Origin: an uncultured Halobacteriovorax sp.
Lineage (GTDB): Bacteria; Bdellovibrionota; Bacteriovoracia; Bacteriovoracales; Bacteriovoracaceae
Assembly (NCBI GenBank): GCA_913061265.1
Contig: CAJXVS010000009.1
Coordinates: forward strand, 1 to 64,000
Direction: 5' to 3'
Length of the DNA: 64,000 bases
Numbering within the stretch: the stretch's first letter is position 1; the number at the start of each line of letters is the position of its first letter. The notes below the pieces were generated by a model that worked only from the letters and a program-made list of their open reading frames with translations, ran no database searches and was not told the DNA's origin. Positions 1-64,000 of this stretch are shown in pieces. A program made the position numbers and the translations under genes.

Positions 1-49
1 GTACAAGAAAAGCAAAAAATGTTGGCAGTTTTTTAGTAAAAGTTAAAAA

Positions 50-2419
50 TTAGAAAGTGAATTTCAGCTTATTTTCGCCGTTCAGATCTTTTTCAAGACC
101 AACTATGACCTTTCCACCATCAGATAATTTTCCAAAAAGGACTTCATTTGAAAGTTGCCTCTTAATTTCATTGTCGATTAAGCGAGAAATCGGGCGAGCT
201 CCCATCTTTGGATCATAGCCTTCTTTGGCAATCCATTTTCTTGCTTCATCATTAATAATGAGTTCAACATTTTTAGAAGCAAGCTTTGTTTCTAACGCAG
301 AAATAAATTTATCAGCAACAAGAAGAACGAGGTCTTCTGTTAAGTTATTAAATTGGACGATGCCATCAAGACGATTTCTAAATTCGGGTGCAAAGAAATT
401 CTTTAAAGCCTTATCTCTCTTAGACTCTCGAGAGCCTTTGGTAGAGGCGAGTCCGATACTTCCTGCTTCAAAATCTTTTGCGCCAGCATTGGTTGTCATG
501 ATGATAATGGCATTCTTAAAATCAGTTGTTCTACCATGAGAGTCAGTTAAAGATCCATGATCCATAACTTGAAGGAGAACATTATAAATATCCGGATGCG
601 CTTTTTCTATTTCATCTAAAAGTAAAACGCAGTGTGGATTCTTTTTTACAGCGTCTGTTAAAAGTCCGCCGCGGTCATGACCAACATAACCTGGAGGCGC
701 TCCAATTAATTTAGCGACTGAATGTTTTTCCATATACTCAGACATATCAAATCTTTCAAGATGACATCCAAGTTCAATAGATAATTGTTTAGCGAGTTCA
801 GTCTTCCCAACTCCAGTTGGGCCTGCGAATAAAAAAGATCCTGTTGGTTGGCCTTCGTTTCCAAGCCCAGAACGAGAAAGTAAAATAGCATCAGAAACTT
901 GATCAACAGCTTTATCTTGTCCAAAAATCAGTAACTTAAGATTAGATTTAAGAGATTTTAACTTCTCTTTTTCTTCGGCTGCAACAGAAAGTCTTGGAAT
1001 CTTGGCAATCTTTGCCACAATCGTCTCAATATCTTTCTTAGTAATAGTGCTTCTTCTCTTGGCCTTCGGGAGAAGTTGGATAGAAGCTCCTGCTTCATCG
1101 ATGATATCGATGGATTTATCTGGGTTCTTTCTATCGGTTATATAGCGTTCGCCTAAACTTACGGCCAATTTAAGCACTGGATTTGAATACTTAACATTGT
1201 GATGTTCTTCAAACTTGGTTTTAAGACCTTTTAAAATATTATAAGTATCTTCAAAACTAGGTTCATTGATATCTATCTTTTGAAAACGGCGGTTAAAGGC
1301 CGGATCCTTTTCTACAAACTTTCTAAATTCATCATGAGTAGTTGAACCCATAATTCGAACTCTACCTGAGCTTAGCCAAGGCTTTAAAAGATTTGAAGCA
1401 TCTAGACTACCACCACCAGTAGCACCGGCCCCCATGACTGTATGAAATTCATCTATAAAGAGAATATTATCTTTACCTTGTTCTTTTTCATCAGCGAGTT
1501 CTTTTAGAACATTCTTTAATCTCTCTTCGAAGTCACCACGAAACTTTGCTCCTGCTAAAAGCGAAGCCATATCTAAACTGTATACAGTTGTACCAAGTAA
1601 GATCTCTGGAACAGTTTCTTTTACAATAGAAAAGGCCAGTCCCTCTGCTAAAGCAGTCTTCCCTACTCCAGCTTCTCCTACAAGAAGGGGATTATTCTTT
1701 CTACGACGGCAAAGGATTTCAACAACCCTTTTGATCTCTTCTTCTCTACCGATCAGAGGATCGATCTTATCATTTTCAGCTAACTCATTTAAGTTGAGTG
1801 TAAACTTCTCAAGAGCCTTTCCTTTCTTTGGTTTATTTGGAGAGCCTTCTTTAACTTCATCCTCATCGCCTTCTTCACTTTCAACTAAATCATGAGGCTC
1901 TGTTGGCGTGACAGCTTTATCAAGACCATGACTAATGGTTCTTACGACGTCGAACCTTTCGATCCCAGCTTTTTGAAGTAAGTACAAAGCGAAAGATTCC
2001 TCTTCTTGAAACATGGCTACAAGAAGGTTGATCCCCCTTATATCTGTTTTACCAGAAGACTGAACGTGGATAGCTGCTCTTTGAATAACTCTTTGAAGGC
2101 TTAAAGAAATTTCAGGTTGATAAACAATCCCTGAATCAGCCGCAAGCTTTCTTAGTTCATCATCAACAAACTGCTTACGGCTAAGAGTATCGACTTGCTC
2201 ATCCGTAAGAATTGAAAAATTATCTTTATTATTTAAGAACTGCTCTAACTCTTCTTTAATCGACTGTGAGTCAGCTCCACAAGAAATGATAATCTCTTTA
2301 ACTTGTTCATCATCAAGCATAGCAAAGAGGATCGACTCTAAAGTCAGGTACTCATGCTTTTTTTGATTGGCCATCTTAATGGCGGAGTTAATGATGAGTT
2401 CAAGTTTCTTAGACATCAT
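50..2419 (-). CDS. clpA: ATP-dependent Clp protease ATP-binding subunit ClpA
   Basis: Hexameric AAA+ unfoldase that feeds substrates into the ClpP peptidase in the cytoplasm. The 789 residues show an N-terminal Clp repeat domain, a charged linker near residues 170-200, and two AAA+ modules with Walker A motifs GEAGVGKTA (about residue 250) and GPTGVGKTE (about 530). The second module carries APPGYVGHDRGG and a ClpP-docking loop, GSIGLAS. Length is close to the usual ~750. Start: ATGATG with AGGAAAG about seven bases upstream; either ATG is possible. clpS ends 11 bases upstream, so the two are co-transcribed, matching the adaptor-unfoldase pairing known elsewhere. No clpP lies in the window. 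Confidence 0.95.
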   Translation of the reverse strand: MMSKKLELIINSAIKMANQKKHEYLTLESILFAMLDDEQVKEIIISCGADSQSIKEELEQFLNNKDNFSILTDEQVDTLSRKQFVDDELRKLAADSGIVYQPEISLSLQRVIQRAAIHVQSSGKTDIRGINLLVAMFQEEESFALYLLQKAGIERFDVVRTISHGLDKAVTPTEPHDLVESEEGDEDEVKEGSPNKPKKGKALEKFTLNLNELAENDKIDPLIGREEEIKRVVEILCRRRKNNPLLVGEAGVGKTALAEGLAFSIVKETVPEILLGTTVYSLDMASLLAGAKFRGDFEERLKNVLKELADEKEQGKDNILFIDEFHTVMGAGATGGGSLDASNLLKPWLSSGRVRIMGSTTHDEFRKFVEKDPAFNRRFQKIDINEPSFEDTYNILKGLKTKFEEHHNVKYSNPVLKLAVSLGERYITDRKNPDKSIDIIDEAGASIQLLPKAKRRSTITKKDIETIVAKIAKIPRLSVAAEEKEKLKSLKSNLKLLIFGQDKAVDQVSDAILLSRSGLGNEGQPTGSFLFAGPTGVGKTELAKQLSIELGCHLERFDMSEYMEKHSVAKLIGAPPGYVGHDRGGLLTDAVKKNPHCVLLLDEIEKAHPDIYNVLLQVMDHGSLTDSHGRTTDFKNAIIIMTTNAGAKDFEAGSIGLASTKGSRESKRDKALKNFFAPEFRNRLDGIVQFNNLTEDLVLLVADKFISALETKLASKNVELIINDEARKWIAKEGYDPKMGARPISRLIDNEIKRQLSNEVLFGKLSDGGKVIVGLEKDLNGENKLKFTF

Positions 2420-2430
2420 ATTATTCTTTC

Positions 2431-2790
2431 CTATTCTTGTTCGATACTACAAAGAAGTGGGTGTCCTTCTTCTTTAGCTAACTCTATAACCTTCTGGGCC
2501 TTAGTCTCTGCGATTTCGTGAGTATAAACCCCACAAACACCGTGCCCTTCTTTATGCACCTTAAGCATGACTGCCATGGCGTCATTTTCAGACTTCCCAA
2601 AGATAGACTGAAGGACATAGATGACAAATTCCATTGTGGTGTAGTCATCATTATGGAGAAGGACTTTATAAAGTTTTGGTTTCTTAACTTTCTTTTTAAT
2701 GGCGGTAGCAATTCCACTTTCACCATCATGGTCATCCTCTACACTAAAGATGGGGTCAATTCGAATGTCGTCAAGGTCAGTGATTTCCAT
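2431..2790 (-). CDS. clpS: ATP-dependent Clp protease adaptor ClpS
   Basis: Small adaptor that binds the ClpA N-domain and delivers N-degron substrates. The core from residue ~40 shows the family pattern LLHNDDYTTMEFV (N-degron pocket NDD) and, later, HKEGHGVCGVYTHEIAE. The 119-residue length and an acidic, disordered N-terminus of ~35 residues fit the family. It lies 11 bases ahead of clpA on the same strand. Confidence 0.95.
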   Translation of the reverse strand: MEITDLDDIRIDPIFSVEDDHDGESGIATAIKKKVKKPKLYKVLLHNDDYTTMEFVIYVLQSIFGKSENDAMAVMLKVHKEGHGVCGVYTHEIAETKAQKVIELAKEEGHPLLCSIEQE

Positions 2791-2819
2791 AACCTATTAT
2801 CGCTTTTGCTTTTAAAGAG

Positions 2820-2846
2820 GGCAAGATGGACACATGTTCACTTGCC
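2820..2846. repeat. Imperfect 27-base inverted repeat between clpS and the TerB-like gene
   Basis: GGCAAG...CTTGCC outer arms enclose TGGACA/TGTTCA inner arms, with one bulged A and one G-T wobble. It sits between two divergent start codons, 30 bases from clpS. It could be a hairpin in the clpS leader or a dyad operator. Nothing in the sequence decides between these. Confidence 0.4.
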
Positions 2847-2898
2847 ACTAATGACGAGCTGATTTACGGTGTAAATGTCTATAAATTGGAGATTAATC

Positions 2899-3408
2899 AT
2901 GGCATTTTGGGATATTTTTGGAGCTACTAGTCAAAAAGAGAGTCAGCTTTCAGGATTACATATAAAGATCCAAGGGCTCTTACCGGAAGCTACTGATAAT
3001 GAGCATATCCTCGTGGCCTGTATCTCTGGCCTCTTTGCCCGAGTGATTTACATTGATTTTGAAGTTCATAAGAATGAAATAAGTAAGATGAAAACTGCTC
3101 TAGAGCATTGGACTAAACTTGGATCTGAAGAAATCGATGCTATCGTGAGTGTTTCAATTGACGAGATCAAAGACCTCTCTGGCTTGGAGAATCATAAATA
3201 TTGCCCGCCTCTTGTCGATATCCTAGAAAAAGATCAACGTTACGGACTACTTGAATCCTTATTTCAAATTGCTGCTAGCGATGGAACGGTTGAAGATAAT
3301 GAGTCTGAAGAAATTAGATTGATTACGACTGGACTGAACTTGGAGCACAAGCATTTTATTTCTGCTCGTGCCACGGTCTTAGAATTCTTAGGTGCCCTAA
3401 GAAGTTAA
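2899..3408 (+). CDS. TerB-like domain protein
   Basis: About 169 residues, soluble, all-helical in character. Two acidic helical repeats carry the TerB-like pattern, notably FQIAASDGTVEDNESEEI near residue 120. TerB-like proteins are metal-binding helical bundles linked to stress responses; the precise role here is unknown. I chose the ATG at 2899 (MAFWDIFG) over an upstream in-frame ATG at 2875 because GGAG lies eight bases before it. The gene runs convergently into the protease gene, with three bases between stops. Confidence 0.65.
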   Translation: MAFWDIFGATSQKESQLSGLHIKIQGLLPEATDNEHILVACISGLFARVIYIDFEVHKNEISKMKTALEHWTKLGSEEIDAIVSVSIDEIKDLSGLENHKYCPPLVDILEKDQRYGLLESLFQIAASDGTVEDNESEEIRLITTGLNLEHKHFISARATVLEFLGALRS

Positions 3409-3411
3409 TTC

Positions 3412-4305
3412 TTATCTATTATAGCGAGAGCTCTTTGGGTTGTACCAACATCTTGGACGAGATCCATTGATCTGTCCGCCAGCTCTTGTACATGTTCCAA
3501 CACTTGGATCAACATAACTTACGTCAACATAAGTTGGAACCTGACATAGAGAAGCTCTCATAAAAGTATCAAGCCTACACTGAGGCATAGGATGCCCGTG
3601 ATAAGTAGTATCGACTGGCTTATTAACAGGAGTCGTAAAGCTTACATTGTTTGGAAGTTTTCTAAGGGCCCTAAAGAGCGATGCAATCGACTTTCCGGCC
3701 ATTGCTGTTCTTGTACATAGAGCCATTTTTTCTCTATCTCTGTAAGTCGCTGCACATCTATTTCTTACAGTTTTATCCACTGTCTTATTTTGCATGACAG
3801 CTGAGTTACGCTCGTTGGCCCATACTTTTCTTAAACATTTCATGGTTCCCCAGTAATCTGCTTGTCCTTCATTTGAGGCCCAAACAATCTTACCGTTTCT
3901 AAACTTCTTTGGTGCTCCACCTAAGTGGTGTCCAAGTTCATGACAAACAACTAGAGTAAAACCATCTTCAGTCACAGCACTATGACGAGCTAGCCCACCG
4001 AACATACTTACCATCCAGGTATCACCTTTTTGCTTGGCATAGGCGTTTACAGTTCCATCCATCCATTTTCTTTCAACAACAAGTTGACCACCGTTATCTT
4101 CGACGATCTCTTTATAAACATTAACCACTTTATCGATAACTCTATTGAACTGAAACTTATTGATTCCTGCAGCGGCTTTATCGTCCACTGAGATATAAAG
4201 ATCATTCTCTTCCACGATTCCTGTGGTTCCGTGCATATCGCAAGCTAGAATATTTGCGCTAAAACTAAGGGCCGCAATCATTGCAATGAACTTTAATAAT
4301 GACAT
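3412..4305 (-). CDS. Secreted zinc metalloprotease, gluzincin-like
   Basis: 297 residues beginning with a clear signal peptide (hydrophobic residues 4-20 ending near ANILAC). The zinc site is visible: HELGHH at residues 122-127 supplies two His ligands and catalytic Glu, and E146 in NEGQADYW is the probable third ligand, an HExxH...E (gluzincin) arrangement. Many cysteines in the C-terminal half suggest disulfides in the periplasm or outside. GAAGGAAA precedes the ATG. A plausible promoter lies at 4336-4364. Substrate unknown; a role in prey or matrix degradation is inference. Confidence 0.7.
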   Translation of the reverse strand: MSLLKFIAMIAALSFSANILACDMHGTTGIVEENDLYISVDDKAAAGINKFQFNRVIDKVVNVYKEIVEDNGGQLVVERKWMDGTVNAYAKQKGDTWMVSMFGGLARHSAVTEDGFTLVVCHELGHHLGGAPKKFRNGKIVWASNEGQADYWGTMKCLRKVWANERNSAVMQNKTVDKTVRNRCAATYRDREKMALCTRTAMAGKSIASLFRALRKLPNNVSFTTPVNKPVDTTYHGHPMPQCRLDTFMRASLCQVPTYVDVSYVDPSVGTCTRAGGQINGSRPRCWYNPKSSRYNR

Positions 4306-4335
4306 GTAAGTTTCCTTCTCTATTTGGTTAGGAAG

Positions 4336-4364
4336 AGATTAGGGGCGAGTACCCGACCTTACAA
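4336..4364 (-). promoter_or_regulatory. Possible sigma-70 promoter for the secreted protease gene
   Basis: On the minus strand, TTGTAA (4359-4364) and TAATCT (4336-4341) are separated by 17 bases, giving an untranslated leader of about 25 bases. The -35 overlaps an inverted repeat CTTACA-N5-TGTAAG (4358-4374). Four of six bases match consensus in each box, so this is only suggestive. Confidence 0.4.
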
Positions 4365-4403
4365 GTCATGTAAGTTTTTGTTCGATTAATTTAAGGAGTC
4401 TAA

Positions 4404-4460
4404 AAAAAGGCAGCTCCATGCTCGTCGCATCAAGAGTATGATACTAGGAGCATAGAGCTG
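4404..4460 (-). terminator. Terminator after the lptC-lptB-rpoN-hpf operon, with nested stem
   Basis: On the minus strand a 13-base outer stem (CAGCTCTATGCTC pairing with GAGCATGGAGCTG, one mismatch) encloses a second hairpin, AGTATCATACT, and is followed by CC and seven T. It lies 24 bases past the hpf stop codon. The T-run and stem fit intrinsic termination; the ~24-base nested loop is unusually large. Confidence 0.75.
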
Positions 4461-4483
4461 GAATATTGAATAATTAGATTAAT

Positions 4484-4858
4484 TTAGCCTACATCATCAA
4501 ACTTATCTTCTTCATGATCCTGCCATGCGTCTTCTGGATCTAGATGCACTGGCTCTTCTTGTTTTCTATGCATTCTATTCTTCACTTTCTCTTTTTTCTT
4601 AACCAACTGCTTCTCTAAACGGTCCACAATCTTATCAATAGACTTATAAAGACTATCCTCAGCGGCCTTAGCATGAAACTCCTGGCCTAAACCAAAGAGG
4701 GAGACTTCAGCATGATGATCTTGCTCTGCTGTATAACAATGCCACTTAATATGGGTATTACCATCGAGGTATTTGTTCAGCTTTTCAGACTTCTCCTTAA
4801 TTCTTTCATCGAGAGCAGGAGTGTGATCCAAGTTCTGAAATTCAATCGTTATTTTCAT
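4484..4858 (-). CDS. hpf: Ribosome hibernation promoting factor, short form
   Basis: 124-residue HPF/RaiA-family protein that binds the 30S decoding centre and silences ribosomes in starvation. It starts MKITIEFQNLD and has the basic helix KIVDRLEKQLVKKKEK. It lacks the long-form C-terminal dimerisation domain and ends in an acidic tail. I chose the ATG at 4858 because GGAGAC precedes it; an upstream in-frame ATG at 4885 lacks a site. Its position directly after rpoN matches the arrangement known in Proteobacteria. Confidence 0.88.
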   Translation of the reverse strand: MKITIEFQNLDHTPALDERIKEKSEKLNKYLDGNTHIKWHCYTAEQDHHAEVSLFGLGQEFHAKAAEDSLYKSIDKIVDRLEKQLVKKKEKVKNRMHRKQEEPVHLDPEDAWQDHEEDKFDDVG

Positions 4859-4930
4859 AAATAAGTCTCCAAATAATGTAGCCATCGCTGGCTGTGTAAA
4901 AGTGATATCCCTTTTTCGGGTTGATCAAAG

Positions 4931-6397
4931 TTAGCCTTTAATCTTTCGTTTAGAAGAAGATAGGATTCCTAACATTTCTCTGTACTTGGCCACTGTTCGA
5001 CGGGCAACTTTTACGTCATCCCGACTAAGAAGCTCTGCAATTTTTTGGTCAGATAATGGTTTTTTAGGGGCTTCATTTTCAACCAAGCTTTTGATCTTTA
5101 ACTTTAAGACCTCGCTTGAAATGTCTACTCCACCATCTTTTCCACCAACACCTGAGTTGAAAAAGTACTTAAGTTCGAACAATCCAATTGGTGTGTGCAT
5201 GTACTTATTAGTTGTCACCCTACTCACGGTGGACTCATGCATTCCAATTTCGTTGGCAATATTTTTTAGAACCATAGGCTTTAAAAACTCTGGTCCTTTT
5301 TTAAAGAATTCTTGCTGCTGACTCACGATGGCCTCTGCCACTTTGTGAATCGTTCTCTGACGATTTTGAATCGACTTAATCAACCAGCGGGCTTTGTTTA
5401 ACTTATCAGTAACAAACTCAGTTGCTTCACTTTTCATTGCTGGATCTTTTAACATTTGTTGATAAAGCTGAGAGATACGAAGTCTTGGGACTCCTTCATC
5501 ATTCACTTTAACACTAAAGACTCCATTCATTTCTACTACGTAAATATCTGGAACAACGTAATGAGTTTCCTGAGGAGAGATTAGTCTTCCAGGCTTTGGG
5601 TGAAAGTTTTGAAGAAGTTCAATCGTCGATCTTACAATTTCAGTTGTTACTCCAGTAGTCTTTGCAATCTTATCAAAGTCATTACAGCGAATATCTTCTA
5701 AGTGATCTCTAATTATTTTTTCTAAAAGTGGTGATCTCTCTTCAGCGATCTTAGCTTGAGCGAGAAGACAATCTACTAAGTTCTCAGAAGCACAACCAAC
5801 TGGGTCTAACTTCTGAATCATCCCTAGGATAGAAAAAGCATGCTCCCTATCTAGTTCTGTCTCAGCTATAATTTCTTCAAAAGGATGAGCTAGGTAGCCA
5901 TCATCATTAATTGAATAAACAATCTCCATCGCAAGGTTCATCTCAGCATCATTTAGGTCTTCCATTCTTAATTGCCATTCTAAATGCTCAACTAAGGTGG
6001 CTCCCTTACTAACTATATTCTCGTAGTTAGGAAGTTCATCTAAATCTGCTTTCGCCATAGAAGGAGGAGAACTTGAATTATTATCAAAGGTCTCTACATA
6101 AGATTGCCAGTCAAAGTCATCCCCTTCTTTTTTCATAAGAGGGTCTTCTTTCATATTATCTGGTGATGTTTCTTGATTTTGCCCTTCGAGGGTTTCGACT
6201 TTGTAATCGGCTTCATTCTTAGCATCCGATCCGTCGACCCCGAGTTCTTCCAGCATTGGATTCTCAACCATCTCTTCTGAAATAAGATTGGTCATCTCCA
6301 TGTGGGTTAGAGTGAGAAGCTTGATGGCCTGCTGAAGCTGAGGCGTCATCATAAGACTCTGCGTCTGCTTCATGCTTTGATTCATTTTAATCGCCAT
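4931..6397 (-). CDS. rpoN: RNA polymerase sigma-54 factor RpoN
   Basis: 488 residues. Region I is the Gln/Met/Leu-rich N-terminus (SLMMTPQLQQAIKLLTL), followed by an acidic region II (~residues 50-110), the core-binding domain, and the C-terminal DNA-binding part with the RpoN box ARRTVAKYRE near residue 464. Sigma-54 needs AAA+ activators and typically directs motility, nitrogen or envelope-stress genes. It sits 18 bases after lptB and is followed by hpf. Confidence 0.96.
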   Translation of the reverse strand: MAIKMNQSMKQTQSLMMTPQLQQAIKLLTLTHMEMTNLISEEMVENPMLEELGVDGSDAKNEADYKVETLEGQNQETSPDNMKEDPLMKKEGDDFDWQSYVETFDNNSSSPPSMAKADLDELPNYENIVSKGATLVEHLEWQLRMEDLNDAEMNLAMEIVYSINDDGYLAHPFEEIIAETELDREHAFSILGMIQKLDPVGCASENLVDCLLAQAKIAEERSPLLEKIIRDHLEDIRCNDFDKIAKTTGVTTEIVRSTIELLQNFHPKPGRLISPQETHYVVPDIYVVEMNGVFSVKVNDEGVPRLRISQLYQQMLKDPAMKSEATEFVTDKLNKARWLIKSIQNRQRTIHKVAEAIVSQQQEFFKKGPEFLKPMVLKNIANEIGMHESTVSRVTTNKYMHTPIGLFELKYFFNSGVGGKDGGVDISSEVLKLKIKSLVENEAPKKPLSDQKIAELLSRDDVKVARRTVAKYREMLGILSSSKRKIKG

Positions 6398-6415
6398 AAT
6401 TTACTCGCAAGCGAA

Positions 6416-7147
6416 TTACATCCTGAATTCTTCTCCTAGGTAGAACTTCCTTGCTCTATCGTTATTAATAATTTCGTCGGGTGTTCCGCTAACAAGCAGT
6501 TCACCACTATTCATAATATAAGCGCGGTCCACAATGCCGAGAGTCTCTCTAACATTATGGTCTGTAATAAGAACTCCGATATTCCTTTGCTTAAGCCCAG
6601 TGATAATCGACTGGATATCGCTAACCGCTAGTGGGTCAACTCCCGCAAAAGGTTCATCTAGTAAAACAAACTTTGGCTCTAGGGCCAGAGCACGAGCAAT
6701 CTCAACTCTTCTTCGCTCACCACCTGATAAGGCGTTTCCTTTACTGTTTCTTATATGATCAAGACCGAAGTCTTTAATTAATGCATTTAATAAAGTTTTC
6801 TTTTTTGTTTTAGGTAAATCTCTATTTTCTAAAACAGAAAAGATATTCTCTTCAACAGATAAGTCTCTAAAGACACTTGCTTCTTGAGGAAGGTAACCCA
6901 CGCCCATCAGAGCGCGCTCATGAATTGGATAAGGAGTTAAATCGACTCCAGAGAGTTCAATCATTCCTTCGTCGGCCTTAACAAGACCTACCATCATATA
7001 AAATGAAGTTGTCTTCCCTGCACCGTTTGGCCCAAGAAGTCCTACAACTTCACCTTGATTCACCTTGAGACTTACGTCCTTAACAACGGTTCTTCCGCTG
7101 TAAGTCTTTCGTAAATTTTTAGCTTCTAAATACTTAACAGTTTCCAT
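6416..7147 (-). CDS. lptB: LPS export ABC transporter ATP-binding protein LptB
   Basis: 243-residue ABC ATPase powering lipopolysaccharide extraction from the inner membrane by LptB2FGC. Walker A GPNGAGKTT (~residue 39), the LSGGERRR signature (~140) and Walker B FVLLDEPFAGVDP are complete. Context between lptC and rpoN identifies it as LptB rather than a generic ABC ATPase. It begins four bases after the lptC stop. Confidence 0.95.
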   Translation of the reverse strand: METVKYLEAKNLRKTYSGRTVVKDVSLKVNQGEVVGLLGPNGAGKTTSFYMMVGLVKADEGMIELSGVDLTPYPIHERALMGVGYLPQEASVFRDLSVEENIFSVLENRDLPKTKKKTLLNALIKDFGLDHIRNSKGNALSGGERRRVEIARALALEPKFVLLDEPFAGVDPLAVSDIQSIITGLKQRNIGVLITDHNVRETLGIVDRAYIMNSGELLVSGTPDEIINNDRARKFYLGEEFRM

Positions 7148-7151
7148 AGTC

Positions 7152-8141
7152 TCACTTTAAATCAAACTTGGTGTTGGCATCATCTACTTCCACCACTTCA
7201 TTATTTTCTCGAAGGACAATCTTATTGCCCTTAATTATATCTTTATGCTGGTACACCTTTGGAGCTCCCGTAAGAATGATCTTACCTTCGCTCACTATCC
7301 CTTCAAGCTTCTCTGAGAAGGCTCTTCTTGTAAAAGAAGCGCTCCCATCACCTGGAGAAATGGTTTCCACTACCTTCACATCGTCATAAAGGACGAAATA
7401 CTTGAGTCTTTTATTATAGTTCTCAAGGAATATTTCCCCCTTGAAGGCATCTGCCGTAAATGCCTGTTTTTTAATGCTTACTTCTCCTAAAAGGTCGATC
7501 CGATGCTTAGTCATATCTAGGTCTAACTTGTTGGAATTGAATAAAATATTCTCTTCGTAGGCCCTCTTCCTTAGGATCTTCCCACGGACTGATCCCGTAT
7601 ACTGAGACTTCTCGAGCTTTGGGTAACTTAGAGAGCTATCAGCTTGGATTTCGATTTCATCCCCTGTCTTGCTGTTTTTAGAGAAACTATGAACATTTCC
7701 CGTTGAGACCAGCTCATCCTTAAGAATATTGTATTCAAGCTTATCGGCACTGTATCTAGAGAGCTCTACTTCCATAAAGACATCCCCTTCTAAAATAAGC
7801 TCTTCCTTTCCTTCTTTAAGAAGACCTGTCTTTCCTTTGTACTCAATGGGTTTTTCAGAACCTGTGTAGGCGATACCTTTAGGGGCTAGAAACACAGACT
7901 TTCCCGTGGTGCTATCAATGGCCATTTCATCAGAGATTAAAGTGAGGGATTTCTTGTAGTCTTTTAAAAAGAAATACTCAGCGTCCTTGAAAAAGCTTTC
8001 TTCATTTTGCTTTTCACCGGTGGATATAGCCTTGAGGTTTCTGAACTCTCCGCCGTCCCAATTACCAAGTAAGGAGAGGCCAACGATGGAGCCGCAGATA
8101 CCGATAAAAACACATATAAGGAGCCATTGAGTAAGCTTCAC
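7152..8141 (-). CDS. lptC: LptC-like protein with LptA/OstA-like C-terminal part
   Basis: 329 residues with one N-terminal membrane segment (residues ~6-26) and a long periplasmic beta-rich part. The first half resembles LptC (the patterns EGDVFMEVELSRYSADKLEY and ELVSTGNVHSFS). The last ~130 residues look like a second OstA/LptA-type beta-jellyroll (DLDMTKHRIDLLGEVSI, then SEKLEGIVSEGKIILTGAP). LptC is usually ~190 residues, and no separate lptA precedes lptB. One protein may therefore cover both the LptC anchor and part of the periplasmic LPS bridge. That is inference from length, pattern and the missing gene. Confidence 0.75.
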   Translation of the reverse strand: MKLTQWLLICVFIGICGSIVGLSLLGNWDGGEFRNLKAISTGEKQNEESFFKDAEYFFLKDYKKSLTLISDEMAIDSTTGKSVFLAPKGIAYTGSEKPIEYKGKTGLLKEGKEELILEGDVFMEVELSRYSADKLEYNILKDELVSTGNVHSFSKNSKTGDEIEIQADSSLSYPKLEKSQYTGSVRGKILRKRAYEENILFNSNKLDLDMTKHRIDLLGEVSIKKQAFTADAFKGEIFLENYNKRLKYFVLYDDVKVVETISPGDGSASFTRRAFSEKLEGIVSEGKIILTGAPKVYQHKDIIKGNKIVLRENNEVVEVDDANTKFDLK

Positions 8142-8279
8142 TAGAGTATTCTAACAGAAAAAAAGCTTCCTCCGCTTCTAATATTTTCAGAAACTTAAGC
8201 CCTCTGAAATACTTTACGAAGAATAATTGTGTAGGTATTCTTGAGTCACTTAGTCAAATAAAAAACCAGGAAGACCCGT

Positions 8280-10928
8280 TTGGCACACACCACATTAGCA
8301 GAAATCCTAAAGCTAGATATTAAACTAACTCCAATGATGGAGCAGTATGCAGCCCTTAAGAAAGACCATATGGACGACATCATGTTCTTTCGTATGGGAG
8401 ATTTCTACGAAGTTTTTTTTGAAGATGCTAAGCGTTGTTCTGAGATATTAAATATTGCCATGACTCATCGTGGGAAGATTGGTGGAATACCTATTCCTAT
8501 GGCCGGTATGCCTCATCACGCTGCCAGCGCTTATATTGATAGAATTACTGAGCATGGATTAAAGGTTGCTGTTTGTGAGCAGATCCAAGATCCAAAAGAT
8601 GCAGTTGGAATTGTTAAACGTGCCATTGTTCAAGTTGTCAGTCCTGGAATGCCTTACGATTTAGAGAGAACCCAAGGTCATGAGCACCGTTTTATGAGCG
8701 CTGCTTACGAAGAAAATGGTTTCTATTTCTTAACCGCTCTTGATTTTACGACCGGTGAATTCTTTGGTCAGAAGTTAAAATCTGCTGAAGATTTCCTCGA
8801 AGCACTTCGTCTTGTTGGTCCAAGTGAATTCATTACCCATATGGGTCAGTTTGAAGACTTAAAGCCTCTTGATCAATTGCTAGAGGCCATGGGAACTTTA
8901 AAGACTAGGCTTAGCGAAGATTATTTTAATCCAAAAGTTAGCCACCTCTATACAGAAAAATTAATTCCAGGTCATAAGAGAGATAAGATTCTTAAATTAA
9001 ACCAAGAAGTCTTATCTCCAATAGGCGCCCTTTCATTTTATGTTTGTTCAACGCAACAGCTTGATGACTTCTTTCATATCCGTCCCTTTAAGATGAGAAA
9101 TGATGAAGACCGTTTGAAGGTAACTCTCCCTACTTTAGTTGGACTTGAGATCCTTCCTAAATCTAGAGAAACTTATAAAGATTCTCTTTTAGGTTATTTT
9201 AATAAAACAAAGTCTGCTCTTGGATCAAGGGCCCTTAGAAAACAATTCATGACTCCGGTTAGGTCTAAAGAAGTCATTCAAAACAGACAAAGCCTTATAA
9301 AGTTTCTTCTTCAAGACATTGAGACTCTTGAGTCTATTCGTGAAGAACTTACGGGTGTTAGAGATTTAGAAAGAATCCTGGCCAAGACTGGAACAAATCG
9401 GGCTACAGCAGGAGATCTGCTTAATATCGCTAGCTCTTTTAGAGCCTATCAAAAATTAGATGTTCTTCTTGGAAAAGGAAAGTTCAAGGTTTGGGCTGAT
9501 TTAAATAAGAAACAAACCCTCCTTCTTGAAGAGCTTACTACTAATATTGAAAAAACAATCAATGATGAAATTGGTGCTACCCTAGATAAAGGTAACCTCA
9601 TTAAGAAAGGCGCTAATAAAAAGCGTGACCGCTTATCTAAGCTCTCTCAAAATGCTCATGATGAAATGAATGAGATGGAAGAGCGCTATAGAGCTGAGAC
9701 GGGAATTCCAAAGCTAAGAATCAAATACAATAATGTCGCTGGTTACTTTATTGAAATTAGTAAGACTCATTCTAATAAAGTTCCTAAGACTTTTGAACGT
9801 AGACAAACACTTGTTAATAGCGAACGCTACACAACTCCTGAACTAGATGCTTTTGAAAAAGAGATGCTTAGTGCGAAAGAAAAACTAGAGCGCTTAGAGA
9901 GGGAGATCTTTAAAGACCTCGTCTCTCAAATAAATGCAAGCTCTGATGAGATTCAAAAGATGGCCGATCTAGTGGCCCTTGTTGATGTCTTTCAAAGTTT
10001 TACTTGGATGGCCTTACAAGAAAACCTTTCTTGCCCAGTTGTTCATGAAAAAAAGAAGATCATTAAATTAAAAGGTGCTTGGCACCCTCTTATAAAGTCA
10101 GTTCTTTCTGAGAAATTCGTTCCTCATAATTTAGAACTAACAAAGGACTGCTTCTTTGGTCTTATAACTGGTCCAAATATGGCCGGTAAAACGACTGTAA
10201 TGAGAGAAGTCGCTATCATTCAACTTCTTGCTCAAATGGGAAGCTTTGTTCCCGCAGAATCCGCTGAGCTTGGGCTTTGTGATCACCTCTTCTCAAGACT
10301 TGGGGCCAGTGATGATATCCTCAAGGGCCAATCAACCTTTATGGTTGAAATGGCAGAGACTGCAGAGATCATCCGTCACGCTACAGAAAACTCTCTTATC
10401 ATTCTTGATGAAGTTGGTAGAGGAACATCGACCTATGATGGACTCTCTATAGCTTGGTCACTTTGTGAGCACTTTCTAAGTGAAACAAAGGCGATTACCT
10501 TATTTGCAACTCACTACCATGAACTCATTGATCTTGCTGATAAAGAAGCCTTTGCTAAGAACCTAACTGTAGAGACACAAAATAATAATGGGAACGTTCA
10601 GTTTCTTTATAATCTTGTTGAAAAAGCAGCTAGCCAGAGTTTTGGTATTTACGTGGCCAAGATGGCAGGCCTTCCTCAAAAGGTTCTTCTAAGATCACAA
10701 GAACTTCTTATGCAACTTGAAAGCGGCTCTGATAATCAAATAGACCTAGAGCCTAAAAAAGGAAGCCAGCTCAGTATGTTTCCTAGCGAAGAGCAAGTTG
10801 TGATACCTGAGCACTTAAAAAAGATTGATGGGGAACTTCAAGAACTAGATATCATGAACATGACCCCTCTTGAGGCCATGAAGAAGCTTCATGATCTTCA
10901 GCTCGTCGCTGAAAACCAAGTCCACTAG
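8280..10928 (+). CDS. mutS: DNA mismatch repair protein MutS
   Basis: 882 residues, the normal MutS1 length. The mismatch-reading F-x-E motif is in MGDFYEVFFEDA (F42, E44). The ATPase has Walker A GPNMAGKTT (~residue 631), then DEVGRGTSTYDG and the switch His in FATHYHE. The start is a TTG preceded by AGGAAG six bases upstream; no in-frame ATG nearby fits as well. It is transcribed alone. Its TAG overlaps the TAG of the convergent neighbour within a shared CTAG (10925-10928). mutL is not in the window. Confidence 0.97.
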   Translation: MAHTTLAEILKLDIKLTPMMEQYAALKKDHMDDIMFFRMGDFYEVFFEDAKRCSEILNIAMTHRGKIGGIPIPMAGMPHHAASAYIDRITEHGLKVAVCEQIQDPKDAVGIVKRAIVQVVSPGMPYDLERTQGHEHRFMSAAYEENGFYFLTALDFTTGEFFGQKLKSAEDFLEALRLVGPSEFITHMGQFEDLKPLDQLLEAMGTLKTRLSEDYFNPKVSHLYTEKLIPGHKRDKILKLNQEVLSPIGALSFYVCSTQQLDDFFHIRPFKMRNDEDRLKVTLPTLVGLEILPKSRETYKDSLLGYFNKTKSALGSRALRKQFMTPVRSKEVIQNRQSLIKFLLQDIETLESIREELTGVRDLERILAKTGTNRATAGDLLNIASSFRAYQKLDVLLGKGKFKVWADLNKKQTLLLEELTTNIEKTINDEIGATLDKGNLIKKGANKKRDRLSKLSQNAHDEMNEMEERYRAETGIPKLRIKYNNVAGYFIEISKTHSNKVPKTFERRQTLVNSERYTTPELDAFEKEMLSAKEKLERLEREIFKDLVSQINASSDEIQKMADLVALVDVFQSFTWMALQENLSCPVVHEKKKIIKLKGAWHPLIKSVLSEKFVPHNLELTKDCFFGLITGPNMAGKTTVMREVAIIQLLAQMGSFVPAESAELGLCDHLFSRLGASDDILKGQSTFMVEMAETAEIIRHATENSLIILDEVGRGTSTYDGLSIAWSLCEHFLSETKAITLFATHYHELIDLADKEAFAKNLTVETQNNNGNVQFLYNLVEKAASQSFGIYVAKMAGLPQKVLLRSQELLMQLESGSDNQIDLEPKKGSQLSMFPSEEQVVIPEHLKKIDGELQELDIMNMTPLEAMKKLHDLQLVAENQVH

Positions 10929-12376
10929 AACATCTTTAAATCTTTAAAGCTTTGATGACAGGCCTTTCCATTAGGAAGGGCCCCGCAAGCCTCTATAACA
11001 ATGGCCTTAACTCTTAAGTTAAAGGTCTTATCCTTTAGTTTACTTAAAGACTTCTGGAGGCGTTCGAGCCTTTTCTTATTTCTTCCACTAAAGGCGTCAT
11101 CTTGCTTTAATAATTCATTGAGAATGACCTTAAAGTCTTTTGAGAAATTCTTCTTTTTATTATTATCAATTAAGTTTGTTAAATAAGAAGTTCCCCACTG
11201 AAAGCGAGTGCTTCCCCCTTTGGCCTCCATCCAAGCGCGCCTTCGCCACTTGATGGACTCATCGATATTGCCTTCTTCTGCTTCAACAGAAGCTATATAG
11301 CTCATAAAATAATAAGGAGCGATGGACTTTTTAAGTTCACCCATTGCATAGGATTTAGCTTCTTTTAGAAGCTTAGACTTCTTTAACATCCAAATAGCCG
11401 TGCTCATGGCATCTTGCCTTGAATAACCATCAGTTGCTTGTAGATCTGTTTCAGATACTTTTAAAAGCAGCTTCTTTTGAAAAGACTTTAAAGAATTAGG
11501 ATCTTCTAAAGCGAGGTTCATCTCGTAGGCATAGGTAAAGAGCCTCTCTTCTACTGTTAAACTAGAGTCCTTTGATAAATCTTCTAGAAGAGATTTTAAT
11601 TTTGCATGATTTGAAACCCTAGAATCTACCTTTTCAAATAAGTAGTCTAAGTACTTAGCGCCACTATAGCTAAGATCTGAAGTAAAGCGCTTCGCCAGGA
11701 TCTTATCATCAAGGAGCTTAGTGAATTCAATTCTTAAAGAAGTCTTATCTCGCTTAGCGCCCGATTCTTCAACTAACTCTGAAAGGTAGGCTAAGAAAAG
11801 TGAGGCACGCTCCGCCCTTAATCTTTTAGGAACTCTGTTATAAAGCTTTTCAAAAAGACCGGCCTTCTCCTTCACTTCTTTATTTTGTCCCCAAGAATAA
11901 AAGGCTAATTGAGACCATTCAGAATCACTAGGACTCTTTTTATCAATAAGATCAGTAATCGACGAAGTCCTACTTCGGGTGGCCTTTAAAATCTCCGTAT
12001 ACTTCTTAGCATCGATTGAAGTTGGAAACCTCATCAACTCATTTCCTTTTGGATCAAGAACGAGCATTGTGGGATAACCGGCGGCCTTTAATTTATCTCC
12101 CCAAATCTGCGCCCTATCAGTGTCTCCATCAAGGTAGATGGCGATAAAATTCTTAACTTCTTTTTGAAAGAGTGGATTGGTGAAGACCTTTTTCTTAATA
12201 TGATTACAAGGAGGACACCAAACAGCTCCCCAATATAAAAAGAGATGCTTATTTTGTTTTGAAGCTTCCTTGAAGGCCTTATCTACTGATCCTTGATACC
12301 AATCAATCCCTTTTGGGACACCAGCAACGACTGAGTTAAAATTAAGAAGTAAGACTAATAAGATTAAGTTTTTCAT
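10925..12376 (-). CDS. Exported thioredoxin-fold protein with helical C-terminal domain
   Basis: 483 residues with a signal peptide (residues 1-18), then a thioredoxin-like domain with the redox pair C54-x-x-C57 in AVWCPPCNHI. The remaining ~330 residues are helical and TPR-like without a recognised family. The DsbD-gamma/Thioredoxin_7 type fold suggests periplasmic disulfide reduction or repair. The partner is unknown and no DsbD is nearby. Confidence 0.75.
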   Translation of the reverse strand: MKNLILLVLLLNFNSVVAGVPKGIDWYQGSVDKAFKEASKQNKHLFLYWGAVWCPPCNHIKKKVFTNPLFQKEVKNFIAIYLDGDTDRAQIWGDKLKAAGYPTMLVLDPKGNELMRFPTSIDAKKYTEILKATRSRTSSITDLIDKKSPSDSEWSQLAFYSWGQNKEVKEKAGLFEKLYNRVPKRLRAERASLFLAYLSELVEESGAKRDKTSLRIEFTKLLDDKILAKRFTSDLSYSGAKYLDYLFEKVDSRVSNHAKLKSLLEDLSKDSSLTVEERLFTYAYEMNLALEDPNSLKSFQKKLLLKVSETDLQATDGYSRQDAMSTAIWMLKKSKLLKEAKSYAMGELKKSIAPYYFMSYIASVEAEEGNIDESIKWRRRAWMEAKGGSTRFQWGTSYLTNLIDNNKKKNFSKDFKVILNELLKQDDAFSGRNKKRLERLQKSLSKLKDKTFNLRVKAIVIEACGALPNGKACHQSFKDLKMF

Positions 12377-12537
12377 GGCGCTAACTTACCAAAAAGCCCC
12401 TATTTACGACAATCTAAGCTTTTCATCTTCTAAAAAACTGACCTAACGAGGTTAACTGACTGTAATTACTGACAAAGCATTTAAGTATTTAGACCTCTTT
12501 CTATCAGATTTTATTGAGAGGACCCGATAAGAGGTTA

Positions 12538-13194
12538 ATGGAATTAAAGGACTTCACCCCAAATGCTAGCTGGTTAAAATCTCCCCGAGAAGGTGGGATT
12601 CTGAGGCGACGTACATTTTCATTCTTTGTGGACCTTTTCTGTATCCTTCTGACGACTCGCCTTCTTATGGCCAGTTATATAAGTTATCTTAAAACCTTTA
12701 TGTACTTAATGGGTGAGAAGTCTCAATTTATGCTTACCTCACAAATGCATAAAGTTGAACTCTCTGTAATTTCTGTGGTTTTCTTTGGTTATTTCTTCTT
12801 AAGCTATTATATGGGCAACGGAAAAACTCCTGGAAAGATTCTCTTTCGTTTAAGAGTAGTCCCGACAGATAACCCAACAGAACTTTTATCACTAGCAACG
12901 AGCTTCAAAAGAACAGTTGGATATTTCTTTTGTTATATTACGGGGTTTGTTTTATTTGCTCTTCCCTATTTCAACAAGAGTAGAGAAGGTCTTCCAGACA
13001 TTTTTTCCTCTAGCCAAGTCTTAACTGAAGAAACTTATAAAATTAAGGTTAGTGAGTTTGAAGAATCAAAAGAAACTGGCACTCAGCTAGAACTTGATTT
13101 TCAGGCAAAGATTATAGATGACGAGAAGGTCATCTACCTTCCAGGTCCTGAATTTTATAATGATTCTGCTGATTCAGATAAAAAAGCTGCTTAA
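12538..13194 (+). CDS. RDD family membrane protein
   Basis: About 218 residues with an RDD-type region starting at GGILRRRTFSFFVDLFCILL and MGNGKTPGKILFRLRVV, and three to four hydrophobic segments. The C-terminal ~60 residues are cytoplasmic and acidic. RDD proteins are small inner-membrane proteins; some act in ion exchange, but no function can be assigned here. I chose the ATG at 12538 (MELKDF) because AAGAGG precedes it, although spacing is short; a TTG at 12514 lacks a site. Confidence 0.75.
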   Translation: MELKDFTPNASWLKSPREGGILRRRTFSFFVDLFCILLTTRLLMASYISYLKTFMYLMGEKSQFMLTSQMHKVELSVISVVFFGYFFLSYYMGNGKTPGKILFRLRVVPTDNPTELLSLATSFKRTVGYFFCYITGFVLFALPYFNKSREGLPDIFSSSQVLTEETYKIKVSEFEESKETGTQLELDFQAKIIDDEKVIYLPGPEFYNDSADSDKKAA

Positions 13195-13201
13195 AGATCT
13201 T

Positions 13202-13507
13202 CTATCTTAAGCGGTCGTCTAAGACTTCCATTAAGTGTAACACCTTACTTTCTTCAACTGATACTCTCATCAATTCTCTCGCGATAAGTTCAGCTTCTGT
13301 ATAAGGCTCATCTCCATCTGAGAAGTAAGTATCCTCATCTGGCCACTGGGCGTAGGCAACGTAAGTATTTGTTGTTTTTGTTGTATGCAAGCGAGAGCCA
13401 ACTGAACCTCGGCAACGATAGATGGCCTCGGTAAAGAGGGCCCAGTTCTCTTCAAACTGAGCCTTCATATCTTCTTTTATTTTAAATTCATAAAGAGCAA
13501 CTAGCAT
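13202..13507 (-). CDS. ABM-like (antibiotic biosynthesis monooxygenase fold) small protein
   Basis: 101 residues, with the dimeric alpha-beta barrel pattern of ABM/NIPSNAP-like proteins: VALYEFKIKEDMKAQFEENW at the N-terminus and TYVAYAQWPDEDTYF mid-protein. No substrate can be assigned. The ATG at 13507 overlaps the aspS stop (TAATG), so translation is probably coupled to aspS; an in-frame upstream ATG lies inside aspS. The coupling is visible; any functional link with tRNA charging is speculation. Confidence 0.55.
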   Translation of the reverse strand: MLVALYEFKIKEDMKAQFEENWALFTEAIYRCRGSVGSRLHTTKTTNTYVAYAQWPDEDTYFSDGDEPYTEAELIARELMRVSVEESKVLHLMEVLDDRLR

Positions 13508-15279
13508 TACTTCTTTTGCCAATTCATATGAAGCTCATCTAATTGAGCTTGAGCCGGCATAGATGGGGTAGAGCTCATAAGGTCTGAAGCAGAGTTCGTC
13601 TTTGGAAATGCAATCACATCTCTGATCGACTCAGTCTTACACATAATCATGATAATCCTATCAAGACCAAATGCCAGACCACCATGTGGAGGCACTCCAT
13701 ACTTAAGAGCTTCTAGGAAGAAACCAAATTGTTTTTGAGTATCTTCTTCAGTCATCTCTAGTGCTTTAAACATAGTTGTTTGAATATCATTTCTATGAAT
13801 ACGAATAGATCCACCACCTAATTCATAACCATTACAAACAACATCGTAGGCGTTTGCCAGGCATTTTTTCCAATTTTCAACTCCACCTTCTAAGTACATC
13901 TCAAGATGTTCTTCTTTAGGCATTGTAAAAGGATGATGACGAGCGGCCAGTCTTCCTTCTTTTTTAGAGTATTCAAAAAGAGGAAAGTCGTAGATCCAAA
14001 GGAATTTATTCTCATCGCCTAATAATTCTAAGCTATGCCCTAGATATTTTCTAAGAGCGTCCGCACATGAATGAACTGTGTCTTCATCAGTATCGGCAAA
14101 GAAGAGCCAAGTTCCGTCTCCCTTCTCTACTGCTTTTTCTTCGATGGATTTCATGATGTCATCGGTAATAAACTTAGAAATCCCAGCAGAGCGTTCCCCA
14201 TCTTTGACTTTGAAAAAGGCCACACCTTTTCCACCGTGAGGCTTAACAACTTCCACAAAGGCGTCTGTTTCTTTACGAGAAAAAGTTTTCACTTCTTCAG
14301 GAACGAAGAAGGCCTTAACCATTCCCCCTTCCTTCGCTGGCTTGCTTAAAACCGCAAACTCACTATCTATAAAAAGATCAGTAAGGATTATATGCTCAAG
14401 ACCAAACCTAACATCAGGCTTATCAGAACCATAACGGGCCATGGCCTCTTGAAAGCTCATAGCAGGAATCTTAAGGTCATTTATTTCAAAAAGACTTCCC
14501 AGTGTTTTTTCAACAAGGGCCTTAATATATTCAGGAGTCGTAAATGAAACTTCAATATCAATCTGAGTAAACTCTGGTTGTCTATCGTGGCGTAGGTCTT
14601 CATCTCTAAAGCAACGACAAAGTTGAAAGTACTTATCTGTTCCACCAATCATAAGAAGCTGCTTTAAGGTTTGCGGCGACTGAGGAAGGGCGTAGACATG
14701 ATTAGGATGTACTCTTGAAGGAACAACATAATCTCTCGCCCCCTCTGGAGTAGACTTATAAAGGATAGGTGTTTCAACTTCAGTAAAGCCTTCATCATAA
14801 AGAGCATTACGAGTATCGTGCATGACCTTACTTCTTAGCTTAAGAACATCTTGAAGTTTCTTTGTTCTAAGATCTAAGTAACGATATTTAAGCTTTAAAT
14901 CCTCGGTCGATTCAACTGATCCATTTGGTAAAAAAGGAAGGTTATCAATATCACAGCGAGAGAGAACTTCTAAGTGAGTTACCTGAATCTCAACTTCTCC
15001 TGTGTCCATTTTCTTATTGAGAGCGTCAGATGGTCTGGCCTGTACAATCCCTTTAGCAAGGATGACTGATTCTAAAGAGCACTGCTTTAAGACAGCAAAG
15101 TCGCCTTTAAAGTTTTCAAAGCCTAATTGAGTAAGACCATAACGATCACGGATATCGATGAAATGAAGAGAGCCTAAGTCTCTATACTTATTAACCCAGC
15201 CACAAAGCGTTACTTCGCTTCCTACATCGCTTGATCTTAGTTCACCACAGGTATGACTCCGTAATAATCCGCCACTCAT
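13507..15279 (-). CDS. aspS: Aspartate-tRNA ligase
   Basis: 590-residue class II aminoacyl-tRNA synthetase. It has an N-terminal OB-fold anticodon domain, the bacterial GAD insertion in the middle, motif 2 FRDEDLRHDRQPEFTQID (~residue 220), and motif 3 GGLAFGLDRIIM (~535). Length and GAD domain are typical of bacterial AspRS. Whether it is discriminating or also charges tRNA-Asn cannot be read here; no gat genes are in the window. Confidence 0.97.
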   Translation of the reverse strand: MSGGLLRSHTCGELRSSDVGSEVTLCGWVNKYRDLGSLHFIDIRDRYGLTQLGFENFKGDFAVLKQCSLESVILAKGIVQARPSDALNKKMDTGEVEIQVTHLEVLSRCDIDNLPFLPNGSVESTEDLKLKYRYLDLRTKKLQDVLKLRSKVMHDTRNALYDEGFTEVETPILYKSTPEGARDYVVPSRVHPNHVYALPQSPQTLKQLLMIGGTDKYFQLCRCFRDEDLRHDRQPEFTQIDIEVSFTTPEYIKALVEKTLGSLFEINDLKIPAMSFQEAMARYGSDKPDVRFGLEHIILTDLFIDSEFAVLSKPAKEGGMVKAFFVPEEVKTFSRKETDAFVEVVKPHGGKGVAFFKVKDGERSAGISKFITDDIMKSIEEKAVEKGDGTWLFFADTDEDTVHSCADALRKYLGHSLELLGDENKFLWIYDFPLFEYSKKEGRLAARHHPFTMPKEEHLEMYLEGGVENWKKCLANAYDVVCNGYELGGGSIRIHRNDIQTTMFKALEMTEEDTQKQFGFFLEALKYGVPPHGGLAFGLDRIIMIMCKTESIRDVIAFPKTNSASDLMSSTPSMPAQAQLDELHMNWQKK

Positions 15280-15316
15280 TTGCCACCTCTTTTTTAATCC
15301 CTTAGAGTTTTAAGGA

Positions 15317-15856
15317 ATGAAACTAGTTATAACGCAAATGCCTCAATGGCTCATTAAAAATCTCCTGCTCTTGGCCATTTTAAGCTCAATGGGCTGCCGC
15401 AGCGAAGCGATTCAGGCCGATAATCTTAAAAAAGCTTTTCTCAAGACCCCATGGAAAGAAGCTATTCAAGTAGAATTGGCCGTCAGTAAAAGCGATCAAG
15501 CAAAAGGGCTAAGTGGCAAAAAGAAAGGAAGCCTCAAGTTTCATCAAGGTATGCTCTTTCTTTATAAGGAAGATGGCCCTAAAAGCTTTTGGATGCCGGA
15601 TACATATTTTGATTTAGATATTATTTTCTTAGACAAAGATTTAAAGATTCTTAATATTCAACGGAAAGTTCCCCATCATCCTGGGCGCGATGAACCGCCA
15701 GCGATTGCGAGGACACCTGCTATTATGTCTAGGCATATTCTTGAACTAGCTGCAGACTCTAAAATCTCAAAAAAATTAAGAGTCGGTCAGCAACTTAAAT
15801 GGGCCTCGCCGACGCCAATCCTTGAAATAATATCAAAAACTCATCACGGGCAATAA
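15317..15856 (+). CDS. DUF192 family lipoprotein
   Basis: 179 residues with a lipoprotein signal (LLLLAILSSMGC), so probably anchored at the periplasmic face of a membrane. The DUF192 core is clear: ELAVSKSDQAKGLSGKKKG, GMLFLYKEDGPKSFWMPDT and DIIFLDKDLKILNIQR. Function of the family is unknown. Its last 62 bases overlap the 3' end of the convergent FtsB-like gene. AAGGA sits immediately before the ATG, closer than usual. Confidence 0.8.
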   Translation: MKLVITQMPQWLIKNLLLLAILSSMGCRSEAIQADNLKKAFLKTPWKEAIQVELAVSKSDQAKGLSGKKKGSLKFHQGMLFLYKEDGPKSFWMPDTYFDLDIIFLDKDLKILNIQRKVPHHPGRDEPPAIARTPAIMSRHILELAADSKISKKLRVGQQLKWASPTPILEIISKTHHGQ

Positions 15857-16427
15857 AGCCTAAGTGATCTCTCACAAGTTTTCTTTGATACTTACCTGAG
15901 TTTTGAATCTCTTCAATTTCCTCAACTAAGTTTTCATTCTCGACGTGATATGAAGCTAGCTCTTTTTGTTTATCACTCACTAGTTCAAGCCTACCGTAGT
16001 AATCCAGGACCCCTCCTCCTGAGAATACCAAACGAACAAGTAAGATTCCTGCAAAGGCCCATCCGAGCTTGAGTAGGAATCCTTGTCCTTTCATTTGTTT
16101 CTTTTTTCTTTTAGGTGCTGCCTTTCTTTTAACCGGTGAGGTTGCAACCACTGCCCTGCTTGTAGCGTAACCAACATTAGCTGGAGCCTTGCGGGGAGAT
16201 TTTCTAATTGAAGTTGTAAACTCTACATCATCTTCTTGCCGAGCTACCGTTCTACGGGTGCTCGCCGGTTCTGCTCGCATCTTAGTCGAACGCCTAGAAG
16301 ACCAACCACTTGCGGGTGCTTCTGTTTTAACTGTAGATGACATTGTTGATGAGCGCTTGGCCTGTTTAGATCTATTGCGTTCAATAGCACGCTTTAGCCT
16401 ATCGCTAGTTACACTTGTTGATTCCAT
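15795..16427 (-). CDS. FtsB/DivIC-like septum formation initiator with long basic N-terminal tail
   Basis: About 210 residues. The C-terminal half has one membrane segment (GFLLKLGWAFAGILLVRLVF), a short coiled coil and the family ending KLVRDHLGFIARDEFLILF. That matches FtsB/DivIC divisome proteins that join FtsL and FtsQ. The family is usually ~100 residues; here a ~115-residue Arg/Lys/Ser/Thr-rich, probably disordered cytoplasmic tail precedes the membrane segment. The ATG at 16427 has AGGAAG upstream and is preferred to 16481. Confidence 0.65.
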   Translation of the reverse strand: MESTSVTSDRLKRAIERNRSKQAKRSSTMSSTVKTEAPASGWSSRRSTKMRAEPASTRRTVARQEDDVEFTTSIRKSPRKAPANVGYATSRAVVATSPVKRKAAPKRKKKQMKGQGFLLKLGWAFAGILLVRLVFSGGGVLDYYGRLELVSDKQKELASYHVENENLVEEIEEIQNSGKYQRKLVRDHLGFIARDEFLILFQGLASARPI

Positions 16428-16535
16428 ACAAACTTCCTGTTTGTGATAAAAAGACCTAATCATTAAGTCTTCTTGAAACATCCTGTCATTTCATTATAAA
16501 TCAAGAAGTTAACTCACCTCAAGGATAAAAGCGAT

Positions 16536-17354
16536 CTACTCGGCCATTTCTTTTTCTAAGGTAAGCCAGAAGTGCCTGATCGCTGCTACTTCCTTGAAGT
16601 AGTAAAAGAGGGTCTTGCCCTCTATTGATGGGGGGAATGTTGAATCAGTGGTGTCGTTTTCGCCAGTGAGGAAAAAGTTTTTTAAGGTTTGAAAATGAGT
16701 ATTAGTTGGATCAGTCGTGCTAATAGCAAAACCTTTATCGCTACTAACAAACTCTCCCACTGGAAAAGCTGTTCTAAAGATTGACTCTGCTTTTAAGATT
16801 CTTGAACTTGCAATGGTTCTGTCCCCTAGAGGCCCTAGGCGGATATAGTCTTCTGCCCTATGAATACCGTGAGACTTAAAGAAGACTTGAAAGTGATCTT
16901 CTCCTTCGTCCATCCACCAGCTAAATCCAGGGTCACTAAGATTACAAAGAATATCTTCTTCAATCGGAAAACGCCTGTTAATCAGCTCGTCAGAGATTTG
17001 TTCAGCAAGCTCAGCCGCCTCTGTTGGATAGAATCTAATAGAAGCGATATCTTCTTCTGAAGTAAGTTTTAACTTATCAGCGTGAGATTTCTCCCCTTCC
17101 ATTAGTTCTTCGAATGTTTCATTAATATCTTGGCAGACGATGCCTCGAACACAAAAGGTGCTTACACCTTTTTCTAGCTTATAAATTAGACCAGGCCCCT
17201 CTGGAGCTGGCGCTTCGATAGTTTCTTCAGATTGAGGATCCTCTTCTGTAGAGATGAACTCTTCTGAAAACGTAAACTCGCTATCACGAAGACTTTGGCT
17301 CATTTCCATAGTTTCTTTAGCAAGTGTTTCAAAGCTTAACTGAGTGTCTTCCAT
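16536..17354 (-). CDS. Hypothetical acidic cytoplasmic protein
   Basis: About 272 residues, no signal peptide or membrane segment. The first ~70 residues are Glu/Ser/Thr-rich and look disordered, ending in a Pro-Ala stretch (IEAPAPEGPG). A folded part follows with aromatic-rich patches such as GFSWWMDEGEDHFQVFF. I recognise no family. ATG 17354 is taken from the second in-frame Met. It precedes the FtsB-like gene by ~110 bases and may share its transcript. Confidence 0.6.
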   Translation of the reverse strand: MEDTQLSFETLAKETMEMSQSLRDSEFTFSEEFISTEEDPQSEETIEAPAPEGPGLIYKLEKGVSTFCVRGIVCQDINETFEELMEGEKSHADKLKLTSEEDIASIRFYPTEAAELAEQISDELINRRFPIEEDILCNLSDPGFSWWMDEGEDHFQVFFKSHGIHRAEDYIRLGPLGDRTIASSRILKAESIFRTAFPVGEFVSSDKGFAISTTDPTNTHFQTLKNFFLTGENDTTDSTFPPSIEGKTLFYYFKEVAAIRHFWLTLEKEMAE

Positions 17355-17429
17355 AACAATCCTATTAAGTGTGTACACTAAATTTTATAAAGAATTCGTA
17401 CTAAATGACAAGGTTTGTCTTTATTGGGC

Positions 17430-17451
17430 AAGGCCCCCATGCCTAGGGGGG
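17430..17451 (-). terminator. Possible terminator after the polB-yggT gene chain
   Basis: CCCCC (17434-17438) pairs with GGGGG (17446-17451 region) around a seven-base loop, ~20 bases past the yggT stop. No strong T-run follows, so intrinsic termination is uncertain. Confidence 0.4.
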
Positions 17452-17468
17452 TTCAAAGAAAAGCGGTC

Positions 17469-17714
17469 CTACCAAAGAGCAAAAATAATGGCCGGAACAA
17501 ACTTTATAGCGAGAATTACCACCATCGGTGAAAAATCAAAGGGGATATCCTTAGGAACAATATCCCGTAAGAGCCTTCTCACTGGCCTGCAAGTTAGGTC
17601 AGCTCCTCTTTTAATATAGAGAGCAGCGGGATAATTCTTAAACTGTGGCAAGTACGAAAGGATCATATCTGCGATAAGAATTAAGATATAAATATTTAAG
17701 ATGGCACTAATCAT
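17469..17714 (-). CDS. YggT family membrane protein
   Basis: About 81 residues with two hydrophobic segments and the family pattern ILSYLPQFKNYPAALYI followed by ADLTCRPVRRLLRDIVP. YggT proteins are small inner-membrane proteins linked to division or osmotic tolerance; the role is unsettled. The ATG at 17714 lies inside the end of the yihY-like gene (8-base overlap), so translation is probably coupled. There is no strong ribosome site of its own. Confidence 0.75.
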   Translation of the reverse strand: MISAILNIYILILIADMILSYLPQFKNYPAALYIKRGADLTCRPVRRLLRDIVPKDIPFDFSPMVVILAIKFVPAIIFALW

Positions 17715-18651
17715 GTTGTTTATTATGCCCTTTATTTTCTTCTTCCTCAATAGGCAGACCTATCTCTAAGGGGTCTTTTTGAAAGGCAAAAGATAAACAG
17801 GCCCCAAAGAAGAAAAGGCACATAACGAGGAAGATCCAGGTACATCCTAGTATAAAAGTATAATAGTCCCCATAGTTTGAAACTAAGGTGCTTCTAGCGT
17901 TACTTAGGTAGATCCAAAACAAGTTCTTGGCCAATAAAAGAAAGAAAACAAAGGTGAAAGCGCTAAAGAAGGACTCTCTCCATGTAATCTTAAACTTAAA
18001 GAACCAGCGGTAAAGAAAAGTGAAATAGCCAAGAATTAAAAGGCCTATAAAACTATTTGATCTTAAGAAGTTAAAACTATTTATATTTAATTGATTGAGC
18101 CAGATGAGAAAAGCATTTGTACTAGACAACCTGCTCTCAAGAAACTCCGAAGCAAAGCCGGTTTTTAGGAAAGTTAAAAGCCCCATAAGAACAGGAGGCA
18201 AGGCGATCAAAAAGATAAGAGTAATAATACTTAATCCAATGATCCCAATTCCCTGAAGATATTTCCATCTAGAAGTATGACTTCGGTCATCAGTCATCAG
18301 ATACAATCCATTCCAAATTGAATTAAAGAGACTTGTCCCCGTAATTAAAAGAATAAAGGTATTTATCAAGGTAAATTTTCCACCACCTAATAGTGGCCCT
18401 GATAAGAGGTCTTTAAATTGCTCTAATATCTCTGGGGCAGCCTCGGGAAAGAGCCCACCAGCTAGGAATAATAATTCTTCTCCACTTTTTGTTATATCCC
18501 CTAGGGCAAAGCCGACTAAACGAATAAAGAGAAGAGATAGAGGAACTATAGAGAGGATTAAATAAAAGGAAGAAGAAGCTGCTAAAGTGCTTCCTTTTTT
18601 CTTTGAGAATATCTTTGCCGCTTTAATATAACGGTGGTGGATTCGCTTCAA
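17707..18651 (-). CDS. YihY/BrkB family membrane protein
   Basis: 314 residues with about six membrane segments and the YihY/BrkB pattern (SSFYLILSIVPLSLLFI near residue 26, NSIWNGLYLMTDDRS, and YTFILGCTWIFLVMCLFFFGA near the end). The family was once misnamed RNase BN; its function is unknown. Its start overlaps the stop of the preceding fusion gene by four bases (ATGA). Confidence 0.85.
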   Translation of the reverse strand: MKRIHHRYIKAAKIFSKKKGSTLAASSSFYLILSIVPLSLLFIRLVGFALGDITKSGEELLFLAGGLFPEAAPEILEQFKDLLSGPLLGGGKFTLINTFILLITGTSLFNSIWNGLYLMTDDRSHTSRWKYLQGIGIIGLSIITLIFLIALPPVLMGLLTFLKTGFASEFLESRLSSTNAFLIWLNQLNINSFNFLRSNSFIGLLILGYFTFLYRWFFKFKITWRESFFSAFTFVFFLLLAKNLFWIYLSNARSTLVSNYGDYYTFILGCTWIFLVMCLFFFGACLSFAFQKDPLEIGLPIEEEENKGHNKQHD

Positions 18652-20102
18652 ATTTCAATCTTCCCAAAACAAGAGTTTATGCCTTTCTTAACTCCATGAG
18701 GACCCATGTGGAGGTCTCCATCAGTATAGCCAATCGTTATATGAGGATAGAAAAGATTTGGGTCAAATTGAGAAGTCTTTCCACCTCTTGATTTGAAGAG
18801 TTCAAAGATCTTTCTTCTTATTTTTAATAAGGCCATAGATCTTACCACTAGGTAATAAGTCTTGGCTTTTTTGAACTCACCTCGCCCAATGCAAACCGGT
18901 GTGAACTTACTTTGCTGAATTGAATGTGATCTTGCAATTTCATTAATTTCTTGAATGCTTATATGTTCTTTAAGAACATTATCATACTCAGGAGGAGTAA
19001 TAATGGTAATATGAGCTTCACTCCTCGCCTGCTTCTTATTTAAGCTTCCTTTTAGAAATTGATCTAAGTTCTTAAACAAAGACTTAATAGGCTTAAAGTG
19101 AATATTCATTCCAAGGTATGATCCAAAGGGTTTATCTTCGGTATGAGTAATAAAGGCTTCTTTTTTGAAGACTTCAAGGTCAAGTTTCCAAGTAAATTTC
19201 TCAGAAGAATAAGATTTTGGAATACTCAAAAGAAAAAAGAAAAGGCAAAGAGTTGAGAGCTTAGCCGCTAGTTTTTTAAAGTCTACTTTAGTTGTTAAAC
19301 CCATTTTTTCAGCCTTTGATCTGCTTAAGAACCAATCTTCTTTGATTCCGTAAGGACTATGATTTCCTTCTTCTATATTGGTAGCCAGTTTAATTTTTTT
19401 GCCAACACCCTCTTCCATAATTTTGACTATTTCACTGAGAGAAGGAGTTGAGGTATAGAAGTTTAAGGCCCCTTGTATTTTTTTAACGCCCATTTCAAAT
19501 AAGGTTTGCCCGGCATCAACACTAGATAAGACACAAAAAATAGCTTCTAAGTTTGGAAAGTATATCTCTTCTTCTTTTCTTATTTTATCAAGATGCCAGT
19601 TCCATCTATTAGAAGTATCTCCAGGACCAATAACAACGGGGGGACGAAAAGCTCCGTAAGTGAAAGGTGCCTTTGAGGCTAAGTAAGTTTCAGCTTGTCT
19701 TTTTCCTTCTTGATAATCAAAGTCATCGCTGCTTCCCATTTTTAATTTATAGGTTGTAGGATCAAAGACTGATTCCTCGATGTCAGATCCATAATCATAA
19801 ACACTCGTAGTTGAAGTAAAAACTAAGTGGTTAACCTTTCCCTTCAAAGCTTTACACAGAACTTCCATATCATTGGAGCAATAGCCGATCTGATCATAGG
19901 CCAATTCCCAGGTCCTTCCTTTGAGAGTTGCCTCTAAAGAAGAGAAGTCTCTTCTATCGGCAATAAGAAACTCAATATTTCCTTCAAGATCAAGAGAGTT
20001 ATTGCCACGAGTAACAATAGTAACTTCATTACCTGCGGCAAGATGAGATTTAACTAGCTCAATACCAAAGAAACCTGTTCCACCAAAGATGATGACTTTC
20101 AT
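18648..20102 (-). CDS. NAD-dependent epimerase/dehydratase-like domain fused to a 2H phosphoesterase-like domain
   Basis: 484 residues in two parts. Residues 1-275 form a Rossmann-fold short-chain dehydrogenase of the epimerase type: GGTGFFG at 7-13, TSTTSVYDYG near 97-104, and a C-terminal YGIKEDWFLSRSKAEKMG typical of a family end. Residues ~280-298 are strongly hydrophobic (LSTLCLFFFLLSIPKSYSS) and look like a signal peptide cleavage region. Residues 300-484 carry two HxTx motifs, H364-ITI and H454-ITI, 90 residues apart, as in 2H phosphoesterases. An internal ATG at 19304 (M267) has AAAGG eight bases upstream and would yield an exported 2H protein. It is either a true fusion or two overlapping products. 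Confidence 0.7.
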   Translation of the reverse strand: MKVIIFGGTGFFGIELVKSHLAAGNEVTIVTRGNNSLDLEGNIEFLIADRRDFSSLEATLKGRTWELAYDQIGYCSNDMEVLCKALKGKVNHLVFTSTTSVYDYGSDIEESVFDPTTYKLKMGSSDDFDYQEGKRQAETYLASKAPFTYGAFRPPVVIGPGDTSNRWNWHLDKIRKEEEIYFPNLEAIFCVLSSVDAGQTLFEMGVKKIQGALNFYTSTPSLSEIVKIMEEGVGKKIKLATNIEEGNHSPYGIKEDWFLSRSKAEKMGLTTKVDFKKLAAKLSTLCLFFFLLSIPKSYSSEKFTWKLDLEVFKKEAFITHTEDKPFGSYLGMNIHFKPIKSLFKNLDQFLKGSLNKKQARSEAHITIITPPEYDNVLKEHISIQEINEIARSHSIQQSKFTPVCIGRGEFKKAKTYYLVVRSMALLKIRRKIFELFKSRGGKTSQFDPNLFYPHITIGYTDGDLHMGPHGVKKGINSCFGKIEI

Positions 20103-20166
20103 AAAAACTCCCTATGCAGCTTAGAGTTTAAGGATAAAGTGAGGAAAAAACTAGGACTAGTTTAAA

Positions 20167-20505
20167 TTAAGGACAAGCCGGTTCATGGCCTAATTCGCAG
20201 GACTTCGTAAGAACATTATTCCCTTCTTCAACTTCACCTTTTTCAATAAGAAATTTACCGAGTTCAAAACAGCCAAGAGGATATTCTCCCTTACAGGAGC
20301 TTCGAAGATACTTCTCTCCCATTGAGAGGTTTCCCGAAGACAAATAGATTCGAGAAGTTAGAAGACAAGAGCCGGTATTCTCTTCAACATCACAGGACCA
20401 AGCTTGAATATCAAGCTCGTACAGCTTGTAGAACAAGACAAAAAGGAGAAACATGATAAAAACGTTTAACCACTTCTTTAATTTGTTTTTACTTGGTTTT
20501 TTCAA
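20167..20505 (-). CDS. Small membrane-anchored Sel1/Hcp-like repeat protein
   Basis: 112 residues. An N-terminal membrane anchor (VFIMFLLFVLFYKLYEL) follows a basic start. The rest carries Sel1-like, cysteine-bearing repeats resembling Helicobacter Hcp proteins: LGCFELGKFLIEKGEVEEG and SCELGHEPAC. Paired cysteines suggest a disulfide-stabilised periplasmic domain for protein binding. Its start overlaps the polB stop by four bases. Confidence 0.65.
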   Translation of the reverse strand: MKKPSKNKLKKWLNVFIMFLLFVLFYKLYELDIQAWSCDVEENTGSCLLTSRIYLSSGNLSMGEKYLRSSCKGEYPLGCFELGKFLIEKGEVEEGNNVLTKSCELGHEPACP

Positions 20506-22829
20506 AATAATTTGAGTTGATCCCCGGTAATAATATCGTCAAAACTCTTTTCAACCAACCATAGCACATCTTCTGCGAGTGGCCTAATTTGCTTATCTAT
20601 ATAGTGTTGATAATCAATATCGCTATGATCAAGCGATATGGGAACAGGTCCTCTTCTTGTAATAATATAAGTGATCCTTCTCAGAGAATCTTGTTCTTTT
20701 TCGGGGAGTTGCAAGGCCGCTTTGACGTGGGGAGGAACTGATTTTAAGTATTCCTTAGGAGGCTTCGTTAGTCGTTTTGTATACTCAAGCTCTCGATCAT
20801 GCTCTCCGTTCTTTAATTCTTCTACAAAGTTTCTAATATAGTCTTCCATTTCTTCGTTTGAAAAAAGCTTTTCATATAAGGAGAACTGAAATTTCTTAGC
20901 CAGTTTTGTTGAGTCTGATCGAACATACTCCATGCCGGCGAACTGAAGTTTTTCAACTGAGTCTTTAACCACCAAGCCGACGTATTTCTTCTTCGCCCCA
21001 GCTCCTGTTCCTCTAGAGGCAGGAAGAAAGAACTTCTTGTAGTATTTTTCAAACTCCATGATGAGTTCACTATCAGCTCCATAGAGCTTCTTAATCTTCT
21101 CTGATAAGTACTCAGTTAATTCTTGAGCTAGCTTTGCCCCTCTCTCACTTGGATTAGCTCGGTCTGTTCCCTTTAATTTAACAAAGACCGAATCCGTATC
21201 TCCATAGAGAACTTTATAGCCTTCAGACTCAAAGTAACTAATGGCGGTTTTAAGAATCCACTGTCCCGATTCTGTGATCGCAGTGGGTAGATCAGCATGA
21301 TAAAAGCGGCACCCTGTTGATCCCATCACACCATAGAAACTATTCATAAGAATCTTAATCGCCTGAGAAAGATAAGGGTCCTCATCCCTCTTTGCCATCG
21401 CCCTTAGGTCCATAAGCTCTTCGATAAATGTTGGAAGAATATGTTCTGTTCGTGAAAAGGAAAGACCTGAAGGAGTTGCTCCAGTATTTATTGAGTTCTT
21501 AATTCTTGAATAAGGATCAATCTTAAAAGTCTTAATAATGCTTGGATAAAGGCTCATAAAGTCTAAGACAACAACATGATCATGCAGCCCAACTTCCGGC
21601 TCCATAACAAAGCCCCCAACTGCTCCTGCGTCTCTGACTAATTCCGGAACATTATTGGCGACAATCCCTTTACGGTGAAGCTTAGGAAGAAAGAAGTGAT
21701 CAAAGGCTGCTGTGCTCACTCCCACTCTATCCATAAGAAGACCACAGATTTGAGTCCTCTTAACAATCATTTCAAGTAGACCTGTCTTTTTATAGATCCT
21801 ACTAACGAGGATGCAATCAAGAAGATTATACTTTGCTAATGATTTCTTATCTTCATGAAAGCGCCTTTCAATCTCTTCAACCTTGTTTGGGCCTCCCTCG
21901 TTAATGTCTTTTCCGACACCTAAAAGTTCATTGGCCACCGTATCAAGCTTAAAGTTTTCAAAAGAAAAGAAATTTGATCTTAATGTAGGCGGTCCATCGA
22001 CGACCACTCTACCTTCAAGATGAGCAAACCAACCTGCCCCTTTTCTTTCATTGATTCTAGTTTTCTTATTTCCTCTTCCGAAATTAAATTCAATTCCATA
22101 TTGAATATATTTTCTCTCCAAAAAGGCCATATCAAAGCCAATCACATGCCAGCCAATAAGGACGTCAGGGTCTAAGCCTTTTAACTCTTTATCAAAGGCC
22201 TTAATCAATTCTTCTTCAGTGTCTAGAAGAACAAGGTCACATTCCTCTATGGGGTGAGTACCGCTTGGTCCCACCATGAATACTTTCTTGAATTCATGAT
22301 TCTCATCCCCTTGCCTATATTGATGATAGCCAATGGAGAAGAGATCATTCTTCATTGAGGTCTCAATATCAAAAGACATGATCTTTAAGCTTGGGGTATA
22401 GGTGCAAGGCTTTATGGAAGGATTTCTATAGAACTTGGTTCCTCTTTTATCAACGAACTCTCCAGAGAATTCTAGACTACCATTAATAAACCTCTCCATT
22501 AAGAAGCGCTCAGGGGCCCTTACATCAGACTCGTAGGTTCGAACTCCCTTTTGGGCAAGCTCATCTTTAGCTTCTCGAAGGTCTCTATAGGTTAAAAAGT
22601 ACAAGGCATCCACGGGAAGTTCAGTCATGGATTCTAACTTAACTTCTTTTCTTTCTCGTAAACCCCTAAGGTTTGGGAGCTTTGCTTCAGCTCTAGAGAT
22701 GAAGAAGACCGGATATTGACCGGTGAACTCCAAACAAAAAGGCCCAGTCTCTCCTGCTCCATAGAAACGCAAGAGATGCTCGCCTTTATAGTCTTCAAAG
22801 TGGCTTGTTAGTAAAAAACCTTTTTCCAT
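20502..22829 (-). CDS. polB: Family B DNA polymerase (DNA polymerase II-like)
   Basis: 775 residues, the length of E. coli Pol II. The proofreading exonuclease is complete: ExoI FDIETS, ExoII GWHVIGFDMAFLE, ExoIII YNLLDCILVSRIY. Polymerase motifs A (DFMSLYPSII), B (KILMNSFYGVMGS) and C (YGDTDSVFV) are intact. Pol II acts in translesion synthesis and replication restart. It heads the gene chain reading to yggT, and no obvious SOS box was recognised upstream. Confidence 0.95.
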   Translation of the reverse strand: MEKGFLLTSHFEDYKGEHLLRFYGAGETGPFCLEFTGQYPVFFISRAEAKLPNLRGLRERKEVKLESMTELPVDALYFLTYRDLREAKDELAQKGVRTYESDVRAPERFLMERFINGSLEFSGEFVDKRGTKFYRNPSIKPCTYTPSLKIMSFDIETSMKNDLFSIGYHQYRQGDENHEFKKVFMVGPSGTHPIEECDLVLLDTEEELIKAFDKELKGLDPDVLIGWHVIGFDMAFLERKYIQYGIEFNFGRGNKKTRINERKGAGWFAHLEGRVVVDGPPTLRSNFFSFENFKLDTVANELLGVGKDINEGGPNKVEEIERRFHEDKKSLAKYNLLDCILVSRIYKKTGLLEMIVKRTQICGLLMDRVGVSTAAFDHFFLPKLHRKGIVANNVPELVRDAGAVGGFVMEPEVGLHDHVVVLDFMSLYPSIIKTFKIDPYSRIKNSINTGATPSGLSFSRTEHILPTFIEELMDLRAMAKRDEDPYLSQAIKILMNSFYGVMGSTGCRFYHADLPTAITESGQWILKTAISYFESEGYKVLYGDTDSVFVKLKGTDRANPSERGAKLAQELTEYLSEKIKKLYGADSELIMEFEKYYKKFFLPASRGTGAGAKKKYVGLVVKDSVEKLQFAGMEYVRSDSTKLAKKFQFSLYEKLFSNEEMEDYIRNFVEELKNGEHDRELEYTKRLTKPPKEYLKSVPPHVKAALQLPEKEQDSLRRITYIITRRGPVPISLDHSDIDYQHYIDKQIRPLAEDVLWLVEKSFDDIITGDQLKLF

Positions 22830-22965
22830 TTTGGCACTCTATTATTGATACTAAAGGTCCGCAAGCAAAGTGGCTTACGTGGAGTGTTATTTTTTATGGC
22901 AGTAAGCAAAATGAAGTTCTCCCTCGATTGATCTATGATTTGCCCTTACTAATCTGGAGAAAAAA

Positions 22966-23904
22966 ATGGCTGAACTCTATCCCCCAATTGAACCCTATAA
23001 TACCGGAATGCTTAAGGTAGATGACCTTCACGACTTGTATTACGAAGAGGTTGGGAATCCTAGTGGCAAGCCTGTGGTCTTTCTTCACGGTGGCCCTGGA
23101 GGCGGATGCTCAAAAGACTATCGACGTTATTTTAATCCTGAGAAATGGCGTGTGATCCTTTTTGACCAAAGAGGCTGCGGTAGAAGCACTCCTTTTAGCG
23201 AACTTAAAGACAATACCACCTGGCATTCAGTTTCAGATATTGAAAAGATCAGAGAACTCTTAGGCATAGACTCATGGAGTGTTTTTGGCGGCTCATGGGG
23301 ATCAACATTGGCCCTAGCTTATTCAATTAAACATCCAAAGGCAGTAGATGCTCTCTTTCTTAGAGGTATCTTCATGGTGCGTCCCCAAGAGATTCATTGG
23401 TTCTATCAAGAAGGTGCTTCAAGAATTTATCCCGATGCCTGGGAAAAATACTTAGAGGCCATCCCTACTGAAGAACGTGGAGATCTCGTTAAAGCCTTTT
23501 ATAAAAGATTAACTTCAGACGACACAGCGGAGAGAACAAAAGCGGCTAAGGCCTGGGCAACTTGGGAAGGATCTACTTCAAAATTAATTCCTAATATGAA
23601 AATGGCCGCAAGCTATGGTGAAGATAAGTTTGCTGACGCCTTCGCTCGAATAGAATGTCATTATTTTATTAATAACTGTTGGTTTGAATCAGACACTTGG
23701 ATCTTGGATAACGCAAAGACCATCTCTCATATCCCGACCTTTATAGTCCATGGAAGATACGATGTTGTTTGTTGTGTTGAGAACGCTTGGGACCTTCATA
23801 AGGCCTTGCCTCAAAGTGAACTTAAAATTGTCGAAGATGCGGGACATTCTTTAAGTGAAAAAGGCACCACTAGCTGGATCATAGATAAGACAGATTCCTT
23901 TTAG
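22966..23904 (+). CDS. pip: Proline iminopeptidase
   Basis: 312-residue alpha/beta hydrolase of family S33, cutting N-terminal proline from peptides. It has the oxyanion motif HGGPGGG (~residue 41), nucleophile Ser in GGSWGSTLALAY, acid Asp in HGRYDVVC and base His in EDAGHSLSE. Length fits the ~310-320 of the family. No signal peptide, so cytoplasmic use of imported peptides is likely. GGAG precedes the ATG. Divergent from polB. Confidence 0.93.
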   Translation: MAELYPPIEPYNTGMLKVDDLHDLYYEEVGNPSGKPVVFLHGGPGGGCSKDYRRYFNPEKWRVILFDQRGCGRSTPFSELKDNTTWHSVSDIEKIRELLGIDSWSVFGGSWGSTLALAYSIKHPKAVDALFLRGIFMVRPQEIHWFYQEGASRIYPDAWEKYLEAIPTEERGDLVKAFYKRLTSDDTAERTKAAKAWATWEGSTSKLIPNMKMAASYGEDKFADAFARIECHYFINNCWFESDTWILDNAKTISHIPTFIVHGRYDVVCCVENAWDLHKALPQSELKIVEDAGHSLSEKGTTSWIIDKTDSF

Positions 23905-23965
23905 GAAAATACTTCCGTCCTAGGATTATTCAAACAAAAATTCTTGAATTCACTAAAATGAATTC

Positions 23966-24835
23966 ATGAACAAATTTATCTTTTTCTTTCTCTTTGCCTT
24001 TTCGGCTAATGCCTCTGTCCTCGAAAAAGGACAAGGCTTTTTTTATTCAAACTTAACTTTCTCAACCTCAAAAGGATTGTGGTTACGTGGGGATGAAAGA
24101 ACCGATTATAGAGGCACTTTTATCTTAGGTAATAATGATCAGGCTAAAAGAAACTACTACCAAATGGGTATCAATGGATATTATGGCCTTGGCAATAATT
24201 TTCAAATCGGAGCTGGGCTAAATTATGGGGTTGTTCATTTAAGTGACGCTCCTATTCTTGGGGCAGCCAAAGGCGATACACGTTCACAATTGACGAGTCT
24301 CTTTATTGAAGGATCTTACCTGTTAATGAAAAGAAGAACTTGGGACCTTGTTACCACTCTTCGCTATCGTCACCCGGGAAAACAAGGACGAAGGCATCCA
24401 GAGTTCTTAAGCTTTAATGATTTTACAAGCTATGCAGAGCTAGATCTTAAGCATTCATTGTATTTAAACAAATTTGAACTTAACTCTTTGATTAAATATA
24501 AAAAGACATTAACCAGTTTGGGAAATAATCATTTAGCTCTAGAAGAAAAAGCCTATTATCAATTCTTCGATAAATTATCTTTCGGAACTAGCCTAGATTA
24601 TTTCTGGACTGATGGAGGCTTCGATATAGCATCGGGCCCTTTCAATCAATTCTTTGCTGCCCAAGGGTTTATTCCTGTTTGGAATAAAAAAGAATCATGG
24701 ATAGGAATGGCACTCCTTGTAAAATATAACCTCTCTAACGATTGGCTGCTAGACTCTTTTATACATAGAAAAGTCATAGGCAAGAACACTGATGTTGCGA
24801 CGACTATTGGGCTAGGTTTAGGGAGGTCATTTTAA
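23966..24835 (+). CDS. Putative outer-membrane beta-barrel protein
   Basis: 289 residues with a signal peptide (ending near FSANAS) and alternating amphipathic strands throughout, ending in the aromatic GLGLGRSF expected for BAM-dependent barrels. No family recognised; it looks like a 10-12-stranded barrel. The stop overlaps the next ATG (TAATG), so it opens a translationally coupled three-gene operon of exported proteins. Ribosome site weak. Confidence 0.6.
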   Translation: MNKFIFFFLFAFSANASVLEKGQGFFYSNLTFSTSKGLWLRGDERTDYRGTFILGNNDQAKRNYYQMGINGYYGLGNNFQIGAGLNYGVVHLSDAPILGAAKGDTRSQLTSLFIEGSYLLMKRRTWDLVTTLRYRHPGKQGRRHPEFLSFNDFTSYAELDLKHSLYLNKFELNSLIKYKKTLTSLGNNHLALEEKAYYQFFDKLSFGTSLDYFWTDGGFDIASGPFNQFFAAQGFIPVWNKKESWIGMALLVKYNLSNDWLLDSFIHRKVIGKNTDVATTIGLGLGRSF

Positions 24836-25431
24836 TGAAGACTTTCCTCCTAATATTTGTTTTTGCCATTACAGGACTCTATTTTTTAGGAGAACAGGTT
24901 CAAAGTTCTGGAACCTACACCCCTTCAGTAAATATTGGTTCTAGAAAGATAAGCGATAACCCCGAAGAGATCGCCAATAATATTCACGCTTATTTTAAAA
25001 ATGCTTTCGAAGAAATTCCTACTATTCCAGGTGTCGAGAAGGCTTGGCGTCACAGGATTCATAATAATGTTATTTTAAGCCAATATAAAGTTGAACAAGT
25101 AAGGCCTCATGTGCTTAGTGACCTTAAACCCAAGATTTACGTCAAGGCCCTGCCTGAGGCAAGAGAACTTATTCACCTTTTTGGGGGAATCCAAGATTGG
25201 AAATTAGTAAAAGCTGCCTTTGATAAAAAGAAAAAGGAAGGCCTTGCTAGATTCAAATTAAAAGGCGTTTATAAAAATAGAAAGAAAAAAAACATCCTTT
25301 TTTACGAACGTCATGTTTTCCAAGGTCGCTGGTTCTATCAATGGCAGCTAAACCTCCCCGATGCTTTAGAAGGAACTCTTAACGATAAAGTCGCTCTTGC
25401 CCTCTTTGAGTATATGGAGGGTAGAAAATGA
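24835..25431 (+). CDS. Hypothetical exported protein in a coupled operon
   Basis: 198 residues with an N-terminal hydrophobic segment (LLIFVFAITGLYFLGEQV) that could be a signal peptide or anchor. The body is basic with many Lys/Arg, and a polybasic patch near residue 155 (KNRKKKNILF). No family recognised. Coupled to the barrel gene upstream (TAATG) and to the 576-residue gene downstream (ATGA overlap). Confidence 0.55.
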   Translation: MKTFLLIFVFAITGLYFLGEQVQSSGTYTPSVNIGSRKISDNPEEIANNIHAYFKNAFEEIPTIPGVEKAWRHRIHNNVILSQYKVEQVRPHVLSDLKPKIYVKALPEARELIHLFGGIQDWKLVKAAFDKKKKEGLARFKLKGVYKNRKKKNILFYERHVFQGRWFYQWQLNLPDALEGTLNDKVALALFEYMEGRK

Positions 25432-27158
25432 AGAACTTTCTCTTTTTCATTCTCTCAACTCTTATCTTAAGTAGCGCTAACGCTCAGATTAGAATTGTTG
25501 ATGACTGTAACCCTCCCATTACAAACTCCACTACCTTTGACCGCTTGGCGCAAGATATTGCAGACATTGAAGAGAAGACCGATGTCTGTAGTTCGGTTCC
25601 CGCCGAAGACAGAAAGATAAAAGGTTCCCCTGACCCGACTTTTAAAGAGGCCTTCGGTGGCGCTCTTTTAGGTTGTGGGATAGGGCTATTAAAAGGACTC
25701 ATTAGTGGTCTAAAAGATATGATCTTAGACTTTTGGGACCTTGGTAAATTAGGTTGGAAGCTAGCTAAGAAGTTTGGGAAAAAGATGGTGAACTATCTTC
25801 ACCTGGCCCTTAAAAGCGGAATTACTACCCTCTTTAGTGAATACGCTAGAGACTCACAAGATTTTTTAGAAACAATCATGAAGGGTTTAGGTGCTATTCC
25901 TGAGATGATCTATAAGCTTGGTCAAAAAGGTATTAGTAACTTCAAATGTCTCAATATAGAAGCAAAGTCTAATTATATTTGTACAGGTATTGGTTATTTA
26001 GGAACGGAAGTTATTTTGAATGTCTTAACTGGCGGTGCAAAGAATGTAGCTGTCCTGGCCCGGGTTCAAAAGGCTGCCCAGTTCGCTACTGCTACTCAAA
26101 AAGCTAGAGCTGTCGCCAAAGTTCTCCCAAAGGCTAAGCGCTTAGCTGCTCTTACAAGGTCTAAAAGACTTGGACGAGTGGTTGAGGGACTAGAAGCTCA
26201 AAAGTATTTAAAGAAAAGTTTAAGGTCCTTTGATCCCGTTAAAGCTAAAAAGAAGATTAGTTTTCTTGATGGGAAAACTACTGAACTTAAGAGGAAACTC
26301 GATAAATTAACAGATCAAGAAAGGAAGTTAACGAAAAGACTTGCCTCCCAAACTGACCCTGTTAAGCGGGCTAAGATTCAAGCAGAACTCTTACGAAAGC
26401 AAAAAGAGTTAAAATCAGTTACTAAGAATCTGACCTTAACAAGTACCAACCTAAGTCATCTTCGTTCAAAGGAAATTATCTATAACCTTGATAAACAAGG
26501 GCTTATAGAAGTCCGCTCTATCATCAAAGATGGAAAGATTCCCAATAAAGATGCCCTAGAGAAAGGCCGTTACCCACCTTGGTCTGAAGGTGGCCCTGTT
26601 TATGAAGTTAAAGTTAAAAAAGGTGTACAACTATGCCGTGGAGGAAAAGCTGGCGAAGCCCTAAAACAGGCTGGGAGATGGTTTCTCCCCTGTTCAACCG
26701 ATAAATACAGGTCAAAGGCTGATAATCAATGGGTAACTGCTACTGCTGATAATCCTTTTGATGAGTTTACAAAATATAATTTAAAAGAAGGTGATGTCAT
26801 ACAAATTGGTGGGATCAATCCAATACTGAATGAAACCGGCGGAAGTTTAACTTTCGTTGATAAAGCATCTCAAAGAACCAGCGTTGTTCGAGGTGGTGGT
26901 GGAGAAGTTCAGTTCTTTAGACCAGCAGAAGGCCCTCTTAAACTAGGTCCTCAGGATGTTGCTCGATCTGTAAAAGTTTATAACGATAAAGAGATTAGAA
27001 CTCTTCAGGCGCAGCTTGCACGAGTAGCAAATAAAGAAGAGGTGTTAAAGATTCGTGAAAAGATTCAAAGAAGAGTTAATGATACAGAAGCTTCATCTTT
27101 TCTATTAGAGATTGAAAATAAACTAAGTGGTTTGTCCGGTGCGACTTCAGGTCAGTAA
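25428..27158 (+). CDS. Large exported protein with hydrophobic core, coiled coil and C-terminal domain
   Basis: 576 residues. A signal peptide (residues 1-19) is followed by a region with amphipathic or hydrophobic stretches (~68-110, LLGCGIGLLKGLISGL) and a Gly/Ala-rich stretch (GTEVILNVLTGGAKNVAVL), then a charged coiled coil at ~275-345, and a C-terminal ~220-residue domain. The overall plan resembles bacterial toxin carriers. The C-terminal domain has RGGKAGE and WVTATADNPFDEF, only vaguely like ADP-ribosyltransferases, which I do not call. Function unknown. Third gene of the coupled operon. Confidence 0.55.
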   Translation: MKNFLFFILSTLILSSANAQIRIVDDCNPPITNSTTFDRLAQDIADIEEKTDVCSSVPAEDRKIKGSPDPTFKEAFGGALLGCGIGLLKGLISGLKDMILDFWDLGKLGWKLAKKFGKKMVNYLHLALKSGITTLFSEYARDSQDFLETIMKGLGAIPEMIYKLGQKGISNFKCLNIEAKSNYICTGIGYLGTEVILNVLTGGAKNVAVLARVQKAAQFATATQKARAVAKVLPKAKRLAALTRSKRLGRVVEGLEAQKYLKKSLRSFDPVKAKKKISFLDGKTTELKRKLDKLTDQERKLTKRLASQTDPVKRAKIQAELLRKQKELKSVTKNLTLTSTNLSHLRSKEIIYNLDKQGLIEVRSIIKDGKIPNKDALEKGRYPPWSEGGPVYEVKVKKGVQLCRGGKAGEALKQAGRWFLPCSTDKYRSKADNQWVTATADNPFDEFTKYNLKEGDVIQIGGINPILNETGGSLTFVDKASQRTSVVRGGGGEVQFFRPAEGPLKLGPQDVARSVKVYNDKEIRTLQAQLARVANKEEVLKIREKIQRRVNDTEASSFLLEIENKLSGLSGATSGQ

Positions 27159-27159
27159 A

Positions 27160-27546
27160 TTATTCAGCAGCTTCTGGAGTTTCGATAGTATCAGCTTCAG
27201 GAGTCACTGGTGTCTCAGGTACTTCATCAATTGATTGAATCCGGCCAAAGTCAGTTCGAACGTCATACTTCTTAATAACCACTTGCCGTTCGACGTCCCC
27301 ATCTTCGCTATCAACTAAAGTTACTTTTTTAAGTTTTAAAAGGTAGTGACCTCGGGCCCCGCGTTGCTCTTCGCTTAGGCCTTCGTTGGCAAGTCTATCT
27401 AGGACTGAAGTAAGGTGTAGACCTTCTATCTTTTTCTCGGCTACAAATTCTAAGATTTGTTTGTTCTCAAGAAGTGATCCTATAAAAGTATAAGCTGAAG
27501 CATTTAGAACAAATGTCATGGCAAAGACTGCTACTAAACACTTCAT
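27160..27546 (-). CDS. Small exported hypothetical protein
   Basis: 128 residues with a signal peptide (VFAMTFVLNASAYT) and a charged mature part ending in a Pro/Glu/Thr-rich tail (ETPVTPEADTIETPEAAE). No family recognised. GAGGGG precedes the ATG. Its stop is one base from the stop of the convergent 576-residue gene. Confidence 0.55.
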   Translation of the reverse strand: MKCLVAVFAMTFVLNASAYTFIGSLLENKQILEFVAEKKIEGLHLTSVLDRLANEGLSEEQRGARGHYLLKLKKVTLVDSEDGDVERQVVIKKYDVRTDFGRIQSIDEVPETPVTPEADTIETPEAAE

Positions 27547-27615
27547 TAAGAACCCCTCAGATTATTACGAAGGCTACTTATAACAGATGTATCCACGAAT
27601 TGAGAGAGGGGCTGT

Positions 27616-27640
27616 AAAGATTTTAGGGCCCTAAATCTTT
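27616..27640. repeat. Near-perfect palindrome spanning the O-methyltransferase stop codon
   Basis: AAAGATTTTAGGG and CCCTAAATCTTT form an inverted repeat with one bulged T and no loop. The TAG stop of the methyltransferase lies inside it. It may act as a weak terminator or mRNA-end hairpin; no T-run follows. Confidence 0.4.
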
Positions 27641-28281
27641 GAAATTAAGAAGATTCCATCTCTAATTGGTAACATTGTTCCGTATAAACTCGGGGACTCA
27701 CTAACGTAGTCATTGAGGGCCTTTATATGTTCCGTGGACTTATCGTCGGCCTCTAATTCTGAGGCTGATTTAAGGACATTCCCGCTCCAAAGAACATTAT
27801 CAACAACAATAATCCCTTTATCAGATAATTTAGGCAGACATAGTTTTAAGTAGTTTAAATAATTTTGTTTATCAGCATCTATAAAGACCAGATCAAATTC
27901 ACCTTCTAATTTAGGAATCGTCTCTAATGCTGGGCCTATAAGCTTGCTGATCTTTTGACCATGACTCGACTGAGACCAATGCTTCTTTGAAAACTCCGTC
28001 AGCTCATCATCAATATCAAGAGTAATCAGCTCCCCTGCTTCTGGCAGGTTCTCTGCCATACAAAGAGCGCTATAACCTGTATAAGTGCCCACTTCTAAAA
28101 CTCGGTTTACATTTAAGGCCCTTATTAAAAAACCTAAGAGTGACCCCTCCATCTCTCCCACTAACATCATAGACATAGGCACAGATTCTTTTGTGGCTTC
28201 GCCTAGGTCTCTCACTACTTGACTAGGACGGTTTGATTTTGTGATGGCATATTGTTCAATACTTGGTTCTATAAAGTTCAT
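27631..28281 (-). CDS. SAM-dependent O-methyltransferase
   Basis: 216 residues, the usual length of the caffeoyl-CoA/catechol-type class I O-methyltransferases. SAM-binding motif I is VLEVGTYTGYSALCMAE. The metal-binding segment FVFIDADKQNYLNYL-like region (FDLVFIDADKQNYL) and DNVLWSGNV are intact. Substrate unknown; these enzymes methylate hydroxyls of catechol-like molecules using a divalent metal. Monocistronic by appearance. Confidence 0.88.
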   Translation of the reverse strand: MNFIEPSIEQYAITKSNRPSQVVRDLGEATKESVPMSMMLVGEMEGSLLGFLIRALNVNRVLEVGTYTGYSALCMAENLPEAGELITLDIDDELTEFSKKHWSQSSHGQKISKLIGPALETIPKLEGEFDLVFIDADKQNYLNYLKLCLPKLSDKGIIVVDNVLWSGNVLKSASELEADDKSTEHIKALNDYVSESPSLYGTMLPIRDGIFLISKI

Positions 28282-28496
28282 GGGGCCCCTTTTGCTATGT
28301 TTGAAGAGATAACTTACATCAAAGGGGTAAAATAGTCATTTATAGCTGTCATAAGTAAGGGCTATACTTGATTCTTTAGTGTTTTCCACCGGAAAGAATC
28401 TCTCTTACCTTGCTTAAATCAAACAATTTTTCTTTCAAAGCCCTTTCACGCCGAAAAGTAAGTATCAAATATTCAATTAACTTTCGTGAGGGAAGA

Positions 28497-30482
28497 ATGA
28501 TCAAATTAACATGGATGTTGTTAAGCGTTTTAATTGCCTTTAACGCTAATGCTAGCGAAGTTGAGTTTAGCCAAATAAAGGTTAAAGAAAAACTCTTTCA
28601 AAGCTATCCTGGCCCTTATGAAATTTCATCAAGAGACGGATCAAAGGTAAGTTTAATCAATGATAAAGGCCATCGAGCTGACCGAGGACTTAAAGACAAT
28701 CCTCTTTATAAAAAGTTAATAACGCTCGTCAAAGAAAAGCTTCTTGAAAAGGCTAATGAAATCACTGGAGAGACTCTTGCTTATAATCAAAGTCATTCCA
28801 TTGGCGATACTAACTTCTCTGGTTTTGATTGGAGCGGTTTAGTTTCCGGAGCAGGGATCAAAGCCGGAAGAAAGCTATACCCTGATTATACTGAAGACGA
28901 CGAAGAAAAACGCTGGGTGGTTGAAGATACGCTTCTCTTTGAAGTCGACGCTCAAACCTTTTTAAATGACCAAGCAGAACGAAGAAATATTGAAATCAGC
29001 TCTGATGCTATCAAGGCCTTTGCGGGTATTCGTTTTAGAAGATCATATACTTATATTCATTACTCTCCAACTTACGTTAAAGGTCTTACAAAGGATTTTC
29101 AAAAGTTATTCTTAGGCTTTTTAAAGTTCGGTGGAGATAATTTTCTTAGCCTTGAAGATCATGAATCTGTGACTCGAACTGATTACTTAAGTGCCGATGT
29201 GAGCGCTAGTTCTTCGACTCCTTCGTTTTATTATTTATCCGCTTATGCTGGAGGGACTCTCTATTATAGTTCAATCAATAATGTAAGCATCCATAAGCCA
29301 GGTGTACGAGACTACCCAAGAGGTGAAGAATCATTAAGAGTAGGAATTAATAAAACAAAGCTCCAAGGAAAGTCCGCTGTTGTTGGCCTTCAAGCAGAGT
29401 TTTATAAACTTCTTAAAATTTCTTTATTAAGCTATGAGCTCTCTTCAAGTGTAACTGAATCAAGTTATGTCTCTCTTAGCTTTCAAGCTGGGGACGAAGA
29501 GCTCCTTAGCAATAAAGATTCAATTCTTCATCAAGAAGTTAAAGATGTCCTTCGAGGTAAGCTTCCTAGAAATAACCTAGACCTTATGGCCTATGTCATT
29601 TCAGAGCAAGATACTAAGAGAGATCAAGAGTCTAAGAGCTCTCACCTCTTTTTATATGATAAGTTCAAAGGCAATTCTGTAACAGATGTTACTCTTAGAA
29701 ATAGTTCGGGAACTCGTTATATGTTCCGTTATAATCAGGAGAAGTCTTCTTATAAGAAGACTTGGATTCAGGCCCTTGTTCACTCAAATAAGATTGATAA
29801 GTATAAAAGAAGAGTCACTGATACTGTAACACTTGAGTATGAAGTGCAAAAAGAACAACGTGACTTATCAATTGATGAAGTAAAACTTGATGACTCAAAC
29901 GCAGCTTACCTAAGATTTAGTAAAGAGTTTAATGCTCCCAAGACAAATGGTGGATTAAGGAAAAAACTTCGTGCTGAGGCCATCGCTTTTGGAAAGCTTT
30001 ATACCAATATCGACCAAAAGGTTTGGGATAATTTTAAAAAGGGTGAGCTTAAGGGAAATGCGACTGTTAGTATTAACGCTGAGATCAGCGGAACTGGCAT
30101 TGCTAGCCTAGCTCTTCATTCAAAAGAGTATTGGAGAGAAGTCACTCTTTGGGTTTGCACAAAAACCTCCCCTCAAGATGATCCAGGAAGACTTTCAAAG
30201 ATTGAAAAAAAATGTTTAAAGAAGCTTACACAAACCTTTGAAGCTTATAAAAAGGTTTGGGACTCTGAAGTTAAGATTAGTGCTAGAGCCTTAAAAGACC
30301 TTGCTGAAGCAATTGCTGAGTATGCAAAAGGGTTCGAAGACTTAGAGATGATCTTTGGCGTTGAAAACGTTGGTATCACCGGATCATTCAAAGCTAAGAC
30401 TTTTCATGATTTTCCTTATATTACTTACTTTGTTTTAGGTGAAGATCAAGGAAATGGATTGATCAAAGATAACTTAGAATGA
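28497..30482 (+). CDS. Large exported hypothetical protein
   Basis: 661 residues from the ATG at 28497, chosen because GAGGGAAGA precedes it and it gives a clean signal peptide (WMLLSVLIAFNANAS); an upstream in-frame ATG lies at 28410. The mature part is rich in Ser, Lys and Tyr, without membrane segments or recognised motifs. A late stretch has two cysteines (VCTKTSPQDD, KKCLKKL). Function unknown. An 8-base stem at 30516-30538 follows but has no T-run. Confidence 0.6.
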   Translation: MIKLTWMLLSVLIAFNANASEVEFSQIKVKEKLFQSYPGPYEISSRDGSKVSLINDKGHRADRGLKDNPLYKKLITLVKEKLLEKANEITGETLAYNQSHSIGDTNFSGFDWSGLVSGAGIKAGRKLYPDYTEDDEEKRWVVEDTLLFEVDAQTFLNDQAERRNIEISSDAIKAFAGIRFRRSYTYIHYSPTYVKGLTKDFQKLFLGFLKFGGDNFLSLEDHESVTRTDYLSADVSASSSTPSFYYLSAYAGGTLYYSSINNVSIHKPGVRDYPRGEESLRVGINKTKLQGKSAVVGLQAEFYKLLKISLLSYELSSSVTESSYVSLSFQAGDEELLSNKDSILHQEVKDVLRGKLPRNNLDLMAYVISEQDTKRDQESKSSHLFLYDKFKGNSVTDVTLRNSSGTRYMFRYNQEKSSYKKTWIQALVHSNKIDKYKRRVTDTVTLEYEVQKEQRDLSIDEVKLDDSNAAYLRFSKEFNAPKTNGGLRKKLRAEAIAFGKLYTNIDQKVWDNFKKGELKGNATVSINAEISGTGIASLALHSKEYWREVTLWVCTKTSPQDDPGRLSKIEKKCLKKLTQTFEAYKKVWDSEVKISARALKDLAEAIAEYAKGFEDLEMIFGVENVGITGSFKAKTFHDFPYITYFVLGEDQGNGLIKDNLE

Positions 30483-30676
30483 TTTAGATTAAGGCATTAG
30501 GGCACCATTAAGAATTAAGGGGATAAAGTGTCCCCTTAGCATAAATATAAATACGGCTACTTACATCTATAAGCATTGCTATGACATAGGGCACCTGTTT
30601 TGCAGTATAAACCCTAAATAAGAGCGCTTAGGAGATGGATTTCATAAGCATGGCATAATTAATTAAAGGAACAGCT

Positions 30677-31774
30677 ATGGACATTACACCACTCAACAAA
30701 TGGATACCAAATCTAAAGAAACCTCTTGTGATCGCTGGGCCTTGTAGTGCTGAGACAAGGGAGCAATGCTTATCCATTGCTAAAGAAATTGTAAAAAATG
30801 AGGATGTTCGTATCTTCCGAGCAGGCATCTGGAAGCCTCGTACTCGCCCTGGCTCTTTTGAAGGAGTCGGTGAAGAAGGTTTATCTTGGCTTGATGATGT
30901 AAAAAAAGAAACGGGACTCCTAACTTCTTGCGAAGTGGCGACTGCAAAGCATGCAGAGCTCGCTTTAAAAAGTGGCATTGATATCTTATGGATCGGAGCG
31001 AGAACTTCGGCTAATCCATTTGCTGTTCAAGAGATAGCTGATTTTCTAAAAGGGACTAAGGTTCCTGTTCTTATAAAGAATCCTATTAATGCTGATCTTG
31101 CTTTATGGATTGGCGCCATCGAAAGAATTGCCTCCGCTGGTATTACAAAGTTAGGGGCTATTCATAGAGGCTTCTCTACCCATGAAACAACCATGTATAG
31201 AAACCGCCCTCTTTGGAGGATTCCCATTGAACTTAAAAGCCGCCTCCCCGGACTTCCAGTTATCTGCGACCCAAGTCATATCGCAGGAAAGAGAGATCTT
31301 ATTCAAAAGGTTTCGCAAAAGGCCATGGATGTGGATTTTGATGGGCTTATGATTGAGACTCACTGCAACCCAGACGAGGCTTGGAGTGATGCAAAACAAC
31401 AAGTAACTCCTGAGAGTCTAAAAGAAATCCTAGGCTCAATCTCTGTTAGGACAGAATACTCTCATGATAGAAATTTTGGGCAAGAGCTCGATGATCTTAG
31501 AGATAAGATCGATAGAATCGATAACGACCTTCTTGAAAGCCTACAAGAGAGGATGAAGATTGTTGACTCAATCGGTAAGGCCAAGATCAAGTCAAATATT
31601 ACTGCGCTTCAGATCCATAGAATGGATGAGCTTATGAATAAGAGAATGCAGATTGCCGAAGCGTTAGGTCTTAATCCACAATATATAAAAGAAATATATG
31701 ATGTGATTCATGATCATTCAGTAAAAAAACAAACTGAGATGATGAATGAGACTAAAACTAACAAAGAAGATTAA
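30677..31774 (+). CDS. DAHP synthase fused to a C-terminal chorismate mutase
   Basis: 365 residues. Residues 1-~262 are a class I-beta type 3-deoxy-D-arabino-heptulosonate 7-phosphate synthase (AGPCSAET, RAGIWKPRTRPGSFEG, IKNPIN, CDPSHIAGKR, the latter holding metal and phosphate ligands). Residues ~275-355 are an AroQ chorismate mutase (LDDLRDKIDRIDNDLLESL, with IGKAKI and a downstream RM pair). This order of domains is known in Bacteroidetes such as Porphyromonas and Prevotella. It catalyses entry to the shikimate pathway and chorismate to prephenate. AAAGGAAC precedes the ATG. First of four genes. Confidence 0.93.
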   Translation: MDITPLNKWIPNLKKPLVIAGPCSAETREQCLSIAKEIVKNEDVRIFRAGIWKPRTRPGSFEGVGEEGLSWLDDVKKETGLLTSCEVATAKHAELALKSGIDILWIGARTSANPFAVQEIADFLKGTKVPVLIKNPINADLALWIGAIERIASAGITKLGAIHRGFSTHETTMYRNRPLWRIPIELKSRLPGLPVICDPSHIAGKRDLIQKVSQKAMDVDFDGLMIETHCNPDEAWSDAKQQVTPESLKEILGSISVRTEYSHDRNFGQELDDLRDKIDRIDNDLLESLQERMKIVDSIGKAKIKSNITALQIHRMDELMNKRMQIAEALGLNPQYIKEIYDVIHDHSVKKQTEMMNETKTNKED

Positions 31775-31776
31775 TA

Positions 31777-32931
31777 ATGCCATTTTCCCATCGAATAAAA
31801 TCAGTAGAGGGATCAAAGTCGGTGGGTTTAGCCTCCCTCGTCGCAAAACTTAAAAATGAAGGTCATGACATTATTGGCCTTCATGTTGGTGAGCCAGACT
31901 TCCCTCCTCCAAACGAAGTAATCGAAGCGACTCAAAAGGCCTTAACGGACCTTCAAGTTCGCTACTCCTTAGTTCCAGGAATTCCTGAGCTTAGAGAGGC
32001 CATTGCCCATCGCTTCTCTTCTCGAAGTAACAGAGTTGTTAGCCTAGAGAATATCTTAATTAGTAATGGATCAAAGCAGATCCTTTATAACCTCTTTCAA
32101 TGTTTAATTAATGACGGGGATGAAGTCATTATTCCTGCTCCTTACTGGGTCACTTTTCCTGAGAGTGTAAAGCTCGCTGGCGGAAATCCTGTTATTGTTA
32201 AATCAAGAACAGACCTAGGACTAGATTTAGATGCCATTGAAGCTGCTATAACTCCAAAGACAAAGATCATCCTCTTTAATACGCCTAACAACCCAACTTC
32301 TGCGGTTTATGGAAAAGAAGACCTTATAAAACTAGGCGCTTTAGCCTCGAAGCATGATCTTATTATTATTGCCGACGAAGCTTATGAGTCTCTTGTCTTT
32401 GAGCCAAACATCCACACAAGTATAGCAGCGCTTTCAGATGACCTTTTTGAAAGAACCATAACCGTACAGACTCTAAGTAAGTCGCATTGCCTTACGGGTT
32501 TTAGAATTGGTTATATGATAGCTCCTAAAAAGTATGTTGAAGAAGTCTCGAAACTTCAATCTCATCTCAATGGTAATGTTTGCACCTTTGCTCAATATGG
32601 CGCCCTAAAAGCTTTAACAATGGATCAGTCTTACTTTGAAGAGATGATCAAAACGATGGTAAAAAGAAAGGACCTCGCTTTTAAGCTAACTAAGGAAATC
32701 TTTTCTTGTCATGAGCCACAGGGAGCCTTTTATGTTTTCCCAAGTCTTGATGGTTATGAAGAACGCTTTAAATCAAGCAATGAAGCTGCAGAGTTTATTT
32801 TAAGAGAAGCTAAGGTTGCTCTACTCCCAGGCTCTGCCTTTGGACTAGAAGGATACTTACGTTTATCTTTTGCTTCGCACGAAGATAAGATCACAGAGGC
32901 CTTTAGAAGAATCAAAGAGGCTTTAAAATGA
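31777..32931 (+). CDS. Pyridoxal-phosphate aminotransferase (aspartate/prephenate type)
   Basis: 384-residue class I/II aminotransferase. Visible are the N-terminal GLHVGEPDFPPP, the PLP site NNPTSAVYG and ADEAYESL, and the Schiff-base lysine in TLSKSHCLTGFRIGY. Between DAHP synthase-chorismate mutase and prephenate dehydrogenase it most likely transaminates prephenate, phenylpyruvate or 4-hydroxyphenylpyruvate. The exact substrate is inferred from context. Two bases after the first gene, overlaps the next by four. Confidence 0.9.
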   Translation: MPFSHRIKSVEGSKSVGLASLVAKLKNEGHDIIGLHVGEPDFPPPNEVIEATQKALTDLQVRYSLVPGIPELREAIAHRFSSRSNRVVSLENILISNGSKQILYNLFQCLINDGDEVIIPAPYWVTFPESVKLAGGNPVIVKSRTDLGLDLDAIEAAITPKTKIILFNTPNNPTSAVYGKEDLIKLGALASKHDLIIIADEAYESLVFEPNIHTSIAALSDDLFERTITVQTLSKSHCLTGFRIGYMIAPKKYVEEVSKLQSHLNGNVCTFAQYGALKALTMDQSYFEEMIKTMVKRKDLAFKLTKEIFSCHEPQGAFYVFPSLDGYEERFKSSNEAAEFILREAKVALLPGSAFGLEGYLRLSFASHEDKITEAFRRIKEALK

Positions 32932-33665
32932 AGATTGGAATAATTGGCTTTGGCCGCCTTGGTAGGCTTATTACTAAATACATAGCTCAAGATGCTGACG
33001 TCGTTGTCTACGAGAAGTTTCCGAATGAATCAACCGAGCAGATGATAAAAGATCTTGGAGCAACTTCAGGATCGTTAGAACAAGTTTGTGATTCCCCAAT
33101 AGTCATTCCCTTTGTTCCTATTAGCGAACTTGAAAATGCTCTCACTGAAATGAAGCCTTTTTTAAAAGCAGGTACACTAGTCGCTGATGTTTGTTCTGTG
33201 AAAAAACACCCTATCGATAAGATGTTAGAGATCCTTCCTAAAGAAATTCAAGTGCTAGGGACTCATCCCATGTTTGGACCTGACTCAGCGAAAGAATCTC
33301 TCTTTGGTTGTAAGATAGTCCTTTGTAAGGCACGAATTGAAGATAAGCTTTATTCAGATATAAAGAATTATCTTAATAATCATGGATTAAAAGTCATTGA
33401 ATCAACAGCAGATAAGCATGATGAAGAAATAAGTCATTCCCTTCTTCTTACGCATTTTATTGGGCGAACGCTTATGGACCTTGGAACAAAAGAGCTGGCC
33501 ATTGATACTAAGGGTTACAGAAGACTAATGAAGATCCTTGAAACAGTTGAAAACGATTCCTGGCAACTCTTTGTCGATATGAATAAATACAATTCTTATA
33601 GTGAAAGCACGAGAGAAGAATTCTTAGAATCCTTAGCCAAGGTGAATAAAAGGATTACTGAATGA
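32928..33665 (+). CDS. tyrA: Prephenate (or arogenate) dehydrogenase
   Basis: 245 residues, short for the family because only the nucleotide-binding and a reduced dimerisation part are present, without chorismate mutase or ACT domain. It has IIGFGRLG at the N-terminus, VCSVKKHPIDKML and the substrate-site GTHPMFGPDS. It converts prephenate or arogenate to the tyrosine precursor. Starts and ends by four-base overlaps with its neighbours, so translation is coupled. Confidence 0.9.
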   Translation: MKIGIIGFGRLGRLITKYIAQDADVVVYEKFPNESTEQMIKDLGATSGSLEQVCDSPIVIPFVPISELENALTEMKPFLKAGTLVADVCSVKKHPIDKMLEILPKEIQVLGTHPMFGPDSAKESLFGCKIVLCKARIEDKLYSDIKNYLNNHGLKVIESTADKHDEEISHSLLLTHFIGRTLMDLGTKELAIDTKGYRRLMKILETVENDSWQLFVDMNKYNSYSESTREEFLESLAKVNKRITE

Positions 33666-34486
33666 AGATTGCCTTTCAAGGAACAAGAGGCGCTTACTCT
33701 GAGGAAGCCCTCTATAAATTCTTCGGTGAAACCAAGGTTGAAGCTGTAGGCTATGAGCTCTCAGAACAAGTCGGTGACGCTCTTGAAGCTGAAGAAGTCG
33801 CTATGGGAATTCTTCCTGTTGAGAATTCTATCGCTGGAAATGTCGCCATTAATATGGATCTTCTTTATCAACATAGGTTCTTTATCATCGGTGAACTCTA
33901 CCTCCCCATTCATCACTGCCTTATGGCAAGACCCGGGGTTAAGTTAAAAGATTTAAAGACCGTTCATAGTCATCCGGTTGCCTTAGAGCAATGCCGCGAC
34001 TTTTTAAATAAACATGGAATTAAGGCCATCCCCGATTTTGATACAGCTGGCGCTTCTAAGAACTTAGTAACAAGAAAGTCAGTTGATCAAGGGACTATCT
34101 CTTCAAGATTATGCTCAGAGTACTATGGCCTTGAGATCCTCAACGACGATGTTCAAAAGGTTAAGCATAATATCACCCGCTTTCAAGTCTTCGTTAAAGA
34201 GAAGCATATCCCTGATGGCATCCGCCAAGAAAAAACCAGTATTGCTTTTTCTACCAAGCATCATCCGGGCGCCCTCTTAGGTTGCCTTCAGCAGTTTGCT
34301 AAGGCCGATATTAATTTAACTAGATTAGAATCGAGACCCATTCCAGAGAACCCCTTTGCCTACGTTTTCTTTGTGGATTTTATGGGTGCCTTAACAGATA
34401 CAAAAGTCATTGAGACCTTAAGAAACTTAAAAGAAGATGCCAGTCATATTAAGGTTCTTGGCAGCTACCCTGTTGCTTCAAGATAA
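33662..34486 (+). CDS. pheA: Prephenate dehydratase with ACT domain
   Basis: 274 residues, the monofunctional form. The catalytic part has AFQGTRGAYSEEAL at the start, LPVENSIAGN, and the CTR-like region ending in HNITRFQVF. The ACT regulatory domain begins at KTSIAFSTKHHPGALLGCL and shows the phenylalanine-site motif ESRPIPENPFAYVFF. Chorismate mutase is supplied by the fused first gene. Last gene of the operon. Confidence 0.94.
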   Translation: MKIAFQGTRGAYSEEALYKFFGETKVEAVGYELSEQVGDALEAEEVAMGILPVENSIAGNVAINMDLLYQHRFFIIGELYLPIHHCLMARPGVKLKDLKTVHSHPVALEQCRDFLNKHGIKAIPDFDTAGASKNLVTRKSVDQGTISSRLCSEYYGLEILNDDVQKVKHNITRFQVFVKEKHIPDGIRQEKTSIAFSTKHHPGALLGCLQQFAKADINLTRLESRPIPENPFAYVFFVDFMGALTDTKVIETLRNLKEDASHIKVLGSYPVASR

Positions 34487-34487
34487 A

Positions 34488-34856
34488 TTAAAGAAAGAGT
34501 TCAGGATAAAGCGCTTTGATCGCCTCAGCTGACTGCTCCCCTTCTCCGACTCCAACAATACTCATCTTTCGAGGCTTTTGTTCTAAGCTAGTAAAGAAGA
34601 CCTCTAATAATTTAGGAATAAACTTTTCAGATCCTTCATGAAAGAGAACACCATCAGGGGCAGTGGGAGCTAAGATAAGACGATTATCTTTTGCCGCATC
34701 TTCAAGGAGATGATTAAGAGACTCTGATACCACCTCTTTAGATTGATCTCCCGATCCAAAGGCCAAGAGGATATGCTCAACACTATCAGGGACGAAGAGA
34801 CCTACTTCAACAAGGGTCTTTCCACCACCAAAGATCTTAATAAAATTAAATTCCAT
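34488..34856 (-). CDS. Small hypothetical protein, possibly alpha/beta-hydrolase-derived
   Basis: 122 residues with no signal peptide. The end reads PRKMSIVGVGEGEQSAEAI, where GVGEGE occupies the place of a G-x-S-x-G nucleophile elbow with Ser replaced by Glu. LILAPTAPDGVLF earlier also fits a hydrolase strand. It could be a non-enzymatic hydrolase fragment, or unrelated. Its stop is one base from the convergent prephenate dehydratase stop. Confidence 0.45.
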   Translation of the reverse strand: MEFNFIKIFGGGKTLVEVGLFVPDSVEHILLAFGSGDQSKEVVSESLNHLLEDAAKDNRLILAPTAPDGVLFHEGSEKFIPKLLEVFFTSLEQKPRKMSIVGVGEGEQSAEAIKALYPELFL

Positions 34857-34921
34857 TTTTATCTCGATTAATTAATTTAACTGGCTTTATTTTAGGAAGG
34901 ATCTAAGGGACGGTCAAATAA

Positions 34922-34948
34922 ACGCGCTATTCTTAGAGAATAGCGCGT
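34922..34948 (-). terminator. Strong 12-base-pair hairpin, terminator of the 34960 gene
   Basis: ACGCGCTATTCT and AGAATAGCGCGT pair perfectly around a three-base loop. On the minus strand TTTATTTGACC follows, giving a weak T-run. It lies 12 bases after the stop of the gene at 34960-35484. Confidence 0.75.
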
Positions 34949-34959
34949 ATCAGGATTAA

Positions 34960-35484
34960 TTAACCCCAGTAACCAAAAAGAACACTCCAATAAACCCATC
35001 CCCACGGGCCAAAGATTAAGAAAAAAGGAAGCGTTATATAAGACACCATTAGTGTCAAAACTCTTCCCAGACTCTTGTTCTTACTTGTAAGTGCTTTTTC
35101 AGCTTTAGCTGCTAATTTCTTAAAGTTTTTTACAGACCCTGCTTCTTCTAGTCTTGCCGTGGCCGATTCTAAAAGAAAGTCTTTAGTCTTATTTGAAAAA
35201 AGAAGTTCTACATTTCCTCTAATTCCTTCATCAACTGAAAGACCTGCTTTAGAAACGAGGGCTGAATCAGAAAAGATGATCTCTAAAATAATATCTCCAT
35301 ATTTTTCCATAAGCTCTTCGTCACTAAAAGAGTCTAGCTCCATTCTTACTTCGGCTTGAGTCTTATCAAGCTGTTTTTCCATTTTTTCTATAAAGTTTGC
35401 TTCTTTCGATCCTTGAACGGCAAAAGCGTTTGAACTGATTAATAAGAAGAAACTTAAAATCATTACACGAATTGTCTTGGTCAT
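34960..35484 (-). CDS. Exported hypothetical protein with C-terminal membrane segment
   Basis: About 174 residues: signal peptide (ILSFFLLISSNAFAVQG), a charged helical middle, and one hydrophobic C-terminal segment (LTLMVSYITLPFFLIFGPW) ending in WGWVYWSVLFGYWG, an aromatic-glycine tail. No family recognised. The ATG at 35484 has GGAGAGAG upstream; a further TTG at 35496 is in frame but less likely. Confidence 0.55.
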   Translation of the reverse strand: MTKTIRVMILSFFLLISSNAFAVQGSKEANFIEKMEKQLDKTQAEVRMELDSFSDEELMEKYGDIILEIIFSDSALVSKAGLSVDEGIRGNVELLFSNKTKDFLLESATARLEEAGSVKNFKKLAAKAEKALTSKNKSLGRVLTLMVSYITLPFFLIFGPWGWVYWSVLFGYWG

Positions 35485-35688
35485 ATCTCTCTCCAAAGAT
35501 GAGTTGAATAATTAAACGCTTTGTACCAAAAGAGTTATGCCTCTTCTAGCGGCGTTGTTGGCAAATATAGGGGAAATCTGTCAAAAGCGAAGGTAAGCAA
35601 CTGATATAACAGGTGTTACATTTCTAACAGGGTGTATAAATATTTCGAAGCCCCAATTATAATCCAGTAATTTCGGTAGAATAGCTTT

Positions 35689-36336
35689 ATGAAAGTTCTC
35701 TTATTTTTACTCATTTTAAGCTTTAGTCAAATCGCTAATTCAAAAGGGTTTGAATCTTTGCATGTTGGAATAGCATCATCCGGTCCCGGAGGATCCGCCC
35801 TAGGCCATTCCTATTTGCTTTTTTGTAAGAAAAGTTATCATCTTCATTTAAAAAGATGTGTTGTTGTTGAATACAACCTTGATATAAACCTCGGGGAAAA
35901 ACTTGAGGAAACAAAAAGGTTAGGATTCCTTGATAAGATTAATGCTTTTAATCAAGCAAACTTCAAGGTTTACCTCCACTCAGATCAGAGAGAGTTTGAG
36001 AATAAGTACTTTAGTCGAAATCAAAACTTGTCCTATTATAAGTATATAAACTCTTCTAAAAAAATAAATTTCCTTTTTGAGGAGATAAAAGCTGATCAAG
36101 TTAGAAGATTAAATAGGGATTATAAAGACTATAAAATATTTAGTAATAACTGCGCGACTAAAATACTGGATCTTTTTAAAATATCCGAACGCAGAAGATT
36201 TAAACCTTTTAAAAATCATGGCCTTTTTGATCTTGATCAATACCTTTTCAATTTTCCCATTTGGCTAGAAGATACAATATCCAAAAGTGATTTTTTCTCT
36301 GGGCCTATAGTATTTAGAGCAAAGGAGCAAAGGTGA
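35689..36336 (+). CDS. Exported DUF4105-like protein
   Basis: 215 residues with signal peptide (residues 1-18). It resembles the DUF4105 group, a permuted papain-like fold: GHSYLLF with His40 and SNNCATKILDLF with Cys155 are in the right order for a His-Cys pair. Predicted periplasmic or secreted; activity is inference. It overlaps the metalloprotease gene by four bases. Confidence 0.55.
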   Translation: MKVLLFLLILSFSQIANSKGFESLHVGIASSGPGGSALGHSYLLFCKKSYHLHLKRCVVVEYNLDINLGEKLEETKRLGFLDKINAFNQANFKVYLHSDQREFENKYFSRNQNLSYYKYINSSKKINFLFEEIKADQVRRLNRDYKDYKIFSNNCATKILDLFKISERRRFKPFKNHGLFDLDQYLFNFPIWLEDTISKSDFFSGPIVFRAKEQR

Positions 36337-37115
36337 GGTTTTTCTTCATAACATTATCCTTCCTACTCTTCTCCAACCCTTTAATCTCTTCGGTCTACGA
36401 ACCTGAAGTCCTATGGAAGAAAGCGGCTATAAAGTATTGTTATGTGGATAAGAAGAAGTTGATAAAAAAGACCTCTTTTAAGAGAAAGTCTTATGACTAT
36501 GTCTTAGGAAAGATTCCACAAGATTATCGAGAAAACCTAGATCAGGTTGTTCAAGATCAATTCAATCCAAACGATACAATTGTTCATTTTATAGGCGGTA
36601 AGGATTGTAGTGATGATCCTTCTTCAGATATTTATATTATTCCCGTTGTTCCAAAGTCCGGGAAATCTAAAAAGAAAAGAATTCCTTATGGAAAGGCTAG
36701 CGTTGGGTACTTCGGAAGGGTTAGCTTTCCTAATATTTACAAAAAAGTATTTAAGTCTGTGCCTTCTAGTGAAAAGCATTATGTTCTTTTAAACTTAAAG
36801 CCTGTTCAATATAAGCATGAAACAAATATCTCCTATGAAGATGCCCTTCCCTATATTTTCCTTCATGAATTAGGTCATATTCTCTCCTTTAGACATGAGC
36901 ATGGGCGGGACGAGATGCTAGAGGATCCTCATTGTAAAGGTAAGCAAGAAACCATGAGTACAACAGCCATTACAAGCGGAGACTATGATCCTTTTTCAAT
37001 CATGAACTATTGTTACTTACATGGGATTATAAAAAAACGAATACCTCAAACCGCTCCAGAGTTAAGCGAAAGAGATCGTGAAATTTTCAGAGAACTATAC
37101 CATCCACTTTTTTAA
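36333..37115 (+). CDS. Secreted astacin-like metzincin metalloprotease
   Basis: 260 residues with signal peptide. The zinc site HELGHILSFRHEHGR (residues 178-192) has three His at 178, 182, 188 and catalytic Glu179, and the following HEH-GR matches the astacin extension FxHEHxR. A Met-turn SIMNY follows at 222-226. The start is GTG with AAGGAG eight bases before it. Translation is coupled to the DUF4105-like gene. No propeptide switch is recognisable. Confidence 0.75.
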   Translation: MRFFFITLSFLLFSNPLISSVYEPEVLWKKAAIKYCYVDKKKLIKKTSFKRKSYDYVLGKIPQDYRENLDQVVQDQFNPNDTIVHFIGGKDCSDDPSSDIYIIPVVPKSGKSKKKRIPYGKASVGYFGRVSFPNIYKKVFKSVPSSEKHYVLLNLKPVQYKHETNISYEDALPYIFLHELGHILSFRHEHGRDEMLEDPHCKGKQETMSTTAITSGDYDPFSIMNYCYLHGIIKKRIPQTAPELSERDREIFRELYHPLF

Positions 37116-37711
37116 AACTTCTTTAAAAGTTCGGCCTTCTTTTGATTTTCAATCATTCGTTTCATTTTAAGCCTTATATAAATAAGCTCTATTAAAAAGA
37201 AACCTACAAAGGCGATGTAAAAGCCTGCGGTTTTAAAAAAGATCCATCGATCACTAGAGAGGTAGATCGCGACATAGCCCATGAAGATTCCATAGAGCAA
37301 AAAGAAGACACTTGAGTGAAGCTCAAGAATTCTAATGATAAACTTAGGTGGCCTTCTTGACTCTTCCATCATGGCCATCATCATCTCTTCCATAAGACCC
37401 ACTCCCCTCCATAATTTGAAGAGAAGATAGCCTCCCATTATGACGCCTGTAAAAAAGGGTTGCAGCTTAAACCAAAGGCCTTCATCTCCTAGTAGTGAGA
37501 GCCCGCCTAATAATAAAAGTAAGAAAAAATTAAATTTAGATATTCCATGAACATGTTTAGTGAAGATCTTTTCTAAGGCGATTTCAAGAAAGGCCAAGAT
37601 TAGCCCACCAGTAACTGCTATTCGAATGGGATAGTTTTCCTCAAGATACCAATAAGCAATGGCCGGTAAGAATGAGATAAGGAAGAAATTTTTAGAAAGC
37701 TTTTGATTCAC
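37112..37711 (-). CDS. YciB/IspZ-like septation family membrane protein
   Basis: 199 residues with about five membrane segments and the YciB pattern: LLLGGLSLLGDEGLWFKLQP and FGYVAIYLSSDRWIFFKTAG-like region (GYVAIYLSSDRWIFFKTAG). YciB is tied to envelope and septum integrity. It sits 15 bases after the WYL gene, so the two are probably co-transcribed. Its last bases overlap the convergent protease gene. Confidence 0.7.
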   Translation of the reverse strand: MNQKLSKNFFLISFLPAIAYWYLEENYPIRIAVTGGLILAFLEIALEKIFTKHVHGISKFNFFLLLLLGGLSLLGDEGLWFKLQPFFTGVIMGGYLLFKLWRGVGLMEEMMMAMMEESRRPPKFIIRILELHSSVFFLLYGIFMGYVAIYLSSDRWIFFKTAGFYIAFVGFFLIELIYIRLKMKRMIENQKKAELLKKF

Positions 37712-37726
37712 AATTAAGTTTTACAT

Positions 37727-38719
37727 CTATGAAGCCTTTTTCAAATTCTTTTTTTCCAAATCCTTCAATTTAATTTCACGGTATTTTTGAAACTCTGACC
37801 TGACGCCAGCAGGGTCAAGGATCTCAATATTTTCACCCATACTAATAAGCCAATCATACAAGGGAGAGGAGATCTCTACAGAAGCTGCCCAGATGAAGTC
37901 TCCTTCAGAATTAGCGGTCATATAAGGGTGGCCTAAGAATTGATAAGCCGGGTTTAAGTTTACAGGGTTGTTTTGATCTATCTTAAGGACAAGCCTCTCT
38001 TCTCTACCTGAAACTGCGCGAATGGCCATAATGAATTCATTTACTTCAAAACGGCTATAGTTGGCGGTGTAATCACTGATCTTATTTAATTTGATCTTGG
38101 AAACTTCATCAAGAGGATAAGAGACCAAACAACGATCATTCGTCTCTTCACCAACTAAACTAAGATCACCTTCAAGCATGATTAATTTATGCGGATGGAT
38201 CTCATAAGTCTTTTTTCCAACTGTCACCAGAAGAAGGGATTCAGTATTAAAAGCTTCTTCAATATGATTAACGTACTTAAGCAGTAAGTCAGATAAGCTC
38301 TCTTTAAAACAAAAGCTTAATTCTTCATTTGATTCATTATCACAATTGATATCAAAGGCGGGATACTTAGCATTTATATCAGCAAAGGCCTTATGAACTG
38401 ACTTACTAAAGTCATGCTCTTTATAAGTATTAAGAAGAGGCATATGCGCTTGCATAGCAATCCATTCTGAAAAAGAGAGCGAAAATTGAATCTTCTCTTT
38501 CTTAGAATTAGGGATTAAAAACTTCTCCCCATCAACTTCTTCAATCTGAACGGGATAATTATGATCACTTAAAAACTGAAGAACATCGTAGATAAGTTCG
38601 CAGTTAAAGTCTTTGCCGGAGAATTCACTTAAGAAACTTTCAAGTTCAGTCATCTCAGTTAACTCATCAATACTCTTTAAGATGGTCCAAAATTGATTAT
38701 TAAAGATTGGTAAACTCAT
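37727..38719 (-). CDS. WYL-domain protein, probable transcriptional regulator
   Basis: 330 residues. The central region (YEIHPHKLIMLEGDLSLVGE) fits a WYL ligand-sensing domain. The C-terminal WCX part reads SPLYDWLISMGENIEILDPA followed by a basic helix. The N-terminal ~70 residues may be a winged helix, but this is less clear. WYL regulators often sense single-stranded nucleic acid. Not near any defence genes here. Confidence 0.7.
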   Translation of the reverse strand: MSLPIFNNQFWTILKSIDELTEMTELESFLSEFSGKDFNCELIYDVLQFLSDHNYPVQIEEVDGEKFLIPNSKKEKIQFSLSFSEWIAMQAHMPLLNTYKEHDFSKSVHKAFADINAKYPAFDINCDNESNEELSFCFKESLSDLLLKYVNHIEEAFNTESLLLVTVGKKTYEIHPHKLIMLEGDLSLVGEETNDRCLVSYPLDEVSKIKLNKISDYTANYSRFEVNEFIMAIRAVSGREERLVLKIDQNNPVNLNPAYQFLGHPYMTANSEGDFIWAASVEISSPLYDWLISMGENIEILDPAGVRSEFQKYREIKLKDLEKKNLKKAS

Positions 38720-38842
38720 TAAAATCCTTCAGATGCTTAGCAAAACTAGCCATTTAGCACCGTAATTAACACAGTAAACTTGTCGGGTACTGGGCAATTT
38801 TACTTTAATGATTTTTTTGCTTCTAGAGCCTATAATTAGGGT

Positions 38843-39337
38843 ATGTTTTTGAAATCATTGATGAACAAGCCCATTTTAGCCATCGGCATATTACTTATGT
38901 CCATCTTCCTTATGAACACCTTCACTGATGGAGGTTTATGGAATAGAGACCGTTTAAAGCCAACCTCTTGTAAGGCCGTCCTGGTAAAATTAGACCGAAG
39001 GATTCCTGGTGGCTGGACCACTAGTTGTGATGGAGAGAACCTAAACCTGGCCGTCTCTCATATGGCCGCTAAGAAAGAGCCTACAGATTTAGAAACAGTG
39101 AGAAAGATTGTTTATAGAGAACTCGCAAATAGTTTAGTCTTGGTGGCCAAGAACTCTCCAAGTGATAACTTAGAGAGAACTCCCTGGGTGAGCATTCGTT
39201 ATGTTCATCCCTTACTTGAAGTAGGGGCTTTATCAGAAGGTAAGTTTGTGGTTAAGTTTGCTACGATTAAAAATAAGCAAATGTTAATGAATCATTTACA
39301 AGCAACTGTTAAGGTCAAAGAACTTATCAAAAAGTAA
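38843..39337 (+). CDS. Hypothetical membrane-anchored protein
   Basis: 164 residues with one N-terminal membrane segment (ILAIGILLMSIFLMNTF) and a periplasmic mature part with two cysteines (TSCKAV and TSCDGEN, ~20 apart). Unrecognised. Its last 42 bases overlap the convergent pseudouridine synthase gene, so it is a real but unusual overlap unless the 3' end is spurious. Confidence 0.5.
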   Translation: MFLKSLMNKPILAIGILLMSIFLMNTFTDGGLWNRDRLKPTSCKAVLVKLDRRIPGGWTTSCDGENLNLAVSHMAAKKEPTDLETVRKIVYRELANSLVLVAKNSPSDNLERTPWVSIRYVHPLLEVGALSEGKFVVKFATIKNKQMLMNHLQATVKVKELIKK

Positions 39338-40147
39338 GGCCTTCTTATCTTCATAAGAATACCTAGTGCCCTTATACTCTAGAGAATAATTCAAAGCGTG
39401 AAGGAAGATCCTCTCTTCCTTCTTTCCTCCATAGAGTTCATCGCCAAGAATCGGAAAGCCTAAGAGAGAGAGTTGAGCCCTGATTTGATGGCGAAGACCT
39501 GTATCTAACTTGATCTTTACCAATGAGCAGTCATTTTCACTGTTATAAGTAGTAGAGATAATGCTTAGCTTTGCCTCGCTTCCCTCTATTGATTCTTTTT
39601 GCTTAGAGCCCTTAGCTTCACTTCCTATTAGAGAGTGCGTCTTCTCCCCAAGATCAACGAGGTTCCCTTCGACAATAGCCAGGTAGATTTTCTCTTTAGC
39701 TTGCTTCGAGAAGTTATCTCGTAGTTCAGAGAAGACCTCTTCACTCTTGGCCACAATTAAAACCCCTGAGGTTTCTTTATCTAACCTATAGAGAAGTCCT
39801 CGTTCGGCGCCACCAAAAGACGGGCAAAGGTTACTCTCTCTTAAAAAATTAAGGACTGTATTGGTCTCAGCATAAGACTGAGGATGCCCATGAAGACCAA
39901 AAGGCTTTGATATTGCGATGAAGTGGTCATCCTCACTGAGAATCTCAATCTTACTGCCTTCATAGGTAGGATTGACCTCGCCATTTCGAAGCAATTCCAC
40001 AGGAAGCTCTAAGACTCTCCCTTTTTTAAAACTTAGGTTCTTTTTCATACCCGCTTTCTTATACTGACTTTTAGAAAGTCCAAGGGGCTCTAGAAGATCT
40101 TGGTAGAGATCTTCTATGTCTTGAATTAATGAAATTGATATCTTCAT
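39296..40147 (-). CDS. RluA-family pseudouridine synthase
   Basis: 283 residues; catalytic motif LLYRLDKETSGVLIVAK holds the active Asp. The N-terminal S4-like region is weak. The family isomerises specific uridines in 23S rRNA or tRNA; the target is not assignable. It follows motB by three bases, so it rides on the motAB transcript. Confidence 0.88.
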   Translation of the reverse strand: MKISISLIQDIEDLYQDLLEPLGLSKSQYKKAGMKKNLSFKKGRVLELPVELLRNGEVNPTYEGSKIEILSEDDHFIAISKPFGLHGHPQSYAETNTVLNFLRESNLCPSFGGAERGLLYRLDKETSGVLIVAKSEEVFSELRDNFSKQAKEKIYLAIVEGNLVDLGEKTHSLIGSEAKGSKQKESIEGSEAKLSIISTTYNSENDCSLVKIKLDTGLRHQIRAQLSLLGFPILGDELYGGKKEERIFLHALNYSLEYKGTRYSYEDKKALLFDKFFDLNSCL

Positions 40148-40150
40148 GAA

Positions 40151-40978
40151 TTAACGAGATTCAACCTTATGCCCTTCGGCACTAAGATCACTCTTTCGAA
40201 TAATAAACTCTACTCTTCTTTGTTTTTCATCGAAAGTACCTGAAACATTTCCTTTGATCTTATCAGGTCTTGTGTCCCCATAAAAAACAGTGGTTACCTT
40301 ATCAGGTCTTACTCCACCTTTTATAAGAGTTCGAGAAACGGCTGTGGCCCTAGCTGCACTTAGTTCAAAAGCATCTTTATTGCTTCCTTCTTCCCCGCGG
40401 CTGGCATGACCTATAACGAAGATGGCCCAGTCTTTATTCTTAAGCAGCTGTAGCATCTTATCGTAGACGGCAATTGAAATCTTAGAAGGCTTAATACTGC
40501 CTTTTTCAAAATAGATCTTATCTTTAATCTTAACTTTGATCCCTTCAGGCATTTCATACACATCAGCTTCTTCTGCTAGATCAAATTGATCGAGATCGTT
40601 TTTCATAGAATCTAGATCTTCATCTGACTCTCTATTGATCTCATGCTTATCAAGGATCCCTTCCATTGTTAAAAAATCGATAGGAAAAGGTTTAATTGGT
40701 TCCTGACTCTCCAGCATTGTTGGAGAATTATCTGGGGACTTCCCTTTTTGAATGACTTCACCGTGCTTGAGGACATTTCCTCCAAAAGAATTTCGAATTG
40801 AGCCGAGGGCCGCTTCATACTTTGCTGTTTCCGTCTTAGACATAGAAAGAAGAAGAACGAAGAATGTTAGTAGTAGCGTGATCAGATCCGAAAAGGTCGC
40901 CATCCAGCCTGGTAATCCAGGAGGACACTCGGGACATTTCTGTTCTGGTTCATCTACAAAATCAGCGTCATCGGCCAT
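40151..40978 (-). CDS. motB: Flagellar motor protein MotB
   Basis: 275 residues. The membrane segment with the proton/sodium-binding Asp is in TFSDLITLLLTFFVLLLSM (~residues 28-46). The C-terminal OmpA-like peptidoglycan-binding domain is visible at VIGHASRGEEGSNKDAFELS and TVFYGDTRPDK. The stator partner MotA lies 10 bases upstream. Swimming in this group serves prey search. Confidence 0.92.
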   Translation of the reverse strand: MADDADFVDEPEQKCPECPPGLPGWMATFSDLITLLLTFFVLLLSMSKTETAKYEAALGSIRNSFGGNVLKHGEVIQKGKSPDNSPTMLESQEPIKPFPIDFLTMEGILDKHEINRESDEDLDSMKNDLDQFDLAEEADVYEMPEGIKVKIKDKIYFEKGSIKPSKISIAVYDKMLQLLKNKDWAIFVIGHASRGEEGSNKDAFELSAARATAVSRTLIKGGVRPDKVTTVFYGDTRPDKIKGNVSGTFDEKQRRVEFIIRKSDLSAEGHKVESR

Positions 40979-40988
40979 TTATAAATTC

Positions 40989-41759
40989 CTATTCTTCTTC
41001 GCTACTTTCTTCAACATCTCTTTCTGCTGGAGGAAGAAAAGCGATAAGTTTTTCTTTAATAAGTCTTGGGTTTTCACCTGCGACAATACCTAGAGTTCCG
41101 GCGATGATGATAGACATCTTAGTCTGCTCCATCTTTGATCTCTGAGTTAATTTATTCTTCATAGGGTTCGCGAAAACGTTCGCAAGAACCGCACCGTAGA
41201 AAGTAGTAAGGAGTGCAACGGCCATGGCTGGACCAATGGCGGCCTGATCTGATAAGTTCCCGAGCATGATCACAAGACCAATCAGGGTTCCAATCATTCC
41301 CATGGCAGGACCATCATCAGCTACCCCTTGAAAGACATCGATTCCAACTTTATGACGTTCTTCCATGGCATCAATTTCTAATTGTAAGATAGCGCTAATC
41401 ACTTCTGGTGGTCTGTTATCGGCAGCAAGAGTCATGGCCTTCTTTAAAAAAGGATCATCAATTGGCACTTTCTCAAGGGCGAAAACTGATTCTCTTCTAG
41501 CTGTTTCTGCGAGTTCACTAATTTGATCAATGGTTCCCTTTGGATCCGCTGGGCTAAAGAAAACGGTCTTCATCCCGAAGCCGACAATCTTCTTAACAAC
41601 TTCTATAGGCCACTTTGTAAAAGTGGTTCCAATAACACCAAGACCAACAACAATCACTGAAGGTACATCGATAAAGGCTCCGACGTCGCCACCGGCTAAA
41701 ATCGCGCCTGCGACTGCACCAACTGAAAGAAGAAGACCAATTACGGTTGCAATATCCAT
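40989..41759 (-). CDS. motA: Flagellar motor protein MotA
   Basis: 256 residues with four membrane segments. The family pattern includes GDVGAFIDVPSVIVVGLGV, GPAMGMIGTLIGLVIMLGN and ALLTTFYGAVLANVFANP. First gene of motA-motB-rluA-like. Forms the stator with MotB, conducting ions to turn the flagellum. Confidence 0.94.
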   Translation of the reverse strand: MDIATVIGLLLSVGAVAGAILAGGDVGAFIDVPSVIVVGLGVIGTTFTKWPIEVVKKIVGFGMKTVFFSPADPKGTIDQISELAETARRESVFALEKVPIDDPFLKKAMTLAADNRPPEVISAILQLEIDAMEERHKVGIDVFQGVADDGPAMGMIGTLIGLVIMLGNLSDQAAIGPAMAVALLTTFYGAVLANVFANPMKNKLTQRSKMEQTKMSIIIAGTLGIVAGENPRLIKEKLIAFLPPAERDVEESSEEE

Positions 41760-41980
41760 AAATCCATCCTTAGGGTTTTTATGATTTCATAAACTTATCG
41801 CCATTAAGCCATGAGGACTTTAATCTAACTCACTGTTTATACTTGAATACCTTGGGCAAAAGACTCCAGTACTCAAATCCCCGTCTCCATCGACCTCTTC
41901 GTCATGCTCCAAAGCATAGATAGGCAGGAATTTCTTACTAGGCCCTCCACGGGCCGTTCAATCAGTGATATGACTAACCA
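41760..41980. other. Intergenic region between motA and a phospholipase-like gene
   Basis: 221 bases without an assigned gene. On the minus strand, 41800-41946 is open for ~49 codons with protein-like content (KKFLPIYALEHDEEVDGDGD) but no ATG, GTG or usable ribosome site; it may be a gene remnant. On the plus strand a 26-codon ORF from 41914 ends across the next start. No promoter or tRNA is evident. Confidence 0.35.
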
Positions 41981-42430
41981 ATGAAAGTACTCGTCCTTTT
42001 TGTTTTCTTTATAAGTTTTGCAAGAGCTGATCAGCTTAAGACTTATTGTAATTTAAATAAGGGCGTCATTTTAAAGAAATATAAATGCCCAAAGTCTAAA
42101 TTAAACTTACCCATTAGAACCTGTGAGTTTGAAAATATCTATGGAGACCTACAGTTCGTAAATGGCTGCTCCGGTCCATCTGGTGGTCATAAAGAAACCT
42201 TTTTTAAGGCCTGTATTAAGCATGATCTTTGCTATCACCACGAGCCTTCCAGTGGGGGTCTTAATCGCAAAGACTGTGATCAACTCTTTCTAGAAGTGGC
42301 CCTTAAGGGTTGCGCGGAAGAGTCTCAAGATAAGAAGAGCTGCCGCTTCTGGGCCAATACCATGTATAAAGCTTTAAGGATTGTAGGAACAGCTGCCTTC
42401 GCCTGTTCAGACCGCCCAGCCACTTATTAG
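41981..42430 (+). CDS. Secreted prokaryotic phospholipase A2-like protein
   Basis: 149 residues with signal peptide (LVLFVFFISFARA). The catalytic helix ACIKHDLCYHHEP has the His-Asp pair and conserved Cys of phospholipase A2, and a second helix DCDQLFLEVALKGC follows. Many cysteines suggest several disulfides. Likely cleaves phospholipids outside or in the periplasm. Substrate inference only. Confidence 0.75.
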   Translation: MKVLVLFVFFISFARADQLKTYCNLNKGVILKKYKCPKSKLNLPIRTCEFENIYGDLQFVNGCSGPSGGHKETFFKACIKHDLCYHHEPSSGGLNRKDCDQLFLEVALKGCAEESQDKKSCRFWANTMYKALRIVGTAAFACSDRPATY

Positions 42431-42503
42431 ATTCAACACCTTAGCTAATGTAGCTTTTTCAATTTACGCTGCCAAAGCGAATCCTCCATGTTAGAAAATC
42501 TCC

Positions 42504-42812
42504 ATGAATCTATTAAGAGACTTTTTTGGCGCGATAGCCACGACCAAGATTTGGGGAATTATTCCGTTGGATATTGTTCTTCACTTTGTTCTCGGTGCTC
42601 TCATTTTCTGGGCCCTCAATAAGATCTTAAAAAAATCGATCCTCATCTCTATGCTTATTCTTTTCTTCATCGCCATTTCAAAAGAAGCTTTTGACCTAGG
42701 TGTTGTCATGAGAAATCAATTCTATTTTGAACCCTTCAAAGATATACTCATCACTATGGCAGGGGCCATCTTACTCCTTAAGTTACCAGGGCTTTCAAAA
42801 AGACTTTCATGA
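42504..42812 (+). CDS. Small membrane protein
   Basis: 102 residues, with three hydrophobic segments (LHFVLGALIFWALNKIL, ILISMLILFFIAIS, ILITMAGAILLLKLP). No family recognised. Overlaps the following exported gene by four bases (ATGA), so it is coupled to it. Confidence 0.5.
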   Translation: MNLLRDFFGAIATTKIWGIIPLDIVLHFVLGALIFWALNKILKKSILISMLILFFIAISKEAFDLGVVMRNQFYFEPFKDILITMAGAILLLKLPGLSKRLS

Positions 42813-43471
42813 AATACCTTTTCCTCATTTTTCTTTTTTGCTTCACGGCTAACGCCCTTGAAAATAAACTTCTCCCTTTTACCACTGACGGCTGCTCTAA
42901 AGTTCCTGATGCTGACCTAACTAATTGCTGCAAGGTTCATGACCTTGCCTATTGGAAGGGTGGCTCTGAAGCTGAAAGGATTGAATCAGATAAGAAGCTT
43001 TCAGAATGCGTCATAGAAAAAACCAATCCCTTCTTTGGAAGCATGTTTTACTGGGGCGTTCGAGTAGGCGGCAGCCCTTCTCTTTCAACAAGTTTTCGAT
43101 GGGGATATGGATGGATTTATAAAAGAGGATACAAAGCACTTAACCAAAGAGAGCAAGAAGTTGTTAAATCTTTAGAGCCCAAAGATGTCACTCTCATACC
43201 TGTAACTGTGCCAAAACTTAGAATCAAACAAAGACCCGTTCTCTTCGGTAATTATTGCTTTGATCAAATCCACGAAGTGCTAACCCCTGATGTTAAAGAG
43301 CCTAAAGTGACTCTTTCAACTTCAAGGGATGCTTATCAAGTAGTGGTTAAGGTTAATCTTGATGATAAGAACATTCTTTTCACTTATAAGAATTCTAAGT
43401 GGAAAGAATGTCATACCCCGCAATACGAAGCCACGCTTCCGCAGTTCTATAAAGCGATCTATTTTGAATGA
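42809..43471 (+). CDS. Exported phospholipase-A2-like fold protein
   Basis: 220 residues with signal peptide (LFCFTANA). The motif TNCCKVHDLAYWKGG carries the C-x-x-HD element seen in phospholipase A2-type helices, with DKKLSECV as the second helix. The C-terminal half is beta-rich and unrecognised. A second HD-containing secreted protein within 1 kb of the first. Its last 13 bases overlap the convergent L,D-transpeptidase gene. Confidence 0.6.
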   Translation: MKYLFLIFLFCFTANALENKLLPFTTDGCSKVPDADLTNCCKVHDLAYWKGGSEAERIESDKKLSECVIEKTNPFFGSMFYWGVRVGGSPSLSTSFRWGYGWIYKRGYKALNQREQEVVKSLEPKDVTLIPVTVPKLRIKQRPVLFGNYCFDQIHEVLTPDVKEPKVTLSTSRDAYQVVVKVNLDDKNILFTYKNSKWKECHTPQYEATLPQFYKAIYFE

Positions 43472-44121
43472 ATATAATACAAGCTTCCGTTTCTAAGCTT
43501 ATCAATCAAGGTCTTTGATCTTTTATTATCAACAGCTGGACAACCATGTGAGCGACCGGCTCTTCCCACGTTACGGATAAATTGCTTTGTCATATACGTT
43601 GCCCCGTGAATAACAATAGCCCTTCCTCTCGCTTCAGAGTTCGAGCTCTCTTCTCCGTCCATTCTTAAACTATAGCCGTGCTTACCGTAGTAAGTTTCAC
43701 CAGTGACATAAAGCCCCTTTGAGGACATATGTGACTTATGCCGGTTAGAAAAACGAATAGCATTTCCAGCCCCGTCCCCAGAACCCTTTCCATGACTCAC
43801 ATGAAAAAGCTCAGCGGCACCTGTCTTAGTGTTGATAAGAAAGCCTCTTTCATATTTTGAATGCATAGTGAAGTCTGAGACCATCATCCAAGTGGCCTTT
43901 GTTAATTTATCAGGGTGAAAATAAGAGCTTTTTTCAAGAAGCGCCTCTAAGGCCTTCGGTGGAACATTCTTGGCACAGGCCAACTTCGAGCAATCATGAT
44001 CTGGATAAAATGAATTCCAAATCTTAACTGATTTCTCATAAACTTTTGGCGCCGCCATAACTTTAGGCGCAGTAATTCCTGTAAGGGCAAGTGCCCAGGC
44101 TAGTGTAAAAATAAATTTCAT
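43459..44121 (-). CDS. L,D-transpeptidase catalytic-domain protein (YkuD_2-like)
   Basis: 220 residues with a signal peptide. The catalytic signature is present: IVIHGATYM and GRAGRSHGCPAVD, with the His and nucleophilic Cys of YkuD-type enzymes. These crosslink or edit peptidoglycan stem peptides in the periplasm. A predator could use such enzymes on its own or on prey wall; direction is not visible. GAGGGG precedes the ATG. Confidence 0.82.
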   Translation of the reverse strand: MKFIFTLAWALALTGITAPKVMAAPKVYEKSVKIWNSFYPDHDCSKLACAKNVPPKALEALLEKSSYFHPDKLTKATWMMVSDFTMHSKYERGFLINTKTGAAELFHVSHGKGSGDGAGNAIRFSNRHKSHMSSKGLYVTGETYYGKHGYSLRMDGEESSNSEARGRAIVIHGATYMTKQFIRNVGRAGRSHGCPAVDNKRSKTLIDKLRNGSLYYIHSK

Positions 44122-44286
44122 TAAGTTCCCCTCTCGGTGTTTGGTGATTTTAACTAACCAGAATTTCGAACTTTTATCAAGACTCCTTGGAAAGATTACA
44201 CAGTGAGTCGGTTTTAAAGCGCTTTTAAGGCGACCTCCAAGATGATACCGTTTTCCCTATCAATAATGACGTTAAGGAGTTTAGAC

Positions 44287-44910
44287 GTGCCATCTTTAAG
44301 AATACTCACCACTATTTTTGCCCTACTTATATTCAATAATGCCGTAATGGCCGAAGATTTTCTCGGAGAGAATTGGGATAAAGTTTTAGGAACACCACCA
44401 GCAATTGGTTCTGTAGAAGAGCAGGATGATTACCTGGCCCTCATTGAAATTCAAGAAAACAGAACAGAAGCTGAATGCGCTGAAGCCGCAGCAGAAGAAA
44501 AAGTTACTCTTAATAGCCTCTTTGGTGGTGAGACAGGTCCTCTTTCAGAAGATGAAGTCTACGCTAATACATTCTTGTTCTTTAAGTATTATGCAATGGC
44601 AGGACTAAAGACCAAGTCTGCTAAAAGTCATTTCGCAAGAAAGAGACCTTTTGTTCGCTTTAATGACATCGTTCCTTGCATAAAAAAACCAAATCCAAAC
44701 ACAAGTTACCCAAGTGGACATACTTCAATTGCTAGAGTCTTAGCTTACGCTCTTTCGAAGAAATATCCTGAAAGAAGACTACAGTTCTTCAAAAGGGCTA
44801 ATGATGTTTCAAAAAATAGAATGATCGGAGGAGTTCACTTCCCAAGCGATGTTGTTGCTGGAAAGAAACTCGCCGATTACTTAGCTAAAACATATTTTGG
44901 TCTAAACTAG
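44287..44910 (+). CDS. Class A acid phosphatase (PAP2 superfamily)
   Basis: About 208 residues from the GTG at 44287, which has AAGGAG seven bases upstream and gives a clean signal peptide; upstream in-frame ATGs at 44242 and 44266 lack a site. The three PAP2 motifs are visible: KSHFARKRPF (KX6RP), YPSGHTS and RMIGGVHFPSDV. A periplasmic phosphomonoesterase. Its stop overlaps that of the next gene within CTAG (44907-44910). Confidence 0.82.
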   Translation: MPSLRILTTIFALLIFNNAVMAEDFLGENWDKVLGTPPAIGSVEEQDDYLALIEIQENRTEAECAEAAAEEKVTLNSLFGGETGPLSEDEVYANTFLFFKYYAMAGLKTKSAKSHFARKRPFVRFNDIVPCIKKPNPNTSYPSGHTSIARVLAYALSKKYPERRLQFFKRANDVSKNRMIGGVHFPSDVVAGKKLADYLAKTYFGLN

Positions 44911-45353
44911 ATATTCAAGGGGGTCCAAGGAAAGTCATAACTTCCGCAGCCCCCTCCAATTGGGTCGCTCGAGCTCGAGCTTTGATCCTCTTCCGCCTCT
45001 TCAATAGTCTGCCCATCATAAACACTTTGGCAGTAAAACAGCTTAGAATCCACGTAAACCCACTCAAAACGACTATATTCTCCAGGGTTAAAAGAATCCT
45101 CTCCATTCAGGGCTATAATCACTCGGTTCGCATTATCAAAGCTTAGAATCTCATAGGTTGAAGTGGACTCTCCAAAGGAGACAACCCAAGACTCAGCCGA
45201 TATTTTATGACCCGAATTATAAGAGTCTTCGTAGGTTCCAAGGATCTGAATAAATTCCAAGCTGCTTGTCTGGCTTCCTAAAACCTGTGGTTTTTCTTTT
45301 CCACAAGAAACTAAAAATAAGACTGCTAGTACCATAATAATTTTTGCTTTCAT
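44907..45353 (-). CDS. Small lipoprotein
   Basis: About 148 residues with lipobox LVSC (VLAVLFLVSCGKEKP). The mature part is Ser/Asp/Glu-rich with an acidic C-terminus (EEAEEDQSSSSSDP). No family recognised. ATG at 45353 with GGAGAGAG upstream is chosen over the TTG at 45365. Confidence 0.6.
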   Translation of the reverse strand: MKAKIIMVLAVLFLVSCGKEKPQVLGSQTSSLEFIQILGTYEDSYNSGHKISAESWVVSFGESTSTYEILSFDNANRVIIALNGEDSFNPGEYSRFEWVYVDSKLFYCQSVYDGQTIEEAEEDQSSSSSDPIGGGCGSYDFPWTPLNI

Positions 45354-45465
45354 CTCTCTCTCCAAGTTGATTAGTTAGAGAATATAAAAGCAAGTCTTGT
45401 GCCGAAATTGAGCCTTGGATACGGCGGATACATAGCTAAAAACTGTTTTTGGAAACAGCACTTGT

Positions 45466-45495
45466 AAAAAAAAAAGTCGTATCCAAGAGGATACG
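45466..45495 (-). terminator. Intrinsic terminator after the mini-HTH gene
   Basis: CGTATCCTCTTGGATACG, a 7-base-pair stem with tetraloop, is followed on the minus strand by AC and ten T. It lies directly at the stop codon of the 45496-45735 gene. Classic rho-independent form. Confidence 0.9.
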
Positions 45496-45735
45496 CTAGG
45501 AGAGAAACGGGTTCAGTTCTTCATCGTTTAAATCTAAGATCTTTGCTGTATCCAAGATAAACTTTTTAGAAGCAGGTCTTGCACCTTTTATAATATTGGC
45601 CAAATAGCCATGACTGACTCCAAGTTTTCTTGCAAAAACCCTATAGCTAAAGCTTGGGTCCTTGAGCTTTTCACCTTCGTAAATATTCTTTAAAAATTCT
45701 GGGTAGCGGCTTACGCCATCTAGATAAGACTTCAA
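45496..45735 (-). CDS. Truncated TIGR02147-like helix-turn-helix protein
   Basis: 79 residues. The pattern YPEFLKNIYEGEKLKDPSFS followed by YRVFARKLGVSHGYLANII matches the N-terminal DNA-binding part of TIGR02147 proteins, common in Fibrobacter and Bdellovibrionota, where the full family is ~250-280 residues. Here only the HTH is present. The start is TTG, with AGGAGG four bases before it and no competing ATG. It follows a cobalamin-riboswitch-like leader and ends at a strong terminator, so it looks like a stand-alone regulated unit. Target genes unknown. Confidence 0.75.
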   Translation of the reverse strand: MKSYLDGVSRYPEFLKNIYEGEKLKDPSFSYRVFARKLGVSHGYLANIIKGARPASKKFILDTAKILDLNDEELNPFLS

Positions 45736-45749
45736 GTTTCCTCCTCGGG

Positions 45750-45856
45750 TAACTTAGGATCGGACTTAGCCTTTTGAGCAATACCGTTGCGGGACAGTTT
45801 CGGAATCTCACCGAATTCACTATTTAAAATAGACTAGACTGATCCCTTTAAAGAGA
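45750..45856 (-). promoter_or_regulatory. Cobalamin riboswitch-like element, short form
   Basis: The minus strand reads TTCGGTGAGATTCCGAA (L5/P5 with GGTG and TCC), CTGTCCCGCAACGGTAT and AGTCCGATCC, the order and sequence of the AdoCbl riboswitch core (GGTGnnAnTCC, CCCGCnAC-GT, AGTCCGnA-CC). The stretch between CGGTA and AGTCCGA is only ~15 bases, so the usual P7-P11 arm is missing. It ends ~10 bases upstream of the ribosome site, suggesting translational control. A weak promoter (TATAAC at 45863-45868) would start transcription near 45856. The element is clear; its ligand and reach are inference. Confidence 0.7.
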
Positions 45857-45894
45857 CAAGAGGTTATAGTTTTATTGAAATTTAAAATTGAATA

Positions 45895-45920
45895 GGAAGC
45901 AGAACGGTCGTTCTACTTCC
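45895..45920 (-). terminator. Terminator after the 77-residue gene
   Basis: GGAAG-AGAAC pairs with GTTCT-CTTCC around GGTC, with one C/A mismatch. Minus strand then reads TATTCAATTTTAAAT, weakly T-rich. 20 bases after the 45940-46173 stop. Confidence 0.55.
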
Positions 45921-45939
45921 GAAGATATTTATTTGATCT

Positions 45940-46173
45940 TTAAGCGTCGGTATTCTCTTCACTTAAAGCTGTTGTTTCTAAATAATTCATCATTGATGAT
46001 CTAAGATCAGACATGCTTAGCTCTTCACCTTTTAAAAGAAGTTCTTTTTTAATGAACTCAACAGGAAATCCTGTCAATTCAGATAAAGAACTCAAAGGTA
46101 CTTTCTGATCATCCCCAAGAACATTCCCGTTCTCATCTAGCCATCCTGACTCTGGTGCATTTGCGTTTGTCAT
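45940..46173 (-). CDS. Small hypothetical acidic protein
   Basis: 77 residues, no signal peptide or membrane segment, Glu/Ser-rich, with a probable helix pair (LSELTGFPVEFIKKELLLKG). No family recognised. CAAGGGAG lies nine bases before the ATG, a strong site, and a good sigma-70 promoter lies ~100 bases upstream (46277-46306). A well-expressed, regulated small protein is likely. Confidence 0.6.
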   Translation of the reverse strand: MTNANAPESGWLDENGNVLGDDQKVPLSSLSELTGFPVEFIKKELLLKGEELSMSDLRSSMMNYLETTALSEENTDA

Positions 46174-46276
46174 TTTACACTCCCTTGTAAATTCTCAAGC
46201 CAGCTTAAAATCTCATTTTTTAAGCTATTCCGTGGCTAGAGGTCATTCTCCCATCTAGGATTTTTTCGACAAAGGA

Positions 46277-46306
46277 ATCATATCTATCAGTATTTATTCA
46301 TGTCAA
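46277..46306 (-). promoter_or_regulatory. Sigma-70 promoter for the 77-residue gene
   Basis: On the minus strand TTGACA (46301-46306) and TATGAT (46277-46282) are 18 bases apart, 6/6 and 5/6 matches. The leader would be ~97 bases. Confidence 0.65.
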
Positions 46307-46389
46307 ACTTATGAGGCCCTGTAAGGTCTCATGTAAGTTTTTGTTTGTATTGTGGAAAATGTAGGTAAATCATTGATATTTAAGGAAAA

Positions 46390-47541
46390 TCAGACTGTAT
46401 CCGGCTGTAAGACTAAAGTAAAGCTATCGACTTTGGCGAGCATTTCTTCGAACTCACTAAGGGCAGTGCTTAAAAGAGTCACTCCTCCCCCAGCCCCATA
46501 GGAAAAAGTATTCTTAGAAGTAGAAACTTCAGCTGTCCTAATATTGATTGAGGCCTTTGTTTCATCTCTTGAAAAGAAAAGAGTCGATCCGCAATAGGCC
46601 CCCCTCACTCTTTTTTCGAGCTCGCTTAAGATCTTCATCGTCTTAATCTTTGGGGCACCGGTTATAGAGCCCCCAGGAAAAAGGGCCTTGATGGTTTGAT
46701 CAAGCTCGATCTTCTTTTCACTCTTAAGTTGTATATGACTGTATTGATGAAGAAGCCCTGGAACTTTTAAAGGGACTCTTAACTTAAGAACTTTAGCGGC
46801 GGCTTCGATCTTATTTAAGTCGTTTCTTAAAAGATCAGTGATCATAAAAAGCTCGGCCTTGTCTTTTTCACTATCAGACATTTTCTTCCAAGCCCCCTCT
46901 TCATCTTTGATTGTCCCTTTAATGGGTTTTGTCTCTAAGGTATTTCCTCTTTGATTAAAAAGGCATTCGGGGGAGTTGCTTAGAATACCCCATTCAAGAC
47001 TTGGGCAGTAAGTGGCGTGGGCGAACTCGCCTTGATGAGCGGGGTTTCTAAATAAATTAGAAGCAAGGTTTAAAAAGTCTCCTACGTATTTATATTCAAA
47101 AGGAAAAGTTAAGTTGAACTGATAACTATCACCCCTCTCTAGAGATTCATAACCCTTATCAAAAGCATTTTTATACTCTTCAAAACTTGGCGCCGCTGTC
47201 TGCTCTAGTGAAAGACGATGATACCTTAAGGGAACCGTAAGGCTTTCAGAGTCATATGTTATGTCTAAGGCGAGCCAGGCATCTTCAGGAATTAGATCAA
47301 TGCCTTTATTAAAAAGATGCCCCGCCTCATAAGAGAGGGTTAAGATGCGATGAGGTTGCTCATCACTTTTGAAGATTGACTCTAAGAACTCTTCTGTGGA
47401 GATCAAAGACTTCTCACCGCTAATTAAGTCCAGCTTCGAGTTCTTAAAATATAAGAAGGCCTTTGAAGGATTTGAATAAAGCCTCCACTTGTTACCTATA
47501 GGAATAATTGAATAAGGAAGGTTATTGGTTTCCAGGTGCAT
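46390..47541 (-). CDS. pabB: Aminodeoxychorismate synthase component I
   Basis: About 383 residues. The motif PIKGT with Lys marks PabB rather than TrpE, which carries PIAGT. FPGGSITGAPK and SINIRTAEVS complete the chorismate-binding pattern. It makes 4-amino-4-deoxychorismate for folate with PabA. I chose the ATG at 47541, which lies 20 bases inside the dnaB end, over an upstream in-frame Met. Last gene of the ribosomal-dnaB chain. Confidence 0.88.
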   Translation of the reverse strand: MHLETNNLPYSIIPIGNKWRLYSNPSKAFLYFKNSKLDLISGEKSLISTEEFLESIFKSDEQPHRILTLSYEAGHLFNKGIDLIPEDAWLALDITYDSESLTVPLRYHRLSLEQTAAPSFEEYKNAFDKGYESLERGDSYQFNLTFPFEYKYVGDFLNLASNLFRNPAHQGEFAHATYCPSLEWGILSNSPECLFNQRGNTLETKPIKGTIKDEEGAWKKMSDSEKDKAELFMITDLLRNDLNKIEAAAKVLKLRVPLKVPGLLHQYSHIQLKSEKKIELDQTIKALFPGGSITGAPKIKTMKILSELEKRVRGAYCGSTLFFSRDETKASINIRTAEVSTSKNTFSYGAGGGVTLLSTALSEFEEMLAKVDSFTLVLQPDTV

Positions 47542-48850
47542 AGGATAAGTTTTCAAAAGAAGTATGAGCACCAACCCAAGCTAGCTTCGCTGTTCCGATC
47601 TCACCACCACGGTTCTTACCGAGGATGATCTCTGCTACACCTGGCTCTTTTGTGTCTTCGTTATAAACTTCATCTCTATAGATGAACATAATAACATCGG
47701 CATCCTGCTCGATGGCACCAGACTCCCGAAGGTCAGCATTATTTGGTCTTTTATTAGGTCTACTTTCAACCTGACGGTTAAGCTGAGAGAGGGCCAAGAC
47801 AGGACACTCAAGTTCCTTGGCCATTGATTTAAGACCCCTTGAGATCTCTGAAATCTGCTGCTCTCTACTTGGGTTCTTTGTATGTGAGTTCATCAGTTGA
47901 AGGTAATCAATGATGATCATTCCAAGACCCGATTCAGATCTAATCTTTCGGCATTGTGATTGAATATCCAGAATCGTCGAAGAACCTGAATCATTAATAA
48001 AGATAGGAAGGGCCGAGAGGTCATTAACGGCAGTCCCAATATTTCGAAGATCTGTATCTAAAAAGTCTTTCGTTCTAATCCTCTTACTATCGACTTTCGC
48101 TTGCTGAGAGAGAAGTCTCATTGATAGTTCGTTTGAAACCATTTCCAGTGAAAAGATAGCAATAGGAAGCTTTGTCATAGCGCACGAGTTAAGGGCGATA
48201 TTCAAGGCAAAGGCCGTCTTTCCCATGGCAGGACGAGCGGCTAAAACAATAAGCTGCCCAGGCTGCATTCCCAGAAGCATCTTATCAACTTCGTTATAAC
48301 CAGTAGGAAGACCAGAGATCTCTCCAGGCTTTCTTGAAGTGTCTTCTAACTCTTTTAAGTTTTCGATAAGGCAGGACTTTAGTCCAACCATCTTTCCGGC
48401 CTTAGCATCAGTTGTAAGCCCAAAGAACTTACTCTCTACTTCTTCTAGGAATTCGTCTGCGTTTCCTTTGAAGTTTAATCCAAGAGAGGCCACGTCTTGA
48501 GAAGTTCTTACGATATTTCTAAGGGAGGACTTATCTCTAACTGTCTTGGCGTAATGATAGATATTAGCGGCAGAAGCTAGCTCTTCAGCAAGATCAGCGA
48601 TGGCGGACTGACCACCAACTTCATCTAACTTTCCTGTACTTGTTAGCTTTGAACATACGGTCACATAATCAATAGGCTGATTGCTAATGAAAAGGTCATT
48701 CATATTATCAAAGATCACGCCGTACTGAGGGTGATAAAAATCTTCACGAGCCAATTTTAAGTCTGAGATTTGTTCAAAGGTATTAGAGTCAACCATCAGA
48801 CAACCAAGTAATGATCTCTCGGCAAGTAAGTCGTGAGGTAATTCGTTCAT
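47522..48850 (-). CDS. dnaB: Replicative DNA helicase DnaB
   Basis: 442 residues: N-terminal helical domain, linker and RecA-like ATPase with Walker A ARPAMGKTAFALNIA (~residue 205), the DnaB patterns IFSLEMVSNELSMRLL and GLGMIIIDYLQLM, and SREQQISEISRGLK. Length and motifs are typical. The terminator at 48872 lies between rplI and this gene, so it needs read-through or its own promoter. Confidence 0.96.
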   Translation of the reverse strand: MNELPHDLLAERSLLGCLMVDSNTFEQISDLKLAREDFYHPQYGVIFDNMNDLFISNQPIDYVTVCSKLTSTGKLDEVGGQSAIADLAEELASAANIYHYAKTVRDKSSLRNIVRTSQDVASLGLNFKGNADEFLEEVESKFFGLTTDAKAGKMVGLKSCLIENLKELEDTSRKPGEISGLPTGYNEVDKMLLGMQPGQLIVLAARPAMGKTAFALNIALNSCAMTKLPIAIFSLEMVSNELSMRLLSQQAKVDSKRIRTKDFLDTDLRNIGTAVNDLSALPIFINDSGSSTILDIQSQCRKIRSESGLGMIIIDYLQLMNSHTKNPSREQQISEISRGLKSMAKELECPVLALSQLNRQVESRPNKRPNNADLRESGAIEQDADVIMFIYRDEVYNEDTKEPGVAEIILGKNRGGEIGTAKLAWVGAHTSFENLSYAPGNQ

Positions 48851-48871
48851 CCCATTTCCTTTGAAAAAAGA

Positions 48872-48899
48872 AAGTCCCCAAGTAGAACCTTGGGGACTT
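48872..48899 (-). terminator. Terminator after rplI
   Basis: AAGTCCCCAAG and CTTGGGGACTT pair perfectly (11 pairs) around a six-base loop, and the minus strand continues TCTTTTTTC. It lies 11 bases after the rplI stop and 21 bases before the dnaB start, so it may attenuate dnaB relative to the ribosomal genes. Confidence 0.85.
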
Positions 48900-48910
48900 C
48901 TATAAAAAAA

Positions 48911-49525
48911 TTAAGCTTCTGTTTCTTCACCATCAGCTGCAGCTTCTGTAGCTTCACCGTCAGTCGCTTCCGCTTCTTCACCAGTTTCACCGGCTTCTAA
49001 AGCAGCAGCTTTTGCTTCTTTCCTTTTAACAGCAGCACGCTCAGCAGCTTCCTGCTTTGCTTTTAATTCTTCTGCTTGCTTAGGATCGATCTCAACCTTA
49101 ACTTTGAATTCTGCAATAACTCCGCTAAAAATCTTTGCATGTACTTCGAATTCACCAAGAGTCTTGATTGGAGTAACAAAAGAGATCACTCTTTTTTCGA
49201 TGTCATGACCAAGTTCCATTAATGCTTTAGAAACTTCAGTTGAAGTAACAGTACCAAATAGGTTCCCATTACCACCGACTTTCTTAATCATTGTTAGAAC
49301 AAGACCGTCTACAGCTTTCTTAATCGCCATAGCTGCATCTTTTTCTTCAGCAACTTTTTTAGCTAGAGCTTTCTTTTGATGCTCAGCTTGTTTCTTACTT
49401 CCAGCATCAGCAATAACTGCTTTTCTGTTTGGAATAAGAAAATTTCGTCCAAAACCTGGACTTACATTAACAATTTCCCCAACACTACCAAGTGCAGGTA
49501 CTTTTTCTGTTAAGATAACTTTCAT
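48911..49525 (-). CDS. rplI: Ribosomal protein bL9 with extended C-terminus
   Basis: 204 residues, against ~148 usual. The N-terminal bL9 pattern KVPALGSVGEIVNVSPGFGR and NFLIPNRKA is complete, followed by the connecting helix and C-domain to ~residue 150. A ~50-residue Ala/Glu/Thr-rich tail follows (ELKAKQEAAERAAVKRKEAK), probably disordered. The gene overlaps the DUF2232 stop by four bases. Confidence 0.93.
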   Translation of the reverse strand: MKVILTEKVPALGSVGEIVNVSPGFGRNFLIPNRKAVIADAGSKKQAEHQKKALAKKVAEEKDAAMAIKKAVDGLVLTMIKKVGGNGNLFGTVTSTEVSKALMELGHDIEKRVISFVTPIKTLGEFEVHAKIFSGVIAEFKVKVEIDPKQAEELKAKQEAAERAAVKRKEAKAAALEAGETGEEAEATDGEATEAAADGEETEA

Positions 49526-50580
49526 TGGATATCTCCTTCATTATTTTTGTTTTTCTTGAAAAACTTTCTAAAATTAACCCATGTATCAAATAGGCCGACT
49601 AAAACGACAATTCTCCATGCGGACCATAGAGTTATAACAACAAGCATGCTTCGAAAGAATCCCACAATGTTTACCCATTTGAGAAAATCTATCAAAACAC
49701 CAAAACCTTGAAAGAAGTAAAAGATTCCTAAGCAATAAAGAACATTGCTTCCTATTAACGCTGCAGTCTCTCCGCCTAAGTACTCTTTTCCGAGAAGAAG
49801 AGCTAAGGAGAAAATAACAACATAGATAATCGGATATGGAACTTCGAACTTTAAAAGATTCTTCATACTATAGGGATAGGTATGCTCCGACTTCCAGAGG
49901 ATTCCATTTCTAAGTACGATCATCAACGACAAGTAGAGTCCTAAGAAGACGCTGATAAAGATTCCTGCAGGGATCCATTCTACGATTCCTTTGGCAATTT
50001 CATCTGGCTTATTAAGCATATCTTGTAATTGAAGAGCTTTTGTTCCTCCACCCTCTAACGCTTCTTTAACTCCAGGGTTTTCCTTTTTCGCAATTTCAAA
50101 GGTCTGGATTAAAGAATTTTCTATTTGCTTCACAATCGGTGTTTCTGAAGTGGTGATATACACCCCTAAGAGCACCGAGGATAAAGCAACAACAATCATA
50201 CCCGTTGTTAATAACCCTTTCACAGGATGAACCTTTCTAAGAATAACCTCACCGATTAACACGGCATTGATATAAAAGAGAAGGTATCCAACGACTGAGG
50301 CCATTGAGAGCTGAGCTGTTGCTTCAGCAGCACCAAGTTTCGCAAGAAACCAAAGAGCAACTGAACAAGCTATTGTTAGAAGGACAGTTTTTGATCTCCC
50401 AAATAAAAGAATTCCAAATATAAGTGGAACGGGAGTCAGCATGGCAAGAGGTAAGAACTTATAAAGGGCAATCGACAACACTCCGAGGAAAGCGAGCTTT
50501 CCAAACGAAAAAGAACTTGCTGAAGAGCGGAGCTCTTTCACATTAGTTCTTGAATCTTGTGAGCATTCTTGATTTTCCAT
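49522..50580 (-). CDS. DUF2232 family membrane protein
   Basis: 352 residues with about eight membrane segments and the DUF2232/YybS pattern (LTPVPLIFGILLFGRSKTVL near residue 45, and EVPYPIIYVVIFSLALLLG near 235). Its position between S6/S18 and L9 is known for this family. Function unknown; proposed roles in membrane or ribosome-linked transport are unsupported here. Confidence 0.78.
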   Translation of the reverse strand: MENQECSQDSRTNVKELRSSASSFSFGKLAFLGVLSIALYKFLPLAMLTPVPLIFGILLFGRSKTVLLTIACSVALWFLAKLGAAEATAQLSMASVVGYLLFYINAVLIGEVILRKVHPVKGLLTTGMIVVALSSVLLGVYITTSETPIVKQIENSLIQTFEIAKKENPGVKEALEGGGTKALQLQDMLNKPDEIAKGIVEWIPAGIFISVFLGLYLSLMIVLRNGILWKSEHTYPYSMKNLLKFEVPYPIIYVVIFSLALLLGKEYLGGETAALIGSNVLYCLGIFYFFQGFGVLIDFLKWVNIVGFFRSMLVVITLWSAWRIVVLVGLFDTWVNFRKFFKKNKNNEGDIQ

Positions 50581-50594
50581 TACTGTTCAAATCC

Positions 50595-51227
50595 CTAGCT
50601 ATTGCGCCCTTGAGCGGTTCTTCCTGATAAATGACTTAGTAGACCAATATTACGAGCTTGCTTGATAGCTTTATCTGCAAACCTGTGATGCTTTCTACTA
50701 ATACCTGAAACTCTTGCTGGAGAAATCTTTCCAAACTCGTTTACAAGCCAAGCGTATGTGAGTGGATCTTTCCAGTCAGCCTTGATCTTTTGAGCAGCAA
50801 ACCAACATGATTTTCTACGTGAAAAACGACGACGGTCTTTACCACCATCAGCATCTTCATCAGAATCAGTTACAGAACCAGCATACTTCTTAGAAAAAGG
50901 AGTCTTTACGTTCTTAACGATCTCACCAACTTTATCATCATCTTCTTCAACAGCGATAACTAGGTGTTTCATGATCCCTTCGTTAATTCTAAAACGACGG
51001 GCAAGCTCAACGTTGTTCGCGTTGTTAGCTTTGTACATAAAATAAAGATAGTGGCCTTGCTCGACACCAGTACTAGTTGGTTGAGCGAAAGTGAGTGTTC
51101 CCCAATCGTCCTCGATGAAAACTTCTCCATCGTGTTCTTTGACAACTGAAAGAACCATCTCTTTTACTTTTGCGACTTCGTCATCAGACAACTCCGCCTT
51201 TGTCACTAAAGACAATTCGTAAATCAT
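50595..51227 (-). CDS. Ribosomal protein bS6-bS18 fusion
   Basis: 210 residues in one continuous frame. Residues 1-~115 are bS6: MIYELSLVTK, then QGHYLYFMYKAN and RRFRINEGIMKHLVIAVE. After an acidic, Gly-rich linker (~117-130, TDSDEDADGGKD), residues ~131-203 are bS18: RRRFSRRKSCWF, ADWKDPL, FGKISPARVSGISRKH and KAIKQARNIGLL. The separate proteins are ~100-131 and ~75 residues and form a heterodimer on the 30S platform. AGGAGG precedes the ATG at 51227. No in-frame Met begins the S18 part, so separate initiation is unlikely. Confidence 0.9.
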   Translation of the reverse strand: MIYELSLVTKAELSDDEVAKVKEMVLSVVKEHDGEVFIEDDWGTLTFAQPTSTGVEQGHYLYFMYKANNANNVELARRFRINEGIMKHLVIAVEEDDDKVGEIVKNVKTPFSKKYAGSVTDSDEDADGGKDRRRFSRRKSCWFAAQKIKADWKDPLTYAWLVNEFGKISPARVSGISRKHHRFADKAIKQARNIGLLSHLSGRTAQGRNS

Positions 51228-51309
51228 GTTACCTCCTGGGCAAAATGGCCCCCTACTCAAATGGTGGGAGCGAGTTAACGTTCATAAATGTGGCTGGAAT
51301 GTAGCAAAC

Positions 51310-51327
51310 CTGTACCCAAAGGTACAG
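51310..51327 (-). terminator. Hairpin between the protease gene and the S6-S18 gene
   Basis: CTGTACC and GGTACAG pair (7) around a four-base loop, just after the protease stop. Only GTTTGC follows on the minus strand, so termination may be partial. Confidence 0.4.
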
Positions 51328-51331
51328 TTCG

Positions 51332-54223
51332 CTATAAAGATAAAGGGAAGAATTTAATCATGGCCTTATTGCCCGGCGCAATACAAAGCAGGGTATAAGA
51401 GCTAACTACCTGATTATTAAGTCTTGATGGTTCTAATTGAACGCAAGTCTTAGGCACCTTAACCGACAGGGCCGCTGGCCTAATAAGCTTATTTCCTTCT
51501 TTGGCCATGGTGTAGAGCCTATCTCCGAAGATCAGAGTCGAATTGATATAGATCCCGGCCTGCATCTCATTGTCGCTACCTTTAAGAACAATGGGCTGCA
51601 TTGTCTCAGCGAACTGAACTCCAGGGAAGGCACTATCTCTGTTAATGGGTAACTTTGATTTTGTTCCATCTTCGTTCATTGACCAAACATGATAGCGGGA
51701 TTCAACAAAGAGACTCTTCTCACCGCTTGCTTTTTTAAAGCCACCGATAAAAGTAAAGACAGGATCACTCCAGCTGCTGCTTTGAAATTCAACATTTAAC
51801 TGAGATCCACTAATGGGATCAAGGGAGCTCATTCTCGCTCTCTTCTTATCAAAACGCGCCATGAATAAACTTTCACTGGCCGAGTTACCTGTTGATACAT
51901 CTGTAAGAGGAAAAACATTATTTGAAGCTAAGAACTTCTTTCTATAAGGCGCTCTTACAATTGAGTACTTCCCAGCTTCAGTAAAGCTTAAGATATAATA
52001 ACGGCGGACAAATTCTCTACCGACTGAAACAAGAGAGGTTACAATTCCTTGGTCAGCTTCGTCTTTCGTTTGAAAGAATGGCGGAGCAATTTCAATCTCT
52101 TCGTCAAAGTTTGCCATTACTTCTTCTCTTATTTCATCATGAATACTAGATGAATCAAGGGCCCTAACTTTAACAACAATCTCAGATCCTTCCTGAGTTG
52201 GTTGAAGATAGTAAAGATGCCTATCGATGCCATCAAAGCCGCCGAGGATATCATCACTATTATCAACCTCTGGCATGATCCAGTTCTTTGTAATAGCTGG
52301 AGTTAAAATATTTCCAAAAGTAAAAGTCTTAAGCTTAACCCACTTAAAAGGAATCTGATCTTTTTCAGTCGGAAGACCTTCAAAGCGAGAGATCGGAAAT
52401 CTCCAAAAAGACTTATTTCCAAAGAGAGGCTTAAGGTTAGAATCAAAATAACCAAAGATTAAGTTCTGCTGATCCTTCCCGATTGAGTAAGTCATATAAT
52501 CATCACTACCATCTTGATTGATATCAACTCGGTAGATTTTAATCACTTTATCGATCTTAGGCATTTCAAGATCGCGGCTTACAAACTTATTATCTTTTAA
52601 AGTAAGGATTGAAAGAACGGTTAACTCATCAGTTTGTTTCTTAGGATGAATATACTGAAACTCAGGCCCCTTTGATCTGTTATAAGGATCTTCAATTCTT
52701 TTCATTCTTGAGAGCTTTCTGCTGCCCTTAAAATAAGAGATCAATCTAGCATCAACACCAACCACCGGAGCTGTTGTTACATTCTCCTCCCCTAGCTTTC
52801 TAGCTAAAGAGATAAGTGTTGAGGTTGTCTTTTTAAAGCCTTCTTTAGTTTCAATAGTGACGCTAAGTTTTGCATTAGCATCCCCAGAGAGATCGGTAAT
52901 CTCACCCTGAACAAAGTTATTAGTCACTTCATCTTGCTCAATCTCAGAGATGATAAAGTGATCAGTCTTAAGCTTCATTTTAGGGTTATCAATTGAGATG
53001 CTCACCTTAACATCAGTGGCATCTCCAACAAGAGAGGCAATGGGAAGGTTAAAACCAAAGCTTCCACTTTTAATACTGTATTCTAAGGCTAAAAGATTCT
53101 TAAAATCAGGAGTGATGAACTGCTTTGGTTTTTCAGTCACGGCCTTCTTCATATCAACAAGACCATACTTAGCTGACTTGCCATCAATTTCAGCTTCAGA
53201 GACATCTCTAGCTGAATGAAAGAGCCTTGCCTTTAATTCATTGAGAGAGATTTCAGGGTTCATTAACTTTACAACTGCAGCAATCCCAGCAATATAAGGA
53301 GCTGCTTGTGAAGAACCACGCTTCTTTTCATAACCTGTGATTCTAAGAGTTCTTGATTCTTTATTCATAGGGTAAGTAGAAATAATACTTTCCCCTGGGG
53401 CCAAAAGATCAATCTTCCCGCCGTAATTTGTAAATTCTGTGATCTTACCTTTGTTATCAATAGCGCCAACACAAAGAACGCCATTATCGGTACAAGGAAA
53501 GACAGGGATATCTTTATTATTATTTCCTGCCGCGGCTACAATTAAGATCCCTGCTTCTTGAGCTAGGCGTAGTTCTTTAATTATCTTTTTTGTTTGAACT
53601 AACTTAGGCCAACCTAAAGAAAGGTTGATGACGTCAGCACCATGTCTTCTTGCGAAACTTATTCCGTCGGCAAAGATATCTGTAATGAGTTTATTGTCAT
53701 AAACAAAGTCTTTCGTTCTAGCGTTTAGAATCTTAACCGGCATAATCTTAATATTTTTAGGGGCGACCCCTGCAATTCCAATTTCATTGGAATTAGCAGC
53801 AATAATTCCGGCTACGTGAGTTCCGTGACCAACATCATCTTTAACTGATGTCTTACGATCAAGAAAATCAAACCCAGCGCACTTAACGATAAAATCATCT
53901 CTTACCGCCGAAGGACGACACTCGTCAGAGCTCCAGATCCTATCTTTTAAATCTTTATGGTGGATATCCACTCCCGAATCAAGAACGGCAACGATGACTT
54001 CCCTATCTTTAGGAAGTTCTGTTTCTGTTAAATGAAGATAGTTAATATCAACGCCAGCGATGCCTTGAACTTCATCTCTAGTCACTTCACCAGTTGTTCT
54101 TTGAATTGTTTGTCCAGAGTTGATAACTCCCCACTGACGATGAAAGAATGTATCTTTAAACTCAGGGGCCTGGTTAGCAAAGGCAGACAGAGATAAAAGA
54201 GAAATTAAGATGAGCTTTTTCAT
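51332..54223 (-). CDS. Secreted subtilisin-like serine protease with large C-terminal region
   Basis: About 963 residues. Signal peptide, then a subtilase domain with catalytic Asp82 (VAVLDSGVD), His133 (GHGTHVAG), oxyanion Asn in AAAGNNN and Ser305 in RGSSQAAPYIAG. Residues ~380-963 form an unrecognised C-terminal region, with a Ca-site-like loop VDINQDGSDDY. Translation is coupled to the 1088-residue gene (TAATG). It may process that partner or external protein; this is inference. Confidence 0.85.
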   Translation of the reverse strand: MKKLILISLLSLSAFANQAPEFKDTFFHRQWGVINSGQTIQRTTGEVTRDEVQGIAGVDINYLHLTETELPKDREVIVAVLDSGVDIHHKDLKDRIWSSDECRPSAVRDDFIVKCAGFDFLDRKTSVKDDVGHGTHVAGIIAANSNEIGIAGVAPKNIKIMPVKILNARTKDFVYDNKLITDIFADGISFARRHGADVINLSLGWPKLVQTKKIIKELRLAQEAGILIVAAAGNNNKDIPVFPCTDNGVLCVGAIDNKGKITEFTNYGGKIDLLAPGESIISTYPMNKESRTLRITGYEKKRGSSQAAPYIAGIAAVVKLMNPEISLNELKARLFHSARDVSEAEIDGKSAKYGLVDMKKAVTEKPKQFITPDFKNLLALEYSIKSGSFGFNLPIASLVGDATDVKVSISIDNPKMKLKTDHFIISEIEQDEVTNNFVQGEITDLSGDANAKLSVTIETKEGFKKTTSTLISLARKLGEENVTTAPVVGVDARLISYFKGSRKLSRMKRIEDPYNRSKGPEFQYIHPKKQTDELTVLSILTLKDNKFVSRDLEMPKIDKVIKIYRVDINQDGSDDYMTYSIGKDQQNLIFGYFDSNLKPLFGNKSFWRFPISRFEGLPTEKDQIPFKWVKLKTFTFGNILTPAITKNWIMPEVDNSDDILGGFDGIDRHLYYLQPTQEGSEIVVKVRALDSSSIHDEIREEVMANFDEEIEIAPPFFQTKDEADQGIVTSLVSVGREFVRRYYILSFTEAGKYSIVRAPYRKKFLASNNVFPLTDVSTGNSASESLFMARFDKKRARMSSLDPISGSQLNVEFQSSSWSDPVFTFIGGFKKASGEKSLFVESRYHVWSMNEDGTKSKLPINRDSAFPGVQFAETMQPIVLKGSDNEMQAGIYINSTLIFGDRLYTMAKEGNKLIRPAALSVKVPKTCVQLEPSRLNNQVVSSYTLLCIAPGNKAMIKFFPLSL

Positions 54224-57200
54224 TATAGACTCTCCCTTATCCAAGAGCCTTCAAACTCTCCTTTTTGTACACCGATGATAGAGCGGACAGCGTCCACTGG
54301 ACCGTTCCAATAACGTGATCCGATCTTTCCAATAGTATGTGAATCTATAGGATCGGCTAAGATCTCTGATTCGTGTCTAAAGCCAGAGATGCTTCCGTAG
54401 ATGAAAACATTCTTTTCCCCAACAAGTCTTAGAAAGTGCTCAAACTTAAGCGCTTCTTCAAGTTTCTTAGTAAAGCTTAACCAGCAAGAGGCTTTATCTT
54501 TAGCTTTCTTGTCTTTCTTTTCTAATTTGATACATGATTTAAGATCATTAATAAGTGGTTTTAAATGACCACAAGCAACTGTTAAGCCTCTTTTAATATT
54601 AGACCTAAGGCGAGGATCACAGCCTGCTGTAAACTGTCTTTCTTTTTTATAAACTCTTTGAAACTTCTCTAATAGAGCGGGAGTTGTTTTCTTGATGTTT
54701 TCAAACCCTCTTTCATAGATATTTGTATTCATCGAGATATCATAGAGCTTTAATCTTTTAGCATCTTCAAAGGCATGTTTATCAAACATTACTCTTCCAT
54801 ATTTTTTATTAACAACACCGATCATTGACTTGAGTTTCTTATTACTCATAGACCAGCCTTCTTTTCTATCTGTCAGGCTAACAAAAGGCCCTTTGATCTT
54901 AAGTTCGTCAATCTCACTTTCATCATCGCCTACAAGTCTTGATTCAAATCTTGCGAGTCTCGAAGCACTTACCCCTTTAAAAGTGTGGGCAGGATTACTC
55001 CAATCAGAACCACCCCAAGAGATGCCGTCATAGAGCTTAGCTAGGTAGAAGTTGATAATATCTTTCGCAAATTTTTCGTAGTTAACACCAGATTGGCTTT
55101 CATCTTTAACTGAAAGATACTTGCCGGTTTTTCCTTTCGGGTCCTCAACGGCAAAGAGAGAGTTTCCTTTAAGGTACTTTGCTCTCCAAACAAGAAATGA
55201 CATCTTCACTGACTTATCTTTAAAGTTATTAGTGATCTTATGTGGGTTAGCATTTGCTTCTAAAAGTTCAGTTGATCCTTCACTTAAAAGATAATAAAGG
55301 GCCTGAGCATTTTCAAAAAGCTTTGGATTAGCGTCTAACTTTGGATTGATATTAATAGTATGAACAACCACATCGTACTTACCCTTAAGAGTCTTAGTTC
55401 TTAAGTTTAGAACTGGAATATAAGAGTCCAGGCTAAAGTTCATAGAAAAGCCTAAGGCCTTTCCATTATCATCATAGATCTGAATATGATCAGCGTCTTT
55501 TCTATAAAGATGAAGTCTTCTTACAACAACAACTTCAGCTCCAACACCAACACCCATTTTCCAATGAAGGTGTCCTGCATTTACCTTTAGGTTTAGGTTA
55601 GGAATGATCTTTTCCGTGATGATGATTGACTCACCAACACCTAGGCTCTCATTTATATGGGCCATCATCTTTCCAAGAAGCTTTTTCTTAAGTCTTTCTT
55701 CTTCTGAGGCCTCATCGTCTTCTTCTTCAGGAAGAGCGTCTTCATCAATATCGTTGCTCTGGTCTGCATCAGTTGAAGCCGTATTATCAGACTCAGCTTC
55801 GTCTGCTTCAATTTCTTTAAGGTACTCATTACAGTTCTTAGAGAGTTCGCCCTCTTTGAATTCAGCTAAACACTGAACATGGCGCTTTAGGTTTAATTTA
55901 ATCAAAGGCACAATGATGTTCTTATAAGGTTCTTTGAATGAAGATTTTAAGGTCTTAACTGGCTTTAAGTGAGTCCAGGTCTTAACCAGAGAAACTCCTG
56001 CTCTTAAGAATCCACCAGAGTTAGCGATAGGAAGGTTTTCAATCCCAAGGTGTCCACCAAGATTAAAAGTAACACCAAAGGTATCTGCAAGTTGAACAAG
56101 ATTATCTGTACCCATATAGCTACCGATAACAATATCTCTATTGGCAATAAGACCACCAGAGACAGTAGGAGCAAACCAAGTCGTTACAGGAAAGTCGATA
56201 AACTCTCCCGTTTCAACAAAGTGATCAAGCCCTTCTTGAAACTGACCTCTAGCAAAATCACTTCTTCTTTCACTGATTGGGCTATAACGGATAAATTCGT
56301 TAATCTTACCTAAGATATTATCAAAGCTAGCTGATTGAAGTTTTGAAAAGATAAAGTACTGAAAGTCTTGAAAAGGACTATCAGGTGATCCGTGGGCAAA
56401 GCGGGCCGCAAAAGCCGGCCAATCTTCTTGCGTGATTTTCCCTGAATCAAGGACTCCCGTTCCATCACTGATTTTTGCATTATAATCAAATTCTTTTGTG
56501 TTTCTTTTAAAGAGTTGAAAAAGTGAATTTCTTCTCGCCTTGATCTTCTCTTGTAGAAGAAGTTCAACAGGCTTTGGAAAGAAAGCCTGTGCCACTGCTT
56601 CGTCAATATCTTGGGCCGTTAACTTCTCTAAACGATCCATCATCCAGTTAGCATCATCCATAGTTGTATGAAAGATCCCAAAAGTATTATGGGGAAGACT
56701 GATTTCTTTGTTTTTCTCGATCCCGACAAACCAGTTAACTTTATTAACAGATTCACCAATGTCAGCAAGAGCGTATGGAATGATCAATGATCTTGTGATT
56801 CTACTTGTAAGAACTCTTGGAGGAACTCCAATGGCGAAGTTAAAATGATCTTTTTCTTCTGGTCTTAAGATGGCCACATCTTTAAGAGTGACTTCTAAGT
56901 TCTCAGTATCTGTTTCGTAGTTCTCTAATTCTTTTTTATCAATCCATCTTGAAGGAGCGCCGAAGGTTCCTTCAGGAATCTTTCTTTTGATAAAGTCTAC
57001 TTTTTGATCATGATTTGAAAAGACAAGAGTTACTGTCTTTAGGTATTTCATCTTTGGAACAATAAAGCCCAATTTTCTGAGTAAGTTCTTCTTTAAGAGA
57101 GTTGTATGCAGAGTTTTATCTAGCATCAAAGTATAAGTACGGTTTTCATCGGTAAAAGGAGCAGCATTAAATCTAAATAATCCTGAAGGAGATGCGATCG

Positions 57201-57489
57201 TGGCACTAAACTTTATCTTCTCCCCATCTTTAACAGGTAGTTCATCTTGAAGAGGGTCTGAGTTATGGATGATTCTATCTTTCCAAACTTCACTCTCACT
57301 TGGAGAGAGCTTTGAGAGGTCAACTGAAGAAGACAATTCAAAAGCTTCTTCTGGCGTTAAAAGACGCCCTTGATAAATAAGATCGTCCCCGGGCATTCTA
57401 ATTGATTCAAGAGGGATATTGGCTTCATCTGCAAAAGCTGCAGTTGATAGCAATAAGCTCAATAAATAGAATACGACCTTTAATTTCAT
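54223..57489 (-). CDS. Very large exported protein of unknown family
   Basis: 1088 residues with signal peptide (LLSLLLSTAAFADEA). The mature part mixes hydrophilic and beta-rich sequence, with an acidic low-complexity stretch near residue 570-600 (DEDALPEEEDDEASEEE). No motif identifies it. It precedes a subtilisin-like protease in a coupled pair and is the probable operon head. Possibly a surface or periplasmic scaffold; no function is assigned. Confidence 0.6.
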   Translation of the reverse strand: MKLKVVFYLLSLLLSTAAFADEANIPLESIRMPGDDLIYQGRLLTPEEAFELSSSVDLSKLSPSESEVWKDRIIHNSDPLQDELPVKDGEKIKFSATIASPSGLFRFNAAPFTDENRTYTLMLDKTLHTTLLKKNLLRKLGFIVPKMKYLKTVTLVFSNHDQKVDFIKRKIPEGTFGAPSRWIDKKELENYETDTENLEVTLKDVAILRPEEKDHFNFAIGVPPRVLTSRITRSLIIPYALADIGESVNKVNWFVGIEKNKEISLPHNTFGIFHTTMDDANWMMDRLEKLTAQDIDEAVAQAFFPKPVELLLQEKIKARRNSLFQLFKRNTKEFDYNAKISDGTGVLDSGKITQEDWPAFAARFAHGSPDSPFQDFQYFIFSKLQSASFDNILGKINEFIRYSPISERRSDFARGQFQEGLDHFVETGEFIDFPVTTWFAPTVSGGLIANRDIVIGSYMGTDNLVQLADTFGVTFNLGGHLGIENLPIANSGGFLRAGVSLVKTWTHLKPVKTLKSSFKEPYKNIIVPLIKLNLKRHVQCLAEFKEGELSKNCNEYLKEIEADEAESDNTASTDADQSNDIDEDALPEEEDDEASEEERLKKKLLGKMMAHINESLGVGESIIITEKIIPNLNLKVNAGHLHWKMGVGVGAEVVVVRRLHLYRKDADHIQIYDDNGKALGFSMNFSLDSYIPVLNLRTKTLKGKYDVVVHTININPKLDANPKLFENAQALYYLLSEGSTELLEANANPHKITNNFKDKSVKMSFLVWRAKYLKGNSLFAVEDPKGKTGKYLSVKDESQSGVNYEKFAKDIINFYLAKLYDGISWGGSDWSNPAHTFKGVSASRLARFESRLVGDDESEIDELKIKGPFVSLTDRKEGWSMSNKKLKSMIGVVNKKYGRVMFDKHAFEDAKRLKLYDISMNTNIYERGFENIKKTTPALLEKFQRVYKKERQFTAGCDPRLRSNIKRGLTVACGHLKPLINDLKSCIKLEKKDKKAKDKASCWLSFTKKLEEALKFEHFLRLVGEKNVFIYGSISGFRHESEILADPIDSHTIGKIGSRYWNGPVDAVRSIIGVQKGEFEGSWIRESL

Positions 57490-57591
57490 AGTTCTTCCTG
57501 GGGGGTTGTAGGTCTACTTTACCAGATCTGACACATTGCATCATTCCGATTGTAATTACTATAGGGTGAGTAACAGTCTGTTTTTGCTCAA

Positions 57592-57618
57592 AAAGAAGGG
57601 CCCTAAACAGGGCCCTCA
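57592..57618 (-). terminator. Terminator after the first poly-glycine lipoprotein
   Basis: AGGGCCCT-AAAC-AGGGCCCT forms an eight-pair stem, each arm self-complementary, with TCTTTTT following on the minus strand. 30 bases past the 57649 stop. Confidence 0.85.
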
Positions 57619-57648
57619 ATATAGTTACTTCAAAGATTGGTTTTAAGC

Positions 57649-58545
57649 TTAAAGCTCAATTCCTAGTAGATCAGGAAGTAGTCTGTTTTCTAAGTTGTCA
57701 GCAGATGTACCGATTTTCTTAGAGATCTTTTTGATCAGGTCAGCTTTCTTAGACTCATCAGTAGCAGCTGCTACTAAGTCAGAGATCGAAGCGCCAGTTA
57801 GTTTCTCAACATCTCCTGCTAGGGCCAGTTGATCTTCTACAGTAAGCTCGCCTTCACCTTTAGAGACCATCTTTTCCATTTTCTTAGAAAGAGATACTAG
57901 GCTCATCGAAGTCTCGATTGAAACGCTATAAGTATAAGATACTTCAGAGGCTTTCTTGATAAATTGGATTTGCTCTTTTTCTGAAGCCATTAAAGCAACA
58001 TCTGTTGTTTCTTCTTCGTCTTCATACTCAAATCCTGAGTTACGTCCCCAGTAAGAATCAGTGAAGCCATCATAATCAACTACTTCGTAGTCATCTCCCC
58101 AGAAGTCGCCGTTTACGTCGCCGTCTAGGATATCGTCAGTTTCAATGTTTCTGAATTCTTCAGCTGTTGAATAGTTTGATTGGTAATAATCATAATAAGT
58201 AATAGCTCTGATGTACTGAAGGCTAACTGCTTTGTATTCGTCAAACTTTGCGTCGTACATAACAAAGAACTCATCCTGACCAGCTTCAAATGATCTATAA
58301 GTTTCATCAGTATCAAGAACCATGAATGAATCATCAATCTCACCGTCAACAGAACTGATGTTATCGATAAAGGCCTGAACTGTAATACTTGGTGAACTGT
58401 AAGTACCATATGTACTTGTTCCGCCGCCAGTTGATCCACCTGTTGATGATCCACCGCCGCCGCCTCCACCGCCACAGCCAACTAGTGCTACCATGGTTAA
58501 TGCTGCGCCAAACTTAAATACATTTCCTAATACACTTGATTTCAT
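57649..58545 (-). CDS. Lipoprotein with poly-glycine stretch after the lipobox (paralogue 1)
   Basis: About 298 residues; lipobox ALVGC places Cys at 24, followed by eight glycines and a Ser/Gly linker, then a domain beginning TYGTYSSPSITV. A DGDVNGDFWGDD loop resembles Ca-binding dockerin/FG-GAP motifs. The C-terminal ~100 residues are helical (TGASISDLVAAATDESKK). ATG 58545 has GGGAGAGAGA upstream. Paralogue of the next gene. Confidence 0.7.
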   Translation of the reverse strand: MKSSVLGNVFKFGAALTMVALVGCGGGGGGGGSSTGGSTGGGTSTYGTYSSPSITVQAFIDNISSVDGEIDDSFMVLDTDETYRSFEAGQDEFFVMYDAKFDEYKAVSLQYIRAITYYDYYQSNYSTAEEFRNIETDDILDGDVNGDFWGDDYEVVDYDGFTDSYWGRNSGFEYEDEEETTDVALMASEKEQIQFIKKASEVSYTYSVSIETSMSLVSLSKKMEKMVSKGEGELTVEDQLALAGDVEKLTGASISDLVAAATDESKKADLIKKISKKIGTSADNLENRLLPDLLGIEL

Positions 58546-58686
58546 TCTCTCTCCCTCTATGTTGTTTTTAATGCAGCCCCAGATTTCCGGGGAAGCCATT
58601 ATTGTTTAATTCATTTAAACTTTTTGGTTTCGTAGATTACATATACAAGAGGCGTGCCATGCGTAGCGCGTTATAGATTAGATCAA

Positions 58687-58710
58687 TAAAAGGGGACTCT
58701 AAGGTCCCCT
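58687..58710 (-). terminator. Terminator after the second poly-glycine lipoprotein
   Basis: AGGGGAC and GTCCCCT pair around a six-base loop; TTTTATT follows on the minus strand. 28 bases past the 58738 stop. Confidence 0.8.
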
Positions 58711-58737
58711 CTTATCTTAATTAAATTTTGATCTTTA

Positions 58738-59592
58738 TTACTTAATGTTGAAAAGCTCAGGAAGGATTCTGTCTTCAAGGTTTTGAGCAGATGTTCCAAG
58801 TTTCGAAGCTATATCTTTGATTAACGCGTCTTTCTTAGCGTTATCAGTAGCAGACTCTAGAACCTCAGCAAATGTCTTTCCTGTTAGTTTCTCAAGGTCA
58901 CCTAAGATAGCCGTTTGATCTTCAGCAGTAAGTTCTCCCTTACCTTTATTGATCGCTTTTTCAACTTTGTATCCAAGAGATACAAGGCTTAATGAAGTTT
59001 CAATTCCTACGCTATAAGCATAAGAAACAGCAGCGGCTTTCTTGATAAAAGACTTCTTTTGTTTCTCAGCTGCCATAAGAGCAACGTCAGTTGTTTCTTC
59101 TGAATCTTCGTAGTCATATCCAGAGTTTCTACCTACGTAAGTACCAGTCCATGAGTCATAATCTACAACTTCATAATCATCCCCGTAGTAATCTCCATTG
59201 ATATCTCCAAAGAGGATGTCATCAGTTTCGATATCTCTAAATTCTTCAGCAAGACCTGTGCTGTTTGAGTAGTAATCATAATAGATAATTGAACGGATAT
59301 ACTGCAGGCTTACGGCCTTATCTTCACCATACTTAGCATCGTGAATAACAAACCAATCATCCCCAGAACGAAGTGTTTCGTCTGTATAAAGAAGGATAAA
59401 TGACTCATCGTAAGAAGGAGCATTATCAGCATTATTTAAACCATTTACAAAAGATGTAGCTGAAACATATGGAGATGAATAAGATCCATAAGTTGATCCA
59501 CCGCCGCCTCCGCCGCCGCCACAAGATGATAAACTAACTGCCATTGTTCCTAAAATTGCACCAAAAATTAGTGACTTAAGTGAACTTTTCAT
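58738..59592 (-). CDS. Lipoprotein with poly-glycine stretch after the lipobox (paralogue 2)
   Basis: About 284 residues; lipobox SLSSC (Cys24) followed by eight glycines, then STYGSYSSPYVSATSF. It shares the plan and much sequence with paralogue 1, including a GDINGDYYGDDYEVVDYD loop and the helical end. Each of the two has its own terminator, so they are separate transcripts. Function unknown; the glycine run probably acts as a flexible spacer. Confidence 0.7.
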   Translation of the reverse strand: MKSSLKSLIFGAILGTMAVSLSSCGGGGGGGGSTYGSYSSPYVSATSFVNGLNNADNAPSYDESFILLYTDETLRSGDDWFVIHDAKYGEDKAVSLQYIRSIIYYDYYSNSTGLAEEFRDIETDDILFGDINGDYYGDDYEVVDYDSWTGTYVGRNSGYDYEDSEETTDVALMAAEKQKKSFIKKAAAVSYAYSVGIETSLSLVSLGYKVEKAINKGKGELTAEDQTAILGDLEKLTGKTFAEVLESATDNAKKDALIKDIASKLGTSAQNLEDRILPELFNIK

Positions 59593-59896
59593 ATTTGTTA
59601 CTCCCAAGTTTTTTCCGCCGTACTAGGCAGGGTTTTTATTGTTCTGTGTTGCATCAATTTGAGTCTATAAACCATGACAAACAATTGACGCGTTACGGCA
59701 TTTCTTTAAATTGTAAAATTTTTCATGGTTCATTTTGGTACTACCTGAGCAAAGTGGTTCACTATGAGACCACCTAAATGGTGTCTTTAAGGGCGCGCAA
59801 GGCGTTATAAGGCCTAAACATAATTTACCCGGGCTCCTCTGGGCCAAAATTTTAGTAAACTAAGTGCATCTCAAAAATAATGAAAAAGGCGGATCC
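59593..59896. other. Divergent intergenic region without genes
   Basis: 304 bases between the divergent paralogue 2 and the PHP-domain gene. It must hold both promoters. A plus-strand TTGACG with TAAATT 16 bases on (near 59687) is the best candidate, but it lies ~190 bases from the start. I see no riboswitch, RNA gene or repeat. Confidence 0.5.
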
Positions 59897-61357
59897 ATGA
59901 AATTCTTGGTTATCTTTATAGTAAGTTTAAACTTCACCTCTCTCTTTGCAGCCTCCCTAGAAGAAGCTCCCCTTGAATGGCTTGTGGCGCAAAGCTTGAT
60001 GCAAAAAACTGACGAGGACGGCCATGTGGTCCAGGACAAGTTAGTCAAAGAAATCTTTGAAGTGACTAGTTACGATGCTCTAAACGACGAACTTAAGATC
60101 AGTCCTAATAAAAGAAGCCAGGATCTTAAAAGAAAGCTTCAGCTTTTTCTCAAGAACTCTGAGCAACGAAACGCTGTTGATCCTCTTTTTACAAAATGGA
60201 AGAACGAAGGATCTTCTCCTATAAATGTTAGGACAAAAAAAGTAACTCTTAAGAGCAATGGCTTTTACTTCTTCAATCATATCCATACAAATATTAGCCA
60301 AGATAATGATTCCTTAAAGTTCCTAAAGATCTCTCCTTCAAAAACAATTGATCTAGTCAAAGGCTTTGTCTCCCTTAGAGATACGAAAGCCGTTGCTAGC
60401 CTTACAGATCATGATACTGATAGAGGCTTCGATCAGGTTTCTCATCTCTCTGACGATGCGGTTCAAATCAAAAGAGGAATTGAATGGGGCGGAAAAACTC
60501 ATATGTGCCTTATTGATATTAAGAAAGACTGGGAACTTCTCTCTAAAGGTAGAGAGTTTAAGCATGAAGAATCAATCATTAAAAGTAGAAGTAGTGAAGG
60601 ATTTAGAATCGCTAATCACCCTAGTAAGAAAGATGATTTTCCCCATACAAAATGGCTCGATGTTGATGGTGTTGAGGTATGGAATACAATCATGGAAGAT
60701 GCCGCCTTTAGAAAGATTCCTCTTAAGAAATCAAATAACAGAGCGGCTCTAAAACAATGGGCCCTATCTTTAAAAGCAGGTAAGCGTCACACGGCCGTTG
60801 CAGGAAGCGACTTTCATTTTACTATTCCCTGTTTAAGAGACAGATCCCTTCACTACCCTGCTAATTATTTTCCTTCAGGTTCAAGAGATGATGTGAAGAC
60901 ACTTTTAAAAGAGGGAAAGAACTCCATCATCACAATGCCAACGGCGCCTCAGTTAAATATTAAAGCCTCTTTTAGTGAAGATAATAATTGGCTTGGAATG
61001 GGAGATAATCTAAAGGGAAAGGGAGAGCTTAATGTTCTTCTCTCAGCGGATTTTTCGCATTCAAAAACAAGAATGAGATCCGCTTGTTATAATGTCATAA
61101 GTAGTTTTACGAAACTTTTCACTTTCTGGAAAAAAAGAAGATGGGAAGTTCGTTTTTATAATATTAATAATGAACTGATCGCAAAAGAGACGATCAATCC
61201 TAAGAAGTTTGGCGGAGAAAAATCTTTTGTTTCTGGATTTAAGATTCAGATTCCTGCAGGTCAGAAGGACCTAATCAGGGCTGAACTTTGGACTATCAAT
61301 AAGAAAACCTCAAGTGTTGACCTGCTTGGGATGACTAACCCTATCTATTTGAACTAG
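59897..61357 (+). CDS. Exported PHP-domain protein
   Basis: About 486 residues with signal peptide. The metal-binding PHP motifs are in order: NHIHTNIS, ASLTDHDTDRG, GIEWGGKTH, ANHPSKKDD and AGSDFH. PHP domains are trinuclear-metal phosphoesterases; with a signal peptide this is likely an exported phosphoesterase. Residues ~350-486 form a beta-rich C-terminal domain. ATG at 59897 gives the signal peptide; an upstream in-frame ATG is less likely. Confidence 0.75.
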   Translation: MKFLVIFIVSLNFTSLFAASLEEAPLEWLVAQSLMQKTDEDGHVVQDKLVKEIFEVTSYDALNDELKISPNKRSQDLKRKLQLFLKNSEQRNAVDPLFTKWKNEGSSPINVRTKKVTLKSNGFYFFNHIHTNISQDNDSLKFLKISPSKTIDLVKGFVSLRDTKAVASLTDHDTDRGFDQVSHLSDDAVQIKRGIEWGGKTHMCLIDIKKDWELLSKGREFKHEESIIKSRSSEGFRIANHPSKKDDFPHTKWLDVDGVEVWNTIMEDAAFRKIPLKKSNNRAALKQWALSLKAGKRHTAVAGSDFHFTIPCLRDRSLHYPANYFPSGSRDDVKTLLKEGKNSIITMPTAPQLNIKASFSEDNNWLGMGDNLKGKGELNVLLSADFSHSKTRMRSACYNVISSFTKLFTFWKKRRWEVRFYNINNELIAKETINPKKFGGEKSFVSGFKIQIPAGQKDLIRAELWTINKKTSSVDLLGMTNPIYLN

Positions 61358-61564
61358 GGCTACTTAGTTCGAACTTTCAATATCTTAAGGGGCTCTTGGC
61401 AACTACTTGAGCCGCTTATCCTCCCCCTATAATTTCTTAAGCTTTTTACTCTTCTTAATTCCCAAATCATTTCAAGCATTTATAAAAAGACCTCAATACT
61501 TAAGCTTTATTCACCGATAATTAACCTACGGAAATAATTAAGACTGCTGAACGTTTGCTGATTA
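61358..61564. other. Intergenic region upstream of the giant surface protein
   Basis: 207 bases. A GGCTC/GAGCC hairpin follows the PHP gene. CCGATAA at 61514-61520 equals part of a FliA -10 box, but no matching -35 is at the right distance. Nothing else supported. Confidence 0.4.
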
Positions 61565-64000
61565 TTGGAGTATGAAATAAATTTAATTAAACTCGGATAT
61601 ATTCTCTTTGGATTAGCGACACTAAGTCTTGTTGTTCATCTAACTGTTGATTCAGACTCCCAAGAGAGTCGCTCCGTTACTTCTAAAGTTCACTCCAGCA
61701 ATCCAAGCTTTAAATCTAAGGTGATGATCAACGCTAATGTTGAAAGACCAGTAAGATCAAAAGCCTCTCCTTCAAGAAAGCCAGCAAACTCTCAGAAAAA
61801 TAAAGCAGCTAAGGCCGCTAAAAGAAAGAAAGGAAAAACCGCAACACTACCTAAGAAGAGCGCTTCCACTTTTAATAAAGCTAAGGCCGCAAAGTCAGAA
61901 AACTCTTTTGAGAACAATGATTCATCACTACCGATTGATTCAGGCAAAGAGGAATCAAGAGATCCTTCTTCAGTAATCTCTGACTCAGATTCAACGAGCT
62001 CGAATAAAGACTTAGGCTATGGTGGAAACCTTGGGCTTCCTAAGAAAAAGAATACTGATACTGCTCAAGATAATAATAGTAATGACAATAAGATAAACAC
62101 CAACGGTGGAACAGGTGAATCATCACCTACTGTAACCGGTACGGTTCCAGCTCTTTTAGGATCGATTGCCAAAATACCAAGCTTTCAAATTCTTGGTTCA
62201 GCTCAGGCAGCCGTATGTACTACCCCTTCAGTTCAGATCTTTGATCTTGAGAGTATGACGGTCTTAGCTGACAATCCTATTGGGGCTGAAGGTCTTGATG
62301 CCACCACTAAGTTCACTTTTGATCCCTCAGCAATTGGTATCGATCTCACAACTCCTACAAGGTATATGCTTCGGACTACTGGTTGTTCAGTTAACTTTGA
62401 AAGGATTATTACTAGTTTCTATACAAATCAAGCAATGGGCCCGGCGACGACTCTTATCTCTAATACTATCTATGCCGCCATCTCAATTCCCTATGCGGAT
62501 ATTGATACGGCCAAGTTTGCAGCGGCCACGGTCATCTTAGAGTCTGTGACTAGTGACACTGATAATCTAGATCAAGTCTATGCAAGTTTAACAGCCTCTA
62601 CTGAAGCAACCACTAAGTTTAATGAAGCCTTTGGAGTAACGCCGCCAGTTCTAGCAGAGTCTGCTCCTAAGATCTCAAACAATTCGATCCCAACGTCACT
62701 CCAAGAAAAAACAGCTGGAAGCTTCTCTGTCTCGGCCGCTCACTGGAAACCAACCTACACAGTGGCTTATGAGTGGTATGTCGATAGTGTTCTTATCTCA
62801 AATCTTTCGACAGCCAGTTTTACTCCAAGCGCTAATTCAAAAGCGACAGTAAGCCTGGATGTTTATGTCGGGATGAAAAATGGTGGCGATTCAAATGTAA
62901 ATAGATCAAAGCCATATCATAACTTTTCAGTTACCATTCCTGTCACTAATGATTTTCCAGCAACGGCCATGCCTTATGTTTTAAATGCTGGAACAACAAA
63001 CCCAACTAATACTTTAGCGATCAACTTAGATCTAACGACGGGGACTCTTGGCGGCGGGGTCTATTCAAATTGTGAAAGCTTTACTAACTTTGCCATCACT
63101 GAAAATGGAACCTCTCCCGTTTCTGGAGATTTTACCAATACATGCTCAAGCGCTACCCCTCAGGTCTTTCCACACACCTTAGTTAATACTGCTGATGGAC
63201 CAATCACTATAAAGATATGGGGGAAGGATGAGAGAGGCTTGCAATCTTCTTCTGAAGATCTTGTCATAACTCTCGATAGAACCGATCCTGTTATTTCATA
63301 CGCTGGGCTTCAGGCCAATTATAGATCCGATAGAAGTACGACCTTCAATTGGACCTTAACTGAAGTCAATGCAGGTGGAAGTCAAAACTTTAACCTGCAA
63401 TTCTATGATGGAACTTCTTGGAGCGCTCTTCCTAATGTGTCAGTCACTGATGGAGTTAACTCAGGGACAGCCTATTCCACTACTTTTACACTACCGAACC
63501 TCAATACGACATCTGCTAAGTTGAGGATTGCTTATACTGACTTAGCTGGCAACGCCATCACTCAAGACTCAGCAGACTTTGGAATTCAAGCTCCTATTCT
63601 AGGGATAACTCCTAGTCCTCATAACTATGGATCTGTTTTTAATAAGGCCAATAGCGCGGATACAAACTTTACAGTTTCTAACTCAGGAGTTGTAGCAGCC
63701 GATAGCTGTACAATAGCAAGCTTATCAGGGGCCAATGTTTCAGAATTTAGTATATCAACAGATAATTGTGGAACTAACGACCTGGCAGCCTCAGGAAGTT
63801 GTAGCATCTTAGTCAAGGCCATTCCTACGACTAAGGGAGCGAAGACAGCTAGCCTCAATTGGACTTGTGGCTCTGATTCAATAAGTTCGAGCCTAAGTTA
63901 TACTTCAATCAATAATCAGCCTACTTCCGCCGGAACAGAATCTTTTATCACAAACGAAGATACTGCCCTTAATTTTAATATAGCTGCAGGAAATGATATT
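61565..64000 (+). CDS. Giant surface/adhesin-like protein, N-terminal part (continues beyond window)
   Basis: Open for 812 codons to the edge. The N-terminus has a membrane segment (LIKLGYILFGLATLSLVVHL), then a Lys/Ala/Ser-rich stretch (~55-110), an Asn/Asp/Ser-rich spacer, and Ig-like beta domains (YEWYVDSVLISNL; PITIKIWGKDERGLQSS; the usual LDRTDPVI junction). Residues ~676-775 look like a choice-of-anchor D domain (SPHNYGSVFNKANSADTNF), and the last visible residues (ITNEDTALNFNIAAGND) begin a tandem-95 cadherin-like repeat. The start is abnormal: candidates are TTG 61565 or ATA 61577, while the ATG at 61572 is followed by AAA TAA. Confidence 0.7.
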   Translation, partial: MEYEINLIKLGYILFGLATLSLVVHLTVDSDSQESRSVTSKVHSSNPSFKSKVMINANVERPVRSKASPSRKPANSQKNKAAKAAKRKKGKTATLPKKSASTFNKAKAAKSENSFENNDSSLPIDSGKEESRDPSSVISDSDSTSSNKDLGYGGNLGLPKKKNTDTAQDNNSNDNKINTNGGTGESSPTVTGTVPALLGSIAKIPSFQILGSAQAAVCTTPSVQIFDLESMTVLADNPIGAEGLDATTKFTFDPSAIGIDLTTPTRYMLRTTGCSVNFERIITSFYTNQAMGPATTLISNTIYAAISIPYADIDTAKFAAATVILESVTSDTDNLDQVYASLTASTEATTKFNEAFGVTPPVLAESAPKISNNSIPTSLQEKTAGSFSVSAAHWKPTYTVAYEWYVDSVLISNLSTASFTPSANSKATVSLDVYVGMKNGGDSNVNRSKPYHNFSVTIPVTNDFPATAMPYVLNAGTTNPTNTLAINLDLTTGTLGGGVYSNCESFTNFAITENGTSPVSGDFTNTCSSATPQVFPHTLVNTADGPITIKIWGKDERGLQSSSEDLVITLDRTDPVISYAGLQANYRSDRSTTFNWTLTEVNAGGSQNFNLQFYDGTSWSALPNVSVTDGVNSGTAYSTTFTLPNLNTTSAKLRIAYTDLAGNAITQDSADFGIQAPILGITPSPHNYGSVFNKANSADTNFTVSNSGVVAADSCTIASLSGANVSEFSISTDNCGTNDLAASGSCSILVKAIPTTKGAKTASLNWTCGSDSISSSLSYTSINNQPTSAGTESFITNEDTALNFNIAAGNDI

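Follow-up and report, generated by a model that had tools for sequence, protein, structure and literature searches.

Genes for ribosomal proteins S6 and S18 form a single reading frame in nearly all Bacteriovoracaceae examined

Introduction

As a rule, ribosomal proteins S6 and S18 are synthesised as separate chains, which then form a pair in the small subunit. Must they be two proteins at all? The Bacteriovoracaceae, a family that includes well-known predators, raise this question in an unusually direct form. In the window considered here, a 64,000-nucleotide stretch of DNA from an uncultured Halobacteriovorax sp., a first-pass annotation had read a 210-codon frame as bS6 followed by bS18. 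Is this frame an artefact, a precursor that is cut into two ribosomal proteins, or the source of a single chain that does the work of both? The answer bears on more than gene structure, as S6 and S18 of E. coli act as a heterodimer in assembly as well as in regulation (PMC4647458).

Results

One frame carries complete bS6 and bS18 domains

Both halves of the frame (Table 1) proved to be complete Pfam domains, in the order proposed by the first-pass annotation. The S6 domain matches PF01250 over model positions 2-89 of 90 (E=3e-17, 62.9 bits, curated cut-off 27), and the S18 domain matches PF01084 over positions 2-52 of 52 (E=2e-14, 54.2 bits, curated cut-off 21). Against the NCBIfam equivalog models, the S18 half scores 42.8 bits with TIGR00165, above the cut-off of 38.75. 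The S6 half scores 38.5 bits with TIGR00166, slightly below the cut-off of 42.9, and S6 may therefore look missing in annotation, which calls for caution. The E. coli S18 residues in contact with C719/C720, AIK60RAR63 (PMC4647458), are retained in the fusion as AIKQAR. AlphaFold models of two sequences reached a mean pLDDT of 35 and were discarded.

The locus order S6-S18-DUF2232-L9-dnaB likewise stands: genes for DUF2232, L9 and DnaB, identified by Pfam, follow downstream on the same strand. L9 itself bears a Glu/Ala-rich C-terminal extension (204 aa, against about 148 matched), and long L9 frames are found in other Bacteriovoracaceae genomes as well.

Table 1. Features of the fused locus, in window coordinates.
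Feature	Position	Strand	Basis
Fused rpsF-rpsR gene, bS6-bS18 protein, 210 aa	50595..51227	-	One frame, ATG at 51227, strong Shine-Dalgarno AGGAGG upstream
bS6 domain, residues 3-91	50955..51221	-	Pfam PF01250
Acidic/Gly linker, residues 111-131 (FSKKYAGSVTDSDEDADGGKD), without start codon	50835..50897	-	Translation and codon scan; limits set against the tails of unfused S6 and S18
bS18 domain, residues 147-197, incomplete set of zinc ligands (SCWFAA, GISRKHH)	50637..50789	-	Pfam PF01084; motif table
Leader: CTC (51272-51274), hairpin (51248-51271), Shine-Dalgarno AGGAGG (51232-51237)	51232..51274	-	Sequence; covariation; CTC:GAG pairing
DUF2232 membrane protein, next gene	49522..50580	-	PF09991
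Ribosomal protein bL9, long acidic C-terminal extension	48911..49525	-	PF01281 and PF03948
Replicative helicase DnaB	47522..48850	-	PF03796 and PF00772

The fusion runs through the family

Could two frames have been joined by an error of sequencing or assembly? Many of the assemblies are drafts split over numerous contigs, and the Halobacteriovorax relative that carries the same fusion (88% identical, linker longer by one codon; L033, genome G007) is itself a metagenome-assembled genome. Yet an intact fused frame of 203-252 aa is present in 106 of the 114 Bacteriovoracaceae genomes with S18, some of them assembled into one or two contigs (G107, G002). In 51 distinct fused sequences, linkers were measured between the conserved Pro that follows S6 and the first Cys of S18; they come in 15 lengths within 23-38 residues, and every one keeps the frame. 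This refutes a frame-joining error, to which we assign next to no probability.

Two further genomes seem to be fused and interrupted by contig ends. In one (G064) the start of the contig cuts the gene and the S6 tail is still in frame with S18; in the other (G008) S18 opens one contig and S6 runs off the edge of a second, the picture that a fused gene split during assembly would give. Five genomes are unfused, with an S18 that has its own start (G001, G019, G025, G063 and G028). Finally, G026 (L071, contig C61) carries a single in-frame TAA within its linker, with no ATG, GTG or TTG from there to the S18 core; the TAA is either an error of assembly or a stop codon that is read through.

The survey covered the Bacteriovoracaceae in two draws and 23 other families, all within one phylum; a class-level draw of genomes yielded Bacteriovoracaceae only. 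Across those 23 families, S18 lies in frames of just 74-162 aa in all 106 genomes with S18, which indicates separate genes there. The search of Bdellovibrionota genomes for such fusions, called for at the outset, thus found them family-wide in the Bacteriovoracaceae, with separate genes in the other families.

No second S18 gene accompanies the fusion

A free rpsR elsewhere in the genome had been named as an observation that would undo the proposal. In the source genome (12 contigs, 99.75% complete) the single S18 match and the single S6 match both fall within the fused frame. Profile searches of both draws found no second S18 gene in any of the 114 Bacteriovoracaceae genomes with S18, each having at most one match. 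S6 is single in 46 of the 47 family genomes with S6. The exception, G048, is a draft that has, besides the fusion, an additional free S6 of another type (L127; G048:C102, 238-786, minus strand) on a 4.4-kb contig, possibly a contamination.

The linker and the start of S18

Is S18 also initiated on its own within the linker, so that the fusion is a read-through form of two overlapping products? A codon scan of the source linker finds no ATG, GTG or TTG, which bears out and extends the earlier remark that it lacks an in-frame Met. The same stretch, from the end of S6 to the S18 core, has no start codon in 26 of the 51 distinct fused sequences, the source gene and 25 others; in this half or so of the set S18 alone cannot initiate there with standard starts, and for these sequences the idea is refuted. 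It draws what support it has from the remaining 25, in which some ATG, GTG or TTG lies within the linker or close to it; in four of these sequences a Shine-Dalgarno-like 4-mer precedes it. The positions of these codons are unconserved, however, and judged by sequence a separate initiation of S18 is unlikely in these genes too. Taken as an account of the fusion, internal initiation strikes us as highly improbable.

A more serious alternative is a polyprotein: one chain is made, and a later cut in the linker releases S6 and S18 as free proteins, after the manner of eukaryotic ubiquitin-ribosomal protein fusions. Speaking for it are an acidic and variable linker, probably disordered, that begins and ends with what were once free tails, and the in-frame stop of G026. 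Against this, the variable middle of the linker displays no single conserved cleavage motif, and linker length is held within its narrow range, below that of the combined S6 and S18 tails of unfused genes, although both points are compatible with cleavage. On balance we consider a cut polyprotein unlikely, and an uncleaved single chain the better reading of these linkers.

Fused S18 has lost zinc ligands

Zinc-binding S18 has been described (PMC11791143). Every unfused S18 of the family that we examined carries CX2C and CX2H. The source protein departs from this zinc-binding (C+) pattern, CX2C ... CX2H, at the motifs given in Table 1. The second cysteine of the motif is absent from every fused S18 for which the region was in hand, and from G026; the third is also lost in most fused S18s.

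Two observations on S18 stand apart from this pattern. The genome G190, from a different family of the phylum, has two S18 genes, at C6:40983-41126 and C2:33809-33955, possibly zinc and no-zinc paralogues. We also considered a loss of RimI, the S18 N-acetylase, together with the fusion. One of 13 family genomes has a match above the TIGR01575 cut-off, a distribution that is uninformative because several unfused families (f6 and f11, for example) have none above it either.

A probable single origin

When did the two genes become one? In a tree of L9 and DnaB (46 taxa, 584 columns), unfused G001 and the unfused group of G019, G025 and G063 branch outside all fused genomes, and these outside relatives have adjacent S6 and S18 genes. 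As most unfused members thus lie beyond the fused clade, a single joining of neighbouring genes near the base of the family is the probable source of the fusion, which nearly all members examined have kept. G026 groups weakly with the fused genome G039. Unfused G028 is placed among the fused genomes, though the support for this position is weak (76.7/86). A fast constrained search had earlier rejected the single-fusion topology with G028 outside, whereas a full constrained search did not (delta lnL 26.5, AU p 0.07). The S18 of G028 has an intact zinc motif (CWFCAKK, GVCRPHH), which argues for G028 being ancestrally unfused.

The unfused genes also suggest how the linker was assembled. In G025 and G063, S6 ends NYKSPF.. 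and S18 opens with an acidic head that ends DVDKDRRMFSRKKSC. By its sequence, the fused linker looks like the old C-terminal tail of S6 and the acidic N-terminal tail of S18, joined and shortened. Loss of the S6 stop and of the S18 start between the adjacent genes probably gave rise to the fusion.

A leader that resembles the rpsF autoregulatory element

In E. coli the Shine-Dalgarno sequence of the rpsF leader lies in a stem, H1, accompanied by a second stem, H2, and repression requires S6 together with S18 (PMC4647458). This autoregulatory RNA, rpsF_leader, is known from E. coli and B. subtilis (PMC4647458, PMC10931766). Do the fused genes have an equivalent? We compared leaders across the family (L073-L109). 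The leaders of 35 fused genes share one layout: a CTCG, from which few depart, is followed by a hairpin whose sequence varies, and that in turn by the Shine-Dalgarno sequence. Directly before the S6 start, CTC can pair with the GAG of the Shine-Dalgarno sequence in 22 of 22 aligned leaders, G-U pairs counted. The arms of the second hairpin covary: 233 of 245 pairs are kept in the 35 leaders, against 188 +/- 3.8 in shuffles in which the 3' regions were exchanged between genomes, and none of 5000 shuffles did as well. Arms were chosen by best pairing, in the shuffles as in the real leaders. RNAalifold, run on a MAFFT alignment of the leaders, recovered the CTC:GAG stem only and missed the hairpin because its arms were misaligned. 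As to the CCG bulge of rpsF_leader, a CC follows the hairpin in many genomes, not in all, and an Rfam search of the leader gave no match. As the layout is the same in kind as that of the E. coli rpsF leader, repression by the fused protein is, by analogy, a reasonable expectation.

Discussion

S6 and S18 of this lineage are encoded as one frame, with no second copy, with the frame conserved through a variable linker, and across nearly an entire family. The explanation that accounts best for these observations is a genuine single-chain bS6-bS18 that is the sole source of both proteins and most likely functions as one unit on the 30S platform; we put its probability at roughly 0.8. We infer that the fused protein escapes cleavage, joins the ribosome as a single chain and recognises the leader of its gene. 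On the 30S platform this chain would most likely replace the usual heterodimer, its acidic linker serving as a flexible tether between bS6 and bS18. By attaching to the hairpin beside the Shine-Dalgarno sequence, it would probably also repress translation of its own mRNA. To the wider proposal, that throughout the family an obligatory, uncleaved S6-S18 resides in working ribosomes, has lost the S18 metal site and is its own translational repressor, we incline with some reserve. The TAA of G026, and unfused G028 placed weakly inside the fused clade, suggest that the fusion may not be indispensable everywhere.

What would such a protein teach us? A single-chain lineage is a natural experiment on whether S6 and S18 ever need to act apart. 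It bears on a fixed S6:S18 stoichiometry and on modifications that need free ends, namely those by RimK on the S6 C-terminus and the N-terminal acetylation of S18. For systematics, the fusion is a shared derived character of nearly all Bacteriovoracaceae. The first-pass annotation knew of no described bS6-bS18 fusion, and we too found no earlier description of a natural one in the open-access literature that we searched, where absence is no proof of novelty.

How does this protein compare with known systems? Like the bS6:bS18 heterodimer (rpsF, rpsR), whose two chains pair on the 16S central domain, it has the same two domains, gene neighbourhood and RNA-contacting S18 residues, and presumably the same place on the platform. 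Unlike the heterodimer, it is one covalent chain, with no free S6 C-terminus or S18 N-terminus and with an incomplete S18 zinc motif. Its leader resembles rpsF_leader in lying directly before the S6 start and in combining a stem able to occlude the Shine-Dalgarno sequence with a second hairpin; it differs in its 5' strand, CTCG, in a CC that is not universal, in its lack of an Rfam match, and in a regulator that would be one chain. In the human mitoribosome, bS18m and bS6m are bridged by a [2Fe-2S] cluster (PMC11791143). There, as here, S6 and S18 are joined more tightly than by contact alone, but by a metal bridge between two chains, whereas the Bacteriovoracaceae have a peptide link and their cysteines are lost rather than used. 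RPS27A and UBA52, finally, are similar in that a ribosomal protein is encoded within a longer chain; their partner, ubiquitin, is non-ribosomal and is cut off, while in the Bacteriovoracaceae both halves are ribosomal.
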